DNA from: Desulfobacca acetoxidans DSM 11109
GTDB lineage: Bacteria; Desulfobacterota; Desulfobaccia; Desulfobaccales; Desulfobaccaceae
Assembly: GCF_000195295.1 (NCBI RefSeq)
Contig: NC_015388.1
Location: forward strand, 310,001 to 374,000
Length of the DNA stretch: 64,000 nt
Direction of reading: 5' to 3'
The translations under genes were made by a program, and so were the position numbers. Below, one piece after another: positions 1 to 64,000 of the stretch. Position 1 is the first letter of the stretch. Each line of letters begins with the position of its first letter. A model generated the notes under the pieces. It searched no databases. It saw nothing but the letters and a program-made list of their open reading frames with translations, and was not told the origin of the DNA.

Positions 1-247
1 TAATATCAGGAAATTCATCTCCTACTATTATATAATTTTTAGCTAATAATTTCATATCAACCGGATATGTTTTGGTTGTCGTATAGCAAATATCTTTAAC
101 CGGTCCGGCATAACCCACAGACCCTGCTACCGGCAGAGGCTTCCGGGAATTTTCAGCCCAAGGAGCTTTTATATCCTCTTCCACCTTAGGTTTATCCTTC
201 TGGCGCGCCGCCTGAGCCCGTTCCAAAGCTTTATCGATAAAACTCAA
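1..247 (-). CDS. N-terminus of an exopolysaccharide tyrosine autokinase (CpsD/CapB type), cut by the window edge
   Basis: Reading leftwards from a TTG at 245-247 there is an open frame to the window edge. It begins MSFIDKALERAQAARQKDK, the helical opening typical of the cytoplasmic tyrosine kinases that partner Wzc-like proteins in exosortase-linked exopolysaccharide loci. A strong purine-rich ribosome site (AGGGGGGT) lies just upstream and supports the TTG. The Walker motifs and tyrosine-rich tail lie outside the window, so the assignment rests on the N-terminal style and on its place directly after the chain-length gene. By family it would phosphorylate itself and set polymer length together with that protein. 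Confidence 0.65.
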   Translation of the reverse strand, partial: MSFIDKALERAQAARQKDKPKVEEDIKAPWAENSRKPLPVAGSVGYAGPVKDICYTTTKTYPVDMKLLAKNYIIVGDEFPDI

Positions 248-301
248 GGTTTACCCCCCTGCAAAATGGAAATGCCTATATATCCTAATCCGATTAATTT
301 G

Positions 302-369
302 CCGGTAAATCCAGATCTCCGAGTCTGGCGAGAAAAATATCGGTCAGACCAAGAGGTCTGACTTACCGG
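302..369. other. Nested inverted repeat that could fold as a three-way junction
   Basis: CCGGTAA at 302-308 pairs with TTACCGG at 363-369. Inside are two more hairpins: CCAGA/TCTGG at 311-315 and 324-328, and GTCAGACC/GGTCTGAC at 343-350 and 355-362 with a 4-base loop. It lies between the chain-length and kinase genes. It could be a processing or attenuation signal in the operon RNA, or part of a mobile repeat, since a similar arrangement stands at 48845-48895. Confidence 0.5.
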
Positions 370-387
370 ATCTTCCATTATAATGCT

Positions 388-480
388 CATTACCTGTCCG
401 TCACCCGCGAACCCTGCGGATAGGCTGGCGGCAATTTGCCGGCTCCAATCCGTTTAACCCGGAACTCAAAACTTATTTTC
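388..480 (+). repeat. Dispersed repeat family A, copy 1 (diverged)
   Basis: Starts CATTACCTGTCCGTCACCC and ends CGGAACTCAAAACTTATTTT. Beginning and end match the copy at 2334-2433, while the middle has diverged. It lies just past the stop codon of the chain-length gene. Confidence 0.5.
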
Positions 481-483
481 CTA

Positions 484-2223
484 CTAGATAGATTTGTTTG
501 CCAGTCTCAGCAGGCGAGCTGTTACTACCCAGAGGTCCATATAAAAGAAATGTAAAAAAACAATAACAAGTAGTAAGGATAAACCACTGGCCGCCAGAAT
601 AATCCAACGGCGCTTTTTTATTAAGTTAACTTCCTCGGTGTGTTGCATGCTGCTTATGGTGCCTAATATCGGTAATTCGGTCAGCCAAGCCAACTCATCA
701 GCGTCCTTCACCGATTGATCGAGCTGATCGGTCGCTATTACTAAGCCGACGCCAGCAGCGAGACCCAATAATAATCCAACCGCCATGATAAGGATGCGAT
801 TGGGCGAAACCGGTTTTTCCGGGAAACTGGCGGGATCAATAAGAGTGAACTTTTCGGCTTTCTGGTGTTCTTCCATGCCTTCGGCGATGCGGGCGGTTAA
901 AAGTTTATTCATGACCTCCTGGTATTTATTATGGGAGTTTTGATAGTCCCGCATCAGGGCTATATATTCCTGCTCGATTTTAGGGGTCGCCTCCAATCGT
1001 TCCCGATAGATTTTAACTTTTTCGCGTAGATCAGCCTGTTGCTTTTTTAGCATGGCAATTTCATTATCCGCCGCCTGGATATTGGCGTTGATACCGATAT
1101 AGGAGGGATTATTGGGATTCAAGATAGGTCTGGCAGGTACTTCAGCCACATCTTTTTCTTGCTCTAATTGAGCGATAGTTTTCTGAAGTTTCTTGATTTC
1201 AGGATGTTCAGCAGTTAATTTACCTTGTTTTTCAGCTAACTCCAACTGCAAAGCCGCCAGTTTTTGCCTTTTCACCGAAGCACCGCCTCCCTGGGCGCCT
1301 ACCAATTTCTCCAATTCGACAATCTCACGTCTGATTTTTCTGACATCAGGATGATCTTCAGCATGATTGGCCAGGGCTGACTGCAGCATCACCCTTAACA
1401 TATAGAGCCGGGCCTTCGGATCCATAACTGACTCTTGCCCTACAATCGGCAGGTCAGGATTGATGGTGGCTAATTGCCCTTCCAAATACGTTTTACGATC
1501 CACGATTGCCCGGAGTTGATTGTCGATCTGTTTGATCTCATTTTCCAGCCGTTCGGCCTGAGAGAGGTTATGCGCTTTTAATTCTGGAAGGGTATGTTCA
1601 TGTTTTCCTTTAAAATCTGAAACTTTATTTCCGATGCTAGATAATTGCTCTTCAAGTTGTCTTAGCTCAGCTTCAAGAAATTTTGTCGTGGTTTCAGCTT
1701 TTTCCTGCCGATCCTTGAGGTTCTGCTCCAGATAAAGAGAGGCCAAGTTTCCCGCAACCTTCTGTACGACAGCAGGATTCTGTCCCCGATAAGCGATGGT
1801 AAAGGCAATCGTCATACTATCTTTGCCGGAACGTTTGCCTTTCTGCCCCAAATCTGCGCTTATGGTATCTATAGCAATATCATTGCGCATCTTATCGATT
1901 ATTTCTTCTTGAGTAAATTTTTCCCGAAGATTTTGATAGAGATTCATCTGTTTGATGATCTCCCAAAGTTTAGTCCGAGACAAAATCTGTTGAGTAATGC
2001 TTTGAATACGCTCGTCAGCAAAACCTGTTACAGTTGTCCGAACCAAATCTGGCGGAATCTGTTGCTCTTCGATTAAGATGGTTGAGCTTGATTCATAGAT
2101 TGTAGGCAATAAATACGCTATCAAGAAACTAATAAAAAATATTAAAATTACTGATAAAAATAAGTATAATATTTTTCTCTTAAATAAATAAATATAATAA
2201 TGGAAATTTTTCGGTTTATTCAT
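484..2223 (-). CDS. Wzc-like polysaccharide chain-length determinant (XrtA-locus type)
   Basis: Inner-membrane co-polymerase that controls exopolysaccharide chain length and joins synthesis to export. The 579-residue protein has an N-terminal membrane segment (about residues 17-37), a Wzz-type periplasmic start (YESSSTILIEEQQIP), a long region with several coiled coils (about 170-430), and a second membrane segment at about 475-497 after the proline-rich EKPVSPNR motif. A third hydrophobic stretch lies near 540-560. There is no fused kinase domain; the kinase is a separate gene downstream, as is common in exosortase-linked loci. A 252-base gap holding two repeats separates it from the beta-barrel gene upstream. 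Confidence 0.88.
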   Translation of the reverse strand: MNKPKNFHYYIYLFKRKILYLFLSVILIFFISFLIAYLLPTIYESSSTILIEEQQIPPDLVRTTVTGFADERIQSITQQILSRTKLWEIIKQMNLYQNLREKFTQEEIIDKMRNDIAIDTISADLGQKGKRSGKDSMTIAFTIAYRGQNPAVVQKVAGNLASLYLEQNLKDRQEKAETTTKFLEAELRQLEEQLSSIGNKVSDFKGKHEHTLPELKAHNLSQAERLENEIKQIDNQLRAIVDRKTYLEGQLATINPDLPIVGQESVMDPKARLYMLRVMLQSALANHAEDHPDVRKIRREIVELEKLVGAQGGGASVKRQKLAALQLELAEKQGKLTAEHPEIKKLQKTIAQLEQEKDVAEVPARPILNPNNPSYIGINANIQAADNEIAMLKKQQADLREKVKIYRERLEATPKIEQEYIALMRDYQNSHNKYQEVMNKLLTARIAEGMEEHQKAEKFTLIDPASFPEKPVSPNRILIMAVGLLLGLAAGVGLVIATDQLDQSVKDADELAWLTELPILGTISSMQHTEEVNLIKKRRWIILAASGLSLLLVIVFLHFFYMDLWVVTARLLRLANKSI

Positions 2224-2276
2224 ATTAAACGACCTTTAGACCTATAGTAATACTTCAGCTATCTGAGATTAGATCA

Positions 2277-2304
2277 AGGAATGGTGGGCGGTGCTTTCCC
2301 TACA
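2277..2304 (-). repeat. Short palindromic repeat family D, copy 1
   Basis: AAGGAATGGTGGGCGGTGCT followed by TTCCCTAC. The reverse complement resembles the element at 4809-4836. It carries a GC-rich partial palindrome (GTGGGC/GCCCAC type). Confidence 0.4.
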
Positions 2305-2333
2305 TTTAAAAACTTCGATTTCTCGATAATTGC

Positions 2334-2433
2334 CATTACCTGTAGGTCACCCGCAAAGCATGAAAATCATCTGCCGGTGCCACCGGCTTCCAGCCTGTGC
2401 AGAAATCATTTTCTTATTAACTCAAAACTCGGA
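2334..2433 (+). repeat. Dispersed repeat family A, copy 2
   Basis: Contains CATGAAAATCATCTGCCGG, then CCAGCCTGTGCAG, then TTTTCTTATTAACTCAAAAC. The same three blocks in the same order occur at 34311-34408 and, inverted, at 14891-14990. It lies in the gap in front of the chain-length gene. Confidence 0.7.
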
Positions 2434-2475
2434 ATTTTTTTTCTGACTAACAACCGGAAACTTGTTTTGGGTAAT

Positions 2476-3687
2476 TTAATATTGAGCATGAATCGGATAC
2501 GTATAATTGAGAGATAGCCAAATACTATGCACTGGAAGGTTATAATCTGAATTGCCGCTAACGCTTCTATAAGCAAAACCGTACGAAGTGTTAAGAATTA
2601 GTCTTTCGGTTATGTTATATTTTAATCCCGGTCTTATGCCAATATACTGAGAATTGTAATTACTTCCAGGGTCATCGAGGGTTGAGGTATGAAAGTAGGG
2701 TCTGAGAGTACCGGTTAGTTTCTCAGTGAATCTCTGATTAATGAATACATCAAAATTATTGTATTGCGATAAGTTGCCGTAAGCTGAAGCCGATTCGCTC
2801 CGACTATAGCTCAGTGTCAGATCGCCGGTCTGCCAACGGCCAGTAGTAGAGAGAGTAAAAAAAGGGGAGAAACTCGAACTCCTGCGAGTTGCTTGCTTGA
2901 AAGTAATGAACCCGGATTCATCGTCAAAACTCAACACCCCAGTGCTGCTTTTCATCTTAGTGTAATTAGCACCCCCTAATAACGTAGCATCCCAGTTTTC
3001 AGAAAATTTTCGATTAAAACCCACCTGCACTCCCAAACTGCTGATTGTATCATTCGTGTCATATTCGGTAAAGTTTCCTATAAGCACTTCTTTAAGCGTA
3101 GTTTTTTCATCCCATAAATAGTCAAAATTCAAGAATACCCCATGACGCCGGAAGTCGCGATACTGCGGATCCTCGTATTCTACCATATTAAAATTATACC
3201 CCAGCGAGGAAGAGAGCCTTTCCGTAATAGAATAAGTAAACCCCGGATTAAATGAATAGGAATTCCTCAGACTGCGATTAAGCATCGTGCCGGAGGCGAT
3301 AAGTTCTTCCGTAAGCGTCGAATCACTGATAAAGGAAGCCCCCAGGTTCAGGCGGATACGTTCCCACGCCTGGTGTCTGGCGTCAATCAGGTATCTCTGA
3401 TTAATCTTATCTAAATGGGAATAAGTTATATAATGCATTCCGGTTATTCCCACCATTCCTTTTAGTTGGGTCAATTCAGTATTATAGCTAAAACTGACAT
3501 TTGGCGTGGCCGACAAGATATAATCTTTCAACCTGGATCGGGGAGAAGCATTAAGATTGCTGTTATACTCTCCCTTGGTTTCAATATCAGCCAACACTGC
3601 CCAATCGGCCGCGGTTCCTGATGTTATCTCCCCTAACACCAAGAAAAGTGCGCACAAACAAAAGAAACCCGTTCTCCCCTTGGCCAT
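2476..3687 (-). CDS. Outer-membrane beta-barrel protein of the exopolysaccharide locus
   Basis: 403 residues with a signal peptide (cleavage probably after GTAA, near residue 27) followed by many alternating aromatic/polar strands such as LSLNYTYP and YSFNPGFTYSITERLSSSLG, ending in an aromatic residue as barrel proteins do. Similar barrels of 380-450 residues sit beside the Wza- and Wzc-like genes in XrtA/PEP-CTERM exopolysaccharide loci and are thought to pass or anchor the polymer in the outer membrane. Their exact role is not established. The gene follows the export lipoprotein by 13 bases, so the two are surely co-transcribed. Confidence 0.8.
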   Translation of the reverse strand: MAKGRTGFFCLCALFLVLGEITSGTAADWAVLADIETKGEYNSNLNASPRSRLKDYILSATPNVSFSYNTELTQLKGMVGITGMHYITYSHLDKINQRYLIDARHQAWERIRLNLGASFISDSTLTEELIASGTMLNRSLRNSYSFNPGFTYSITERLSSSLGYNFNMVEYEDPQYRDFRRHGVFLNFDYLWDEKTTLKEVLIGNFTEYDTNDTISSLGVQVGFNRKFSENWDATLLGGANYTKMKSSTGVLSFDDESGFITFKQATRRSSSFSPFFTLSTTGRWQTGDLTLSYSRSESASAYGNLSQYNNFDVFINQRFTEKLTGTLRPYFHTSTLDDPGSNYNSQYIGIRPGLKYNITERLILNTSYGFAYRSVSGNSDYNLPVHSIWLSLNYTYPIHAQY

Positions 3688-3700
3688 GGATTCTCCCCTT

Positions 3701-4315
3701 TTATGGCACCACTACCACATCCCCCGGTAGTAAAGTAATGTTTTGACCTAAAAGCTGTCCCCTTGACACTTCTTTATAATTAAAAGGGTAAACCTGATCT
3801 TGACCACCTTCTTTGCGGAGAACCACAATCGAGCTGGGCGAAGCAAATGGCGTCAATCCCCCCGCCATAGCAATCGCCTGCAAGACCGTGGTTGGCCTGC
3901 CGACTAAAAATTCCCCCGGCTTATTTACCTTTCCGGTCACATAAAATTTGTAATGTTGCGTTTTGAGTAAAATTACTGTTACAGAAGCGTCTGTGACAAA
4001 TTTCTCCAACCGCTTCGAGATATCATCCTGTAATTCCTTAACCGTCTTCCCGGCTGCGGGGATTTCACCAATCAAGGGATAAGACATCTTACCGTCTGGC
4101 CGCACTATCAACTGTTTGGTCAGATCAGGCTCCTTCCAAACGGAAATTTCTACAATATCTTCCGGCCCTAACTGATACTTCTCCTGATCCGGGGCAGCTA
4201 CCTCCGCCGCCGCCGCTTCAGCTTCGACAATCGGACTCGTCCGGGGAGTACAACCAAAAAAGCAAAACGTTATGAGCATAATACCCAAAATAAACTCTTT
4301 GCGACATTTTTTCAT
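3701..4315 (-). CDS. Wza-like polysaccharide export lipoprotein
   Basis: 204 residues. A lipoprotein signal with lipobox FFGC puts the modified cysteine at residue 22. It is followed by the polysaccharide export domain (EKYQLGPEDIVEISVWKEPD, about residues 45-130) and one SLBB domain (KFYVTGKVNKPGEF onwards). It is much shorter than E. coli Wza (about 380 residues), as is usual for the XrtA-locus version, which has a single SLBB domain. By family it forms the outer-membrane or periplasmic exit channel. It is the first gene of the leftward operon and stands about 95 bases after a sigma-54-type promoter at 4409-4424. Confidence 0.88.
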   Translation of the reverse strand: MKKCRKEFILGIMLITFCFFGCTPRTSPIVEAEAAAAEVAAPDQEKYQLGPEDIVEISVWKEPDLTKQLIVRPDGKMSYPLIGEIPAAGKTVKELQDDISKRLEKFVTDASVTVILLKTQHYKFYVTGKVNKPGEFLVGRPTTVLQAIAMAGGLTPFASPSSIVVLRKEGGQDQVYPFNYKEVSRGQLLGQNITLLPGDVVVVP

Positions 4316-4408
4316 AACTTATCCCCTTTAGCAAAACTAACCTTGAAAAATAATTAAAGTCAAGATGAAAATCCATGGCCTGATTTTGATTGATTTCCTC
4401 TTATTTGA

Positions 4409-4424
4409 TGCAAAATATAAGCCA
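4409..4424 (-). promoter_or_regulatory. Sigma-54 (-24/-12) promoter of the exopolysaccharide operon
   Basis: On the minus strand the sequence is TGGCTTATATTTTGCA: GG and GC separated by exactly 10 bases, with the TGGC and TTGCA edges of the RpoN consensus. It points at the Wza-like gene whose ATG is at 4315. XrtA-type exopolysaccharide loci are often linked to the PrsK/PrsR two-component system and RpoN, which fits. Confidence 0.7.
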
Positions 4425-4462
4425 AGATGCGCTTTCCCCGACCTCTGGACCTCATCCGACCT

Positions 4463-4594
4463 TTACCGGACCAGAATGGCCAGATTATTCCGAGATTTTT
4501 CTAGTTCGGAATAATTCCGCCACCGATCAAGGTCGCCCTCCTGCAGAATCTTCTTTCGGTTTGTGCGCAGTTCAATGTTCATAATAATTGACAT
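4463..4594 (-). CDS. Possible 43-residue protein or relic of an RsgA-like C-terminus
   Basis: A leftward frame from ATG 4594 (or 4582) to a TAA at 4463-4465 gives a charged, helical product containing RKKILQEGDLDRWRNYSELE. The pattern of a charged helix followed by RW-x-x-Y-x-x-L-E recalls the C-terminal helices of the ribosome-linked GTPase RsgA, but only loosely. No clear ribosome site was seen. It could be a worn gene fragment, a regulatory small protein, or chance. It lies between the sigma-54 promoter and the upstream inverted repeats. Confidence 0.25.
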   Translation of the reverse strand: MSIIMNIELRTNRKKILQEGDLDRWRNYSELEKSRNNLAILVR

Positions 4595-4707
4595 TTGATT
4601 CAATAAATTGAACTAAAAAAGATTATTAAGCCTATATCCCCAATATTGGACTATAAATGTTCCATAAAATTGTCTTTTCAGATGATCATAATGTCTCTGA
4701 TTATAAC

Positions 4708-4731
4708 CTATGTTTAGTATCGCAAACATAG
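4708..4731. promoter_or_regulatory. Perfect 8-bp inverted repeat, candidate enhancer-binding site
   Basis: CTATGTTT at 4708-4715 and AAACATAG at 4724-4731, with an 8-base spacer. It sits roughly 285 bases upstream of the sigma-54 promoter, within the range where RpoN activators bind. The role is inferred from position only. Confidence 0.4.
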
Positions 4732-4808
4732 CTTATCGATAACACTCCGGTTGTTTGGGGCAAATACCAGATTCCCCCTTACGGATGGACCTGTCAGTAC
4801 TGAAGGGC

Positions 4809-4836
4809 TGTAGGGTGGGCACTACCCGCCATTCCT
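4809..4836 (+). repeat. Short palindromic repeat family D, copy 2
   Basis: TGTAGGGTGGGCACTACCCG followed by CCATTCC, an imperfect GGGTGGGC/ACCCGCC palindrome. The inverted relative is at 2277-2304. Confidence 0.4.
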
Positions 4837-4900
4837 CGATTTATTCTCTCCGATAGCCGAAGTATTACGGCTGTCGATGTCTCTGCCTCGTCCGATGCGG

Positions 4901-5422
4901 TCATCTGCTTAAGGCCGCAATGATCTCGCGACAAAAGGCTGGCAGGTCCTCCGGCTTCCGTGAGGTGATCAGGTTACCATCCACCACTACTGCCGCATCG
5001 TAAAAATGCGCCCCGGCATGGACCAGATCGTCTTTAATGGCAAAAAAGGCGGTCAGTTTTTTTCCTGCCACGATATTGGCACTGGCCAACATCCAGCCGC
5101 CATGGCAGATGGCAGCCACTAGTTTCCCCTGTTCCCCCATGTCTCTGACCAGTTTTACCATGGACGGATAGCGTCGCATGATATCCGGCGCATATCCCCC
5201 CGGAATGATTACACCATCAAAATCGTCGGCCTTAACCTGATCGGCAAACAGGTCCACCTTCACCGGATAACCTAATTTGCTGGTGTGTTCTCCGGCACTC
5301 CCGGAGCCGACCACTACCACGGTGGCGCCTTCCTCCTGCAATCTCAGCAAAGGATACCAGATTTCCAGCTCCTGATATAAATTCTCAGCTAGCATTGCCA
5401 CTTTCTTTCCTTGCAGCCGCAT
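4901..5422 (-). CDS. DJ-1/PfpI superfamily protein (YhbO/PfpI-like)
   Basis: 173 residues, the normal length for single-domain PfpI-type members of the class I glutamine-amidotransferase-like fold. The nucleophile elbow is AAICHGGW with Cys106 followed by His107, and a conserved acidic residue in the N-terminal YQELE region would complete the active site. The family includes intracellular cysteine peptidases and glyoxalase/deglycase-like stress proteins, so the substrate cannot be read from sequence. It appears single, with at least 150 bases free on its downstream side and the regulatory gap beyond. Confidence 0.85.
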   Translation of the reverse strand: MRLQGKKVAMLAENLYQELEIWYPLLRLQEEGATVVVVGSGSAGEHTSKLGYPVKVDLFADQVKADDFDGVIIPGGYAPDIMRRYPSMVKLVRDMGEQGKLVAAICHGGWMLASANIVAGKKLTAFFAIKDDLVHAGAHFYDAAVVVDGNLITSRKPEDLPAFCREIIAALSR

Positions 5423-5572
5423 AGCTTGCCTCCCTTTATCAATAACTTAAACAATTGACCGGAAATTTTTTCAACCCCTTGACGCGGCATCATGGTCTTA
5501 GTTCTGAGAGAGAAGAGAAATCCTTCCCTTCCAAAGCCTTTCTAATATAATTTTCAATTTACAGGATATTCA

Positions 5573-6550
5573 TTAGAACTGTGCGATTTTTCGAATAGCT
5601 CGGCTGATGCGGAAGACATCCGGCAGGAAATGCTCTTCTAATTTCAGCAACGGCGGAATCGTATCAAAACCCGTTACCCTCTCCAGGGGCGCGGCCAGGG
5701 ACAGGAATGCCTTTTCATTGATTCGGGCAATAATCTCCGCCGCCATGCCACAGGTGCGGCAGGCTTCATGAACTATTACTCCACACCCGGTTTTTTTGAT
5801 TGATTGCACGATGGTATCGTCATCCAGAGGTGAAATGCTTCTGAGGTCGATAACCTCCACAGCGATCCCTTCCGGCTCCACCAGTTCCGCCGCCCGCATT
5901 ACCTCCCGAACCATTGCCCCCCAGGCCACTGCCGTCACGCTTTTACCTGAGCGGATGATGTTTGCTGTTCCCAAAGGCACGGTATATTCTCCCTCGGGCA
6001 CTTCTTGCCGTATAGCCCGATAAATCCGCTTCGGCTCGAGAAACATTACCGGGTCAGGGTCGCGCAATGCCGAAATCAGCAGCCCTTTGGCATCATAAGG
6101 ATTGGATGGTATGACCACTTTGATACCGGGAATATGGGCCAAGATTGATTCGATACTCTCGGAATGATGTTCTGGTGCATGAATGCCTGCCCCATACGGC
6201 ATACGCACCACCAGCGGTACTGTATGCCGCCCCCGCGTACGGTTTCGGTATCGGCTGATATGGCAGATTATCTGATCTAGGGCGGGAGGCAGAAAACCCA
6301 TAAATTGAATTTCCACTACCGGTTTGAGGCCTCCCAGGGCCAGACCGAGAGCCGTACCGACGATTCCCGCTTCCGCTAGCGGGGTATCAATCACTCTATT
6401 CACCCCGAATTGAGACTGTAAACCGTCGGTAACCCGAAAGACCCCGCCCAACCGGCCCACATCCTCACCCAACACAATAATGCGCTCATCCCGACCCATT
6501 TCTTCGGCTAAGGCGAGGTTGATCGCTTCCACCAGATTGAGCTTAGCCAC
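5573..6550 (-). CDS. pdhB: Pyruvate/2-oxoacid dehydrogenase E1 component, beta subunit
   Basis: 325 residues, full length for E1 beta. It opens NLVEAINLALAEEMGRDERI and has VLGEDVG and RVIDTPLAEAGIVG, the usual thiamine-diphosphate-pocket and alpha/beta interface motifs. With the alpha subunit it decarboxylates a 2-oxo acid and passes the acyl group to a lipoyl E2. Its start overlaps the end of the alpha gene by 8 bases, so translation is coupled. E2 and E3 are not in the window. Pyruvate is the likely substrate, but a branched-chain 2-oxo acid or acetoin enzyme would look similar. Confidence 0.87.
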   Translation of the reverse strand: MAKLNLVEAINLALAEEMGRDERIIVLGEDVGRLGGVFRVTDGLQSQFGVNRVIDTPLAEAGIVGTALGLALGGLKPVVEIQFMGFLPPALDQIICHISRYRNRTRGRHTVPLVVRMPYGAGIHAPEHHSESIESILAHIPGIKVVIPSNPYDAKGLLISALRDPDPVMFLEPKRIYRAIRQEVPEGEYTVPLGTANIIRSGKSVTAVAWGAMVREVMRAAELVEPEGIAVEVIDLRSISPLDDDTIVQSIKKTGCGVIVHEACRTCGMAAEIIARINEKAFLSLAAPLERVTGFDTIPPLLKLEEHFLPDVFRISRAIRKIAQF

Positions 6551-7643
6551 GATCGAACTCCCTTTGCGCGGCCAGAATGCGATGGTAGTATTCTTTTTGC
6601 CAGGTCAAATAGGGTGGCATCTGGGAATAATGGAAATCAAACAGGTCATCGGGATTGAGCGAGATCATTGCCTCTGCTTCCCGAGCTTCCCCTCTTGCCA
6701 TCTGTTCGTAACCCTCCCGACGTTCTCTCTCAATGTCGTCAGTGATAAGGCCTTTTCTTTCGAGATATATCCTCACCCGCCGTAATGGGTCAAACGGCTC
6801 ACGTTCTTTCACCTCATCCGGTGTCCGGTATCGGTTCGGATCATCGGCCGTGGTATGTGGACCCAACCTATACGTCTGAGCCTCGATCAGGATCGGTCCG
6901 CCACCTTCCCTAGCCCTCGACACCGCCGCCTGAGTTGCGGCATATACCGCCAACAGGTCATTGCCATCAACCATTAGGCCTGGGAAACCGTAGCCGATGG
7001 CCTTTTGTGCCAGGGTCGGGGTTGCCGTCTGTTGCGAGCGCGGCACCGAGATCGAATATTGGTTATTTTGGCAGAAAAATACATTGGGGGTGAAAAAAAC
7101 ACCGGCAAAATTCATCGCTTCATGGAAGTCGCCTTTGGAAGTAGCGCCGTCACCGAAATAAATCAGGTTGACGGCGCGCTCCCCTTTCAACTTGGCCGCC
7201 CATGCCAGACCTACTCCGTGCAGCGTCTGCGTGCTCACCGGCGCACAGATGGGCAGCACATTGACTCCTTCCGGGAAATGGCTGCCCCACTCGCTTCCCA
7301 TCCAATACAGATAGATTAACTTTAGGGGAACGCCTCTTAAGATCATAGCCCCCGTTTCTCGAAATGACGGGGTCAGCCAGTCTCCTGTCTCCAGGGCCGC
7401 CGCGCTGCCGATGTTTGCCGCCTCTTGTCCCAAGGTCGGCGGATAGGTGCCCATGCGGCCAGCTCGCTGCAGCGTCAACGCCTGCTGATCGGCTGCTCGC
7501 AACATCACCATCTTATCATACAACTCGAGCACCATCTCATCCGTAAGTACCGCCGGACGCAGTTCTTCCCCGATGAGGTTACCTTCTTCATCTAAGATCT
7601 CTACCCGTTTGCCGGAAAGTGGGTTAAAATCTTCCAGATTCAT
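6543..7643 (-). CDS. pdhA: Pyruvate/2-oxoacid dehydrogenase E1 component, alpha subunit
   Basis: 366 residues from the chosen ATG at 7643. The thiamine-diphosphate motif is complete (YFGDGATSKGDFHEA followed by FFCQNNQYSIS), and the regulatory-loop region YRLGPHTTADDPNRYR is the form seen in bacterial PdhA. I prefer ATG 7643 over an in-frame start at 7667 because it has GGAAGG upstream and forms an ATGA overlap with the stop of the thioredoxin-like gene. It makes an alpha2beta2 E1 with the next gene. Confidence 0.87.
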   Translation of the reverse strand: MNLEDFNPLSGKRVEILDEEGNLIGEELRPAVLTDEMVLELYDKMVMLRAADQQALTLQRAGRMGTYPPTLGQEAANIGSAAALETGDWLTPSFRETGAMILRGVPLKLIYLYWMGSEWGSHFPEGVNVLPICAPVSTQTLHGVGLAWAAKLKGERAVNLIYFGDGATSKGDFHEAMNFAGVFFTPNVFFCQNNQYSISVPRSQQTATPTLAQKAIGYGFPGLMVDGNDLLAVYAATQAAVSRAREGGGPILIEAQTYRLGPHTTADDPNRYRTPDEVKEREPFDPLRRVRIYLERKGLITDDIERERREGYEQMARGEAREAEAMISLNPDDLFDFHYSQMPPYLTWQKEYYHRILAAQREFDRG

Positions 7644-7918
7644 GATGCCTTCCCGCCTGTGGCCCACTGTCGCAGCGCCTCATAAGAAACCGTCCCGCAC
7701 AGCCATTGCCTCGTGCGGGTGTTGTAGAAAAACGGCACCCCACCGCAAAACCCCTGATCATATGACTTCAAAAGCGTTGCATTGGCTTGATTGTGCCAGA
7801 CTTCCAATCGGGTTACGGAAACGCCCAATTCCTCCTCCAGACGTTCGATGAGCGGCTCTAGCGTTTTACAATGGACGCATTCAGTACCGAAAAATTCCAA
7901 TAAATGAGAAACCTGCAT
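7640..7918 (-). CDS. Thioredoxin-like protein with a CVHC motif
   Basis: 92 residues with the start of a thioredoxin fold (LLEFFGTECVHCKTLEP; cysteines 14 and 17), a cis-proline region (CGGVPFFYNTRT) and a C-terminal helix. It is first in a three-gene operon and overlaps the E1 alpha start by ATGA. The link to a dehydrogenase E1 is unusual and may mean redox care of E1 or of lipoyl groups, but this is inference. It has no signal peptide, so it is cytoplasmic. Confidence 0.75.
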   Translation of the reverse strand: MQVSHLLEFFGTECVHCKTLEPLIERLEEELGVSVTRLEVWHNQANATLLKSYDQGFCGGVPFFYNTRTRQWLCGTVSYEALRQWATGGKAS

Positions 7919-8297
7919 GCCTGATTCTCCTCAGTCCATCGAGTTCCTCAGCAGAAGCCTCAGACCGATTGATATTGAAGAAAAATAATCGCTGCGGATA
8001 GACCAAAAAGTATATGGATAATCACCAAAACCGAAACAAAGTACGCTCAAGTTGGCTGAACCCACTTCTCAATACAGTCCTGTCCTCAACGGGAGGCAGA
8101 ACTTTGGTTATTATATACATTATAATATTAGGAAAGAATACTATAGAGTTAAGTTTTTTAATTTGCAGTTTGAATGGAAAGGCAACTTATGTATAACTCA
8201 TCTTCTACAGCCATTATATAATTAAAAGATTTAAGCCTTTAAAATTTTAAGGCAATATTTCAACCGGCAATCTCGCCGTTTTCGGGGACCGGGGTTT
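7919..8297. other. 379-base AT-rich gap
   Basis: Between the thioredoxin-like gene and fliA. No gene recognised. It should hold the promoter of the leftward E1 operon and the end of the fliA transcript (see 8235-8253). Confidence 0.4.
8235..8253 (-). terminator. Weak terminator-like hairpin after fliA
   Basis: GCCTT/AAGGC stem around an AT-rich centre. On the minus strand it is followed by TTAAATCTTTTAAT. It lies 45 bases past the fliA stop. Confidence 0.35.
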
Positions 8298-9074
8298 CTA
8301 CAATGAATGGCTGAGTTTGGACCACAGATGAAAGATGGCCTGGGTGTGTATCTGGGAGATGCGGGATTCGGTATAACCCATGATCTCACCGATCTCCTTC
8401 ATGGTCAATTCTTCGTAATAATACAGTGAGATCAATAGCTTTTCTTTATCAGGCAGGTCTTCCAGGGCTCTCATCAACAGATCCCGCAGCTCGGCAAAAT
8501 GGACCGAGATAAAAGGGCTCCGGGAGGATTCGTCCTGGAGAATTTCATAGAGTTCAGCCTCCGAAAATTCATTCAGGTTCCGGCGCACGGCATCAATATC
8601 CAGTAAAGAGACCCCCTTGGTTTCATCTATCAGGTGGTAGAATTCTTCCATAGAGAGACCCATACTGTGGGCAACCTCTTCCGCTTCGGCTGGCCGCCCC
8701 AATTCTTTTTCCAATTTGGTATAGGCTTTTTCCAATTGACTGGTCTTCTTGCGGATTGACCGCGGGATCCAATCCAGGGCACGCAGTTCATCCAGGATAG
8801 CGCCCTTGATGCGAAATTCAGCATACGTTTTGAAGCTGATATTTTTTTGGGGATCAAATTTTTTAATGGCATCCAGGAGACCGATCATGCCGGAACTGAT
8901 CAGGTCATCGAGGGAGATGTGAGACGGCAACCGCAGGGCGAGGCGGGCGGCGATATATTTTATCATGGGAGCATACTGCAGAACCAGACGTTCATGCGTT
9001 TCAGGATCAATCTTCTCTGGCCAGTCAATGACTACAGGAGAGTTGTCATTCAGTTCAGCGTTGTTGGCCCTCAT
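8298..9074 (-). CDS. fliA: Flagellar sigma factor 28 (FliA/WhiG family)
   Basis: 258 residues, normal for FliA. Region 2 is seen in HISLDDLISSGMIGLLDAIK and FKTYAEFRIKGAILDELR, region 3 in LEKELGRPAEAEEVAHSMG, and region 4 with its helix-turn-helix in LTMKEIGEIMGYTESRISQI. It directs RNA polymerase to late flagellar and chemotaxis genes. It follows flhG by 20 bases, so it should share the sigma-54 promoter at 10038-10053. The usual upstream neighbours flhA and flhF are absent here: the next gene upstream is an antiporter. Confidence 0.92.
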   Translation of the reverse strand: MRANNAELNDNSPVVIDWPEKIDPETHERLVLQYAPMIKYIAARLALRLPSHISLDDLISSGMIGLLDAIKKFDPQKNISFKTYAEFRIKGAILDELRALDWIPRSIRKKTSQLEKAYTKLEKELGRPAEAEEVAHSMGLSMEEFYHLIDETKGVSLLDIDAVRRNLNEFSEAELYEILQDESSRSPFISVHFAELRDLLMRALEDLPDKEKLLISLYYYEELTMKEIGEIMGYTESRISQIHTQAIFHLWSKLSHSL

Positions 9075-9094
9075 ACCGGACTCCTTGACTGAGT

Positions 9095-9985
9095 TTACTG
9101 GTGCGGGCTGTGGGTTAACCTTTGCCAGCAGAACTTGATATTGCCATCCGTGGCAGTGTCGGGTTCCTGCAGCACCAGGGTGCGAGCTAGGTTGCTGAAG
9201 GCAAGGCTGGCAGGAGAGGTAGAAAAAATATCCACTGCCGCCTTTTGAAGACTGATAGACCGAGGCATGGCTTCGTCACGCGGAATGAAGCCGAGATAAT
9301 CGATAATAACGGAACCGCTTAGGAAGCGATCGACTACCTTGCTGAGTTGATCGTACGTACGTTGGGCTTCTCCAGGATGGGTGATTTTATTAAACAGCAG
9401 TTTAAAACGTTTTTCTGAGTACTTAGTTGCCAGGACTTTGATGAGGGCGTAGGCATCAACCACAGAAGTGGGTTCATGGTCGGCAACCACGATGCGCTCC
9501 TGGGCGCCGAGATTGAAGTACAAGACATTTGCGGAGATGCCAGCGCCGGTGTCAACGAGGAGATAGTCGAAGTTTTCGGAGAGATTGTCCAACTCGCCCA
9601 AAAGAAATAATTTCTGGGCCTGATTTAATTCGGCAGATTCCATCACTCCAGAGGCGGCAGGAAGAATCTGCATGCCCTCCGGGCCCGCCATGATAACTTC
9701 AGCGAGGGTCTTATGCCCGGAAAAAACATCGGCAATGGTGTAAAGGGGAGTTAGTCCCAGAAGGATATCAAGGTTGGCCAGACCCAGATCAGCATCCAAG
9801 AGCAGCACCCGTTGGCCAAGACGGGTTAAAGCAAGCCCCAGGTTGACGACTATACTGGATTTTCCCACCCCTCCCTTACCGCTCGTAACGGCGATAACCC
9901 GACAGACAGGCCTAGGTTTGAGCCGAGTATTTCCCTTCGGCCATCTTACCTCATGCTCCATCAGCAGCGCCGCCTCGCGATTCAT
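9095..9985 (-). CDS. flhG: FlhG/FleN, MinD-like ATPase controlling flagellar number
   Basis: 296 residues. The deviant Walker A motif SGKGGVGKSS (residues 35-44), LLLDADLGLANLDILLG and DYLLVDTGAGIS are characteristic of FlhG. It works with the GTPase FlhF to set number and place of flagella and usually damps flagellar transcription. The start ATG 9983-9985 has GGTGGAGAG just upstream. It shares an operon with fliA. A sigma-54-type promoter lies about 53 bases upstream. No flhF is present in the window, which is unusual. Confidence 0.92.
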   Translation of the reverse strand: MNREAALLMEHEVRWPKGNTRLKPRPVCRVIAVTSGKGGVGKSSIVVNLGLALTRLGQRVLLLDADLGLANLDILLGLTPLYTIADVFSGHKTLAEVIMAGPEGMQILPAASGVMESAELNQAQKLFLLGELDNLSENFDYLLVDTGAGISANVLYFNLGAQERIVVADHEPTSVVDAYALIKVLATKYSEKRFKLLFNKITHPGEAQRTYDQLSKVVDRFLSGSVIIDYLGFIPRDEAMPRSISLQKAAVDIFSTSPASLAFSNLARTLVLQEPDTATDGNIKFCWQRLTHSPHQ

Positions 9986-10037
9986 CTCTCCACCTCGTTT
10001 ATAAGCATCTGAGAATTACTGCTTGATACAATGTGAA

Positions 10038-10053
10038 AGCAATCTGCATGCCA
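10038..10053 (-). promoter_or_regulatory. Sigma-54 (-24/-12) promoter of flhG-fliA
   Basis: Minus strand TGGCATGCAGATTGCT, with GG and GC 10 bases apart and near-consensus edges. It would give a leader of about 42 bases. RpoN control of the fliA-flhG class is common in polar flagellates. Confidence 0.72.
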
Positions 10054-10301
10054 AGATTAATAAATTACTTATTACTTTGATATTGTTTAAAAAGATGTGC
10101 AATAAGGTAAGAAATAAGCCTGATAAGAATATTTGAAACGTCAATATTATCAAATAAACGTCAAAAATATGACTATGGAGAAAGCCATGACTCTATGAAC
10201 AGACAAGAGCCATGCTTAGCATTGGCCATCTCCATAAAATTAAAAGTTATTTTGGGCAAGAGGCCGCCAAGCGGGCTAATCAGCAGGATAAAGGGCAGGG
10301 A
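10054..10301. other. Gap upstream of the flhG promoter
   Basis: AT-rich near the promoter (10054-10180), then more balanced. No gene recognised. An enhancer site for an RpoN activator is expected but no clear inverted repeat was found. Confidence 0.3.
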
Positions 10302-10412
10302 TCAGGAACTGATTAAGGCGTCAAGATATTGACGGAAGAGGTTGAGAGATACAGCATAAGGGGAATACTGGCCGATCAATACCCGCTCACCGTTGCTAAT
10401 TGAGAATTTCAT
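10302..10412 (-). CDS. Possible 36-residue peptide coupled to the antiporter gene
   Basis: A frame from ATG 10410-10412 to a TGA at 10302-10304 overlaps the last 17 bases of the antiporter gene. The product includes VLIGQYSPYAVSLNLFRQYL, which looks protein-like and amphipathic. I do not recognise it. It could be translated by coupling to the upstream gene or be a fragment of an older gene. Length alone does not exclude chance. Confidence 0.25.
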   Translation of the reverse strand: MKFSISNGERVLIGQYSPYAVSLNLFRQYLDALISS

Positions 10413-12309
10413 CTCTTTCAGCAAGTTTGGCCACTGCTACCTCTTTGATCACAGCTTCTTCGCCTTGAAGCAGGCGCTCTACAACAGGCAGCAGTTGGAG
10501 GGCGGTGGCGACATTGGGACGTAGGACAAAGTCCGCCCCCGCAGCATATAACTCCAGAGCCTGGGAATTGCTTGTGCCGGTGACGATAATTCTGGCATTG
10601 GGAGCAACCGTGCGTATTTCACTAATGAGTTTCAGGTTGCTGGTTCCCACGAGGATGTCATCGGTAATGGTGGAAATGGCAATTTTGGCATGTTCCAAGC
10701 CAGCGTGGTGCAAGGTCTGCAGATTGCTGATGTCGCCATAAAACACTTTAACCTGGCGGGCTGCTAACCTGCGGTATACTCTAGGATTAAAGTCCACTAC
10801 CACCAGTTTATTCTTTAATTCCGGCTTGATTTCTTCTATTTCGGCTAGGAAAGCACTGGCTACCCGAAAAAAGCCGAGCAGGGCGATTTCTTTCGGCTCC
10901 TCCAGGGTTGATTCTTCCATCTGGCCGCGCATGGCCTTGAATCCCAGAGCTACCGCCACCTTACCTAACGCATTCTGCAGGTTGTTGCTGTATTTGATCA
11001 TGTACGTAGAGGCAATGGAGGTGATGACGAAGACAAAAATAATCAGGGTCACGATGTCTTGACCGATGTGGTGGTACTCCGGCTTCTTGCCGATAACTAC
11101 GATCACCAGGGCGAATTCGCTGAGTTGGGAAAGATTGATGGAAGTGAGCAGGCTTATCCGATTGCCGTTTTTCAGCCCGTAAAGAACGGGAAAAATAGAA
11201 AGAAAGCGGGTGACCACCAAGAACCCGGATAACAGCAGGGCGATGCCCACTAATCCCAATTTGTCCAAGGGATTGGGGATTACCATTCCCAAACCGACAA
11301 AAAAGAGGGTAATAAAAAAATCCCGGATATTAATGATCTTACCGATGATATCCAGGTTATAAGGAAAGGTCGAAATGGCCACCCCGGCGATGAGAGCCCC
11401 CATTTCCATGGACATACCTAAATCGCTGGCCAAGCCGACAATAAAAAAACACCACCCAAGTGAGGCTACCAGCACCAGTTCCGGCAGTTTGGCGATTTTC
11501 CGGAAGATGAGCCGGAGGACATATTTACTGGCCAAAAAGGTAATACCCACCAGGAAAGCGCCTTTGGCAAAGGACCAGAGGACTACCAAGATTTGCGGAT
11601 CCGCCAAATTTGGCTGTAGCCCGAGAATCACAATGGCCCATAGATCCTGAAAGATTAACACTCCGATAGTTAGCCGGCCAGCCAAGGTATCGAGTTCGAA
11701 TTTTTCGTAGAGCAGTTTAACCACAATGGTAGTGCTGCTGATAGCCAAACAGGCGGCCAGGTAGAGAAGGTCATAGCGGCCGCCCACTATTTTGACTCCA
11801 AGGATTTCATATTCCTGAGGGGTGGCAACCTGAAAAGTAAAACCCAAGAGGAAGAGAAACCCCAACCCCATCGCAACGCAGATAATGAACTGAGAGCAAC
11901 CTGTAAGAATGAGTGACTTACCGGATTCCCTGATCTTTTTCAGGTTCAGCTCCAGGCCGATCATAAACAGCAACAGAATCAGGCCGATTTCGGCGATGGT
12001 GGCGATATCATCTTTATCCTGCACCAGGGCGAACCCGATTCGCGGCCCGATGATCACGCCGGCAGCAATATATGCCAGAATCAATGGTTGCTTGAGTACC
12101 GTAAAGAGATAAGCCATGACCGTGGCGGCTAAAATACTGACCCCAATGTTTGATAAAAGACCATAGTCGGTCTGGCTTTCGCTTGCCCAGAGAACTGCGG
12201 GATGCAGCAGGATAAGACCGATAACCAGAAGGCTGGCTGACGTCAAAGGGGTCTTTAACCGAGGACGGGGGAATATATTTCTCATGTTGAATCGGTATGG
12301 CAACTTCAC
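10396..12309 (-). CDS. Kef-type monovalent cation:proton antiporter with C-terminal TrkA-N domain
   Basis: 637 residues. The N-terminal CPA2 antiporter domain has about a dozen membrane segments (to about residue 440), with the LILLLFMIGLELNLKKIR signature and the FQDLWAIVILG segment. The C-terminal cytoplasmic NAD-binding TrkA-N domain (about 465-600) contains IALLGFFRVASAFLAEIEE, VVVDFNPRV and VFYGDISN. By family it exports K+ or Na+ against protons under ligand or redox control. The first glycine-rich turn is GFFRVAS rather than the classical GxGxxG, so nucleotide binding may be altered. It probably stands alone, with a possible small coupled peptide downstream. Confidence 0.88.
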   Translation of the reverse strand: MKLPYRFNMRNIFPRPRLKTPLTSASLLVIGLILLHPAVLWASESQTDYGLLSNIGVSILAATVMAYLFTVLKQPLILAYIAAGVIIGPRIGFALVQDKDDIATIAEIGLILLLFMIGLELNLKKIRESGKSLILTGCSQFIICVAMGLGFLFLLGFTFQVATPQEYEILGVKIVGGRYDLLYLAACLAISSTTIVVKLLYEKFELDTLAGRLTIGVLIFQDLWAIVILGLQPNLADPQILVVLWSFAKGAFLVGITFLASKYVLRLIFRKIAKLPELVLVASLGWCFFIVGLASDLGMSMEMGALIAGVAISTFPYNLDIIGKIINIRDFFITLFFVGLGMVIPNPLDKLGLVGIALLLSGFLVVTRFLSIFPVLYGLKNGNRISLLTSINLSQLSEFALVIVVIGKKPEYHHIGQDIVTLIIFVFVITSIASTYMIKYSNNLQNALGKVAVALGFKAMRGQMEESTLEEPKEIALLGFFRVASAFLAEIEEIKPELKNKLVVVDFNPRVYRRLAARQVKVFYGDISNLQTLHHAGLEHAKIAISTITDDILVGTSNLKLISEIRTVAPNARIIVTGTSNSQALELYAAGADFVLRPNVATALQLLPVVERLLQGEEAVIKEVAVAKLAERDEILN

Positions 12310-12691
12310 TGAACCTCCAGGGTTACCTTGTTAAAACCTAATTATCCACTTTTGTTATGGCTTATCGAAAGCGGTCAAAAACAAAGCTGTAGCCATCGGT
12401 TACAGGAATAGAGGTAATCTGCTACCAGTAGGAATAATATTGCTAATTTATTTTGATTATTTGAATATTTTGTCTTAACAGGTTGATGCTGTCAACTAAC
12501 TAGTGCCCATCCGGAAACTGCGGCGGTGCCCTTTGCAGCGCAAACGGAAATACGGAAATCTTGTTTGTTGCGGTGTTACCCCGCTACAAGGGATTACCCC
12601 AAAAAATCAAGGACGTTCCGGATGGAGACTAACTAGGAGTTTTGTTGGAGCGATCAATCTCTGGAGCCACGCCAGCAAGATATTGCATCCG
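12310..12691. other. 382-base gap containing a MITE-like element
   Basis: Promoter region of the antiporter, then the element at 12504-12627. Nothing else recognised. Confidence 0.4.
12504..12627. mobile_element. MITE-like element with terminal inverted repeats and a 9-bp direct repeat
   Basis: CCATCCGGAA at 12507-12516 is exactly inverted as TTCCGGATGG at 12616-12625. The 124-base block is flanked by ACTAACTAG at 12495-12503 and again at 12628-12636, which looks like a target duplication. No transposase frame is present inside, so it would need to be moved in trans. If the true target is only CTAG, an IS5-like source is possible; the 9-bp reading would suggest another family. Confidence 0.6.
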
Positions 12692-13000
12692 CTACGAAAG
12701 CCGGAATCTGATATCTTTTATAACGGTCTCACCTAATTGCTGCTGCATTGTGGTCAATACCCTGGATTTTAAAAAATGCAATTCCTGCATCAAGGGATTG
12801 GAGGTCACTTCGATCCAAAGGGTTTTATTCCTGAAATCGACTAACCTGGCGTGCTGGCGGAGGTTTTCTCCCACCGTCTCCTCCCAGACCTGGCGCAAAC
12901 GAACCTGCAGGGCGAGCATGGGGAGATCTTTAGGCTTGAGTATCTTTTTCAAGACGTCTTTAATAAGCGCCGGTTCACGGTCAATCGAGCGTTTTGACAT
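12692..13000 (-). CDS. DUF721 / DciA-like protein
   Basis: About 102 residues from ATG 13000 (an in-frame start at 13075 would add 25 residues that do not look like the family). The core is LALQVRLRQVWEETVGENLR followed by HARLVDFRNKTLWIEVTSNP and LMQELHFLK, the DUF721 pattern. DciA proteins help load the replicative helicase DnaB in bacteria that lack DnaC. A GAAAGAG site lies about 9 bases before the chosen start. It appears single. The helicase-loading role is established only for better-studied relatives. Confidence 0.75.
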   Translation of the reverse strand: MSKRSIDREPALIKDVLKKILKPKDLPMLALQVRLRQVWEETVGENLRQHARLVDFRNKTLWIEVTSNPLMQELHFLKSRVLTTMQQQLGETVIKDIRFRLS

Positions 13001-13349
13001 AGTTCTAAGCTCTTTCCCACACCTGTTAGCCCAATGCCGGGGATAAAAAAACGAGTCTCTGTCCCAGGCAGGCACACTGGTCTGTCCCTAGCGGGAAGAT
13101 TTGTGACCGTATATTGGAATGCCAAAGCATACCTTTACGTGTTGTTTTCCCAAAATTGACAATCATCCCGAAAAGCTGAAGACTTTTATAAAAACAGTGG
13201 GCAGTGGGCGGTAAGCAGAAAAAACACTATTGTGAGCAGCAGCCACGGTTCTGTCTTCATATTTCGCTGTGATCACCAGAACATGACAATTTATATGTTA
13301 CCAAACGGTCCGCGAAATAGTCGATATATTTTCCCCAGGTCTCAGTATT
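13001..13349. other. 349-base gap with a family B repeat
   Basis: Mostly the repeat at 13187-13296 plus the end of the cysS transcript. No gene seen. Confidence 0.4.
13187..13296 (+). repeat. Dispersed repeat family B, copy 1
   Basis: Starts TATAAAAACAGTGGGCAGTG, has GTGAGCAGCAGCCACGGTTC, and ends TTCGCTGTGATCACCAGAAC then ATGACAATTTATAT. Relatives at 61721-61816 (same strand) and 45070-45179 (inverted). Confidence 0.7.
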
Positions 13350-14822
13350 TCAGATTTTCACCCGCCAGACGGCACCCTGGGGGGTGTCTTCCAGGAGGAC
13401 GCCTGCTTCAGCTAACTGCTGTCGGATGGCGTCGGCTTTGGTGAAGTCTCTCTGTTTGCGGGCCTCGGCTCTGGCGGCGATCAACCGTTCGATTTCTGAG
13501 GGAGGTATGGTCAGGGCATCGGTTTTTTGGCGTAGGTTCTGCAGCATCGTCTGGGGGTCCTGCTGGAGCAGGTTAAGGATGCCGCCCAATACGGTCAGCT
13601 CCCGGCGTGTCCAGGCCAACGCGCTCATATCGGCATTGCCGGAGGGGTTATGTTCTACGATCCGGTTGAGCAGGCGAACCGCATCAAAAAGAACCCCCAA
13701 GGCCTGGGCGGTATTAAAATCATCGTCCATAGCCTCCAGAAAGCGGGAGCGAATGGTTAAGAGGCGTGACTGCTCCTCGGAGTCAAGGCCTGAAAGGGAG
13801 AAAGCGCCGGAAATAGCCTCAGGCGCAGCGATCGGACCGGTCGTCTGGTCCAACCGGGCCAGGGTGCTGTAGAGGCGCTCCAAGGCATTTTCGGCTTCGG
13901 CCAAGGCCTGGTCCGAGAAGTCCAGGGGACTGCGATAGTGGTTTTGAATGAGGAAGAAGCGGACAACTTCAGGGTGGAACTTGGCCAAGACCTCCCGAAT
14001 AGTAAAAAAATTGCCCAAGGATTTAGACATCTTTTCCTGGTTGACGGTGACCATGCCGTTGTGGAGCCAATAGCGGGCCAACGGTTTGCCATGGGCCGCC
14101 TCCGATTGGGCGATTTCATTCTCATGGTGGGGGAAGATGAGATCGGCGCCGCCGCCGTGGATATCGAAAGTTTCACCTAAATAGTGCCGGCTCATGGCGG
14201 AACATTCGATGTGCCAGCCAGGACGGCCGGGTCCCCAGGGACTGTCCCAGGCCGGTTCGCCCGGTTTGCTGGCCTTCCAAAGCGCAAAATCAAAGGGGTT
14301 GTCTTTCTGAATATTGACGTCCACCCTGGCTCCGGCCAGCATATCATCCAGACTGCGACCGGAAAGCTTACCGTAGCCGGGGAATTTGGCTACCGGGAAA
14401 TAGACATCGCCGTTCCGTTGATAGGCAAGGCCCTGATCCTCCAGGACTTGAATAAATCCGATGATCTCGTCGATGTGGTCTGTCGCCTTCGGTTCAATGT
14501 CGGCTGGCGCCACCCCCAGGGCGGCCATATCCCGCTGAAAAGAGGCGATGTAGGTTTCAGCCACCGTTTTCCAGGAAGTATGTTCCCGCTCGGCCCGTTG
14601 AATAATCTTGTCATCGATATCAGTGAAATTTCGCACCCAGGATACTTTGTTGCCCAAGAAACGCAGATAGCGGACAATGACGTCGAAGACGACGGCGGAG
14701 CGGGCATGACCGATGTGACAGTCATCATAGACGGTGACCCCACAGGCGTAAATCTGGACTATGCCAGGTTTCAAAGGTATAAAGGCTTCTTTGCGTCTGC
14801 TCAGGGTATTATAGACCTGCAC
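13350..14822 (-). CDS. cysS: Cysteinyl-tRNA synthetase
   Basis: 490 residues, full length for this class I enzyme, which charges tRNA-Cys in the cytoplasm. It has the zinc cysteine at 27, the HIGH motif at residues 36-39 (DDCHIGHAR), the WHIECSAM zinc/substrate region and the KMSKS motif near residue 264 ([10 protein letters not shown]). The C-terminal anticodon-binding part (about 350-490) is complete. It is a single gene with a family A repeat upstream and a family B repeat downstream. Confidence 0.95.
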
Positions 14823-14890
14823 GGGGGGAACGTCCTCCTACAGTCAAACTAACTTTAAGCTTACGATAAAACATCATTACCAAGAAAAAG

Positions 14891-14990
14891 AAGTTTCGAG
14901 TTTCAAGTTATAAGTTTCAAGCTAATAAAAAAATCTCCACAGCCTGTAGGCCTGTGCCACCGGCAGACGATTTTCATGGGTTCGGGTGCT
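14891..14990 (-). repeat. Dispersed repeat family A, copy 3 (inverted)
   Basis: Contains GCCTGTGCCACCGGCAGACG then ATTTTCATGGGTTCGGGTG, preceded by AGTTTCGAGTTTCAAG. It is the reverse complement of the blocks at 2334-2433 and 34311-34408. Confidence 0.7.
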
Positions 14991-15011
14991 TTTTAAAGGA
15001 TGACAATCGTT

Positions 15012-15039
15012 AGAAAACCTTGCCTTGAAACGGCAAAGG
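15012..15039 (-). terminator. Probable terminator of the zinc-ribbon gene
   Basis: On the minus strand CCTTTGCC, a 7-base loop, GGCAAGG, then TTTTCT. One bulged base in the stem. Confidence 0.5.
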
Positions 15040-15127
15040 GGGCGGAATCTTCACCCCCCTCGTCTGCTCAGCGGCGATACCTGAACATCCAACAACAGTT
15101 CCAATGCAAATATGGTGCAGTCCCGAT

Positions 15128-15607
15128 TTATTTCTTCTTCTTTCGGGTCCTGGGTTTTTTGGCCTTTTTGGCCCCGCTTTCTTCCACTGCAACTTCGGCA
15201 GCAACAGGTTCTTCCTGAACCGCGGGGGCGGCACTAACCTCCGGCAACTCTACGGTTTCTTCCACCACGATAACTTCTGCCGCCGACTCCGGCTCCGGTT
15301 CAATCGCGGCAACGATGGGCTCTTCTATAACCAAGGTCTCAGCGACAACTTCCGGTTCTCTAAAAGTTTCCTCTGAGGCCAAGGGTTCAGCGGTGATAAC
15401 CGCCGGCGCCGGTTCGACGTCGATAACCTCAGGTTCCGGTTCAGCAGCGGCAACTTCGGGCGGAGGCGGAGGTGGACCTGGCCGCTCCAATACGTAGACC
15501 CGTTTGCTTTCAGGCAATTTACTCAGATCAGCATAGCAATATGGACAACTCTGGGATTGCATCTCCACTCTCGCCTGACATTGCGGACAGACCACTACCA
15601 ACCCCAT
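15128..15607 (-). CDS. Zinc-ribbon protein with a Pro/Glu-rich middle and a lysine-rich tail
   Basis: 159 residues from ATG 15607, chosen because AAGGAGAG stands 5 bases before it; an in-frame start at 15673 has no such site. The N-terminus is a four-cysteine ribbon (VCPQCQARVEMQSQSCPYC). The middle (about 45-140) is almost only Pro, Glu, Ala and Val, starting with a run of six prolines after PG. The tail ends KKPRTRKKKK. It looks like a metal-binding knob on a disordered acidic arm with a basic nucleic-acid-binding end. I do not know a function. Confidence 0.75.
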   Translation of the reverse strand: MGLVVVCPQCQARVEMQSQSCPYCYADLSKLPESKRVYVLERPGPPPPPPEVAAAEPEPEVIDVEPAPAVITAEPLASEETFREPEVVAETLVIEEPIVAAIEPEPESAAEVIVVEETVELPEVSAAPAVQEEPVAAEVAVEESGAKKAKKPRTRKKKK

Positions 15608-15728
15608 GTGAACTCTCCTTTTACCTAGACTAATTAAATCTGAATCTATAACAAAGAAATACTTATTTTTCAAGTCTTTTTGAGGAATAATTTCAGCGCG
15701 GGATCATAGACTGGTTTACATGCTTCAA

Positions 15729-15785
15729 TTTCTCATTTTGAAATTACCCGAGTCTACATTTTTCTCGGTTTTTCATAATGAGAAA
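15729..15785. promoter_or_regulatory. Inverted 9-bp arms, candidate enhancer site
   Basis: TTTCTCATT at 15729-15737 and AATGAGAAA at 15777-15785. Each arm is next to a TTTGAAATT- or AATTTCAAA-like block. They lie about 90-150 bases upstream of the sigma-54 promoter, where an RpoN activator would bind. Confidence 0.35.
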
Positions 15786-15875
15786 AGAATTTCAAAAAAG
15801 GATGCCGGAAAAAACTTCGATAAAAATAAATTCAGCAATTTCAATATGATTATCATCGGGAGGTCCGAGAAAAAT

Positions 15876-15891
15876 TGGCAGGCCTTTTGCA
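15876..15891 (+). promoter_or_regulatory. Sigma-54 (-24/-12) promoter of the glycosyltransferase
   Basis: TGGCAGGCCTTTTGCA, very close to the RpoN consensus, with GG and GC 10 bases apart. The start codon is about 90 bases downstream. Confidence 0.75.
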
Positions 15892-15980
15892 GTCTGTAGT
15901 GTCGGTTATTGCCGCCGTGAATCGCGGTGATGCATGTGGAAAAAACTAAAACTGTTTAACCGGGAGGTAGTATACCTGCC

Positions 15981-17363
15981 ATGCGAACTGCAGCTTCAAC
16001 CTTGCCTCTGCATCCTACCGGCCGCCACCGGGCCGAACGGCGAGGATTCAATCTGAAAAAAATGCAGGTGGTGGATTTAACCCTGAAAATTTTAGTGCCG
16101 GCCATGTTGCTGGTATTTTTTATGATCTCGCTCCACTACGGATCTCTGGACGGCTATTTGCAGCTTTTGAGCCGCCGGAGCTATGCGGCCTTTATTCCAG
16201 CTTTGGGGGCTGCCTATACCTTGGCGTTGCTCCTTTTTCAGATTGTCCGTACCGTGTTATGGGGGTTATATAGACCATACGCCCTGCCGGCAGGCGAACT
16301 GCCGAAGGTAACGGTCATTATCCCGGCCTATAATGAAGGGGAGATGGTAGAGAAGGCCATCTCCGCCGTGGTTGCCTCGGACTATCCGCACGACAAACTT
16401 GAGGTCATATGTATTGATGACGGTTCCAAGGATGACACCTGGCACTATATCCAACGGGCCGCCGGGCGGTTTCCCCACCTGATCAAGGCCGTCCAGTTCC
16501 CGCACAACCGGGGCAAAAAAGCCGGACTTTACGCCGGCTTCACCCAGGGCCAGGGTGAAATCTTCGTAACCATTGATTCCGACAGCGTCATTTCTCATGA
16601 TACCTTGCGCCAGGTGGTGGCGCCGATGATGCAGGATGCCAAGGTCGGCGCCGTGGCCGGCAATGTCAAGGTCTATAATCGCCATCAGAGCCTTTTAGGC
16701 AAGATGCTGGCTGTCAGGTTTGTCTTATCGTTCGACTTTCTGCGGGCCTCCCAGTCCCGTTATGGTGGAGTGACCTGCACCCCCGGCGCCCTGTCCGCCT
16801 ATCGGCGGGCAGCGGTGCTTCCCCACGTCGATGCCTGGTTAAACCAAACCTTCCTGGGGGCACCCTGCCAACATTCTGAAGACCGGGCCTTAACCAACTT
16901 TGTGCTGCGGGCAGGTTACTACAGCGTCTATCAGCGCACCGCCATTGTCCATACCTTGGTCCCGGAAACCTATACGGGTCTGTGCAAAATGTATCTGCGT
17001 TGGGAGCGGGGCAATGTAAGGGAATCCTTCGTGCAGTTGGGTTATCTGTTTACCAACTACCGGAAAAAGGACCGGCTGCTGCCCATCGTGGATTTTTTTA
17101 TGACCCAGATCGAGTTTCCTCTGACCTACCTTTTCCTGGGACTGCTGCTCGGCTCCATCGTGGTCTATCCCCTGGTCTTTATCAAGTTTTTAGCGGCCTT
17201 AGGGGTAATCTCCGCTATCTACATGATCTATTATCTGGTCCTGGAGAAGGACTTAGACTTTATTTACGGCGTAATTTACAGTTACTATGCATTTTTCTTC
17301 CTCCAATGGATTTATCCTTACGCCTTCCTGACTGTGCGTAACCGCCATTGGCTAACAAGATAG
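15981..17363 (+). CDS. Processive family 2 glycosyltransferase (hyaluronan/cellulose synthase-like)
   Basis: 460 residues: two N-terminal membrane segments (about 30-50 and 62-88), a GT-A catalytic domain, and several C-terminal membrane segments (about 370-455). Catalytic features are VTVIIPAYNEGEMVEKAI, ICIDDGSKDDT, the D-S-D metal motif at 199-201, the acid in SEDRAL (E300, D301) and the R-W pair at 340-341 (MYLRWERG), where most relatives have Q-x-x-R-W. It likely polymerises and extrudes a surface polysaccharide through the inner membrane. A GGGAGG site lies 12 bases before the ATG. Control by the sigma-54 promoter links it to the export operon at the left. Confidence 0.85.
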   Translation: MRTAASTLPLHPTGRHRAERRGFNLKKMQVVDLTLKILVPAMLLVFFMISLHYGSLDGYLQLLSRRSYAAFIPALGAAYTLALLLFQIVRTVLWGLYRPYALPAGELPKVTVIIPAYNEGEMVEKAISAVVASDYPHDKLEVICIDDGSKDDTWHYIQRAAGRFPHLIKAVQFPHNRGKKAGLYAGFTQGQGEIFVTIDSDSVISHDTLRQVVAPMMQDAKVGAVAGNVKVYNRHQSLLGKMLAVRFVLSFDFLRASQSRYGGVTCTPGALSAYRRAAVLPHVDAWLNQTFLGAPCQHSEDRALTNFVLRAGYYSVYQRTAIVHTLVPETYTGLCKMYLRWERGNVRESFVQLGYLFTNYRKKDRLLPIVDFFMTQIEFPLTYLFLGLLLGSIVVYPLVFIKFLAALGVISAIYMIYYLVLEKDLDFIYGVIYSYYAFFFLQWIYPYAFLTVRNRHWLTR

Positions 17364-17385
17364 GACTCCACTACACCTCCAGCCG

Positions 17386-17411
17386 GGCCGCCTTCGGGCG
17401 GCCTTTTTTTT
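17386..17411 (+). terminator. Strong intrinsic terminator after the glycosyltransferase
   Basis: GGCCGCC, TTCG loop, GGCGGCC, then eight T. It ends the glycosyltransferase as a single-gene transcript. Confidence 0.9.
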
Positions 17412-17666
17412 ACTGTCAGGTACGGATCTCTGGTCGAATCAATGATGTTAACCCTTTTTTTTCCGACATAGTTTAGAAAACCGGGGCTGCTAGAAATAGT
17501 CTTCGGGTCGGTTAATCTAATGGTATCCCGATTGTGCTTCTCTTCAGGCCTAAAAAGCCGTTGACCCTGGCGGTTATTCTTGTTAAATTTCGTACATGGC
17601 GGCTTGGGGAAGAATGGCGGGCAGACGGCGCGCCAGAGATTTTTCGAATACCACCGGGTGATTGAT
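17412..17666. other. Gap before the formyltransferase
   Basis: No gene recognised. A long leftward open frame crossing it (17318-17713) looks accidental. Confidence 0.35.
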
Positions 17667-18488
17667 ATGTTTTTATGCGGCTGGTTTTCCAGTGGCCGAG
17701 GACAGGGTTCCATTGATCTGCTTAAGACGGCGCATCAAAAGATGCTCTCAGGTTTTATTCCCGGCCGTATAGCCTATGTCTTTTGCGACCGAGCCCCGAA
17801 TGAAACCCCGGCTGCGACCCGCTTTGCCGAGGTAGTGGAATCTTTAAACCTTCCTCTGGTGATTCATTCTTCTCGGGAATTACGGGAGAAAATACGCCTC
17901 CATGATCCCGAGGTGGAGGAGGCCCGTTTAGCCTTTGACCATCGGATTATCGAGCTGCTGAGCGGATACGAAGTCCGGGTGGTGGTCCTGGCCGGCTATA
18001 TGTTGGTTTTAAGCCCATTTCTCTGCCAGCGGTTGCTTTGCCTCAACCTCCATCCGGCTGTGCCGGGAGGTCCGACCGGTACTTGGCGGCAGGTGATGTG
18101 GCGGCTTATCGAAACAGAGGCATCGGAGGCCGGGGCCATGATGCATCTGGTCTCCCCGGAGTTGGACAAAGGACCGCCGGTAACATACTTCCACTTCTCA
18201 TTGAGAGGTCCTCATTTTGATCCGCTATGGGAATCTTACCGCAATAAGCGGCGCCGGGCTTCGTTTAGCGACATTCGCAGCCGCGAAGGCGTGCAGGAGC
18301 CGCTCTTTGCCCGCCTGCGGGCCGAAGAGCTGCGCCGCGAGTTCCCCCTGATTTTTTTGACCTTGCAGAACCTGGCGACGGGCCGCCTGGTACTCACGCC
18401 CATGGGGGTAAAAACCGGAGATCGTCTCGTACCGGGAGGATTCGACATCACCGATCAGATAGAGGCTTATTTAACGCCAAGGGGTTAA
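17667..18488 (+). CDS. PurN-like formyltransferase family protein
   Basis: About 273 residues from ATG 17667; the frame is open further upstream to a TTG at 17580, but FLCGWFSSGRGQGS matches the usual PurN opening. The catalytic triad is present: N127 and H129 in LNLHPAVPGG and D167 in SPELDKGPP. PurN transfers a formyl group from 10-formyltetrahydrofolate to glycinamide ribonucleotide. The protein is about 60 residues longer than typical PurN, with an added C-terminal part (about 210-273), so a related formyltransferase is possible. It may be co-transcribed with the next two genes. Confidence 0.7.
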   Translation: MFLCGWFSSGRGQGSIDLLKTAHQKMLSGFIPGRIAYVFCDRAPNETPAATRFAEVVESLNLPLVIHSSRELREKIRLHDPEVEEARLAFDHRIIELLSGYEVRVVVLAGYMLVLSPFLCQRLLCLNLHPAVPGGPTGTWRQVMWRLIETEASEAGAMMHLVSPELDKGPPVTYFHFSLRGPHFDPLWESYRNKRRRASFSDIRSREGVQEPLFARLRAEELRREFPLIFLTLQNLATGRLVLTPMGVKTGDRLVPGGFDITDQIEAYLTPRG

Positions 18489-18566
18489 TTAACTTACTCA
18501 AAGTGCAGCGACAGTTGTGAGTCCTATTATGGCTACGGATCATCAATCCAAACAGATAGTAACGGA

Positions 18567-19886
18567 ATGAATAGCGCCAAAACTACAACGGATTATTTAG
18601 ACGCAGTCGTTCAGGAGTTAAAGGCCGTCGATCTTTTCGGCTGGGAAGTGTGTCGGGTCAGGGAAACAAGCAACCAGCTTTACCTGATTTTTGACCAGGC
18701 ACAGTCACAGCGCCGGGTAGAAGCGGAGAAGATTTACGTTCAGATTTACTTAAAAATAGAGCAGGATGGGAAAGATTTGCTGGGTGAATCAGGGTGGACG
18801 GTCAATCCTGGAGACGATCCGGCCGCAGGTCTGGCCCAGACCTTGGAACGGGCGCCGCTGGCGTTAAACCCGCTTTTTCATCTGCCCGGTCCCGGTCAAC
18901 CGTATCAGAGGCTCAACCTGACCGACGATTACCTTTGGGAGCAGCCGCAGGAGGTCCTTTGGCGCGTGCGGGACGATTTAAATCAGGCAGTGAAGGGAAT
19001 ATCCGATGTTTGCCTGGCCTCGTCGGAAATTTATGCCAATCAGCGGGAGCTGGACTTCCGGAACCACACCGGTCTCGAGGGATCTTATAAGGCCACTGAA
19101 TTGAAGACCCAATTTGCCCTGCTGGCGGCGGCGGAGGGCCAGGAGGCGGAAAGCCTGGGATTGCGTCAGGTGCGAAACTATCAGGATTTGCAGATCAGCG
19201 ACATGGTGCGGCATTACGCCCGCTATGCCCTGGAAAATGCCGTGGCCGAGCCCCCGCCCAGCGGTGCCTACCCGGTGGTCTTTGGGGAAGAGGCCCTGGA
19301 CGCCCTGTTCAACCATCTAAGCGCCCACGCCAGTGCTCAAGCGGTTTTTCAGGGCTGGTCGCGCTTCCAAACCGGTAAGCCGGTGATCTCCAATCCCCGA
19401 GGCGACCTGCTGACCCTGACAAGTGATCCGTGGCTGCCCGGCGGCATGAAATCCCGTCCTTTTGATGACCAGGGACTGGCTCTAAGCCCGGTGACCTTTA
19501 TTGCGGACAATATCTTCCAACAGCCTCTGGCGGACCAACGCTATGCAACATATCTACAAGTTTCCCCTACGGGTTCACTTACCAACCTGCGGGTTGCTCC
19601 GGGGCGCGCCACCCTGGCGGAGATGCTCGAACGGGGGAAGGTGCTGCATCTACTGCGATTTTCCACTCTCGAGCCCAATCCGGTGACCGGAGCCCTCTCC
19701 GGAGAAATTCGCACCGGCTACCTCCGGCACCGCGGTGAGGCCCTGCCTATCAAAGGCGGTTCTGTCAGCGGGCTCCTGGACGAGGCCTTCCGCTATGTCA
19801 CCCTTTCGCGGGAAACTGAGCAACGGGAGGCCTATTGGGGTCCGGTGGGGGTGCGCTTTGAGGAGATGAATCTTGCCGGCTCCTAG
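18567..19886 (+). CDS. TldD/PmbA family protein, PmbA-like (no HExxxH)
   Basis: 439 residues. The C-terminal part has the hallmark of the family: SGEIRTGYLRHRGEALPIKG followed by GSVSGLLDEAFR. TldD and PmbA (TldE) form a heterodimeric metalloprotease; TldD carries the HExxxH zinc motif, and I cannot find that here, so this is the non-catalytic type or a diverged one. No TldD partner is in the window. The next gene overlaps its end by 14 bases, so they are coupled. Confidence 0.75.
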   Translation: MNSAKTTTDYLDAVVQELKAVDLFGWEVCRVRETSNQLYLIFDQAQSQRRVEAEKIYVQIYLKIEQDGKDLLGESGWTVNPGDDPAAGLAQTLERAPLALNPLFHLPGPGQPYQRLNLTDDYLWEQPQEVLWRVRDDLNQAVKGISDVCLASSEIYANQRELDFRNHTGLEGSYKATELKTQFALLAAAEGQEAESLGLRQVRNYQDLQISDMVRHYARYALENAVAEPPPSGAYPVVFGEEALDALFNHLSAHASAQAVFQGWSRFQTGKPVISNPRGDLLTLTSDPWLPGGMKSRPFDDQGLALSPVTFIADNIFQQPLADQRYATYLQVSPTGSLTNLRVAPGRATLAEMLERGKVLHLLRFSTLEPNPVTGALSGEIRTGYLRHRGEALPIKGGSVSGLLDEAFRYVTLSRETEQREAYWGPVGVRFEEMNLAGS

Positions 19887-20685
19887 ATTAAGGCTTCCGG
19901 TTTGGCCGGCAATCCGGGCGGCGATGGCAATGGCCCTGGTCGGCTGGTTGGTCCTTGCATCACCATCAGGTGGCCTTGCGGCTGCCGGCACCCTGGAGAC
20001 TGCGGATCGTCTCCTGATGGCCCCGGATTTAAACAAACAGAAGGTCCTGCAGGCGTTCTCCACTTACGAAAGTCTGCTGCCAGTAGGGGGGGCCGAGCGA
20101 TTACCCATATTGATAAGGCTGGCCCGGACCGCATTCCTCATCGGAGAGTTTGGCGAAAAGGGACAGCGCCGCCTTTATTACGAACAAGGGCGCGAATACG
20201 CCGAAGCGATCATGCAGGAATATCCGGATAGTGTTGCCGGGCCTTACTGGCTGGGAATGCACCTGGCCGGTCTGGCAGATGTAAACCGGCTGCGGGGTGT
20301 TCGGCTGCTCCCCCAGATCATAACGGCCCTCGAACGCGCCCTAGCTATGGATCAGACCTACGATCAAGCCGGAGCTTATCGCGTCCTCGGGCGGATTTAT
20401 TATGAAGCCCCAAGACCCCCGATCTCGGTCGGGAATATCAAAAAGTCATTTGAGTACTTATCCCGGGCGGCGCAGATAGCCCCGGCCAATTCCACCAACC
20501 ACCTGTATCTGGCAGAAACCATGATAAAGCTGGGACAGAAAGAAGAGGCAGGACAAGAGTTGAACCGGGTACTGACAGTTAATCAAAACGCTGATGGGCC
20601 ATACGGGTTGATGGCAGACCAGCGCCAAGCCAGGGAGCTATTGAAAAAACATGGGTTCAAGGGCGAGGCGCAAAGTGTCGATTGA
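19873..20685 (+). CDS. Exported TPR-like protein, TatT (TRAP-transporter T component) type
   Basis: 270 residues with a hydrophobic N-terminus (about 15-38, ending GGLAAAG) suggesting export, then helical repeats: RRLYYEQGREYAEAIMQEYP, GPYWLGMHLAGLADV, AYRVLGRIYYEAPRPPISVG and YLSRAAQIAPANSTNHLYLA. The motif order, notably the YEAPRPP block between helices, resembles the TatT family that assists TRAP transporters from the periplasm. No TRAP transporter genes are close, so the role here is open. It overlaps the PmbA-like gene. Confidence 0.65.
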   Translation: MPAPRLRLPVWPAIRAAMAMALVGWLVLASPSGGLAAAGTLETADRLLMAPDLNKQKVLQAFSTYESLLPVGGAERLPILIRLARTAFLIGEFGEKGQRRLYYEQGREYAEAIMQEYPDSVAGPYWLGMHLAGLADVNRLRGVRLLPQIITALERALAMDQTYDQAGAYRVLGRIYYEAPRPPISVGNIKKSFEYLSRAAQIAPANSTNHLYLAETMIKLGQKEEAGQELNRVLTVNQNADGPYGLMADQRQARELLKKHGFKGEAQSVD

Positions 20686-20693
20686 GAGAGCAG

Positions 20694-20710
20694 GGCCTTA
20701 TGGCCTTTTT
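20694..20710 (+). terminator. Short terminator-like hairpin after the TatT-like gene
   Basis: GGCC, TTAT loop, GGCC, then five T. The stem is only four pairs. Confidence 0.35.
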
Positions 20711-20771
20711 CTGGTCTTGATGGTTACAGGTGCCAAGCCGGTTCGAGCACCAGAATGCAAGAGAGGTTGAG

Positions 20772-21080
20772 ATGTTTGTCTTTTCTAATTTCATCAAGGC
20801 GTTAGCATCTATTTTTGATATTGTTTTAAGCATATACATGTGGCTGATCATCGGTCGGGCCATTATCTCCTGGGTCACCCCTGATCCTTTTAACCCGATT
20901 GTCCGATTCCTGTACAACGTCACCGAACCGGTGCTCGGCTTTTTCCGGCGTCGCCTGCCTCTGGTATATGGGGGCCTGGACCTGGCGCCGTTGCTGGTCT
21001 TAATCGTCATCGTTTTTCTACAAAGATTCCTGGTTACTACACTGTATGAGTGGGCCATGAGAATCAGTATGGATGGTTGA
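20772..21080 (+). CDS. YggT family membrane protein
   Basis: 102 residues from ATG 20772, with GAGAGG upstream; an in-frame start at 20730 lacks a site. Two hydrophobic regions (IFDIVLSIYMWLIIGRAI and LAPLLVLIVIVFLQRFL) flank the conserved SWVTPDPFNPIVRFLYNVTE and the EPVLGFFRR turn that define the family. It is first in the conserved yggT-divIVA-yggU order. By family it is a small integral membrane protein tied to cell division or envelope organisation; its mechanism is not settled. Confidence 0.87.
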   Translation: MFVFSNFIKALASIFDIVLSIYMWLIIGRAIISWVTPDPFNPIVRFLYNVTEPVLGFFRRRLPLVYGGLDLAPLLVLIVIVFLQRFLVTTLYEWAMRISMDG

Positions 21081-21088
21081 GAGGGTAT

Positions 21089-21571
21089 ATGAGTCAGATA
21101 GAGAGCATGAACCCGGCGGAGATTCGCCAACAGCAGTTCTCCAAGAAGTGGCGGGGTCTGGCACCTCTGGAGGTGAAGGCCTTTCTCGATAAAACTGCCG
21201 ATGCCATGGCGGTGCTTCTCCAGGAAAACGAATCCTTGCGCCGGAATCTGGACCGCCAGCAGGGAGAGTTGGGAGAGTTTAAAAGGAGAGAACAGCTCCT
21301 CAAAGATACCCTGATCAACGCCCAACAGGTTATTGAGGCCATGAAGGGGAACGCCCAAAAGGAAGGCGAGATGATTATTCACGAAGCCGAACTGAAGGCG
21401 GAGAAGATACTGCATGAGGCATTTTCCCGGCAGGCCAAGCTAAAAAATGAGCTGGAGGACCTAAAACGCCTGAAAGTCACTTTTAGTACCCAGCTCCGGG
21501 GGATATTGGCAAGCCATCAGCGTCTGCTGGAAGAACACGAGGCCACAGGAGGCCAGACCGTCGAGGTCTAA
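21089..21571 (+). CDS. DivIVA-like coiled-coil protein
   Basis: 160 residues from ATG 21089 (preceded by GAGAGGG). The N-terminal membrane-curvature domain is readable in NPAEIRQQQFSKKWRGLAPL and EVKAFLDK, and the rest is a long coiled coil (about 35-150) with GEFKRREQLLKDTLINAQQ, typical of DivIVA. In Gram-negatives outside the gammaproteobacteria it is assumed to mark poles or division sites. It begins 8 bases after yggT, so the genes are coupled. Confidence 0.82.
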   Translation: MSQIESMNPAEIRQQQFSKKWRGLAPLEVKAFLDKTADAMAVLLQENESLRRNLDRQQGELGEFKRREQLLKDTLINAQQVIEAMKGNAQKEGEMIIHEAELKAEKILHEAFSRQAKLKNELEDLKRLKVTFSTQLRGILASHQRLLEEHEATGGQTVEV

Positions 21572-21584
21572 AGCGTAGAGGAGG

Positions 21585-21947
21585 ATGGTCAATCAACCTG
21601 AGCAACCTGCCGAACCTTGTTCTCAGCCTGGTAAGGCGATCTTGGAGTGGCTGCTTCCTACCCGCACGGGGTATTTCCTTAGAATTCACGTAGTCCCGGG
21701 CGCGGCCAGCAACCAGATTATGGGACCGCACGGCGACCGGCTCAAGATTCGCATCGCCGCAGCTCCGGAAAAGGGGGCGGCAAACAAGGAACTGCTCAAT
21801 TATCTGGCCAAGTGCCTGGGTTTACCCAAAAACCGGCTTCATCTGAAAAGCGGTGCCCAGGACCGGGTCAAGGTCGTCGAGGTTGTCGGTCTAGCGCCAG
21901 AGGTGCAGGAGCGACTTCAGGCCTTATGGCCGTCGGTTTCCTCCTGA
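21585..21947 (+). CDS. DUF167 / YggU family protein
   Basis: 120 residues. The conserved block is LRIHVVPGAASNQIMGPHGD followed by LKIRIAAAPEKGAANKELLN and LAKCLGLPKNRLHLKSGAQD. The fold is known from relatives, but the function is not. The purine-rich AGAGGAGG lies directly against the ATG with no spacer, which is unusually tight. Third gene of the yggT-divIVA-yggU operon. Confidence 0.85.
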   Translation: MVNQPEQPAEPCSQPGKAILEWLLPTRTGYFLRIHVVPGAASNQIMGPHGDRLKIRIAAAPEKGAANKELLNYLAKCLGLPKNRLHLKSGAQDRVKVVEVVGLAPEVQERLQALWPSVSS

Positions 21948-22075
21948 AGCATCCTCTTAAGCGCGCATCACTTGGTTGAACTTAATCTGAAGGTCTGACT
22001 CGACTTTTAGGCCACAGAGCCTTGACAATCGCCTGCAGGGGATAAATATTCATAGCATGGGAAGTGTTAGTCAGA

Positions 22076-22106
22076 AAATAAGTTTCGAGTTTCGAGTTAA
22101 TGAGGA
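22076..22106 (-). repeat. Family A remnant
   Basis: AAATAAGTTTCGAGTTTCGA followed by GTTAA, the conserved end of family A in inverted orientation. Confidence 0.4.
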
Positions 22107-22163
22107 TAAGAACTCCGGCGCAGAATATAAAGTCTGTCGTATAAATTTTTTCTTATCGACCGT

Positions 22164-22274
22164 GTTAAACCTAAGCGGTGGCCATGGGTTGCCCTATTCC
22201 ATTATCGATAATTTAACGGCAACTTACTCCTAGGGCAGGCCGCGCCCGCCGTCTTTAAGAGCACTGTTTTCATA
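22164..22274 (+). repeat. Dispersed repeat family C, copy 1
   Basis: 111 bases, about 12 differences by eye from 44963-45073. Carries CCATTATCGATAATTTA and GGCCGCGCCCGCCGTCTTTA, and a hairpin GGTGGCC/GGGTTGCC that uses G-U pairs where copy 2 has G-C. Confidence 0.75.
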
Positions 22275-22498
22275 TAATTGATGGCAATTTCATAGATTTT
22301 GCCATAATCTTCAACAGACAGGGAATCACTCTAAAAGAATTCAGCAGCTTGGGTAAATTACGCTCTATCTCGGGACCGTAGAGGTCGGTTGAGCAAAGTT
22401 ACCTGGAATTCTCTGATACCTGTGTTTCAACCGGGAGTGTCATTTCACTTCCATGATCATCGATACTATGCGGGGAAGAAACAGGGGTTGAAACTGGC

Positions 22499-23614
22499 AT
22501 GGGGGAAATAGAAGATTATTATCAAGTATTGGGCATTGATCGGGAGGCCGATCAGGAAGAGATTAAACGGGCCTACCGCCGCTTGGCCTTGCAATATCAT
22601 CCAGACCGTAATCCCGGCGACAAAAGAGCGGAAGAGCGATTTAAGGTGGCGGCCGAGGCTTACGAAGTCCTCCGGGACCCGCAGAAGCGAGGTCTGTATA
22701 ATCAATTCGGCCGCGCTGGGCTGAATGGAATGCAGTTCGGCGGGTTTGACAATATTGACAGCATATTCGCCAACTTCGGCGATATCTTCGATGAATTTTT
22801 CGGTTTTCACCGGCGTCCCCGACCGCAGCCCCAGAGTCAACCTGGAAAAGATTTGCTCTATCAGCTAGAGATCGATTTTAAAGACGCCGTCTTCGGCTTG
22901 GAGACGAGTATCGAGGTCGATAGATTATCGGCCTGTTCGCAGTGCCAAGGTCTTGGAATAAAGCCCGGGAGCAGACAATGGACCTGCCCGGTTTGTCAGG
23001 GATACGGGGCCGTCAGCCGGGTGGAGGGATGGTTGCGCATCAATACCACCTGCCCCCATTGTTCCGGTTCCGGTGTTATAGAAGGTGATCCCTGCCCAGA
23101 CTGCCAGGGGCAGGGCCTGCAGAAACAGAAGAGGAAAGTACACCTGAAGATTCCCCCCGGAGTGGATGAGGGGACCAGACTACGCCTGCGGGGTGAGGGT
23201 GAAGCTGGCAGGCGGGGGGGACCTTCCGGTGATCTCTACCTTGATTTAAAAATAACTCCCCATCCGCTATTTGAGCGCCATGGCCACGATATCACCCACC
23301 GGGCCAAGCTCTCTTTTATAGAAGCAGCCCTTGGAACCGAAATCGATGTCCCGACCTTGACCGGCTCTAGCCGAATAACCGTTCCTGCCGGAACCCAGAC
23401 GGGCACTCGCTTTATCATCTACGGTGAGGGTGTGCCAATACTGCGCGGCAACGGGCGCGGCAACCTCATTGTCGAACTGGAGCTTCAGACCCCTACCGAC
23501 CTAACCCCCAAGCAGGAAGAATTATTAAGAAAATTTTTGACGGCACGGCAGGGGAAAAAACTCCTTAAGAAAAGCTCCCGTCGGGAAGAAGCGGCGGCCA
23601 GCAAATCACTCTAG
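22499..23614 (+). CDS. dnaJ: Chaperone DnaJ (Hsp40)
   Basis: 371 residues. J domain (5-70) with the HPD motif at 34-36, a Gly/Phe-rich stretch (about 75-105), four zinc-binding CxxCxGxG repeats ([32 protein letters not shown], about 145-215) and the C-terminal substrate-binding domains. It stimulates DnaK ATPase and delivers unfolded proteins. No dnaK or grpE is close by, so this may be a second copy or a separated one. The Gly/Phe segment is short. It is a single gene converging with uvrB. Confidence 0.93.
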
Positions 23615-23779
23615 AGCCGCAAGTTCCGGGTGTTAGGAGGGTTTCCGGTTTCTGGACGGGAGAAAGTGAAATCTTTAATCTTTATTGGTAAATCACCCAT
23701 AAACTATAAAATTATCATTTGTAGGGGCACATCTTTGCCTGTAATCTTGCCGCGCCTCCAACCCTGATTTTCAAAGTCC

Positions 23780-25771
<1,992 letters not shown>

Positions 25772-25990
25772 ATTTTCACCATAAGAATTTTCTACAAAAA
25801 TAGCAAGTTCTCTTCTCGTATTGAGAAGGATTTAACCTACGGCAGTATAACTCTTCCGGTTGCGGCATACTTCTGAATTGGTCCCAAACGCACCGCGACG
25901 GGGGGAAAATACCCCGCTGAGGTATCGGCCTGACGGCATATCCTAATAATCTTGGGGGCAATTGATAAAAAACCTTTTGTACTATTGCTT

Positions 25991-26033
25991 TTTATTCAAA
26001 TAATTATTATATTGAAAAGTTCATTTGAATAAA
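25991..26033. promoter_or_regulatory. Perfect 11-bp inverted repeat
   Basis: TTTATTCAAAT at 25991-26001 and ATTTGAATAAA at 26023-26033. It lies about 185 bases upstream of the sigma-54 promoter. Candidate enhancer site, or a bidirectional terminator-like element. Confidence 0.4.
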
Positions 26034-26047
26034 TTTTTCATGGTGCC

Positions 26048-26067
26048 GTTTTAGGGGTTGCTAAAAC
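26048..26067. promoter_or_regulatory. Perfect 7-bp inverted repeat with a 6-base spacer
   Basis: GTTTTAG, GGGTTG, CTAAAAC. This 20-bp dyad is the size of a dimeric activator site, about 150 bases upstream of the sigma-54 promoter. Confidence 0.45.
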
Positions 26068-26217
26068 TGCTGATTACCCCGCCAGCGAGACAGATATCGA
26101 CAGGTAAATTAGCATATTTAAATTATTCGACAAAAATACTTTAAATTCTAACCATTGGGTAATGATTTAAGGATAATAAATAAATAAGCGATAATACTCT
26201 GACCAAATTCATTTATA

Positions 26218-26233
26218 TGGCAAGGTTATTGCA
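26218..26233 (+). promoter_or_regulatory. Sigma-54 (-24/-12) promoter of the FmdB-like gene
   Basis: TGGCAAGGTTATTGCA, near-perfect RpoN consensus. The ATG is 34 bases further on, so the leader is very short and consists mainly of the GGAGG ribosome site. Confidence 0.78.
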
Positions 26234-26266
26234 TATAATTTCATTAATTGATAAGGAGGTAGTTTA

Positions 26267-26458
26267 ATGCCCGCTTACGAATACAAATGCATCCACTGTG
26301 GCAAGGAAGAGGTCCGGATCGGCGGTTTGGATGACGATACGGCGCTGTGCATCGAGTGTGGTAATCTGATGCTGCGGCTCAATGAAGACATTTTCTGGCC
26401 CTACTTTGAGAAGGAATGTGAAGCGGCGCCTATTTCAGAAAAGAAGCGGACAGGATGA
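26267..26458 (+). CDS. Small FmdB-like zinc-ribbon protein
   Basis: 63 residues starting MPAYEYKCIHCG, the FmdB opening, with a second CIEC pair 20 residues later (four cysteines in all). AAGGAGG lies just upstream. FmdB proteins are putative regulators or metal-binding proteins whose role is not proven. A dedicated sigma-54 promoter with upstream dyads makes this one stand out as a strongly regulated gene. The acidic/aromatic C-terminus (FWPYFEKECEAAP) differs from the glycine/serine-rich tail of most FmdB proteins. Confidence 0.75.
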   Translation: MPAYEYKCIHCGKEEVRIGGLDDDTALCIECGNLMLRLNEDIFWPYFEKECEAAPISEKKRTG

Positions 26459-26637
26459 AGAGTTTCTGATTCCTATGGGCCTGGACGTTAACGATTGCTG
26501 CACAACAATTTGGTATTAGCGGTGTCCCAGAGAACGATGCCGGTTAAACCGGTAATTGAATCCATTTTTTGATGGGATGACAGTATTGTTTTACCCCCTC
26601 CCCTGTCTGTCAAACCATGAAACAGAAAGTGATAATA

Positions 26638-26656
26638 CCCGGCTGGCCGAGCCGGG
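26638..26656. other. GC-rich hairpin between convergent genes
   Basis: CCCGGCT, GGCCG, AGCCGGG. No T run on either side, so a terminator role for the FmdB-like gene or purM is only possible. Confidence 0.4.
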
Positions 26657-26729
26657 AGAAAACGTAGAGTTATCCCCTTGCCCAAGACCGGCCTGAGTAC
26701 AACTTAATCTGCTGATATACCTAAGATAT

Positions 26730-27767
26730 TCACCGATAGAGCAAAGGCGGCGCTGCTGATTTCCGGGCGGCGACTTCTCCGATGACGTAAGCGGTTTCCT
26801 TCAGAGCATGCAGACGTTGTAAGATATCGGTAACGTATTCCTCCCTGACAATTATCACCATCCCGATGCCATTATTGAATACCCGCCACATCTCTTCGAC
26901 TGGGATGTCGCCCTGTTGTTGCAGAAAGTCGAAGATAGCCGGTCGACTCCACTGTTGCCGATGGATGATAGCCTGACAGGTTTGCGGCAGAATACGGGGG
27001 ATGTTGTCGGTCAAACCGCCGCCGGTGATGTGAGCCAGACCGGAAAGGGGAAAATCTCTGAGGAGATTGAGGACAGTGTCCACGTAAATTTTGGTGGGCT
27101 CCAGTAGTTCTTCGCCCAGCGGACGGCCCAAGGCAGGAATATGATCTGCAAGATCATAGTGCTGCTGTTCGAAAAGGATATGGCGAACCAGCGAGAAGCC
27201 GTTCGCATGGAGACCGCTGGCCGCAATACCGATAATCCGGTCGCCCACGGCGATTTCCGAACCGTCAATAATATGGTTGCGTTCCACAACGCCCACGATA
27301 AATCCGGCCAGATCATAATCCTGGAGCTGGTAGACTCCCGGCATTTCGGCGGTTTCTCCCCCAATAAGCGAGCAGCGGGCCTGCAGGCAGCCTTGGGTGA
27401 GGCCGGCGACGATCTCGGTAGCGATGTCTTGCCGCAATCGTCCCATGGCCAGATAATCCAAGAAAAATAGAGGGGTGGCACCATGTACAATAATGTCATT
27501 AGCGCACATGGCCACCAGATCTATCCCGATAGTGTCATGTTTATTCATGGCGATGGCGATCTTCAGTTTGGTGCCAACACCATCGGTAGAGGAAACCAGC
27601 ACCGGGTCCTGGTATTTATGGAGATTTAGGTGAAAGAAGCCGCCGAAACCACCGATATCCCCCAGCACGCCGCTTCGATAGGTTGTCTTTACCATTGCCC
27701 GGATTTTTTGCAAAAATGTATCTGCTCCGGCGATATCTACTCCTGCATCGCGATAGGTCGCCGCCAT
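26730..27767 (-). CDS. purM: Phosphoribosylformylglycinamidine cyclo-ligase (AIR synthetase)
   Basis: 345 residues from ATG 27767, chosen because GGGGAGAG stands before it; the frame continues to 27830 but the usual PurM start is TYRDAGVDIAGAD. Other motifs: DGVGTKLKIA, MCANDIIVHGATPLFFLDY and ITGGGLTDNIPR. It makes aminoimidazole ribonucleotide in step five of purine synthesis. Other purine genes are scattered (purE at 42830). It follows the DUF134 gene by about 100 bases. Confidence 0.95.
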   Translation of the reverse strand: MAATYRDAGVDIAGADTFLQKIRAMVKTTYRSGVLGDIGGFGGFFHLNLHKYQDPVLVSSTDGVGTKLKIAIAMNKHDTIGIDLVAMCANDIIVHGATPLFFLDYLAMGRLRQDIATEIVAGLTQGCLQARCSLIGGETAEMPGVYQLQDYDLAGFIVGVVERNHIIDGSEIAVGDRIIGIAASGLHANGFSLVRHILFEQQHYDLADHIPALGRPLGEELLEPTKIYVDTVLNLLRDFPLSGLAHITGGGLTDNIPRILPQTCQAIIHRQQWSRPAIFDFLQQQGDIPVEEMWRVFNNGIGMVIIVREEYVTDILQRLHALKETAYVIGEVAARKSAAPPLLYR

Positions 27768-27869
27768 GCTTCTCTCCCCTGAAGACGAACAGTATTTCAA
27801 AAAATAACATTGCCAGACCGCTAGAGTCAACCTTTCAGTGGGATCAACACCTAAGACAAAAATGGATAA

Positions 27870-28277
27870 CTAGGTAAATAATCGCTGAATGGAAGAACCC
27901 TGACACCGGGGGCAGTTCTGGGAGGTGGTGGAATCGTTGTTATTACTCCAGGTATGGTCGCAATCTTGACAGACGAAGCGACGTTCGGCTACCCGGTAGT
28001 CCCCGCCAGCAATTTTAATGGCTTTGCCATGAACCAAGGCATCGGCAACGGCCCCATGGGCTTTGGCGAGCATACGGGTAACGGTCGGTCGCGAAACATT
28101 CATTTCTTGGGCGACTTCTTCCTGACTAAGGCCCAGAAAATCTGACAGCCGAAGCGCCTCCAATTCATCGACGCTAATAACAACCTGCTCCAAACTGCGC
28201 ATGGGGACGCCTTGCGGTTTGAAAAACGTTACCCCTGGTTCAAATCCAACCCAACGGCATTTGCGTGGACGCGCCAT
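27870..28277 (-). CDS. DUF134 family DNA-binding protein with C-terminal zinc ribbon
   Basis: 135 residues. It opens MARPRKCRWVGFEPG and FFKPQGVP, then a helix-turn-helix (LSQEEVAQEMNVSRPTVTRM, about 50-70), AHGAVADALVHGKAIKIAGG, and a four-cysteine ribbon (CQDCDHTW, NCPRCQG). The DUF134 family is a sigma-like regulator group often near iron-molybdenum cofactor or metal genes. Here it may control purM or the divergent phosphorylase, but nothing in the sequence proves that. Confidence 0.8.
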   Translation of the reverse strand: MARPRKCRWVGFEPGVTFFKPQGVPMRSLEQVVISVDELEALRLSDFLGLSQEEVAQEMNVSRPTVTRMLAKAHGAVADALVHGKAIKIAGGDYRVAERRFVCQDCDHTWSNNNDSTTSQNCPRCQGSSIQRLFT

Positions 28278-28457
28278 CTGATTATTTCAACCTTCTATTC
28301 TCGTTGCCGTTTATTTTGAGGATCACAAGTTCGTTAACAAATAGCCGGTAATCAGAATCTTTTATAGGTTATGAGTGATTGAGAAAGAATGACACGTTGT
28401 CGGAAAAAACCAGGCTTGCCACAAAAATGAAAAGTTCATTTTCCTGGGTTCACCTTG

Positions 28458-28463
28458 TATAAT
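28458..28463 (+). promoter_or_regulatory. Consensus -10 box
   Basis: TATAAT. The six bases 17 upstream are TTCATT, a poor -35. It could start the candidate RNA at 28470 or the long leader of the phosphorylase. Confidence 0.4.
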
Positions 28464-28469
28464 GGTTTT

Positions 28470-28561
28470 ACGTATTGCAGGTCGCACACTAAACGCGGCA
28501 AGCCCATTGAGGTTAAAAGGTATTGCCAAACCGGTTCCTACTGTTGCCTGAGCGTCGCGAC
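28470..28561 (+). ncRNA. Candidate structured RNA or leader, unidentified
   Basis: GTCGC (28481-28485) can pair with GCGAC (28557-28561); inside, CGCGGCAA (28494-28501) pairs with TTGCC-TGA-GCG (28544-28554) with a 3-base bulge, and the apical loop contains AACCGGTT. It follows a TATAAT. I do not recognise 6S RNA, SRP RNA, a purine or a SAM riboswitch. It may be coincidence. Confidence 0.25.
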
Positions 28562-28735
28562 GGGTCTAAAAATCTTATCAATACACAATTCTTCGCTGGG
28601 CTCGGAATGGCACCTTTGTAAGATATGGCTCTTGAGATAGCTTCCAGTATTTTATTTGAAATACAATTTTATCAGATTTTTTGATAAATACGCACTATTA
28701 ATTTTTATTCTCTTGATTTATGAAGGGGCTTTGCT

Positions 28736-29569
28736 ATGGTTTCTGACAATTTTCCCCGCCAGGTGGAGGAAGCGGCGGCGTTCCTGCGGCAAGAATTAGC
28801 CCAGGAGCCTGCTATCGGCATTATTTTGGGAACTGGCGCCGGGGGATTAGGAGCTGATCTAAAACGCAGTAAATCCATCCCCTACGAAGCGATTCCACAT
28901 TTCCCTCGATCTTCGGCGCCCAGTCATGCCGGAAAGCTGATCTGTGGTGTCCTGGAAGGGAAAACTGTGCTAATGTTTCAAGGGCGATTTCATGCCTATG
29001 AGGGATATACCCTGCGTCAGGTGTCTTTCCCGGTGCGCGTATTGGCGGCCCTAAAGGCCTCCCATCTTATTCTGACAAATGCCGCCGGGGGCTTGAACCC
29101 ATTGTTTCAGGCGGGTGATTTGATGCTTATTCGTGACCACATAAACCTTTTGGGAAACAATCCTCTGACAGGCGAAAACGTGGATGAGTGGGGTCCCCGT
29201 TTTCCGGATATGAGCCAGGTCTATGACCCGCAATTGGGCGAATTGGCCGAGCAGACGGCCCTCGAACTTGGCATCCGTCTACGACAGGGAGTGTATGTGG
29301 CGGTTAAGGGCCCTAGTTTAGAAACCCCGGCAGAAACGCGTTTCCTGCGCTTCATTGGCGCCGACGCGGTGGGCATGTCTACCGTAGCCGAGGCCATCAC
29401 CGCTGCGCATGCCGGTCTGCGCCTGTTAGGGGTTTCCGTTATCAGTAATGTCAACCGGCCTGACGCTATGGCGGTTATTGCAATCGAAGAGGTGATCAAC
29501 ATGGTACAGCGGGCCGAACCTCGCTTGTCCGCCCTGCTCAAAGGGATTGTAGCTAAACTGCCGGATTGA
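28736..29569 (+). CDS. punA: Purine nucleoside phosphorylase, trimeric type
   Basis: 277 residues. The phosphate- and base-binding blocks are present: GIILGTGAGGLGADL, RFHAYEGYTLRQVSFPVR, LTNAAGGLNPLFQAGDLM, KGPSLETPAETRFLR and VGMSTVAEAITAAHAGLR. It splits purine nucleosides with phosphate to base and ribose-1-phosphate. The asparagine in ISNVNRPDA favours 6-oxopurine nucleosides. GAAGGGG stands before the ATG. Probably co-transcribed with nagZ 36 bases downstream. Confidence 0.9.
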   Translation: MVSDNFPRQVEEAAAFLRQELAQEPAIGIILGTGAGGLGADLKRSKSIPYEAIPHFPRSSAPSHAGKLICGVLEGKTVLMFQGRFHAYEGYTLRQVSFPVRVLAALKASHLILTNAAGGLNPLFQAGDLMLIRDHINLLGNNPLTGENVDEWGPRFPDMSQVYDPQLGELAEQTALELGIRLRQGVYVAVKGPSLETPAETRFLRFIGADAVGMSTVAEAITAAHAGLRLLGVSVISNVNRPDAMAVIAIEEVINMVQRAEPRLSALLKGIVAKLPD

Positions 29570-29605
29570 AGCGAAGGCCGCCTTCTCTCAAGAGGATTTT
29601 CAGAT

Positions 29606-30625
29606 ATGACAAAGCCTTGGGGACAAATGCTCATGGTTGGCATTCCGGGCCTCCACCTGGATGAAGTTGCCCGAACTCTCATCCGTGATCTGCAGGTAGG
29701 GGGAATTATCCTTTTTAAACGCAACATCTCCCATCCTCAGCAGGTAGCCGAGCTCATCGACGCCTGCCAGCAGACGGCGCTGGCCGCCAGCGGGTATCCC
29801 CTCCTGGTGGCGGTAGACCAGGAAGGAGGGCCGGTACAGCGGTTTCGGCACCCCTGGCTGGAGACTCCTTCAGCTCGTCAAATGGGCGCCGCCGGAGATC
29901 TGGCCGCGATAGAACATAGCGCTCAACGTGTTGCTCAAGAGCTGCAGTTGATGGGTGTCAACGTCAACCTGGCACCGGTATTAGACGTCGCCCGGAATCC
30001 GGATTGCCCCTTGTGGGAACGTTCTTATAGTGCTGATCCCGAGGCAGTGGTGCGTTGCGGTCTGGCTGCAGTCAGAGGATACCTGGCTGGAGGGGTTTTG
30101 CCGGTAGTCAAACACTTCCCTGGACTGGGCGCTACCAGACTTGACTCGCATCTTGATCTGCCCACGGTCGAAGGCGGAACCGATGCCGGAAATGAAGATC
30201 TCTTCCCGTTTCGGGAGGCGATCACCGCTGGCATTCCGGCGGTGATGTGTGCCCATTTGCTCGTCCCCTCCTGGGACAGCAATCTACCGACTTCTCTATC
30301 GCCGGTAGCAGTCACACGCATCCTGCGGCAGCATCTAAAGTTCTTCGGCCTGATTTTTTCCGATGATCTGGAAATGGGGGCTATCACGAGAAAATGGCCG
30401 GTGCCCGAGGCGGCGCGGCGAGCCGTAGCCGCTGGCATTGATATTATCCTAATCTGCGAACAGATCGAAAACGTCAAAAAAACCCTAGCCGCTCTCTCTC
30501 AATCGCCAGAACTGGAGTCTCGTTTACGGTCTGCTTGGCAGCGAATACAGCAGTATAAGAAGACTCTGCCCCAGCTACGGCTTAATCTTGAGGCCATCCA
30601 GGCTCGCTTTGCGTCCGGGCACTAG
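29606..30625 (+). CDS. nagZ: Beta-N-acetylhexosaminidase NagZ (glycoside hydrolase family 3)
   Basis: 339 residues. Motifs in order: VAVDQEGGPVQRF, ERSYSADPEAV, VVKHFPGLGATRLDSHLDLP (the Lys-His-Phe loop; LDSH carries the proton-donor histidine region) and the nucleophile aspartate in FSDDLEMGAI. It removes N-acetylglucosamine from anhydromuropeptides in cell-wall recycling in the cytoplasm. An AGAGGA site lies upstream. It pairs with the nearby lytic transglycosylase (41930) in function, not in operon. Confidence 0.92.
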   Translation: MTKPWGQMLMVGIPGLHLDEVARTLIRDLQVGGIILFKRNISHPQQVAELIDACQQTALAASGYPLLVAVDQEGGPVQRFRHPWLETPSARQMGAAGDLAAIEHSAQRVAQELQLMGVNVNLAPVLDVARNPDCPLWERSYSADPEAVVRCGLAAVRGYLAGGVLPVVKHFPGLGATRLDSHLDLPTVEGGTDAGNEDLFPFREAITAGIPAVMCAHLLVPSWDSNLPTSLSPVAVTRILRQHLKFFGLIFSDDLEMGAITRKWPVPEAARRAVAAGIDIILICEQIENVKKTLAALSQSPELESRLRSAWQRIQQYKKTLPQLRLNLEAIQARFASGH

Positions 30626-31159
30626 CGCCACAGCGGGACCGGACGGGGCCACCTGATTGTACCTCAAAGGCAGTAATGACATTGGAAATGAGATTTACGG
30701 AGAAAAATTTTAAGGCCGGGAGGGGGTAACCCGGCCTTGGGGAGAAAGGAGAAAACGGTGTATATATATATTTTTTTAAGGGGGAACCTTTTTCACTATA
30801 TAATGCACTTTATATGCCATTATCATAAATAGGCTTAATAATATTATATGTATATGAATTAATTGATAAATGCTAAATAACCGGAGTGAACTCTCTTGAA
30901 GCGCAGTTCAAAAATTTTTACCATTTTTATGCAGTTATTGTTCATTTAACTATATCATTTTGATAATCTTAAGATTATTTTGATACAAAATTCTAGTCGG
31001 TAAAAAAAGAAATTTAAACTATTGGAACCGAGCCTTGGCAGAAGTCCTATCACCCGGCTCCGTGGTGGGCAGGTTGATTAACCAGGCATGGCTGGTTGGG
31101 CAATGCCAGCCTTGTCGGCGAAGCAGGAGTTCTGCCAATCTCCCATCAGGAGAATCTCA
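30626..31159. other. 534-base gap, very AT-rich in the middle
   Basis: Holds the hairpin at 30712-30738 and a GGCTGG/CCAGCC hairpin at 31090-31111. The stretch 30750-31020 is strongly AT-rich. No gene recognised. Confidence 0.4.
30712..30738. other. 9-bp hairpin after nagZ
   Basis: AAGGCCGGG, nine-base loop, CCCGGCCTT. Followed by GGGGAGAAAGGAG rather than T on the plus strand; the T-rich side is on the minus strand. Possible terminator or structured element. Confidence 0.45.
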
Positions 31160-31363
31160 ATGTCTGGACCAAAGATGCCTTTACGGTCGCTGCAGAATCG
31201 GCTGATCTGGTTTTTTCTCTTTATCATGCTTATCGGTTTGGGCGCAGGCTATTACTTTAGCAGTCCTCTCTACACCATGGTGGGGTTATTGGGGATGGGA
31301 GTGGTGATTGGCGGCCTTTTGCGCTTAGTGTTGGACTATCGCCAACTCAGCAAGCGACGGTGA
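31160..31363 (+). CDS. Small two-helix membrane protein
   Basis: 67 residues from ATG 31160, preceded by AGGAG; the frame is open from 31088 but without a site. Two hydrophobic segments (LIWFFLFIMLIGLGAGYYF and MVGLLGMGVVIGGLLRLVL) and a basic tail QLSKRR. Small proteins of this shape often sit before or inside ATP synthase operons (AtpZ/AtpI-like), but no such genes are near. Function unknown. Confidence 0.6.
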   Translation: MSGPKMPLRSLQNRLIWFFLFIMLIGLGAGYYFSSPLYTMVGLLGMGVVIGGLLRLVLDYRQLSKRR

Positions 31364-31400
31364 TGAAACGGAAACCGATCAAAAATGTCGCCGGACACAT

Positions 31401-31724
31401 TTAACTTACGAGGGACAGGTACAAAAAGTAGATTTTCAGGAACAGGGCATACCTTCGACGATACGCCGGTCTGTGCAACACGGCATAGATGTAGCCGAGA
31501 ATCTCTTCGGGCTCGTAATGGTGGAGGTATTTCTGATTGTTAACTTGGCGTAACCCTGGCGCAAAATCCTCACTCCGGTTTTTACCGCTGAGGGGATCGG
31601 CCAAAATGCGGAAAAAGCTTAACGCGGGAATTTTTGCTTTTGACTCTAGGGTAATTATAAAATTCTTACCAAGGTCCGATGCCGCCACAAGACAGCAAAA
31701 TCCTTGAAGCATCGGCCTGGTCAT
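31401..31724 (-). pseudogene. C-terminal relic of a type ISP restriction-modification enzyme
   Basis: A leftward frame of 107 codons. Its last part (EEILGYIYAVLHRPAYRRRY followed by ALFLKIYFLYLSL) matches the pattern shared by the C-termini of large type ISP enzymes and related predicted helicases (Y-I/V-Y-A-V-L-H-x-P-x-Y-R-x-R-Y-x-x-x-L-K-x-D-F-P-R-I-P). Earlier residues (CLVAASDLGKNFIITLESKA) match the segment before it. The helicase, methylase and nuclease parts, over 1000 residues, are missing, and the run into pyrF shows a deletion. It is a remnant of a lost defence gene. Confidence 0.6.
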
Positions 31725-31762
31725 GGTAGACTGGATGCAGATTGTTAAGCAGAAGAGCGGAA

Positions 31763-32479
31763 ATGGAAGCTAAAAAACGATTGATATTCCCTTTAGATGC
31801 GCCCGACGGCAAGCAGGCCCGGCAGTTGATCCGGCTGTTGCAGAATGAAGTTGGATTGTTCAAGGTCGGACTGGAGCTGTTTGTTGCGGAAGGGCCGCAG
31901 TTTTTTCGGACTATGGCGGCGGAGGCTGGAACCGATTTTTTCCTGGACCTGAAATTTCACGATATCCCCGAGACCATGAGCCGTGCCCTTAAAAACCTGT
32001 TTTCGGGGGTAGCCTTGACCACAATCCATTGTGATCAGGGGGCCCGGTTGCTGCGAGCGGTGCAAGAGACGCAGGATCGCGGAATCAACGTATTAGGCGT
32101 CACTGTCTTAACCAGTATCGATGGCAAGGACCTGCTGGCCGCCGGTATTGATCCGAGGTATGCCAATCCCCCTCGGGAGCTTGTCTTGTTGCGGGCGGGT
32201 CTGGCCAAGGCTGCCGGATGCAGTGGAGTGGTCTGTTCGGGCCAGGAGGCGCAAGTAGTAAAGGAGAGATTCGGCTCCGATTTTATCGTCGTCTGTCCGG
32301 GCATCCGGCCGGAGTGGTCTGTTGCCCCGGAAGATGATCAGAAAAGAATCATGACGCCGTCTGAGGCTATCAAGGCCGGCGCCGATTATATCGTCGTAGG
32401 ACGGCCCATTCGCCTGGCTGCCGACTCGGTAGCTGCGGCCCGGATGGTAGTGGCGGAGATAGCTGCGGCATTGCAATAA
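31763..32479 (+). CDS. pyrF: Orotidine 5'-phosphate decarboxylase
   Basis: 238 residues from ATG 31763 (AGAGCGG upstream; a TTG at 31742 is less likely). The catalytic array D62, K64, D67 is in FLDLKFHDIP. VTVLTSIDGKDL and VVGRPIRLAADSVAAA complete the barrel and phosphate site. It makes UMP in pyrimidine synthesis. It stands directly beside the restriction relic. Confidence 0.95.
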   Translation: MEAKKRLIFPLDAPDGKQARQLIRLLQNEVGLFKVGLELFVAEGPQFFRTMAAEAGTDFFLDLKFHDIPETMSRALKNLFSGVALTTIHCDQGARLLRAVQETQDRGINVLGVTVLTSIDGKDLLAAGIDPRYANPPRELVLLRAGLAKAAGCSGVVCSGQEAQVVKERFGSDFIVVCPGIRPEWSVAPEDDQKRIMTPSEAIKAGADYIVVGRPIRLAADSVAAARMVVAEIAAALQ

Positions 32480-32496
32480 TCAGAGTTACAGCCCCC

Positions 32497-33768
32497 CTAA
32501 GTAACCTCTGCCGAAAGGTCTTTTTCAACCTGGGGCAGGCCTGACAATAAAAAAACAGCGCTTAGGCTCAGGGCCACCAGAGCTAGCGCTACCCCCCATT
32601 GCAATCCGGCCAAATCCGCCAGCCAGCCGATCAGAAAGGGTGACGGGACATCTCCGATCAGGTGAATGACGATGATATTGCAGGCAACGGCGATGGCTCG
32701 GCGAGTCGGACCGGCGACGCTGACAATGAGCGTGGTCAGTAGCGCCGGGTTCAGGAATAAAAGGAAGATGGCCGCAAACAGGCCGATCTGATAGGCTGTT
32801 GAATTAGTGGCAAAGATAGCCAAAACCCCGAACGGCAGGGCCAGGGCCACTCCCAACCCTGATACCCACAGATGTGCCCTCCGGCTGTATCGAAAGAGCC
32901 AGTCTCCTCCCCAACCGCCCGCCAACGTTCCCAGCCCCCCGGCCACGGTGGTGGCCAGAGCCATCAGCAGGTTGGCCTCCTTCAGGGTCAAACCCTTGGT
33001 TACCTCCAGGAACCGGGGCATCCAGAAAGCCAGTCCCCCCAAGGCGAAGGTAAGAAAGCCATAGCCGGTAGTCACCCGGACAAAGGTAGGGATGCGCCAC
33101 AAGCCCACGACGGCCCGCCAATTCAAGATCTGTTTCTCATGTTGAGCTGCGGCTGCTGCCGGAAGCTGATGACGCGGCAGGGTGTAGACCAGGCTCGCCA
33201 TCAGCAATCCTGGCAGACCGGCCAGCAGAAAGCTCCAGCGCCAGCCCCAGGCACTTCCCACCAGACCGCCAAAAAAGTAGGCTAGTGCCGCCCCTACCGG
33301 AATCGTGGCGTAGAATATGCCTAACACTCGGCCTCGTTTGGCTAACGGTAATATATCGGCCAGGTAGGCGGGAGCCAGGGTGCCGAAGGAGGCCTCTCCC
33401 AACCCCACCAGACCCCGGGCTGCTATTAGACCGGGATAGGTGGTGATCCAGAAGGGCAGGCTCGTGGCCAGGCTCCAGACCGCAGCGCCCAAGGCCATGA
33501 ATTTGCGCCGACCCCAACGGTCTCCCAGATAGCCGAAAACCGGGGCGGAAATCAAATAAACCAAAAAAAAGGCGCTACCCAAAAAGCCGTAGGCTTTATC
33601 AGATAAACCGAAGTCATGTTTGAGCAGGGTATTAACCGCGGCTACAATATAACGGTCAAAATAGTCCAATAAGTTCAGGGTGGTGAGTACGAAGACGACC
33701 CAAAAAATCGGTTTCCGGCTTCTGCTTGGCTGACAGCTTATTTCCATGATTTGTGGGTGCTTTGGCAA
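32497..33768 (-). CDS. Major facilitator superfamily transporter, spinster-like
   Basis: 423 residues with 12 predicted membrane segments. The first loop has the MFS signature GYLGDRWGRRKFMALG, and LNLLDYFDRYIVAAVNTLL in helix 1 is typical of the spinster-like subgroup (related to sphingolipid and organic anion carriers in animals, of unknown substrate in bacteria). A nearby start at 33747 is possible. It converges with pyrF (17-base gap). Confidence 0.8.
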   Translation of the reverse strand: MPKHPQIMEISCQPSRSRKPIFWVVFVLTTLNLLDYFDRYIVAAVNTLLKHDFGLSDKAYGFLGSAFFLVYLISAPVFGYLGDRWGRRKFMALGAAVWSLATSLPFWITTYPGLIAARGLVGLGEASFGTLAPAYLADILPLAKRGRVLGIFYATIPVGAALAYFFGGLVGSAWGWRWSFLLAGLPGLLMASLVYTLPRHQLPAAAAAQHEKQILNWRAVVGLWRIPTFVRVTTGYGFLTFALGGLAFWMPRFLEVTKGLTLKEANLLMALATTVAGGLGTLAGGWGGDWLFRYSRRAHLWVSGLGVALALPFGVLAIFATNSTAYQIGLFAAIFLLFLNPALLTTLIVSVAGPTRRAIAVACNIIVIHLIGDVPSPFLIGWLADLAGLQWGVALALVALSLSAVFLLSGLPQVEKDLSAEVT

Positions 33769-34310
33769 GATTGATACATAGTCTGGCGAACAGGGTCCTG
33801 ACGGGAGACTGAGCGCGAATCCTAAAGCTTCTAAGAGCCCGCAGGTATACGAAATTCGAAACAGCCTTTATTTAAGGGTTCCTATGAGACATTGTCAACT
33901 TATTTTAATCCTCATTGGACTAAGAACAGGCGGAAGTTGTATAATGGAAGGAGTAAAATTCCCTTTAGGAGCCGATTAGGGCCAAAGCTTTTAGAGCAGA
34001 ATTATTCCGGCAGACAGGCTTTGGGTGGACGGCATAATGAACGGCAGGGTCTCCTAATATCCATAAGCTACTGGAGCCGCTATGTCTTGGATGAAATAGG
34101 GGAAAAAATAATATGTCGGGACAGCGGAGGCAAAGGGCTAATCAATCATTGTTATTTCCTCGGACATGTGCTAAAAATGTAACTATTAAGGTGGGATAAC
34201 GAAAGCTTGGAGCATGGTGAACCAGCTTTGGAAAAGAGGTCTTGATATACCTATCTATTGAATAATTTTGGATATCATCCCTCTGATGGTAGCTGTTATG
34301 ATTTATTAAG
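33769..34310. other. Long gap without a recognised gene
   Basis: About 540 bases with low coding signal. Open frames on both strands (for example 33892-34182) lack ribosome sites and family patterns. It may be eroded DNA. Confidence 0.4.
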
Positions 34311-34408
34311 CACCGGCAAACCATGAAAATTATCTGGCGATGGCCCAGGCTCCCAGCCTGTGCAGCAGTCTTTTTCTTATTAACTTGAAACTCGAAACTC
34401 AAAACCCG
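34311..34408 (+). repeat. Dispersed repeat family A, copy 4
   Basis: CCATGAAAATTATCTGGCG, CCCAGCCTGTGCAGC, TTTTTCTTATTAACTTGAAA and CTCGAAACTCAAAAC. It ends 23 bases before plsY. Confidence 0.7.
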
Positions 34409-34431
34409 AACCCATCGTTGGCATAAAAGAG

Positions 34432-35079
34432 ATGTATTATTTCTTGATCCTGTTGGCGGCCGCCTATCTCATAGGGTCAATTCCTTTCGGTCTGGTGGTG
34501 GCCAGGCTGATGGGGGGGCCTGATCCGAGGGAGTCCGGAAGCCGCAATATCGGGGCTGCCAATGTTTACCGGCTACTAGGCCGCAATGCCGGGGCCTTTA
34601 CCCTCTTTGGCGACATTATGAAGGGAACAGTGCCCGTCTTTTTAGCCCGCTGCGGCCTACCCGGTCTGGACGGCTGGCATGAGGCGGCGGTGGCGGCAGT
34701 GGGATTGGCGGCGGTTTGCGGCCACATCTGGCCCTTGTATCTGCGGTTCAGCGGGGGCAAGGCCGTGGCCACAAGTTTCGGAGTACTGCTGGTGATCAGT
34801 CCCTTGGCGGCGGCGACGCTCGCGGGTCTGTACGGGTTGGCCTTCAAAAGGTGGCGAACCTCGTCAGTAGCATCCCTGATCGCAGCCTGGATGGCGCCTC
34901 TGGCAGTGGGGCTGCTTGGCAATCCTAAGGTCTATCTCCTCTTAAGCGGTATTCTCTCAGGATTGATCCTGTGGCGGCATCAGGAAAATATTATCCGGTT
35001 ATGCCGGGGGGAGGAACCGGAATTAGCGGCCGGAGAGTTGCGTTCACCCCCCCCTGGGACATCTGAACAGGATGGCTGA
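34432..35079 (+). CDS. plsY: Glycerol-3-phosphate acyltransferase PlsY
   Basis: 215 residues with about five membrane segments. Family motifs: AYLIGSIPFGLVVARL, GSRNIGAANVYRLLG, GDIMKGTVPV and AVCGHIWPLYLRFSGGKAVA followed by TSFG. It moves an acyl group from acyl phosphate to glycerol-3-phosphate at the inner membrane, the first step of phospholipid synthesis. The C-terminal tail (about 195-215) is longer and acidic/proline-rich. A family A repeat ends just before its start. Confidence 0.94.
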   Translation: MYYFLILLAAAYLIGSIPFGLVVARLMGGPDPRESGSRNIGAANVYRLLGRNAGAFTLFGDIMKGTVPVFLARCGLPGLDGWHEAAVAAVGLAAVCGHIWPLYLRFSGGKAVATSFGVLLVISPLAAATLAGLYGLAFKRWRTSSVASLIAAWMAPLAVGLLGNPKVYLLLSGILSGLILWRHQENIIRLCRGEEPELAAGELRSPPPGTSEQDG

Positions 35080-35209
35080 ATAATTCATGTTCCCAAATGT
35101 ATCATGGAAACGAGGATGACACCGGTAAGTTGGGAATAGAGGATAAAACCGTTAACTTTTAACTTCAAACCTTAAATTCGCTCAGCCAGGTTGCGGTGAG
35201 GAGGATACT

Positions 35210-35878
35210 ATGTTAATCCGGGAATGGATGGCGACCGATGTGTTGACGGTGGATGAAAACACCTCCATGATGAAGGCGTTGCACCTGATGAAAGAGAATA
35301 AAATCCGCCGACTGCCGGTAATGTCGCATGGCAAGTTAGTCGGCATCATCTCCGACCGTGACCTGAAGGAAGCCTCGCCTTCTAAAGCCACGACCTTGGA
35401 TGTCCACGAGCTCTATTACCTTTTGGCAGAGATCAAAATTAAAGAGATCATGACTAAAAATCCCATTACCATACAACCGGACGAAACTATTGAACGGGCT
35501 GCAGTGGTGATGCTGGAGAACAAAGTCTCAGGACTACCGGTGGTCAACGGGAAATCTGAGTTGGTTGGGATCGTTACCCAGTCTGATATCTTTCGGGCCT
35601 TCGTCAATATCACCGGCATCTATAGAGGTGGGGTGCAGTTCGCCTTCTCTCTGGATGACCGCCCCGGCTCCATCAAAGAAGTAGCCGATACAGTGCGGGA
35701 GCATGGCGGCCGCATCGTCAGCATCCTCAGTTCTACGGATATGGCGGTCGAGGGAACCCGCAACGTTTACATCCGCATCAGGAACCTGCCGCAGGAGGAT
35801 TTAGAAAACCTTGAAAAGACACTGCGCCAGAAATTTCGAGTCATCTATATGGTCAAAGACATCCTGAAAACAGTCTAG
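35210..35878 (+). CDS. CBS-pair protein with a C-terminal ACT domain (AcuB-like)
   Basis: 222 residues. Two CBS motifs (LTVDENTSMMKALHLMKENK and ITIQPDETIERAAVVMLENK, about 5-130) would bind an adenine nucleotide. They are followed by an ACT-like part (FSLDDRPGSIKEVADTVREH, about 145-215) that would bind a small ligand such as an amino acid. GAGGAGG lies before the ATG. The AcuB group is linked to acetoin or other acyl metabolism, but the ligand here is unknown. Single gene. Confidence 0.85.
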   Translation: MLIREWMATDVLTVDENTSMMKALHLMKENKIRRLPVMSHGKLVGIISDRDLKEASPSKATTLDVHELYYLLAEIKIKEIMTKNPITIQPDETIERAAVVMLENKVSGLPVVNGKSELVGIVTQSDIFRAFVNITGIYRGGVQFAFSLDDRPGSIKEVADTVREHGGRIVSILSSTDMAVEGTRNVYIRIRNLPQEDLENLEKTLRQKFRVIYMVKDILKTV

Positions 35879-35925
35879 TACGGTTCTGCTTGCAACTTCT
35901 TTCAGGTTTCCGGTTTCCGGTTGTT

Positions 35926-35998
35926 AGAAAAAGAATAAGTTCTGCCCAGGTTAGGAAGCCTGTGCTACCGATAAACCATTTTTATGGTTTGTGGCTGG
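35926..35998 (-). repeat. Dispersed repeat family A, copy 5 (inverted, diverged)
   Basis: AGAAAAAGAATAAGTTC, GGAAGCCTGTGCTACCG and CCATTTTTATGGTTTGTGG. Ends 67 bases before the small membrane gene. Confidence 0.55.
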
Positions 35999-36064
35999 CC
36001 GATAGGTAATGAACACCAGAAGGGAAAAAGTTAACCTTTTAAAGAACTTTAATGGAGTAAGGAT

Positions 36065-36301
36065 ATGTTGCTACCGGAAGATGAGCTTAAAACCCGGACT
36101 GCGGCGCGCGCCAAAGCCTGGTGTATCATCTGCTTTGGCGTGGGTTTATTGCTGACCAACTATCCCCTGTTACAGATTTTCAATCAACCTCAGTTCGTGG
36201 GCGGGATACCATTGCTGGTGGTATATCTCCTGAGCATCTGGCTCCTGGGAGTGGTGGTTTTATACCTGCTCATGCGAATTCTGTCCAAGTCTCTCGATTG
36301 A
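36065..36301 (+). CDS. Small membrane protein, likely partner of the symporter-kinase
   Basis: 78 residues with two hydrophobic segments (AWCIICFGVGLLLTNYPLL and LLVVYLLSIWLLGVVVLYLL). AAGGA stands before the ATG. It ends 19 bases before the hybrid symporter-kinase, so they share an operon. Small two-helix subunits beside sodium:solute symporters are common (DUF485/DUF4212 types), which supports a role as an accessory subunit. I cannot place it in a named family with certainty. Confidence 0.7.
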   Translation: MLLPEDELKTRTAARAKAWCIICFGVGLLLTNYPLLQIFNQPQFVGGIPLLVVYLLSIWLLGVVVLYLLMRILSKSLD

Positions 36302-36320
36302 ACCTAAGGTTGCCGGTCTA

Positions 36321-39300
36321 ATGAGTGAGCTTCTGGTAGCCTTTTTGGCGTTCGGGTATCTTCTGCTCTTGTTCGCCATCGCCTATTATGGCGACCGACG
36401 CCGGACTCAGGGCCGTAGTCTCATCGCCAATCCCTATATCTACACCCTATCCCTGGCGGTGTATTGCACCTCCTGGACCTTTTACGGTTCTGTAGGTAAG
36501 GCTGCCAACGAAGGATTGACCTTCCTTCCCATCTATATCGGTCCTACCCTGTTTGCTTTCCTCTGGTGGTTCATTGTCCGCAAGCTGATCCGCATCTGTA
36601 AGGCCAATCGCATAACCACCATGGCCGATTTTCTCACCCTGCGCTATGGGCGTGGCATTATGATGGGGGCAGTGGTGACGGTGTGGCTCATCCTGGCCGA
36701 CATGCCGTATATCGGCCTGCAATTGAAAGCAATCTCCACCACATTTGACATTTTAGTAAACGCCCACCACCCGCAGATGGCCAACCTGCCCTTTTATGTC
36801 GACAATGCCTTCTATGTCGCCCTAATCCTGGCGGCCTTCGGCTCCATGTTTGGCGCCAGGCATCTGGACCCGGGAGAACGCCACGAAGGTTTGGTGGCGG
36901 CGGTGGCCTTCGAATCCCTGGTGAAATTGTTGGCCCTCATTGCCGTGGGTGTGCTCGTAAGTTTTGTATTATTTCCCGGCTTGGGCGAGATCTTTCGGCA
37001 AACCCAGAACCGTCCGGATTTGAAGGCATTATTCTTATTAAACAGCATCCCTCAGAACTCCTATGGACTGATCCTGGTGGAGACGGTGTTGGCCATGGGC
37101 GCCATCATCTTCCTCCCCCGGCAGTTTCACATGGCAGTGGTGGAAAACACTAACGAAAAACATCTCTTGACCGCGGCCTGGCTACTGCCGTTGTATCTCC
37201 TGCTCATCAATGTGTTTGTCTTGCCGTTGGCCTGCGGCGGACTCTTGTTAGGCTTCCCGCCGGAGCAGGGAGATACCTTTGTCCTGCGGTTGCCTCTGTC
37301 CGGCGGCCATCATTGGCTGGCCCTGGCGGCCTTTATCGGCGGCCTGTCGGCAGCGACTGCCATGGTGATGGTAGTCTCAATAACATTGAGCACCATGCTG
37401 CTTAACAGCCTCATCATGCCGCTGTTGGCAACCTTCTGGCGCGGCCGGGATTGGTCCGGGTGGCTGCTGCCTATCAAGCGTCTGGGAATCTTCCTGGTCA
37501 TCCTCCTCGGCTACATCAGCTATCGGACAATCGGACCCGTAACTATGCTGGTGGAGATGGGCTTGATTGCCTTTGCCGGAGTGGCGCAATTGGCGCCGGC
37601 TATTTTTGGGGCGATGTATTGGCGGCGGGCTACACGATGGGGGGCCAATGTCGGCCTGACTGCCGGGTTTGCCTTATGGGCCTACACGCTGCTCTTTCCC
37701 TATCTCATCCATGCCGGTTGGTTTCCCGAGAAGATTTTAACGGATGGACCGTGGGGAATCGGCCTCCTGCGTCCAACAGCGCTGTTGGCCCTCACTGATT
37801 TTCATCCCCTGTCTCATGCCTTTTTCTGGTCGATGCTGTTTAACCTCGGTTTTTTTGTTGGGGTTTCACTTCTGACGACCCCCACCGCCGATGAAGAGGA
37901 ACAGGCGAAGCGGTATGTGGATGTCTTCGGTCTCACACCGGAGCTAGGTTTGGAACCGCGAGCCGCCAACCTGCCAGAAGCCCCGCAATTTGTGTCTTTG
38001 GCGGCGAAATTCGTGGGAGAGGGAAAAGCGCAGGAGGCTTTACAGCAGTACCTGCAAGAAAACAATCTGGAGTTGGGCGTCCCGTGGAGCGATGCGGAAA
38101 AACTGAAGTTGAGGGATTTCACTGAGCGTCTTATCGGCGGCTCAGTAGGACCAGCCGCTGCTCGGGTGGTAGTTGACGGCTACCTGGCGTCTCGGGGCTC
38201 CCGATTGGACGGGGTCTTCGATTTAGTAGGCGAGGTCTCGCACTCTCTCGAGGAAAGCCGGGAGGCTTTAAAACAACGGGTAAACGAGCTTTCAATAATT
38301 AATGAAGCAGCCCAACACTCTACCTCCTCTCTCAGCCTGCCCCAGATTTTGGAAAGCATTCTCCGGCTTTTGCACGATAAAATCGGAGTGGAGCAGAGCT
38401 CCATCCGTTTGTTGGACGAAGATGGAGTGCTCCGGTTGGAAAGCCACTTGGGTCCCCCCGTCCTGCCAACACATGAATTAGACATGGCGCCGGACATGTC
38501 CACTTTAGTGGGCCAGTGTTTGCTTACCCGCAATCTCATTTCCATACCTGATGCTACTCAGATGCCCAAAGATTCGGCTTCAGGTCTCCACTTTGCGGAG
38601 ATGCAGGCGAGCTTTATCCTGGTGCCGCTGGCCACGGAGTCTCAGGTACTCGGGGTATTGTCTGCCGCCTCTAGCCACAAGCGGTTTTTTCCGCCGGAGC
38701 AGTTGGATTTCTTCAGATCTCTGGCCAACCAGGTCAGTCTGGCTATCCACAATGCCCGCCTGTACGAGAAGCTGATCCGTTTCAGCAAAGAATTGGAAAC
38801 CAAAGTAGCAGAGCGTACCCTGGAGCTGAAAAATAAATCTCTGGAACTGGGCGAAGCCAACCGGGCGTTGAAGGAGCTAGATCGGCTTAAAACCGAATTT
38901 CTGGCCAATGTCTCCCATGAGCTGCGCACCCCACTCAACTCTATCCTTGGATATACCCAGCTACTGTTGGATGGAGTGGACGGGGCCATTAATGAAGATC
39001 AACAGAAGAGCCTGCTGCGGGTGGAAAAGGCCAGCAACCGGTTGCTGCAATTGATTAACGATGTCCTTGACTTATCTAAACTCAGGGCTGGCCGCCTGGA
39101 ACTCAACGCCCAAAAGGAAGATCTGCATGAAATCCTGAGTGAGGCCCTCCAGGTTGTAGAACCCCTGGCACGTGCTAAAGAGATCAGCCTCAAGGTGGAA
39201 GAATCAGAAGTGCCACCGGTAATCGTAGACCGGGACAAGATTATTCAAGTACTTTTAAATCTGTTGAGTAATGCGGTTAAATTCACCGATTCGCATGGCC

Positions 39301-40379
39301 TCATTACTATTAACCTGAACACCGTTTCTTTGCCTGAGAGCCACGGGCTGATAAAAGATTATGCTGCCGTCCGCATTAGCGACACCGGTATTGGCATTAA
39401 AGAAGATGACCTGCAGAATATCTTTCAAGAATTTGTCCAGATAGACAGCTCCGCCACCCGGCGGCACGGCGGCACCGGTTTGGGGCTGCCCATCAGCCGT
39501 CATCTGGTGGAAATGCACGGCGGGCGTATCTGGGTAGAGAGCGAATACGGTAAGGGCTCGACATTTACCTTCATTCTTCCTCTCCCGACGCCGAAATCCG
39601 AAGCGGCAATACCTTCTGAAGAGGTTTTGGGAGGGCGTCAAGTCCTGGGACTTACCCGGAGGGGTGGGCTGATCCATGTATTACGGGACACCCTCTCCTC
39701 CCTCGGATTTGTCTTCCAAACCGAACCGATGGTGGATACCGTCCTGCAGGAGGCCGGTAGAAACCGCCCCGCAGCTATCGTGCTTGATATGCTGGGAAAA
39801 GGAATGCTGCTAGGAGAGACCCTGCGTCAGCTAAGGACCTATAAAGATACGAGGACTGTACCAATCCTGCCGGTTGCCTTCTCGGATGATGGCAGGTCGG
39901 GGCTGGTTCTGGGACCGGTAGAATTTCTTAAACAGCCTTTTACTGCCGAAGAGTTCAGTCAATCTTTGAAGGGTCTGGATTCCTGGATTACGTATAAGGA
40001 GGCCTTAGTCATCGATGCCGACCCGGAGGCTGGCGCCAGGTGGTCTACGTTTCTGGCAGAAGAGGGATTTGAAACCACTACCGCTACCGGCGGAGAAGAA
40101 GGCATCCGCCATTTAGAGAATCTTCTGCCCGGATTAATCGTATTGAGTCTTAATCTTCCACCCAGTGATTCGGTGCGGGTAACAGCTTTTGTCCGTTCTC
40201 AAGGAGAGATGCTGACTGTACCGTTGTTTTTTTTACTCCCGATTGATTTGGGTCCGACCAGCGAGCTGATTCTACAGGAACAGTTTCGACAGACCCTAAA
40301 TACCAACAAATTTCCGTTGGCAAATTTTATCAGACAACTGAAGCGTTATTTCTCCCACATAGCCACCGAGACAGGCTGA
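36321..40379 (+). CDS. Sodium:solute symporter - GAF - histidine kinase hybrid with two degenerate receivers (CbrA-like)
   Basis: 1352 residues. Residues 1 to about 530 form a sodium:solute-symporter domain of about 13 membrane segments (TLSLAVYCTSWTFYGSVGKA, NRITTMADFLTLRYG). Then a linker like the STAC region of CbrA (about 555-640), a GAF domain (about 655-825) and a HisKA domain with H866 (NVSHELRTPL). A HATPase follows (QVLLNLLSNAVKFTD, DTGIGI, GGTGLGLPIS). Two receiver-like domains end the protein: the first (about 1105-1220) keeps D1156 but not the acidic pair; the second (about 1225-1345) keeps VIDAD but has S1276 at the phosphorylation site. It probably senses solute transport and feeds the receiver-kinase at 40695. 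No DNA-binding regulator is adjacent. Confidence 0.88.
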   Translation: MSELLVAFLAFGYLLLLFAIAYYGDRRRTQGRSLIANPYIYTLSLAVYCTSWTFYGSVGKAANEGLTFLPIYIGPTLFAFLWWFIVRKLIRICKANRITTMADFLTLRYGRGIMMGAVVTVWLILADMPYIGLQLKAISTTFDILVNAHHPQMANLPFYVDNAFYVALILAAFGSMFGARHLDPGERHEGLVAAVAFESLVKLLALIAVGVLVSFVLFPGLGEIFRQTQNRPDLKALFLLNSIPQNSYGLILVETVLAMGAIIFLPRQFHMAVVENTNEKHLLTAAWLLPLYLLLINVFVLPLACGGLLLGFPPEQGDTFVLRLPLSGGHHWLALAAFIGGLSAATAMVMVVSITLSTMLLNSLIMPLLATFWRGRDWSGWLLPIKRLGIFLVILLGYISYRTIGPVTMLVEMGLIAFAGVAQLAPAIFGAMYWRRATRWGANVGLTAGFALWAYTLLFPYLIHAGWFPEKILTDGPWGIGLLRPTALLALTDFHPLSHAFFWSMLFNLGFFVGVSLLTTPTADEEEQAKRYVDVFGLTPELGLEPRAANLPEAPQFVSLAAKFVGEGKAQEALQQYLQENNLELGVPWSDAEKLKLRDFTERLIGGSVGPAAARVVVDGYLASRGSRLDGVFDLVGEVSHSLEESREALKQRVNELSIINEAAQHSTSSLSLPQILESILRLLHDKIGVEQSSIRLLDEDGVLRLESHLGPPVLPTHELDMAPDMSTLVGQCLLTRNLISIPDATQMPKDSASGLHFAEMQASFILVPLATESQVLGVLSAASSHKRFFPPEQLDFFRSLANQVSLAIHNARLYEKLIRFSKELETKVAERTLELKNKSLELGEANRALKELDRLKTEFLANVSHELRTPLNSILGYTQLLLDGVDGAINEDQQKSLLRVEKASNRLLQLINDVLDLSKLRAGRLELNAQKEDLHEILSEALQVVEPLARAKEISLKVEESEVPPVIVDRDKIIQVLLNLLSNAVKFTDSHGLITINLNTVSLPESHGLIKDYAAVRISDTGIGIKEDDLQNIFQEFVQIDSSATRRHGGTGLGLPISRHLVEMHGGRIWVESEYGKGSTFTFILPLPTPKSEAAIPSEEVLGGRQVLGLTRRGGLIHVLRDTLSSLGFVFQTEPMVDTVLQEAGRNRPAAIVLDMLGKGMLLGETLRQLRTYKDTRTVPILPVAFSDDGRSGLVLGPVEFLKQPFTAEEFSQSLKGLDSWITYKEALVIDADPEAGARWSTFLAEEGFETTTATGGEEGIRHLENLLPGLIVLSLNLPPSDSVRVTAFVRSQGEMLTVPLFFLLPIDLGPTSELILQEQFRQTLNTNKFPLANFIRQLKRYFSHIATETG

Positions 40380-40694
40380 AAAAGAGAATTTCGGTTTATT
40401 CAACGCAATGCAGTCAGCGCTTGCACAGCGCAGAAAAATTTTGGTATGTTGAGAGGGAAAAGACGTCTTATTGAAAGCTTTCCCAAAATCTCGTATCGCA
40501 GTTTAAAAATAAGTTTTGAGTTCCGAATTGAACTCATCGGAGTCGGCAAATCACCGGCAGCCAATTCCCCTGGAAAATAACTTTTACACGGTCTAGAAAG
40601 CCTGTCCTACCGGCAGATGATTTCATGGTTTGTGGGTAATTTTGAAAGCATGACAATTACAAACGACTGGAAGCCGGAAAGAAAAAACAGATTG
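40380..40694. other. 315-base gap between the two kinases
   Basis: Mostly family A sequence (40503-40640). No independent gene. Confidence 0.4.
40572..40640 (-). repeat. Dispersed repeat family A, copy 6 (inverted)
   Basis: AAGCCTGTCCTACCGGCAG then ATGATTTCATGGTTTGTGGG. An AAATAAGTTTTGAGTTCCGA block at 40508 may be the other end. Confidence 0.6.
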
Positions 40695-41765
40695 ATGAAG
40701 AAAAAAATTCTGATTGCGGATGATAACCCTGATAATGTGGAATTATTGCGGAAACGCTTAAGTGCCCAGGGGTATCAGATTGCCGCGGCCTTTGATGGCG
40801 AAGAAGCCCTGCAAGCAGTGTTAAAAGAAAATCCCGATCTGCTCATCCTCGATATTATGATGCCAAAACTGGACGGCTACGAGGTTCTGCGGCGTCTCAA
40901 AAAACAGGATGAATACCGGAATCTGCCAGTAATCCTGCTGACTGCCAAAAAAGAGATTCCTGACAAGCTAAAAGGGCTGGACATTGGTGCCGACGACTAC
41001 ATTACCAAGCCCTTTAATCCCCAAGAACTCCTGGCGCGGGTACGGTCTCTGATGGCCCTGCGAGAAGAGCAGGAGCGTAGGGCGCAGGATGAGCGCTTGT
41101 CCGCCCTCGATCAGATGGTGGAGGGTGTAGCCCACGAGATTCGCAATCCGGTGACCGCCATCGGGGGATTTGCCCGCCGTCTCTATGAACGACTTCCGAA
41201 CGGGACCCAGGAGAAACAGTATGCCGAGGTTATTGTCAACGAATCCAAGCGCTTGGAGCAGATGGTGCGGCAGATCGTCGAAGCTACGGTGATCTCTATT
41301 CCCAGTCTGCGTAAACGTGACATCAATGAAGTTATTGTCGAAGCCCTGGCCGCCTGTCAGGAAAAGCTGAATGAAAGCCAGGTAACCGCCAAACTTGAAC
41401 TGGCAGAGGATCTGCCTCCTCTCATCATGGACGCCGGGAATATGAGGCGGGTGATTGCCCACTTGATCTCCAATGCGGTTAATGCTATGCCTTCTGGCGG
41501 GACCCTGACAATAATTTCGGCGCGACGCAATCACTACGGGCAGATACAGGTATCAGATACCGGGGTCGGCATTCCTTCCAAAATCCTGCCCCATATTTTC
41601 GATCCTTTCTTCACTACCAAAAGCTCCGGTCCCGGATTGGGCCTGGCTATGGTACACAAGATTATCAAACAACACGGCGGTCAGATTTCGGTGGAGACGG
41701 AACCGAATAAGGGTACCACCTTCTCTATCCTGCTGCCTCTGAAAGAAGAAGTGACGGCGATTTAA
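40695..41765 (+). CDS. Receiver - histidine kinase protein
   Basis: 356 residues from ATG 40695; the frame is open to 40617 but that part is repeat sequence. Receiver (1-120) with phosphorylation site D53 (LLILDIMMPKLDG) and K105 (YITKPFNP). Then a HisKA region with H147 (EGVAHEIRNPVTAIGGF) and a HATPase (HLISNAVNAMPSGG, DTGVGI, GPGLGLAMVHK). Receiver-first kinases take phosphate from another kinase, here plausibly the hybrid just upstream, and pass it on or tune it. No output domain. Confidence 0.88.
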   Translation: MKKKILIADDNPDNVELLRKRLSAQGYQIAAAFDGEEALQAVLKENPDLLILDIMMPKLDGYEVLRRLKKQDEYRNLPVILLTAKKEIPDKLKGLDIGADDYITKPFNPQELLARVRSLMALREEQERRAQDERLSALDQMVEGVAHEIRNPVTAIGGFARRLYERLPNGTQEKQYAEVIVNESKRLEQMVRQIVEATVISIPSLRKRDINEVIVEALAACQEKLNESQVTAKLELAEDLPPLIMDAGNMRRVIAHLISNAVNAMPSGGTLTIISARRNHYGQIQVSDTGVGIPSKILPHIFDPFFTTKSSGPGLGLAMVHKIIKQHGGQISVETEPNKGTTFSILLPLKEEVTAI

Positions 41766-41817
41766 AGGGAAATATTTACGCATAAAATTAGCGGCGTGGA
41801 CCCTGCTCATCACAAAC

Positions 41818-41896
41818 TTACATCAGATACCGATGGCCTAGCAACTGATGCAGAACCGACAAGGGCAGCCCGGCTTGGCTAAGAAATTTTAGGCGG
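41818..41896 (-). pseudogene. Possible tail fragment of a tyrosine recombinase
   Basis: In the gap between the kinase and the transglycosylase the minus strand reads FLSQAGLPLSVLHQLLGHRY then LM and stop. The G-x-P-L-x-x-L-x-x-L-L-G-H-R pattern is that of box II of integrases, but the catalytic tyrosine and all the rest are missing. About 24 codons only, so chance cannot be excluded. Confidence 0.3.
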
Positions 41897-41929
41897 TTGA
41901 CCAAAGAGAGAAATTTTGAGGAGTTGAGT

Positions 41930-42763
41930 ATGAGGCAAGGTTTTTTGACCCTGGGATTGGTACTGAGTCTGACCTTGATCTGTCTGTTAGCGGTTGCCGG
42001 GCAAGCTGCCGAAACACCGGTGGCCTTCGTCAGTTTACAGTATGATCTCATCCGCAATGGTTTTGATACGGACTATATCAAGAAGGTTTTTAAAGATGAG
42101 CGGACAGAATTTTTGCCTGCAGTAGTTACCAAGATCGCCTATCTAAAAAAGGAGAAGAAGGCGGATTATGCGCATTTTCTGCGCCCGGCGGTAGTAGAAA
42201 AGGGACGCCGCTTCCTGGCGGCGGAAAATACTACCTTAACCCGCGCCGTAAGCGACTTCGGTGTTGCTAAGGAAGTCATCGTCGCCATCTTGACGGTGGA
42301 AAGCGATCTGGGACAGATCACCGGTAAGTATCCGGTTTTTAATGTCTTTGCCTCCCTGGCGGTAATGGATACACCCGAAGTCATCAACGACCTGTCGTTG
42401 AACCGTAGGCTGACCGGCCGCCTGCAGAAAAAAGCGGCCTGGGGCAGATCAGAATTGTGTGCCTTTCTCACCTATTGTCGGCAGAACCGCATCGATCCCT
42501 TGACCGTAAAAGGTTCGTGGGCCGGGGCCTTTGGGTTTTCTCAATTCCTGCCTTCCAGCCTGCTGCGCTGTGGTCGGGATGGCAACCAAGACGGCTGTAT
42601 CAATCTCTTCTGCTATGAAGATGCCATCTTTAGCATCGCCAATTATCTTAAGAAGTCTGGTTTTCGGCTGGATCAGCGTTCTACCTGGAGCAGAGCCATC
42701 CACGCCTACAATCATTCGGACGCCTATGTCGACACGGTCCTGACACTGGCTCAATGGTATTAA
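41930..42763 (+). CDS. Lytic murein transglycosylase, MltB family
   Basis: 277 residues from ATG 41930 (GAGGAGTTGAG upstream; the TTG at 41897 is less likely). Signal peptide to about residue 27 (LLAVAGQAAE), without a lipobox, so it is probably soluble in the periplasm. The catalytic glutamate is E124 in LTVESDLGQITG. The C-terminal part AGAFGFSQFLPSSLLRC and AIHAYNHSDAYVD fits the SLT_2 domain. It cuts the glycan strand of peptidoglycan to anhydromuramyl ends. Compact, without a C-terminal peptidoglycan-binding domain. Confidence 0.88.
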   Translation: MRQGFLTLGLVLSLTLICLLAVAGQAAETPVAFVSLQYDLIRNGFDTDYIKKVFKDERTEFLPAVVTKIAYLKKEKKADYAHFLRPAVVEKGRRFLAAENTTLTRAVSDFGVAKEVIVAILTVESDLGQITGKYPVFNVFASLAVMDTPEVINDLSLNRRLTGRLQKKAAWGRSELCAFLTYCRQNRIDPLTVKGSWAGAFGFSQFLPSSLLRCGRDGNQDGCINLFCYEDAIFSIANYLKKSGFRLDQRSTWSRAIHAYNHSDAYVDTVLTLAQWY

Positions 42764-42829
42764 AAAACCGGAAAGAGCGAAGAGGATTTTTAGGGACGGC
42801 TTGGGGGCGTCGATCGACGGGGAAGGAAA

Positions 42830-43357
42830 TTGGATCAGCATAACGTTCAGGTAGGGATTGTCTTAGGGAGCGCTTCAGACTGGCCGGAGGTTGAACCGGC
42901 GGTGCAGTTGCTCCACAACTGGGGAATTACTTATGAGGTGATCGTGGCTTCGGCACATCGCTCCCCGGTTCGGGTGCAGACCTATGCCAGCCAGGCAGCC
43001 GGGCGGGGGTTGCAGGTGATTATTGCCGTAGCCGGAGCTGCGGCGCACCTGGCAGGGGTATTGGCCTCAGAAACCATCCTGCCGGTGATCGGGGTGCCGA
43101 TTGCTTCTTCGGCATTGCACGGGATGGATAGCCTATTGGCCACGGTGCAGATGCCGGCGGGAACACCGGTGGCTACGATGGCCCTGGGGGCAGCCGGCGC
43201 TCAAAATGCGGCCATCTTCGCAGTGCAGATTCTAGCCCGTCAGGACCCCGCGCTGCAAGCGCGGCTCACACATTATAAGCAGGAACTAGCTGGCAAGGTG
43301 GAGGAATCCTCCTTGCACTTACAGGATAAAATTGCCCACCTTAAGAAGACCGTTTAA
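42830..43357 (+). CDS. purE: N5-carboxyaminoimidazole ribonucleotide mutase
   Basis: 175 residues. The start is a TTG at 42830 with GGAAGG four bases upstream, and no better ATG exists. Motifs: VGIVLGSASDWPEVEPAV, VASAHRSPVRV, IAVAGAAAHLAGVLA, VIGVPIASSALHGMDSLL and VATMALGAAGAQNAAI. It converts N5-CAIR to CAIR in purine synthesis. The second half of the last helix overlaps the start of the alr frame. No purK adjacent. Confidence 0.93.
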   Translation: MDQHNVQVGIVLGSASDWPEVEPAVQLLHNWGITYEVIVASAHRSPVRVQTYASQAAGRGLQVIIAVAGAAAHLAGVLASETILPVIGVPIASSALHGMDSLLATVQMPAGTPVATMALGAAGAQNAAIFAVQILARQDPALQARLTHYKQELAGKVEESSLHLQDKIAHLKKTV

Positions 43358-43388
43358 TGGCCCGAAAGCGGCCAACAGCAGTTTAGGG

Positions 43389-44531
43389 ATGCCCTCCAAC
43401 CGGTTCAGGTTGCCCAACCGGATGGTGGAATTGACGGTGGACCTGGCGGCGCTGCAATACAATTTTCGTCAATTGCGACAGTATTGCGGCCAAAAGGTGA
43501 AAATCCTGGCCGTTATCAAAGCCGACGCCTACGGCCACGGACTGTTGCCTGTGGCCCAGGTCTTGGCGCCGGCGGGGGCGGATTATTTCGGCGTGGCTTA
43601 CTGTTCTGAGGGCGTCAGTTTGCGGCAGGCCGGGATAACCCTGCCGATTCTGCTGCTCATGGGGGTGCTGCCGGAAGAAGCGGCCGAGGCCGTGGCGCAT
43701 GATCTGGAGGTAACCCTCTTTTGCCGGGAAATGGCTGCGGCCCTGGCGGCCCAGGCTCGGCAGCAGAGTAAAAAAGTTAAGGTACACGTCAAAATCGACA
43801 CCGGCATGGGCCGTTTGGGACTCCTGCCGACGGAATTGATGCCCTTTTTAGAATCGTTGGGCGAGTTCCCCGAATTGGAGCTGGCGGGCCTGATTTCGCA
43901 TTTTGCTGCCTCTGACTGCTGCGACCGCTCCTATACGCACCAGCAGCTAGCTGATTTTGAGAGGCTATTGAAGGGGGTGCGAGGACGCGGATGGGCTGTG
44001 CCGGCCAGTCATATCGCCAACAGCGCTGCGGTCCTGCATGTCCACCAGGCCCACTTGAATATGGTGCGGGCCGGCATCACGCTGTATGGCTCGCCGCCTT
44101 CCCTGGAAACTCCTTCGCCGATACCGCTCAAACCGGTAATGAGTCTGCGCACCCGCGTCCTGCAACTCCAGGAATTGCCGCCCGGTTGCAGCATCAGCTA
44201 TGGCCGTACCTATTTCACTGATAAACCTAGTCTAATTGCGGCTCTGCCGGTGGGTTACTGTAATGGCTACAGTCGTCTGATGTCAAACCGAGGTTGCGTG
44301 CTGCTGCATGGCCAACGCGCCCCCATACGCGGCAGGGTCTGTATGAACCTGACCATGGTCGATGTCACCGAAATTCCAGGGGTCAAAAAGGGCGATATGG
44401 CCACTTTGCTGGGTGAGGATGGCTCTGACCGGCTCACCGGCGACGATCTGGCAGCTTGGGCCGAAACCATCAGCTATGAGATTTATTGCATGATGGGAAA
44501 CAGCAATTATCGCAGATATATCGGCAACTAG
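43389..44531 (+). CDS. alr: Alanine racemase
   Basis: 380 residues from ATG 43389 (other starts at 43332 and 43422 are possible). The PLP lysine is K44 in AVIKADAYGHG. Further motifs: KIDTGMGRLGL, SHIANSAAVLHV, VRAGITLYGSPP, SISYGRTYF (tyrosine region), GRVCMNLTMVDVTEI and SYEIYCMMG. It supplies D-alanine for peptidoglycan. It lies close after purE and may share its transcript. Confidence 0.94.
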   Translation: MPSNRFRLPNRMVELTVDLAALQYNFRQLRQYCGQKVKILAVIKADAYGHGLLPVAQVLAPAGADYFGVAYCSEGVSLRQAGITLPILLLMGVLPEEAAEAVAHDLEVTLFCREMAAALAAQARQQSKKVKVHVKIDTGMGRLGLLPTELMPFLESLGEFPELELAGLISHFAASDCCDRSYTHQQLADFERLLKGVRGRGWAVPASHIANSAAVLHVHQAHLNMVRAGITLYGSPPSLETPSPIPLKPVMSLRTRVLQLQELPPGCSISYGRTYFTDKPSLIAALPVGYCNGYSRLMSNRGCVLLHGQRAPIRGRVCMNLTMVDVTEIPGVKKGDMATLLGEDGSDRLTGDDLAAWAETISYEIYCMMGNSNYRRYIGN

Positions 44532-44666
44532 AGGTTTGAGCTGCGGAATTGGGGTATTGATAAGTATTCCGGCCGATATGCCTATCAGCTCGGTTTGCAC
44601 GATAGTATCCTGCTAGGCCGGCTCGGAACTAATAACTGGAATTTATTATTATAACAGGATGAAGAG

Positions 44667-44840
44667 ATGACAGGAGAAAAAGACTTAAAGCAGGAACCGT
44701 TAATCTGTCTGATCTGCGCCTGGCGTAAGGACTGCTTAAAAAAGTATTCTTTCACCGGCGGACAGTGTTTGGACTTTTCTCGGGATGTTACCGTAAAGTT
44801 GCCGGGAGAATCGGAAAAACCGGAGCAGAAAACTGCGTAA
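44667..44840 (+). CDS. Small four-cysteine protein, conserved type, unknown function
   Basis: 57 residues from ATG 44667 to TAA 44840. It contains PLICLICAWRKDCLKKYSF and then GGQCLDFSRDV, giving cysteines at 14, 17, 23 and 34, enough for one metal site. The C-x-x-C-x5-C-x-K-K-[YF] pattern is one I associate with small proteins of deltaproteobacteria, from memory only. The highly charged C-terminus looks disordered. Stand-alone gene after alr. Confidence 0.6.
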   Translation: MTGEKDLKQEPLICLICAWRKDCLKKYSFTGGQCLDFSRDVTVKLPGESEKPEQKTA

Positions 44841-44962
44841 GGCCCCCGCAGGAACCTGAGAAAATCGGCTTTTATCCCCTCTGCCATCCCGAGTGGCCCA
44901 TTGAATCTTAAAAGTCATCATGTTTAAAAATCACAATGAAATATGAACCCAGAACTATGGCA

Positions 44963-45073
44963 GTTAAACATCAGCGGCGGCCATGGGCCGCCCTATCCCA
45001 TTATCGATAATTTATTGGCAATTTACTCATAGGGCGGGCCGCGCCCGCCGTCTTTAAGAGCACTCTTTTCATA
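44963..45073 (+). repeat. Dispersed repeat family C, copy 2
   Basis: Matches 22164-22274 over 111 bases. The GGCGGCC/GGGCCGCC arms make a strong hairpin. Confidence 0.75.
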
Positions 45074-45179
45074 CAAATCGGCATGTTCTGAGGAACACAA
45101 CGAAATATGAAAACAGAACCTTGGCGGCTGCTCTTAATAATGCTTTTTTTGCTCACTGCTCACCGCCCACTGTTTTCAT
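45070..45179 (-). repeat. Dispersed repeat family B, copy 3 (inverted)
   Basis: Reverse complement reads AAAACAGTGGGCGGTGAGCA, then GAGCAGCCGCCAAGGTTCTG, then TTTTCATATTTCG and CAGAACATGCC, as in copies 1 and 2. Confidence 0.7.
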
Positions 45180-45222
45180 CTAAGGATTATACCGGACGGA
45201 TTGTTGGTAGGCGATTTACCTT

Positions 45223-45924
45223 ATGCGGCCAGAATTAAAAAATACGATACTGAATGCCTTCAAAAAACTTGCACCGGGCAGATTGTTAGATATTCCCTGT
45301 GGTTCGGCATGGCTTGGCTGCGCCTTGAATAATGACGCCTGGGAATATTATGGCGCCGACCTTTTCTCCCATCCTGCAACGCCTAATTTTCAAAGGGTAA
45401 ATTTAGATCAGAATATCCCATATGAAGATGGTTTCTTTGATTATGTGGTTTGTTTCGAGGGATTAGAACATCTGGAAAATTACCACCATGCCTTAAGAGA
45501 ATTTTATCGTATATTACGTGGAGGAGGAAAATTATTTATATCAATGCCAAATATACTAAATATTAAAAGTAGAAAGAGGTACTATTACTATGGAACGTTT
45601 TATGGCTTCCCTCACTTAATAAAAATGCCGGAATATGGCGAGCATTTACACATTACACCAATAAATCCGTCATACCTCATATCATTTGCTCAATTCTACG
45701 GATTTAACTTAGATAAGATTTATGACATTCCAATAAATAAAAAAATGTATCGTTTTCTGATCAGTTGCTTTATAATTAAGAGTTATATATACTTAAAATG
45801 CCTTTTGAAACCGTATCCGATGAAAAAATTTTTAGTACCTCTCGTGTCAATAAATCTATTGTTAAACGACAATTTGTTATTTTCATTTCAAAAACCACTG
45901 CAGGTTGATTGTGTTGGTAAGTAA
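45223..45924 (+). CDS. SAM-dependent methyltransferase, probably acquired
   Basis: 233 residues. Class I methyltransferase motifs: RLLDIPCGSAWLG (SAM binding), YGADLF, FFDYVVCFEGLEHLENYHHA and LREFYRILRGGGKLFISMPN. The C-terminal half (about 150-233) is rich in Lys, Ile, Tyr and Phe and its DNA is far more AT-rich than the neighbours, a sign of transfer. The type is common in surface-sugar clusters. No clear ribosome site. Flanked on the left by repeats C and B. Confidence 0.75.
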   Translation: MRPELKNTILNAFKKLAPGRLLDIPCGSAWLGCALNNDAWEYYGADLFSHPATPNFQRVNLDQNIPYEDGFFDYVVCFEGLEHLENYHHALREFYRILRGGGKLFISMPNILNIKSRKRYYYYGTFYGFPHLIKMPEYGEHLHITPINPSYLISFAQFYGFNLDKIYDIPINKKMYRFLISCFIIKSYIYLKCLLKPYPMKKFLVPLVSINLLLNDNLLFSFQKPLQVDCVGK

Positions 45925-46032
45925 CACTTCGCTATCCTGAGAGAAATACCGATCTTGGCGAAATTTTCTTTTATCCTCCCCCTTGTTCATTTCACAAGAG
46001 GTTCATGAAATCGGAAGGTATTTGCTGAACTT

Positions 46033-47703
46033 ATGAGCATGAAAAAACGTGTGGCCGCATTGATCATGCAGGCCCTAGAAACATTAAAATCACAAGCCCT
46101 ATTGGATATTTTGGAGACGCCTTCCTTTCAGGTGGACGTTCCCAAGCTAGCCGAGCACGGGGATTTTGCCACCAATGCCGCCCTGTTGTTGGCCAAGTCA
46201 GTTCGGCGGGCGCCGCGCCGGGTAGCTGAACTGATTCGGGATAATCTTAATCCGCCGCCAGGCATGTTGGCCCGGGTCGAGATCGCCGGACCGGGTTTTA
46301 TCAATTTTTTTCTGGAAGGAACCTATTGGCTGCAGGTTTTGGATGATATTGCGTCTGCGGGTGGCACTTACGGCCAGAGCACCATGGGCGCCGGTAAGAG
46401 CGTTCAGGTGGAGTTTGTCAGCGCTAATCCTACCGGCCCGTTGCACGTCGGGCATGGTCGGGGAGCGGCCCTGGGAGATGCCCTGGCCAACATTCTTAGC
46501 GCTACAGGACACCGGGTAGAGCGAGAATATTACATCAACGATATCGGTTTGCAGATGCAAACCCTGGGGCTTTCCCTGTTACTGCGGGTCAAGGAGCTGC
46601 AAGGAGAACCGGTTTCCTTCCCGGAAAACTGCTATCAGGGTGATTATATTAAAGTTCTGGCTCGGCAGTATCTGGAGCAGCATGGTCCGATATCTCTAGA
46701 AGAACCTGATGCTGCCGCTTTGGAAGCTGGCGGTCGCTATGCCGGAGAGGCCATCCTGGCGGGCATTCGGCAGGATCTGGCCGATTTCGGGGTTCATTTT
46801 GATCACTGGTTTTCTGAAACGCGCCTTTTCCAGGACCACGATCTGGACCATGCCTTTGCTGCCTTGCAAGAGCGCGGCTATCTCTACGAAGCTGATGGGG
46901 CCTTATGGTTTAAAGCCACCGCCTTCGGTGACGAGAAGGACCGTGTGGTGCGTCGGCAGAATGGCGCCACAACCTATTTTGCCTCTGACATAGGCTACCA
47001 TTGGCAAAAGTTTCAGCGGGGTTTCCACCAGGTCATCGATATCTGGGGGGCCGATCATCACGGCTATGTTCCCAGACTGAAAGCAGTTGTCCAGGCGTTG
47101 GGAATCCCGGCGGAGCGTTTAACGATCCTGCTAGTACAATTGGTAAGTTTGCTGCGGGAGGGCGAACCGGTAGCCATGACTACCCGCGGTGGGACTTTTG
47201 TCACCCTGCGGGAGGTCATGGATGAAGTCGGCAAGGATGCGGCCCGCTTCATCTTTCTCAGTCGCCGGGCCGATGCCCACCTCGAGTTCGATCTGGAACT
47301 GGCCAAACAGCAGAGCAATGAAAATCCGGTTTATTACGTTCAATACGCCCATGCCCGTCTGGCCTCAGTCTTTCGCCTGGCCCAGGAAAAAGGCCTTGCC
47401 GGGGAAGCTGATCAGTCGGCTAATCTGACCCGTTTGACCCTGCCGGAGGAGATAACCCTGCTGAAATTGTTAGCCACGTACCCGGAGGTGGTGGAAGCCG
47501 CCGCCTTCCACCTCGAGCCGCACCGAATTACGTATTTCCTCACTGAACTTGCAGGACAGCTGCATGGTTATTATTACAGACATCGTTTCATTTCCGATGA
47601 TGCTGACCTCAGCAGAGCTCGCCTGCGGCTGGTTCGGGGCATCAAAACCATCCTGGCGCATGGGTTAGGACTCCTGGGGGTGGAAGCGCCGGAAAACATG
47701 TAG
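46033..47703 (+). CDS. argS: Arginyl-tRNA synthetase
   Basis: 556 residues. The N-terminal Add-1 domain (about 1-100), the HIGH-type motif in ANPTGPLHVGHGRGAALGD, then YINDIGLQMQ, VVRRQNGATTYFASDIGYHW and the C-terminal DALR anticodon-binding domain (about 440-556). The KMSKS loop is replaced by MTTRGGTFVTLREV, as in most bacterial ArgS. It charges tRNA-Arg. GGAAGG lies 13 bases before the first ATG; ATG 46039 is an alternative. It may be co-transcribed with the SPOR gene. Confidence 0.96.
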   Translation: MSMKKRVAALIMQALETLKSQALLDILETPSFQVDVPKLAEHGDFATNAALLLAKSVRRAPRRVAELIRDNLNPPPGMLARVEIAGPGFINFFLEGTYWLQVLDDIASAGGTYGQSTMGAGKSVQVEFVSANPTGPLHVGHGRGAALGDALANILSATGHRVEREYYINDIGLQMQTLGLSLLLRVKELQGEPVSFPENCYQGDYIKVLARQYLEQHGPISLEEPDAAALEAGGRYAGEAILAGIRQDLADFGVHFDHWFSETRLFQDHDLDHAFAALQERGYLYEADGALWFKATAFGDEKDRVVRRQNGATTYFASDIGYHWQKFQRGFHQVIDIWGADHHGYVPRLKAVVQALGIPAERLTILLVQLVSLLREGEPVAMTTRGGTFVTLREVMDEVGKDAARFIFLSRRADAHLEFDLELAKQQSNENPVYYVQYAHARLASVFRLAQEKGLAGEADQSANLTRLTLPEEITLLKLLATYPEVVEAAAFHLEPHRITYFLTELAGQLHGYYYRHRFISDDADLSRARLRLVRGIKTILAHGLGLLGVEAPENM

Positions 47704-47810
47704 ACCTGTCAGCCCGGCTATGGGGGGCGGGGAAGACGTTCTGGAGCGAAAAGATTGACTCGGACTGTCGTTCAAAACCTGGTTCAATAACCTTACAAGG
47801 AGGGAAGGAC

Positions 47811-48686
47811 GTGGCACAGCAAGAAAAAAAAGCCAAGGAGAAGAAACAGGTGACCTTTACCATAAGCGGTGCCAAACTGTTAGGGTATGGTCTGGGCTTC
47901 ACGTTCATGCTGCTCTGGGTCTTCGCTTTGGGGGTTATGGTTGGCAGGGGAGATGTCAACCGGCTGTTCCAGCGTTGGGGTCTGACCAAGACCGATCTGG
48001 CGGCTCGATTAGGAGCACCTACCGTTGATCCAACACCCGCTGCTCTAGTTCCGCCCTCAGGACTAGTATCAGAGTCAGGCCAGAAGGCAGGAGAGTTGGC
48101 GGATTCCAAACCTTCTACCGAAATCAAAACGGCGCTCCCCCCTCCTCAGGCCTCGTCCGAGGTCGTGAATAAGCCCCAGGATCTTCCGGCCAGATCACGT
48201 GTAGAGGTCGATAAAAAGCCGGAGAACGGCAATAAAACTGAGGCCAAAGGACGTAAAGGCTCAAACCCGGAAAAGCCGGTGACCGGCTCCTCTATCGCAT
48301 CTAAGCTTAGTTTTCAGAACCGACTAGATTCCACCTCCCATAAACCGGCCAAAACGGCAAAGAAAAAAGAGTCGGGGGTGACAACGGCCTCGATGACCCC
48401 GACACTTAAAACCGAAGCAAAGGCAAATATTGAGGCGGCTAAGAAGAAAGCCGCCGCCTACCAGGTCAAAGTAGCCTATTTCCACAACGCCCAGGATGCC
48501 CAGAAAGCATTAGCCGATCTGAAGAAGAAGGGTTTTGCAGTCAGCCTCCAGCAGGGCAAAGATAAAAACGGCACAGCATATATCATTAGATCCAACCGTC
48601 TGACCTCTAAGACCGAAGCGGAAAAAATGTCCAAAAAATTCAAGCAGGCTAAATTTAGCGGTCAGATCGAGGAACTTAAACAATAG
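47811..48686 (+). CDS. SPOR-domain membrane protein
   Basis: 291 residues starting at GTG 47811, with AAGGAGGG a few bases upstream. One membrane helix at about 24-46 (GYGLGFTFMLLWVFALGVMV), a long disordered periplasmic linker rich in Pro, Lys and Ser (about 60-215) and a C-terminal SPOR domain (YQVKVAYFHNAQDAQKALAD, about 217-289). SPOR domains bind denuded peptidoglycan at division sites. Pairing with argS is common in deltaproteobacteria, in my recollection. Confidence 0.85.
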   Translation: MAQQEKKAKEKKQVTFTISGAKLLGYGLGFTFMLLWVFALGVMVGRGDVNRLFQRWGLTKTDLAARLGAPTVDPTPAALVPPSGLVSESGQKAGELADSKPSTEIKTALPPPQASSEVVNKPQDLPARSRVEVDKKPENGNKTEAKGRKGSNPEKPVTGSSIASKLSFQNRLDSTSHKPAKTAKKKESGVTTASMTPTLKTEAKANIEAAKKKAAAYQVKVAYFHNAQDAQKALADLKKKGFAVSLQQGKDKNGTAYIIRSNRLTSKTEAEKMSKKFKQAKFSGQIEELKQ

Positions 48687-48792
48687 GAACCGGCTTCGGT
48701 TAAAGCGGTCTCGGATCGGCCATTGGTTTTCGCAAAATAATTGCCATACTTAAAAAGCGTCCACCAACTATGGAAATAAGCTAACGTCGATT

Positions 48793-48835
48793 TTATGGCT
48801 CCAATCCGTTCAACTTGAAACTTATTTTCTGGTAA
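48793..48835 (+). repeat. Family A remnant
   Basis: TTATGGCTCCAATCCGTTCA then ACTTGAAACTTATTTTCTGG; close to the end of copy 1 at 440-480. Confidence 0.45.
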
Positions 48836-48844
48836 ATGTCCGGT

Positions 48845-48895
48845 TTCTCCGACGCCCCTGGCTTATTCAAGTCAGGGGTTGGTCTTTACGGAGAA
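48845..48895. other. Nested inverted repeat, possible terminator
   Basis: TTCTCCG (48845-48851) pairs with CGGAGAA (48889-48895), and inside CCCCTG (48855-48860) pairs with CAGGGG (48873-48878). Similar in plan to 302-369, also next to a family A piece, and preceded by the same GGTAAAT. Confidence 0.45.
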
Positions 48896-49040
48896 GTCAG
48901 GTTTCTCAAAAGATACTGTGGTCCTACGCCCTTCAAAAACCAGTTATCCTGACGTATCCGATGAATTCAATTGACTCTTGGCTGGCTTATTGATAAATTC
49001 TCAAAAAGAAAAAATTTTCCCCCAAGAAGTGATATCAGGA

Positions 49041-49679
49041 TTGATCGCTGTACTAGACTATGAAGCTGGCAATCTGGCTAGTGTCATTCGTTCTCTTATT
49101 GCCTTAGAAGCCCAGGCAACCGTTATCCGGAATCCGGCAGGAGTAGAACAGGCCGATAGGGTCATCTTTCCCGGCGTTGGTGCTGCGGGCCAGGCCATGG
49201 CCAATATCCGACGTTTCGGCCTGGATCAGGCCTTGCGTCATGCCTATGAGACGGGGAAACCGATTCTGGGTATTTGCCTGGGCGCTCAGATAATTTTGCA
49301 TCACAGCGCCGAAAACGACACCCCATGTTTGGGTCTACTGCCGGGAGAGGTCCGTCGGTTGATCCCGCCCGCTCTTGATCCCATGGGGAGACGCCTCAAA
49401 ATCCCTCATATGGGATGGAATCAGGTGCGTTTTCTCAGGCGTCATCCTCTTTTTGTCGGACTGCCGGAAGGGGCGGAATTTTATTTTGTCCATAGTTATT
49501 ATCCCTCGCCAGCCGATGCCAGCCAGGTGTTGGGGATTACCGATTACGGTCAGGAATTTCCTAGCGTCATCGGGTATAAAAATTTAGTCGCCACCCAGTT
49601 CCACCCCGAAAAAAGCGGGCGCTTCGGGTTGCTGCTTCTTAAAAATTTCCTGGCCTGGGATGGGCGCGATGCTGAGTAA
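49041..49679 (+). CDS. hisH: Imidazole glycerol phosphate synthase, glutaminase subunit
   Basis: 212 residues from TTG 49041, giving [15 protein letters not shown], the normal HisH start. The frame is open back to 48978, and GTG 49029 is also possible, so the start is uncertain. The triad is C79 (LGICLGAQ) with His and Glu in TQFHPEKSG. It feeds ammonia to HisF. The end overlaps hisF by 11 bases. No other his genes are close. Confidence 0.9.
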
Positions 49680-50448
49680 ACGTATTATCCCCTGTTTAGA
49701 TGTTCGGGGCGGAAGGACCACCAAGGGGATCAAGTTTAAAGACAATGTCGATATCGGCGATCCGGTGCAGATGGCACGGTTTTACTATGAACAGGGCGCC
49801 GATGAGATTGTCTTTTATGATATCACCGCCTCCAGTGACCGCCGTAATATCATGATTGACGTAGTCCGCCGGGTGGCCAGGGAGATTTTTATCCCATTCT
49901 CGGTGGGCGGCGGTATTCGAACCTTGGAGGACATGCGGGAGGCGCTGCTGGCCGGCGCTGAAAAAGTGAGCGTCAACTCGGCTGCAGTGCAGAATCCGCG
50001 GATTATTGCCGAAGGTGCCAGGGCTTTTGGCAGTCAGTGCATCGTCTTGGGCATGGATGTCAAGCAGGTGCTGCCTTCGGCAGATATACCCTCCGGTTAC
50101 GAGATAGTCATTAACGGTGGCCGGACCCGTATGAGCCTAGACGCTCTGTGGTGGGCGCAAGAGGCGGTACGTTTGGGCGCCGGAGAAATCTGCCTTAATT
50201 CAATCGACGCCGACGGCACTCAGACAGGGTATGAATTGAATCTTACCAGGCTTATCTCGACGGCCGTGTCCGTTCCGGTTATCGCCTCAGGCGGCGCCGG
50301 AATGCCTGAACATCTGTACGACGTTCTGACTATCGGCCAGGCGGATGCGGCCTTGATCGCTTCTATAGTGCATTACGGCGACTACTCCATCGGCGATATC
50401 AAAGACTATTTACAACAACGAGGGATAAAAATGCGGTTGCTCTGGTGA
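49669..50448 (+). CDS. hisF: Imidazole glycerol phosphate synthase, cyclase subunit
   Basis: 259 residues from ATG 49669 (49660 is possible). Barrel motifs: [12 protein letters not shown] with the catalytic Asp, [45 protein letters not shown] and [18 protein letters not shown] with the second Asp. [15 protein letters not shown] closes the phosphate site. It forms a heterodimer with HisH in histidine synthesis, also yielding AICAR for purine synthesis. The enzyme is standard, so a role in surface-sugar amidation (as for WbpG-type pairs) is less likely. Confidence 0.93.
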
Positions 50449-50523
50449 GGTGCTTTCATCCTGATGCTTTTGGTCAGCCCTGATTGACACTGCACTGGAT
50501 AATTTCTTCAATAATAACTACTT

Positions 50524-51510
50524 ATGAAAGATTCCAAGAACATCATAGACCTTGACGAAAGTGAGGTCATAGAGGAATATACCGAACCCGAACCGTTGTT
50601 GTTCGAAGATGAGGGTAAGTCTGAACTGCCAGAGCCAGGGTTGGTGGAAGTTGACGCCCTTCAGCGCTACATGGGTGAAATCAACCGATATCCTCTGCTC
50701 CAGCCAGAAGAAGAAAAGCGACTCGCCACTCTCTATCATGAAACCGCCGACCAGGATGCCGCCTATACCCTGATCACCTCCAATCTGCGCCTGGTAGTGA
50801 AAATCGCTCTTGATTTCCAGAAGTTCTGGATGCGCAATCTTCTTGATCTCATCCAGGAGGGCAATATCGGTCTCATGCAGGCCATAAAAAAATTCGATCC
50901 CTACCGAGGCATCAAACTCTCTTATTATGCTTCCTTTTGGATCAAGGCCTATATTCTAAAATTTATTATGGATAACTGGAAACTGGTCAAGATCGGCACT
51001 ACCCAGGCGCAACGCAAACTTTTCTTTAGTCTCAAAAAAGAAAAGGAACGATTGCGGGCCCAAGGCTACGAGGCCGATCCCAAATTGATCTCTACCCGGT
51101 TAAATGTCAAAGAAGCTGAAGTCATTGAAATGGATCAGAGATTGGGAAGCTGGGAGTTTTCCCTGGACGCACCTCTGAAAAGCGATTCGGAAGAATTGCA
51201 CATCAACTTTTTAACTTCCGGGGAGACTGCGGCGGATGAGCACCTGGCCCGCGAGGAGATGAAGGACATTTTCCTGATGCGCCTGGCCGAATTCCGCAAC
51301 ACGCTCAAGGATAACGAACGAGATATTCTGGACCTGCGACTTCTGGCCGAGCATCCTCTCACTCTGCAGGAAATTGGCGCCAGACATAATATTTCCCGGG
51401 AACGGGTGCGACAGATAGAAGAGCGGTTGCTCAAAAAACTGCGACAATTCATGCATAATGAAATCCCAGATTTTCAAAGCTATCAAACTCTAGTAAACGA
51501 ACCATATTAG
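50524..51510 (+). CDS. rpoH: Heat-shock sigma factor 32
   Basis: 328 residues. An acidic N-terminal extension (1-40) precedes region 1.2/2 (VDALQRYMGEINRYPLLQPE, NLLDLIQEGNIGLMQAIKKF), the aromatic melting region YYASFWIKAYILKFIMDNW, the RpoH box QRKLFFSLKKEKERL and region 4 (LTLQEIGARHNISRERVRQI). It directs transcription of heat-shock genes and could serve the nearby dnaJ in trans. The extended N-terminus is longer than in E. coli RpoH. A 14-base gap leads to the TPR lipoprotein. Confidence 0.88.
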   Translation: MKDSKNIIDLDESEVIEEYTEPEPLLFEDEGKSELPEPGLVEVDALQRYMGEINRYPLLQPEEEKRLATLYHETADQDAAYTLITSNLRLVVKIALDFQKFWMRNLLDLIQEGNIGLMQAIKKFDPYRGIKLSYYASFWIKAYILKFIMDNWKLVKIGTTQAQRKLFFSLKKEKERLRAQGYEADPKLISTRLNVKEAEVIEMDQRLGSWEFSLDAPLKSDSEELHINFLTSGETAADEHLAREEMKDIFLMRLAEFRNTLKDNERDILDLRLLAEHPLTLQEIGARHNISRERVRQIEERLLKKLRQFMHNEIPDFQSYQTLVNEPY

Positions 51511-51524
51511 TTATCTATTTCCCC

Positions 51525-53324
51525 ATGCCTCTCCAAGTTAACCAACCAACAGTGCCGACGATGTGTGACCACCACTACAGTCCCACTATACAGTCTTTCA
51601 AGTGTCTCCTTCTCATACTTGCTACGGCGCTCGTGATGTCCGGCTGCCAATCGCTTCCCCCTGCAGATTCAGCCCGGATTCCTGGCAAGATTGACCGTCT
51701 TCCCCCGACAATCCAGTCTCCCAAAGAGGCTTATAAACACTATCTCAATGCCCAGTACTATCTATTTACCGGCAACTTGGAAGATGCCCTGCGGTCTTAT
51801 GAAGCGGCCATTCAATGCGATCCCAAGAGCGCCCAATTGGAAATCGAAATGGCCGCCTTGCTGATCCGAAAGGGAGATATCAAAGAGGCCCTGGCGCACC
51901 TGGAAAAAGCCATCAGCCTCGATCCTAACCATCTCGAAGCCCACCAACTGCTGGCCGGGCTGCATACCGGCATGAATCAGCTTAGAGAAGCCACAACGGA
52001 ATATGAGAAGATTATCACTCTGGATCCGGCCAATGAGGAAGCCGTTATTTTCCTGGCCACGCTGCACGCCCAACAGGGGAATTGCGCCAAGGCGGTCAAC
52101 CTGCTGAAAAATCTGATCAAGAAAAATCCCGATCAATTCATCGCTCTCTTTTATTTAGGAAAATGCTACATTGAATTGGGGCAGTTAACCGCAGCCAAAA
52201 AAGAATTCCAGCAGGCTCTCCATAAACAACCCGAATTCCTCCCCGCCATGTTGGAATTGGGGTTTGTCTATGAGTTGGAAAAACGCTACTCCCAGGCCAA
52301 GACGATGTATCGTCGGATCTTGCGGCATGATCCTGACAATCAGCGGGCCTGGGCCAGTCTGGGCCGACTCTACCTCCTCAACGATCAGTATACCGAAGCG
52401 TTGCAGGCCTTCGGTGAAATAAAGCGGATCAGCAAAAACGAACCTGAAACCGCTTTGAGAATCGGCCTGCTTTTTTTTGAACAGAAATATTTTGACGACG
52501 CCATCAGGGAATTTCGAGAAGTCTTGATCAGCCGTAAAGGACCGGATCAGGCCCGCTTTTTCTTGGCCGCCGCTTTAGAGGAAAAAGGCGATCTGGTTGC
52601 GGCCATGCGGGAATATGAGCAGATCAGCCGCCAATCCGAAAGTTATATCCCCGCCCGCCTCAGAATGGCCTACATCCTCGGGCGCCAGAAAAAAATTTCT
52701 CAAGGCATCAAGATTATTAAAGACTCCCTGGTCCTATTCCCTAAAAATGGCGACTTGTACCTCACCCTGGCGGCTTTCTATGAGGAGGAACAGGAATATG
52801 TCAAGGCAATTGAGACTCTGAACCAGGCTCTGGAAAATACGGTCAATCCCTCAGAAGTCTATTTTCGGCTAGCCGTGGTCTATGATAAGAAAAAAGAGAA
52901 TGCCGAAAGCCAACGCCTCATCAAGAAGGTGCTGGAACTAGAGCCCAATAACGCCGAAGCCCTTAATTTCCTGGGTTATATGTATGCCTGCCAGGGCGCT
53001 AATCTGGACGAAGCCGAAAGGTTGATCCAAACCGCTTTGGCTATCAAGCCTGACGCCGGCTATATTATCGACAGTCTTGGCTGGGTTTACTATAAAAAAG
53101 GTCTGTATGACCAAGCCGTTCTCATCCTTGAGAAGGCCCATCAGCAGATGCCCCAGGACGGTACTATAGCTGAACATTTAGGCGACGCCTATATGAAAAA
53201 ATCTCGTTTCCGGGATGCCCTGCGTTTGTATAAGAAGGCCCTTACTCTGGAAAACGCCAACATTCCCGATCTGCAAAAAAAGATCAAAACAACCGAAGAA
53301 TTGCTGCACGGCTTGTCTCTATGA
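51525..53324 (+). CDS. TPR-repeat lipoprotein
   Basis: 599 residues. A hydrophobic stretch and lipobox VMSGC (C41 from this start, C29 from the alternative ATG 51561) make it a lipoprotein. The rest is a long array of tetratricopeptide repeats (about 70-590), e.g. AHLEKAISLDPNHLEAHQLL and LGRLYLLNDQYTEALQAFGE. It is a protein-binding scaffold in the periplasm. The gene overlaps the LolB-like lipoprotein by ATGA, and both overlap the Mut7-C gene. Such TPR proteins beside LolB-like proteins could take part in lipoprotein or polysaccharide assembly; this is inference. Confidence 0.85.
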   Translation: MPLQVNQPTVPTMCDHHYSPTIQSFKCLLLILATALVMSGCQSLPPADSARIPGKIDRLPPTIQSPKEAYKHYLNAQYYLFTGNLEDALRSYEAAIQCDPKSAQLEIEMAALLIRKGDIKEALAHLEKAISLDPNHLEAHQLLAGLHTGMNQLREATTEYEKIITLDPANEEAVIFLATLHAQQGNCAKAVNLLKNLIKKNPDQFIALFYLGKCYIELGQLTAAKKEFQQALHKQPEFLPAMLELGFVYELEKRYSQAKTMYRRILRHDPDNQRAWASLGRLYLLNDQYTEALQAFGEIKRISKNEPETALRIGLLFFEQKYFDDAIREFREVLISRKGPDQARFFLAAALEEKGDLVAAMREYEQISRQSESYIPARLRMAYILGRQKKISQGIKIIKDSLVLFPKNGDLYLTLAAFYEEEQEYVKAIETLNQALENTVNPSEVYFRLAVVYDKKKENAESQRLIKKVLELEPNNAEALNFLGYMYACQGANLDEAERLIQTALAIKPDAGYIIDSLGWVYYKKGLYDQAVLILEKAHQQMPQDGTIAEHLGDAYMKKSRFRDALRLYKKALTLENANIPDLQKKIKTTEELLHGLSL

Positions 53325-54130
53325 ACTTCCAAACGAGATTGTATCCGGGCCTCGCCCTCGGTCTGATTCTCATCTGTCTCTCTGCCTGTGCCCGCCTGCC
53401 GATAGCGCCCCCGGGAGAGCGCCCGGTGGTGAGTTCGGCCTCGGACCTCATGCATCAATTGGAAGCGAAAGCCAACGCTGTGCAAAGCCTCCAGGCCAAA
53501 GGCCGGGTCTCGGTAATCTCTCCGCAGAAAAACTACAACGGCAACGCTCTGTTCGCGGTATTTAAACCATCCCTGCTGCGAGTGGATGTCTTAAATTTCT
53601 GGGGCCAACCGGCAGTGGCCTTTATTAGCACCGAGCAAGAGATCAAGTTCATGGTTTATCCGGAAAGCAAGCTGTATCGCGGCCCGGCCACATCGGCTAA
53701 TTTGAGCCGGTTCATACCGCTGCCCATCTCCCTCCACGACTTCATGGCTATCCTGACCGGCCGCGTCGCCTTTGAGCGTTACGATAAGCCGACTCTTGCG
53801 ATAATCGGTCAGTCGGAGGCATACTTTTTGGAATTATCTTCCCGGGATGAGAGAGGGCGGTTACAGTTAACCATCGAAGCCCAAGAGCTCAATATTACTT
53901 CCGCCCGCTGGCTTGATCTTCAGGGCCGGGAATTCATGCAGGCTCAATTTAGTGATTTTATCACCCGGGGTGGGATATCCGGCCCCCAACAGATTCAATT
54001 GGCCTCCGGCGACGGTCTGAGGCAGATGCGGCTGCGCTATCGGGAATTGACTTATAACGTCCCTTTCTCAGACGAAACCCTGATTTTACCAGTCTCCGGA
54101 GATATCCAAGAACTACCCTTTCCACAATGA
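53321..54130 (+). CDS. LolB-like outer-membrane lipoprotein
   Basis: 269 residues. The signal peptide ends in lipobox LSAC (C23). After it come SLQAKGRVSVISPQKNYNG and ALFAVFKPSLLRVDVLNFWG, and repeated beta strands as in the LolA/LolB fold. Its start overlaps the TPR gene (ATGA). LolB receives lipoproteins at the outer membrane; in this group the role is assigned by fold only. The next gene again overlaps by 4 bases. Confidence 0.7.
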   Translation: MNFQTRLYPGLALGLILICLSACARLPIAPPGERPVVSSASDLMHQLEAKANAVQSLQAKGRVSVISPQKNYNGNALFAVFKPSLLRVDVLNFWGQPAVAFISTEQEIKFMVYPESKLYRGPATSANLSRFIPLPISLHDFMAILTGRVAFERYDKPTLAIIGQSEAYFLELSSRDERGRLQLTIEAQELNITSARWLDLQGREFMQAQFSDFITRGGISGPQQIQLASGDGLRQMRLRYRELTYNVPFSDETLILPVSGDIQELPFPQ

Positions 54131-54597
54131 AACTTCTGGTGGATCAGACGTTGGGAAGCCTGGCCAAATGGTTGCGGATCATGGGCTTTGACGTGGAACA
54201 GATCAGATTACAGCCACAGAAGCTGCATACCTTGCCAACGTCAGTTAAAGATACTTACCTATTGAGTCGACAGACCGGTTTCCAGAGCAAAACGCCTCGA
54301 ACTGACTTGATTATCGTGGCATCTGACCGAACCGAGGACCAATTAGAGGAAGTCTGCCGCCGCTTGCCGGCATTGCTGACCGATTGGACGCCTCTTACCC
54401 GCTGTAGCCATTGCAACCAGCTCCTGTTGCCTCTTTCAGTCGAAGCTGCCCGGGATCGGGTTCCGGATTATGTCCTGAGAGAGCACCGGGTATTTTTTGA
54501 GTGTCCGGGGTGCCACCGGGTTTTTTGGGAGGGGAGTCACCAGCGCCGTATTCGGCGGCGGCTCCAAGAACTCAAAGAAAGACTTGCTAAACCCTGA
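54127..54597 (+). CDS. Mut7-C RNAse domain protein with zinc ribbon
   Basis: 156 residues. The N-terminal PIN-like part opens KLLVDQTLGSLAKWLRIMGF, with TDLIIVASDRTEDQLEEVCR, and a four-cysteine ribbon follows (RCSHCNQLL and FECPGCHRVFWEGSHQRRI). This is the Mut7-C family, predicted to cut RNA, named after a worm exonuclease domain. Acidic residues D6, D60 or so and D68 may form the active site. It overlaps the LolB-like gene by ATGA, so it is translated with it, which is surprising for a nuclease. Confidence 0.82.
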   Translation: MKLLVDQTLGSLAKWLRIMGFDVEQIRLQPQKLHTLPTSVKDTYLLSRQTGFQSKTPRTDLIIVASDRTEDQLEEVCRRLPALLTDWTPLTRCSHCNQLLLPLSVEAARDRVPDYVLREHRVFFECPGCHRVFWEGSHQRRIRRRLQELKERLAKP

Positions 54598-54739
54598 AAT
54601 TGCCTCGCAGAATGATTCCTCAGGGAACCCTGAATCACCCGTAATCCGTGAAAAGTTGATTGGCGATCCGTCAGCTTTTATCTGCCCAGGCCAATAAACC
54701 TTTGGCACCAAGAACTTCTTATTCCAGAGGAAATTAACT

Positions 54740-55159
54740 ATGGCAAACTATAGCGAACTGGCCGGAAAACTAGTCCGGCTGATCTTTTTATATGGGAAGA
54801 ATTTCCCCGTCAACTGTAGTCGCCGACTGTGGCTGATGGTTAAATCCGGCGGGCTCTGGTGCCAGAAACGCCGGCTGGCCAAACAATACCGTCGTCTGGG
54901 AGAAAGTGTCTTTCTCCAACTGGAGGCCGGGGAGGTTAACCCTCTGCTCCAGGAAGAGGTAAAGGACCAAATTGCCGCTCTCCAGACACTTCAGGCAAAT
55001 ATTCTGATCCGACGGGAAGCCCAGGCGCAGATCCGGGAGCGGATCAGAGCTACTTCATACCGACTGCCCCAGCCGTGGGCAGCTTCGGAATCGAAATCGG
55101 CACCGGTCACAGAGACTCAGACCGAATTCGCGCCAAAACCTGAAAATCAGGGTGATTGA
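54740..55159 (+). CDS. Hypothetical coiled-coil protein
   Basis: 139 residues with AGAGGAA before the ATG. The N-terminus is basic and helical (GKLVRLIFLYGKNFPVNCSR), the middle is a coiled coil (EVKDQIAALQTLQANILIRR, about 65-105) and the tail is disordered and rich in Pro and Glu. No known family recognised. No signal peptide. It probably follows the Mut7-C gene in the same transcript. Confidence 0.6.
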   Translation: MANYSELAGKLVRLIFLYGKNFPVNCSRRLWLMVKSGGLWCQKRRLAKQYRRLGESVFLQLEAGEVNPLLQEEVKDQIAALQTLQANILIRREAQAQIRERIRATSYRLPQPWAASESKSAPVTETQTEFAPKPENQGD

Positions 55160-55331
55160 TTATCGGATTATTGGAGGTGTGTGGCTAAACGGTCTGGCCC
55201 GGTTGACCTGCAAATTAACCCGCGGGTATTAACTTCTGGCAAACAAGGAACTAAATTCGCCTTGTTTAATCAGCTAGTTAAAGACATTGTCATTTGCGTT
55301 TCAAATCGAATTTGGCACAAGGAGGATAACC

Positions 55332-55802
55332 ATGCAATGCCGTCTCTTACAGCTATCCCCCATCGTCCTTATCGTCTGGATATTAATCTCCTGGCTGTTC
55401 TCTTCCCCGGCTGCTGCCCAACCCCAGCTTTTCACCGATGATGTCTTTACCCCGCTCTCTCTCGGGTATGAGGCCCTACGGTCCGGCAATAATGAAGCGG
55501 CCCGGATGCAATTTGAAAAAGCCATCAAAATCGATCGTTATAATCCTTATGCCCTTAATAACCTTGCTGTCCTGATGGAGCGGGAGGGTAAACTGAAGGA
55601 AGCCATGGCCTATCTGCTCGAAGCCGAGACTTATGCCGCAGAGTACCTGAATAAACCCGATGAAATCTGCGACATCGGCGGATTGTGTCTGGCAGTAAAC
55701 CCGGCGGGCAAAAAAAGTCAGAAAAGTAGCATTGCTCCGCTAATCCATGGGAATATCAATCTATTGCGGATCAAGATCGGGAAAGACAAAAGCGGCGGGT
55801 AG
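55332..55802 (+). CDS. Exported TPR protein, small
   Basis: 156 residues from ATG 55332 with AAGGAGG eight bases upstream; the frame runs back to 55287 without a site. Signal peptide about 1-30 (LISWLFSSPAAAQ). Then two TPR-like units (LSLGYEALRSGNNEAARMQF and ALNNLAVLMEREGKLKEAMA) and a C-terminal part with CDIGGLC. A strong GGAGG-GTG start at 55181 opens another frame that overlaps this gene's first 110 bases. It converges with the PEP-synthase-like gene (27-base gap). Confidence 0.65.
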   Translation: MQCRLLQLSPIVLIVWILISWLFSSPAAAQPQLFTDDVFTPLSLGYEALRSGNNEAARMQFEKAIKIDRYNPYALNNLAVLMEREGKLKEAMAYLLEAETYAAEYLNKPDEICDIGGLCLAVNPAGKKSQKSSIAPLIHGNINLLRIKIGKDKSGG

Positions 55803-55828
55803 CAAAAAGTATCAGGACTATTTTCCAT

Positions 55829-58387
55829 TCAGGCGTTTATAAAGCTGAGGCTGAAATCCCTCTCCTTAAAGGCCTGGAAGAGCCGGTCTATGACCGCATC
55901 GCTGGACAGGGCGAGGTCCAGTTGCCGGGAGAAGGCCAGCAGATTGCCGACCGATTCGAGGATTTCTTCGGTTTCCATGAGCGAATACTTGACCAATCGA
56001 GCCCGCACCATATCTCCCACCGCCTGAGACTTGAAACCCAGGTCGCTGAGGATCAGGCTGAGCAGTCGGGCCCGGCGCTCCCGGCGCTCGATGTTGGCGG
56101 CGCCACCTTTGAATTGGAAGCTGATATAATTTTCGTTCGTTTCGGAGGAGACATAGGCGTCCAGAATGCCGAAGTGGTAGCCCAATCTGGAGTTAAAATT
56201 TAAGTACGTGTCAGTGATAATGGCAAAGCTCTTGCCTCCCAAATCGGTATCGGCCTTGTTCATATCGTACAGGGTATTGGCGAATACCGACATAAAGCCC
56301 TTAAAATCTACGGAAACCTGCCCGGCCCACCTGATCTGTGGATGGTGAAAGCCCCGTAACACTGCCAGGAAGGGCCGGGAAGTGATGTCGCTCTCCTCCA
56401 CCACAGACTTGCCTTTGACCGCCAGCCCCCCTCCAAGGTCCAGGATAAACAGGTTTAGGGGCAGATCGCTCTTGAGTCGGCAGACACCACTGGATTTAAC
56501 GGATTGTTCCACATCCAGGGCGAACATGGCATCCATCGCCTTCTCATGGCAGAAGCGGGTAATGTCGTGCAAGGTCTGACAGTGGTTAGGATTAAAATCC
56601 GCACCGGTCGGGTCAAGCAGATTCAGCGGCGTGGTTTTTTTCAGAATCTGCCTAAGCTTCTGGAATATCGGGTCGCCTCGCAGGATATCTTCCTTGCGGC
56701 TGCGGCGCTCTCGCGTTAATAATTCCGGCAGTACACCAGGGTAGACCCGCGCTGCGTCGGCGTCAACAGTCACCATTTGACCTTGTTGCAAAGTGCGCAG
56801 GGCTCCTCCCACCTCCACCAGGGTGGGCACTCGAAATTCCCGCGCTATGATAGTCATATGGTCTGTGGGGCTACCTACCTCGGTGATAATAGCGGCAATA
56901 CGGTTCATGACCAGAACCAGGCGGGCGGAAGGTTGGCGGGCCACCACCACGACACCGGAAGGGATATCGGCAATTTCCTCTTCCCGCCGCACAATATAAA
57001 CCGGACCGGCGGCGACGCCGCCTACGGCGCGGATACCGAACCGCAACAGCGGGGGGATGGGCTCCCAGGTAGAGACCTCTCTTTCCTCGGCCTTGTCGGA
57101 AAATGCCGCCGCCATGACCCGCAACGGTCGAGATTGGAGGATAACTATGGAACCATTCTGATCCGTGGCCCACTCAATGTCCTGAGGTCTCCCAAAATGT
57201 TTTTCTAGCTGCAGAGCCATTGCCGCCAGTTCTTTGATCTGCCGATCGTTCAGACAGGGCGCCTGGGCCTGATCCGGCGGCAGGACGATCTCCTCTACCC
57301 CTGGGCCCTCCTGACAGCGCAGGGCCTTGCCCTTGGTAGCAATGCGCCGCTGACACACCGGCAGTGTGCTCTCCCGTCCGACCTCATAAATATCGGGCGA
57401 GACCGTCCCATCCACTGCAAATTTTCCCAGGCCCCAGACCGCTGAGATAATTATACGATTACCGTAAGGCGCCTGGGGGTCCACGGTGAACATGACACCA
57501 CTGGCCTGCGCCGGGATCATCTCCAGGCAACCCACTGCCATGGGAAGTTCATTGAGGGAGAATCTCTGATATTTCCAATAGAAGATAGCCCGTGAGGTAA
57601 ACTTGCTGGCCACTACGGCCCGGTAGTGATCGATCAAGTCTGCCGGATCGACGTGGAGCAGGGTGGCAAACTGGCCGGCAAAAGAAAACTCTTCATCTTC
57701 CCCTACTGCACTGGAGCGCACCGAAATATACCTACTTCCCAAGGAAGGAACCGCTTTTCGGATGGTTGCGGCTAGGTCGACGGGGACGTCCGCCTGCAGC
57801 ACCGATTCCTGCAGTTCCCGGCTAACCCGTTCGAGACCCGCCAGGTCGGTTATATCGGTATCCGATAATTTCTCCTGCAACACCTTGGACAGGCTGGAGC
57901 CTTCCAGGAACCTTTGATAAGCCGCCGCCGTGATAGCAAAGCCTGAAGGAACCGGAAGATGCAGGCGATTGCGGATTTCTCCTAAATTCGCCATCTTGCC
58001 GCCGCAGCTGGCAGCCATCTCATGGTTGATCTCAGATATCGGCAGGATATAGGGAGTGGCTGGGATACTCGGAACGGCAGTGAGATCCTGGCTGATAACC
58101 GCCTGAATCTTCTGATGCACCAGTACTAACTCCTGGTAGCGGTTCTGGGTCAGTTGATTGAGGGCGCTGATGATCTCTCTGACATAATTTCCTAAGAGGT
58201 CGACCTGGGTTTTCAGATAGCCGGTGTCAAACAGGTAGTTGCCGCTAAGCTTTTCCTCCATATCCGCCATGGTGGCCAGAGCCAGGTTGTTATTGTCCAA
58301 CAAGCGGCGGAAATAATTGAATTTCTCTTGCAGGTGGACCTGATCGTCTTCTGCTTCTTTCAGAAATCGGCGGAAAAATTTAAACAT
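55829..58387 (-). CDS. PEP-synthase-like protein with an unfamiliar C-terminal domain
   Basis: 852 residues from ATG 58387 (the frame extends to 58453 inside the receiver gene). Residues 1-130 are helical. Then comes the pyruvate-phosphate-dikinase type ATP-binding domain (CGGKMANLGEIRNRLHLPVP, about 155 to 440; VRSSAVGEDEEFSFAGQFAT) and the swivelling phospho-histidine domain with H510 (VGSPTDHMTIIAREFRVPTL). The C-terminal 290 residues do not show the usual PEP-binding barrel; instead there are HDITRFCHEKAMDAMF and FILDLGGGLAVKGKSVVEE. So it may phosphorylate itself from ATP and pass phosphate to an unknown acceptor. The gene follows a receiver gene by 17 bases and a kinase further upstream. 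Confidence 0.78.
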   Translation of the reverse strand: MFKFFRRFLKEAEDDQVHLQEKFNYFRRLLDNNNLALATMADMEEKLSGNYLFDTGYLKTQVDLLGNYVREIISALNQLTQNRYQELVLVHQKIQAVISQDLTAVPSIPATPYILPISEINHEMAASCGGKMANLGEIRNRLHLPVPSGFAITAAAYQRFLEGSSLSKVLQEKLSDTDITDLAGLERVSRELQESVLQADVPVDLAATIRKAVPSLGSRYISVRSSAVGEDEEFSFAGQFATLLHVDPADLIDHYRAVVASKFTSRAIFYWKYQRFSLNELPMAVGCLEMIPAQASGVMFTVDPQAPYGNRIIISAVWGLGKFAVDGTVSPDIYEVGRESTLPVCQRRIATKGKALRCQEGPGVEEIVLPPDQAQAPCLNDRQIKELAAMALQLEKHFGRPQDIEWATDQNGSIVILQSRPLRVMAAAFSDKAEEREVSTWEPIPPLLRFGIRAVGGVAAGPVYIVRREEEIADIPSGVVVVARQPSARLVLVMNRIAAIITEVGSPTDHMTIIAREFRVPTLVEVGGALRTLQQGQMVTVDADAARVYPGVLPELLTRERRSRKEDILRGDPIFQKLRQILKKTTPLNLLDPTGADFNPNHCQTLHDITRFCHEKAMDAMFALDVEQSVKSSGVCRLKSDLPLNLFILDLGGGLAVKGKSVVEESDITSRPFLAVLRGFHHPQIRWAGQVSVDFKGFMSVFANTLYDMNKADTDLGGKSFAIITDTYLNFNSRLGYHFGILDAYVSSETNENYISFQFKGGAANIERRERRARLLSLILSDLGFKSQAVGDMVRARLVKYSLMETEEILESVGNLLAFSRQLDLALSSDAVIDRLFQAFKERDFSLSFINA

Positions 58388-58404
58388 ATAAAGCTGGTCG
58401 GGTT

Positions 58405-58812
58405 CTAGGAATGTCCCTTGAGGGCCTTGAGCTCTTTTTGCATCTTGCGCCACTCCAGAGCGCGCTTCAAGGTGATGAGAATGGCTTCCTGCCGGAATGG
58501 CTTGGTAATATAGTCATAAGCCCCCTTTTGGATGGCTTCCTCTGCTGTTTCTATCGTGCCGTAGGCGGTGATCATTATGATGGGCAATGTCGGGTCCATT
58601 TTTTTCACCGTATCGATAAGATCCATGCCATCCAACAGGGGCATCTTGAGGTCGGTGATGAGCAGGTCAAATAGCTCTTCCTGGAGAAGTTTGGACACTT
58701 CCAGAGGATTATTGGTGGTCACTACTTCGTAGCTGGTTTTTCCCGTAATGATGGCCTTGAGCAGCCGGAGCATATTGGGTTCGTCATCTACGACCAGAAT
58801 TCTCTCAGGCAT
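58405..58812 (-). CDS. Single-domain response regulator
   Basis: 135 residues: a receiver only. The acidic pair D9-D10, phosphorylation site D54 (LLITDLKMPLLDGMD), the Thr/Ala switch ITAYGT and the lysine in YITKPFRQ are all intact. No output domain, as in CheY-type messengers or phosphorelay steps. It ends 17 bases before the PEP-synthase-like gene and starts 90 bases after the kinase, so the three form one operon. Confidence 0.9.
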   Translation of the reverse strand: MPERILVVDDEPNMLRLLKAIITGKTSYEVVTTNNPLEVSKLLQEELFDLLITDLKMPLLDGMDLIDTVKKMDPTLPIIMITAYGTIETAEEAIQKGAYDYITKPFRQEAILITLKRALEWRKMQKELKALKGHS

Positions 58813-58902
58813 GTCCTCCTCCTCATCGATGCGCGAACATCATAATTGAGTATTTGTTAGTGATACTCGTTAACTGCTGATAGCCGGAAGCCGGTTTCGA
58901 GC

Positions 58903-61236
58903 TTAAGGGGCTTCTGGATTCGACACGACTGACCGGTCTTCGAGGCTGCCTAATTCGCTCGGGGAGGCCAGCGGCAGTTGAACCGTAAAAGAGGTCCCAT
59001 GTTTACCAGGATAATCTTCCACCGGATAGCTGACAAAACTAATGTTGCCACCAAATTTGGTGATAATGCCATAACACATGGATAGTCCCAGGCCGGTGCC
59101 TTCACCAACTTTTTTGGTGGTGAAGAAGGGATCGAAGATCTTGGGCTGATCTTTCTTTGGAATCCCCCTGCCCGTGTCGGAGAATTCGATCATGACCTTC
59201 TGACGGTCATGGGTTAAAGCGGTCTTGACCTTGAGGAGGCCGCCGCCTTTCATGGCTGCTACGGCGTTGTTGATCAGGTTGATAAACACCTGTTGCAGTT
59301 CCTGCGGATCACCCTTTACCTGGGGTAACCCAGGTTGAAAGTTGGTTTCGAGACGGATCTTTTTGGTAAGTAGGGTATTTTTCACCACCTGAATCATTTT
59401 GTCTAAAGTATTATTGATATCGGTGACAATCTCGATACGCTCCGGGGTCCGGGCAAAGGTCATGAGATTCTCTACAATTTTTTTACATTTGAGACCTTCT
59501 TCTTCAATTATTTTCAAGGTTTCGTGGAGATCCGGCATCTGTTCCGTCTGTTCCAGCAGAATTTCACTAAACCCTAAGATAACCGAGATCGGATTGTTGA
59601 TTTCATGGGCTACTCCGGCAGCCAGGGTGCCGATGGATGCAAGCTTTTCCATGTTAATGAGACGGTCCTCCATAGTTTTCCGACCGGTAACATCCCGGGA
59701 AATGATCTCATAGGCGTAGACCTGGCCGAATTCATCTTTCAATCCAACAATGCTGGTGGAAAACCAGAATTCCCGGTCGCCGATGCTCACCTGGTGGCGT
59801 TTGCTGCGTGACCTCCCCGTATTCCGGATCTCCTGTATCCACTCCATATGAAAATCAGCGGATTTGTCGGACATTACTTCATAGAAAGTGCGACCGATAA
59901 AATCTTCAGGAAGGACACATGTGTCTCCAGAAACCTCCTGGGTTGGCGGGGTACCGATCGACTGTCGGTGAGAAAGAAAATTGGCGGCAAAGCGATTAAT
60001 GGAAAGGATGCGGCCCTCATTATCGACCGTATAGATCAGGTCTGTAGCGTTTTCCACCAGGCCTTTATAGCGCGCTTCAGACTTTTGCAGTTCCTTCCTC
60101 TGGATTTCTACTTCTTTTTGCAGGGAGCCCGTGAACTGGCGTTCAAAGCGATAATTAATCATAAACATGGCGCCGAAGAGGACGAAAATACCGATAATAA
60201 TCTGGAGAAAAAACTGCCGCTTATATACCGAGTGGATGGCGCCTTCCACTTCTCCGGCAGCGGCAACGACGGCTACGGACCAGAAATAAGGGTCTTGGTG
60301 ATGGGTAATGACGTCCTGCCCAATTAACTTAACCGGGGCATAGGCGATGAGTTTTTTAATTTCCCCGCCAGCCTGGCCTTTATGCCAGCCGGAGATATAT
60401 TCCCCCCACCCTTCCTGGCCGGCCAGCATTTTTTGGCGTTGGATTTGATTGATGGCGTCAAATGAAATAGCCGGCATCCGGGCTTTGCGCACCTCAAAGG
60501 CATTCTTGCCGATAAAGTCCCGTTCGGGGTGGTATAAAAAAATCTCCTGACTATCCATAATCCAGCCATAGCCAGTTTTACCGCTCTGAATATCCCTGGT
60601 GAATTTTTTGGCCAGATAGTGCGCATCAATGAAAAAAGTCAGAACCCCGGCAGGATCGCCAGAGGGATGCGGATGACTTTCATCCACGGATTCCTCATAC
60701 GTGGGCACGGCCATGATCATAATAAGGCGGCCAACATAATTAGGCAGTTGTGTCTGCACCGGAGCTACAAAGATATGTCCCTTATTTTGAGGGGCGAGAG
60801 CCCACTTCAGGTATGGCTTGGCCTGAAAAGACCCGGTAACGATATGTTCCACCCCTCGTTCATCCACCGAGTAGGCCCGGGTCCCGTCTTTATTGACCCG
60901 GCGAATCTCTATCACTCCTTCCTCACGAACGCTGGAGAGAGTTACCCGCATACGGTTGGCCCAAGTCAGGTGCTCCAGATACTGGATGGAGGGGGATAGA
61001 TTTAGGGTGCTGAGTTCTCGTTTCAGGAAGTTGATGTCCTGTTCCAACAGACTGGCGGTGTGCCTGGCCAGAATCAACTGCTGTTGATTGAAATCCTCTT
61101 TGATGATACGACGCATCTGGTCGGCGGAGATATAGCCCAGATACAGTCCGACACCCAAGAGAAAGACGGTAACTATCAGCATCGCAATGAGGGCATATCT
61201 TGAGGAAAGAAAGCTAAAGCGTCTCATGCCAGGCAT
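58903..61236 (-). CDS. Cache/PAS sensor histidine kinase
   Basis: 777 residues. Membrane helix (about 14-35), a large periplasmic dCache-type sensor (about 36-340; YGWIMDSQEIFLYHPERDFI), second helix (about 342-360), a PAS domain (about 392-520; ENATDLIYTVDNEGRILSIN), HisKA with H544 (AAGVAHEINNPISVILGFSE) and HATPase (FINLINNAVAAMKGGG, DTGRGIPKK, EGTGLGLSMCYGI). The single-Cache layout suggests an organic acid or amino acid signal. It should phosphorylate the receiver downstream. The start may be ATG 61227. Confidence 0.92.
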   Translation of the reverse strand: MPGMRRFSFLSSRYALIAMLIVTVFLLGVGLYLGYISADQMRRIIKEDFNQQQLILARHTASLLEQDINFLKRELSTLNLSPSIQYLEHLTWANRMRVTLSSVREEGVIEIRRVNKDGTRAYSVDERGVEHIVTGSFQAKPYLKWALAPQNKGHIFVAPVQTQLPNYVGRLIMIMAVPTYEESVDESHPHPSGDPAGVLTFFIDAHYLAKKFTRDIQSGKTGYGWIMDSQEIFLYHPERDFIGKNAFEVRKARMPAISFDAINQIQRQKMLAGQEGWGEYISGWHKGQAGGEIKKLIAYAPVKLIGQDVITHHQDPYFWSVAVVAAAGEVEGAIHSVYKRQFFLQIIIGIFVLFGAMFMINYRFERQFTGSLQKEVEIQRKELQKSEARYKGLVENATDLIYTVDNEGRILSINRFAANFLSHRQSIGTPPTQEVSGDTCVLPEDFIGRTFYEVMSDKSADFHMEWIQEIRNTGRSRSKRHQVSIGDREFWFSTSIVGLKDEFGQVYAYEIISRDVTGRKTMEDRLINMEKLASIGTLAAGVAHEINNPISVILGFSEILLEQTEQMPDLHETLKIIEEEGLKCKKIVENLMTFARTPERIEIVTDINNTLDKMIQVVKNTLLTKKIRLETNFQPGLPQVKGDPQELQQVFINLINNAVAAMKGGGLLKVKTALTHDRQKVMIEFSDTGRGIPKKDQPKIFDPFFTTKKVGEGTGLGLSMCYGIITKFGGNISFVSYPVEDYPGKHGTSFTVQLPLASPSELGSLEDRSVVSNPEAP

Positions 61237-61407
61237 CCTAGGTTACATTGCACTCACCTGCTTTTGTAGCCACTGCAATTCCTTATGGTCATCAATGCTA
61301 CTCCCCCATATAAAAAATCATCTGTAGGGTCGGGTGCATCTTCTTTTATCGATAAAATGCCTTTTCGGTCGGATAAATTGTTATTTTTGCGTCATCTCAC
61401 GCCATTT

Positions 61408-61608
61408 CTAAGTTGCTCGGCGTCCCAATAACAGGAGAAGTCCCAGGGCCAGTATGGCATAGGCCACTAAAGAGCCATATTTTTGTACGGCTATATCAGT
61501 GCCGGTCCATACCCGCCGCCGCCTGGCCGATCGCCGATTGAAATTGACCACCAGCAGGAGAATCATGCCGATAAGTGCCAGCAGTGACCCTAAATGTGCA
61601 TGTTCCAT
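61408..61608 (-). CDS. Small membrane protein, unknown
   Basis: 66 residues: helix LGSLLALIGMILLLVVNF, a very basic loop RRSARRRRVWTG, then helix VAYAILALGLLLLLGRR. The positive-inside rule puts the loop in the cytoplasm. No family recognised. It lies about 170 bases after the kinase start in the opposite sense of control, so it is probably its own unit. Confidence 0.6.
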   Translation of the reverse strand: MEHAHLGSLLALIGMILLLVVNFNRRSARRRRVWTGTDIAVQKYGSLVAYAILALGLLLLLGRRAT

Positions 61609-61971
61609 GATGTGCCCTTAAATAAACTTTAGACAGAAATTTCAGTAATTTTTTTCTTTTATTGTAAAGCCTCACCGCAGCGTCTTCAATAAAAATCGCT
61701 GTTTTCGCAAGTTTGGCTTTTATAAAAACAGTGAGCCGTGGGCGGTGGGCGGTGAGCAGCCGCCATGGTCTGTTTTCATATTTCGCTGTGATCACCAGAA
61801 CATGCCAATTTATATACCAAGTATACCCATACGACCGCAAAAGGCAAGGCATGGCGCAATATTCCAGGATGGGGATGGAAATCGGATTTTTTGTGATATA
61901 TTTGCAGGTCAAAAATATCTTGGTAAAGTATACTCTCTTATTAAGATAAAATGAATTCAGGGGGGTTAATC
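61609..61971. other. 363-base gap with repeat B
   Basis: Holds the family B repeat at 61721-61816 and a TATACT box at about 61929 before the carbonic anhydrase. No gene seen. Confidence 0.4.
61721..61816 (+). repeat. Dispersed repeat family B, copy 2
   Basis: TATAAAAACAGTGAGCCGTG, GGCGGTGAGCAGCCGCCATG, TTTTCATATTTCGCTGTGAT and CACCAGAACATGCCAATTTA. Near-identical right half to 13187-13296. Confidence 0.72.
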
Positions 61972-62598
61972 ATGTCTAAAGCAGCGGCAGGAGCCAAAGT
62001 TGCCCTGGAGAATCTTATTGCCGGTAATCAGCGTTTTTGCCAGAATATGCGAGCGCCGCGTGAATTTAGCATCCGGCGGGAAAAGTTAACCAAGGGTCAG
62101 AAGCCCATGGCAGCAGTATTGGGTTGTTCCGATTCCCGAGTTTCGCCTGAGCTTCTTTTCGACATGAATCTCGGAGAAATTTTCGTGGTCCGCACCGCTG
62201 GCCAGGTGCTGGATTCGGTTTCCCTGGCCAGCATCGAATACGCCGTAGAACATCTGGAGGTTCCTCTGCTGATGGTATTGGGACATGAACATTGCGGCGC
62301 CGTCAATGCCGCCATCGCGCATGAGGGCCAGTTGCACGGGCGCGTCGGCCAATTGTTGGGTAAGATTACGCCTTCGATTGCCCAGGCGCGGGAACTCCAA
62401 CCTGCTCCGGAGGATTTTGCCGAAACCGTGACTGATCTGAATATTTATGCCATCGCCCGGCAACTTTTTGACCAAAGTGATATTGTTCGACTCTTCGTTT
62501 TAGATGGTAAGGTGCGCCTGGTTTTGGCCAAATATCTCCTCAATTCTGGGGAGGTAAAGATGCTTGAGGCCAATTACCGGCCGGCGGATAATCTTTAA
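61972..62598 (+). CDS. Beta-class carbonic anhydrase
   Basis: 208 residues from ATG 61972 (GGGGGG upstream; ATG 61951 has none). Zinc ligands C52 ([12 protein letters not shown]), H105 and C108 ([12 protein letters not shown]), with the D54-R56 dyad in place. It interconverts CO2 and bicarbonate in the cytoplasm. It would supply bicarbonate to anabolic carboxylations. It is followed closely by glmM (16-base gap). Confidence 0.93.
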
Positions 62599-62614
62599 GA
62601 CAAGAGGAAACTGC

Positions 62615-63973
62615 ATGAGAAAATTATTCGGCACCGACGGCATTCGTGGGGTAGCCAACGAATACCCCATGACTGCCGACGTAGCCCTCAAACTTGGCAA
62701 TGTTATCGCCTATGTAGTAAAGAACGGGGCGAGACGGCACCGCATCGTGGTGGGCAAAGACACGCGGCTCTCTGGTTATATCCTGGAATACGCCATAACC
62801 GCTGGCATCTGCTCTATGGGGGTGGACGTCATGTTAGTTGGACCTATGCCAACCCCGGGCATTGCTTTTATCACCAGTTCGATGCGGGCCGATGCCGGCG
62901 TCGTGATCTCTGCCTCCCATAACCCTTATCAAGACAACGGCATCAAGTTTTTCTCTCATGAGGGTCTTAAGCTGCCGGATGAGATGGAGGTTCGCATGGA
63001 GGAGTTGATGCTCAACCCGGAGTTGGGCAGCCACTGCCCCACGGCCACTGGTGTTGGCCAGGCCTTGCGGATAGATGATGCCTCCGGCCGCTATAACTCG
63101 TATTTAAAGAGCACCCTGCCAAAAAATCTGGACTTCAAAGGTTTCAAGATCGTCCTTGATTGCGCCCACGGCGCCGCATACAAAGTTGCCCCGGCGGTGT
63201 TGCAGGAACTGGGTGCCGAGGTCATTCCCTTCGGCGTCAGGCCCAATGGCAAGAACATCAACCGACAGTGCGGCTCCACCTATCCGGCGACCATTCAATC
63301 TCTGGTACGGCGGCACGATGCCGATATCGGCATCGCCCTGGACGGCGACGGCGACCGGGTGATCTGCGTCGACCATCAGGGCAACATCGTCGATGGTGAC
63401 CATATTATGGCTATCTGCAGTCATCACCTGCATGAGAAAGGCGACTTGCGCAAAAAAACCCTGGTGGCCACGGTGATGAGCAATATGGGGCTGGAGATTG
63501 CTCTCAAAAAGATGGGCTGCCGTTTGATCCGAACCCAGGTAGGCGACCGTTACGTCATCGAACGGATGCTCCAAGGCGGCTATAATTTGGGGGGTGAACA
63601 ATCAGGACACATTATCTTTTGGGACCACAGCACCACCGGCGACGGGACCCTGAGCGCCCTCCAACTGCTGGCCATTATGCATTCTACGGGCAGATCCTTG
63701 GCCGACCTGGCCAAGATTATGGAGGTCTATCCCCAAGCCCTGCTCAACGTTAGGGTGCGGGAGAAAAAAGACCTGAGCCAAATCCCACCTATATATCAGG
63801 GTATTCGCGCCGCTGAAGAAAAACTCGGCGATCGGGGGCGACTGCTTATCCGTTACTCCGGTACCGAAGCGAAGCTGCGGGTCATGTGCGAGGGGGAAGA
63901 CCCTGAGGAAGTGGAAGCCATTGCTCAGGAGATCGCCGATCTGATCGAAACTCATTTAGGGATTGAGGATTGA
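62615..63973 (+). CDS. glmM: Phosphoglucosamine mutase
   Basis: 452 residues from ATG 62615, with AGAGGAAA upstream. N-terminal [14 protein letters not shown], the phosphoserine S101 in [19 protein letters not shown], the metal loop [13 protein letters not shown], the sugar loop [10 protein letters not shown] and the C-terminal phosphate site [13 protein letters not shown]. It converts glucosamine-6-phosphate to glucosamine-1-phosphate for UDP-GlcNAc. It ends just before the window edge. Confidence 0.96.
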
Positions 63974-64000
63974 GTTCAGTCGGCCGAGCCCCTTTTTTCC

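Follow-up and report, generated by a model that had tools for sequence, protein, structure and literature searches.

Positions 12503-12629 of the window hold a 127-bp block that we identify, with high confidence from its sequence, as an ISNCY-type MITE flanked by a 6-bp duplication of its target. The window is the whole 64,000-nucleotide stretch analysed (G000:C1:310001-374000), part of the single 3,282,536-base contig of Desulfobacca acetoxidans. We read the element as an ordinary MITE, assigned here to the ISNCY/ISDol1 group: it is short and gene-free, it carries terminal inverted repeats (TIRs) and a target site duplication (TSD), and it occurs in multiple, dispersed copies. The features of the locus are listed below.

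10396-12309, minus strand: KefB-like cation/proton antiporter gene (PF00999 and PF02254), start 193 bp from the element
12497-12502, no strand: left copy of the TSD, TAACTA, read from the sequence with the 6-bp register taken from other elements
12503-12629, plus strand (arbitrary orientation): whole MITE, 127 bp, GTGCCCATCCGGAAAC...CGTTCCGGATGGAGAC, delimited by the register of flank matching copy by copy
12503-12517, plus strand: left TIR, GTGCCCATCCGGAAA, matching the right TIR at 12/15 positions
12518-12614, plus strand: gene-free interior, from the alignment of 7 copies
12615-12629, minus strand: right TIR, GTCTCCATCCGGAAC when read inward, from sequence comparison with the left TIR and the IS ends
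12630-12635, no strand: right copy of the TSD, TAACTA, read from the sequence with the 6-bp register taken from other elements
12692-13000, minus strand: dciA (PF05258), stop 62 bp from the element, with a chosen start codon in an ORF open to 13075

Structure and genomic context of the element

The original prediction described 10-bp inverted repeats and 9-bp direct repeats around a block without a gene, and this description proved accurate. Exact copies of CCATCCGGAA lie at 12507-12516 (+) and 12616-12625 (-), enclosed by exact direct repeats of ACTAACTAG that stand 124 bases apart (12495-12503 and 12628-12636), and no listed ORF of at least 80 aa overlaps 12503-12629. Elsewhere in the window CCATCCGGAA has two further matches, each with one mismatch. 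This is the single place in the window where exact 10-bp inverted repeats (up to ~170 bp) sit inside an exact 9-bp direct repeat, and the arrangement occurred in none of 20 shuffles of the window, which were mononucleotide shuffles only.

We aligned the window MITE with six full-length siblings. In this seven-copy alignment, the interior consensus holds a G+C-rich imperfect palindrome, GTAGGGGCGGGGTTACCCCGCCGCTACAAGGG, of which the window copy carries a shortened and worn version. The first 10 bases of the left TIR are those of the ISRm17 tip, GTGCCCATCC.

The element is placed after the stop of dciA and before the start of the kefB-like gene, both of which are on the minus strand. We consider it improbable that the MITE has been domesticated and now serves the kefB-like gene as a promoter or insulator. 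A predicted promoter-like pair, TTGACA-17-CAAAAT, does stand upstream of that gene on the minus strand (12495-12467), starting one base outside the left TSD, but this position is outside the element, and the two promoter-like sites found are near the chance level (shuffle mean 1.0, sd 1.0).

Length of the target duplication

The 9-bp repeat had been taken as the duplication itself; this length, and a later estimate of 8 bp, were abandoned once many copies had been compared. In a per-position test on 47 elements, the two flanks matched above permutation at five of the six duplicated positions (p<=0.036); the sixth (p 0.19) hardly varies owing to target preference, and none of the nine positions beside the duplication matched above permutation. 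As 25 of the 71 automatic pairings had been removed from this set by hand as chance and L011 had been added by hand, we repeated the test under a fixed rule without manual choice, and the outcome was the same.

The rule-based set comprised 30 related elements with exact ends from 93 loci, including the IS of L148 described below and excluding the window copy. Flanking repeats were exact at 6 bp in 11 elements and at 7 bp in one, and never at 4, 5, 8, 9 or 10 bp. Matches at 5/6 positions or more were found in 21 of the 30, whereas 20,000 permutations gave 5.7 on average and 14 at most, and the other nine matched at only 4/6 flank positions or fewer. The permutations exclude mere target preference as the source of the flank matching.

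Judging by the other elements, which have them in common, the first base G and the last bases AC are conserved tips of the element itself, and the flanking AC and G that stretch the window repeat to 9 bp are a coincidental match. The duplicated part is therefore TAACTA, 6 bp and not 9. The target consensus, Y-TARYTA-R, is a palindrome, and a single copy can therefore show a repeat longer than the true duplication.

We accordingly give very little credence to the reading that the MITE was recently inserted by a 9-bp-TSD family and that its duplication truly spans 9 bp. IS4/IS10/IS50-like elements have a TSD of this length, and exact ACTAACTAG does flank the window copy on both sides, but in this one copy only; the register test, in which other elements match at the central six positions alone, largely refutes it. 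Moreover, no facing pair of MITE-type ends was seen around any of the 10 PF01609 loci of the own genome, and these transposases were rejected as partners. The recency that had been read from the exactness of the repeats is not supported either: the window copy differs from the consensus of the remaining copies by 8.7% plus 7 gap columns, and its nearest siblings are 15% off.

Copies in the own genome and across the order

In the own genome, 13 pieces match the block at E<=0.001 with 77-100% identity, the window copy included, and two of these are one interrupted copy. The seven full-length own copies that were aligned differ pairwise by 15-26%, and there are longer and partial copies besides. 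The window copy measures 127 bp, compared with 130-132 bp in the other full-length copies. Among the 59 genomes searched, the own one (G000) included, DNA similarity to the block was found in the own genome, G002 and G023 only, and the plasmid collection gave no match to the 142-bp block.

Additionally, the GTNYYCATCCGGAAA tip yielded 200 matches (99 forward, 101 reverse) in the 29 genomes of the order, versus 2 for a reversed control pattern. At least one match was present in 18 of the 29, with 61 in G005 and 32 in G018; several genomes have a single match, and such singles may be chance. A genome-wide scan with CATCCGGAAACTGYGGYGG returned 15 stretches, 14 of which were taken as chance: 13 had no mate end within up to 4 kb, and one (L050) had a mate end 2.7 kb away with a mismatch. 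Only L054 (G023 C275) combined a matching interior with a mate end at a distance of ~110 bp. In viral contigs, the only mate of the one CATCCGGAAACTGYGGYGG stretch was 3.5 kb away and had a mismatch; this stretch was likewise taken as chance.

Elements with the same ends and different interiors were also seen. In L108-L141 (G018, G023, G026, G025 and G005), the interior is of the CCCTCCCCC...GGGGGAGGG type, as against the GTAGGGGCG type of Desulfobacca, and the interiors of same-ended elements look interchangeable. One element, at L145 3639-3674 (G006 C157), is 36 bp long and barely more than two facing ends (TGTTCATCCGGAAACGGCAGTTTCCGGATGAACA), with flanks that are alike by eye at 5/6 positions. 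Two of the same-ended elements, L111 and L115, each seem to harbour a nested repeat of a different kind, with GCGCTAACTTAAG-type ends. As a tentative idea, for which we would claim no more than modest odds, one ISNCY-type transposase family may drive modular miniature elements across Desulfobaccales, with the 15-bp ends and the 6-bp TARYTA kept constant and the interiors swapped for the common hairpin repeats of each genus, down to the near-ends-only element of 36 bp.

Insertion sites in relatives

We compared sites carrying the element with the corresponding places in relatives. An own sibling copy of 285 bp (L016 2003-2287) is flanked by bioA and by a gene for an NtrC-type regulator; we named both genes by reading their sequences. 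In two congeners the element is absent here, and the ntrC-bioA spacing is shorter by 291 bp in G002, equal to the 285+6 expected, and by 296 bp in G003. These spacings were measured between the ends of BLAST matches, where the flanks are poorly conserved, and the MAG G002 probably includes misbinned contigs. Within the sister genus, the same gap is 241 bp shorter in G006, 123 bp shorter in G004 and 13 bp longer in G005. By eye, a different element of this kind seems to have inserted independently in the ntrC-bioA gap of G005 (L231, G005 C23), and it was not seen in the congener G006.

At a second own site (L040, beside a gene read as pth), the spacing was 105 bp shorter in G002, 85 bp shorter in G003 and 35 bp longer in G001, against the 170 bp expected, and these three relatives offered no clean empty site. 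For the window copy, no syntenic site was seen: in all three congeners (G001, G002 and G003) the kefB-like gene is preceded by ~1.3 kb that hold other genes, and neither dciA nor cysS was found in that interval in any of them.

That the block is instead a fixed regulatory or structural repeat (a REP/BIME-like palindrome or an RNA element) spread by duplication, with the flanks as part of the repeat, is most unlikely: the flanks do share the consensus TARYTA and the interior does hold a palindrome, but the flank variants are copy-specific with left equal to right within a copy, the sibling copy is missing in congeners, Rfam covariance models gave no match at E<=1 in 12300-12800, the RNA fold is unremarkable (z only -1.7 to -1.9), and there is no terminator-like site.

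A proposed partner insertion sequence in the same order

A full IS with the ends of the MITE is present in G011, a genome of the same order. This IS (L148 317-2002) is 1686 bp long, has the ends GTTCCCATCCGGAAAC and the TSD TAATTA, and encodes a 453-aa transposase that matches the ISNCY family model NF033593 with 487 bits (cut-off 325), and also PF01609 and PF05598. A 6034-bp derivative in G016 C8 (L149 1743-7776) has the ends GTTCCCATCCGGAAAC and the TSD TAACTA. TIRs are thus common to the MITE and to full ISNCY-family IS (L148 and L149, and the tip of ISRm17), and the length and target of the IS duplications are the same as for the MITE, namely 6 bp in both L148 and L149. Of four IS-length copies seen whole, two showed no clear TSD (L193, 3/6 positions; L195, 2/6).

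Besides its transposase, the L149 element contains two overlapping ORFs with GmrSD_N and GmrSD_C pieces (PADLOC HEC-06), a proteasome-like protein and a second transposase, of the IS1 type. It thus resembles an IS that carries cargo.

An ISNCY transposase match was found in 7 of the 29 order genomes (G000, G002, G011, G016, G018, G023 and G025). G018 accounts for 18 matches, none of full length, some stopping at contig ends and some with stop codons. In the own genome, searches by end patterns, PF01609 and the ISNCY transposase revealed no intact partner. The one ISNCY transposase match found there covers 101 codons (1467914-1468216), so no source is seen in the same genome as the MITE. One pair of ends with one mismatch, 2.9 kb apart (2879422/2882339), surrounds ordinary genes and was rejected. 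The phage collection gave no match to the full IS. The own genome also carries, at 1853427, 1351926 and 1627148 (L069, L070 and L071), three IS that are alike, each with a 458-aa open frame and the TIR ACTAGAGTTTAGAATCT.

Identical flanking strings were observed across MAGs of different genera (L114/L124, L193/L199 and L126/L154), and contigs of the G018 type have probably been cross-binned into G002, G023 and G026. Given this probable misbinning, the intact transposase gene of G002 may sit on a misbinned contig, and we do not take it as evidence for the genus.

The original prediction of a non-autonomous, MITE-like element is borne out. An IS with matching ends does exist, in a related genome, and a sibling copy is missing from two congeners; in the own genome these searches revealed no intact IS of this kind.

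Proposed origin and significance

In the origin that we propose for the ISNCY-type MITE, a transposase from a full IS, acting in trans, would have bound the ends of the element and excised or copied the 127 bp. The target would have been cut with a 6-bp stagger and the element joined between dciA and the kefB-like gene, and repair would then have produced the two copies of TAACTA. Because the MITE and the IS have just ~16 bp in common, we only infer mobilisation in trans. The source IS may since have been lost from the strain apart from one fragment, and with that loss the element is probably immobile at present.

With this assignment, a repeat that had been an orphan in the genome of a reference sulfate reducer is linked to one particular family of transposases, and the target rule of the ISNCY-type family in Desulfobaccales is given as a 6-bp TARYTA. 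It also illustrates that, for direct repeats around elements that favour palindromes, the duplication may be overestimated when it is read from one copy. In practice this is of use for annotating the short intergenic repeats of Desulfobaccales, and no surprising biology is shown.

Comparison with known systems

The transposase gave matches in 197 plasmid records, and among the best 25 of these 197 the annotated ones were ISRm17. The transposase of the L148 IS shares 51% aa identity with the one copy of ISRm17 compared. A passage of PMC10194956 places ISRm17 in the ISDol1 group of the ISNCY family (printed there as 'ISDoll of the ISCNY family').

Three of four ISRm17-annotated loci have the ends GTGCCC(A/G)TCCATAAAC, with tips GTGCCC(A/G)TCC, and two of these three show the 7-bp TAGTCTA on both sides. 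The third (L242) abuts a second copy and shows no exact repeat, and no such ends were found in the remaining locus (L239). The GTGCCCATCC at the end of the window element thus recurs as the tip of the ISRm17/ISDol1 group. ISRm17 of Sinorhizobium meliloti thus resembles the window element in its tips, and its TA-ended palindromic flanking repeats are like those of the MITE. In contrast to the MITE, it is a full IS with a transposase, the bases after its tip are ATAAAC and not GGAAAC, and its duplication, legible in 2 of the 4 loci, is 7 bp long as opposed to 6 bp here.

The sections of six articles consulted on ISDol1, ISNCY MITEs, ISRm17 and Desulfobacca (PMC8147514, PMC4549789, PMC11448079, PMC3156406, PMC10194956 and PMC1525189) do not describe the element, and an earlier report of an ISNCY MITE is possible; the MITE in the section of PMC11448079 is assigned to ISL3.

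The L148 IS of G011 is like the MITE in its GTTCCCATCCGGAAAC ends and its 6-bp TSD (TAATTA), but it carries a 453-aa transposase and shares nothing but its ends with the MITE. Like other bacterial MITEs, the window element is short, gene-free and multi-copy and has TIRs, a TSD and a partner IS; what sets it apart is its partner family, which we assign to ISNCY/ISDol1.
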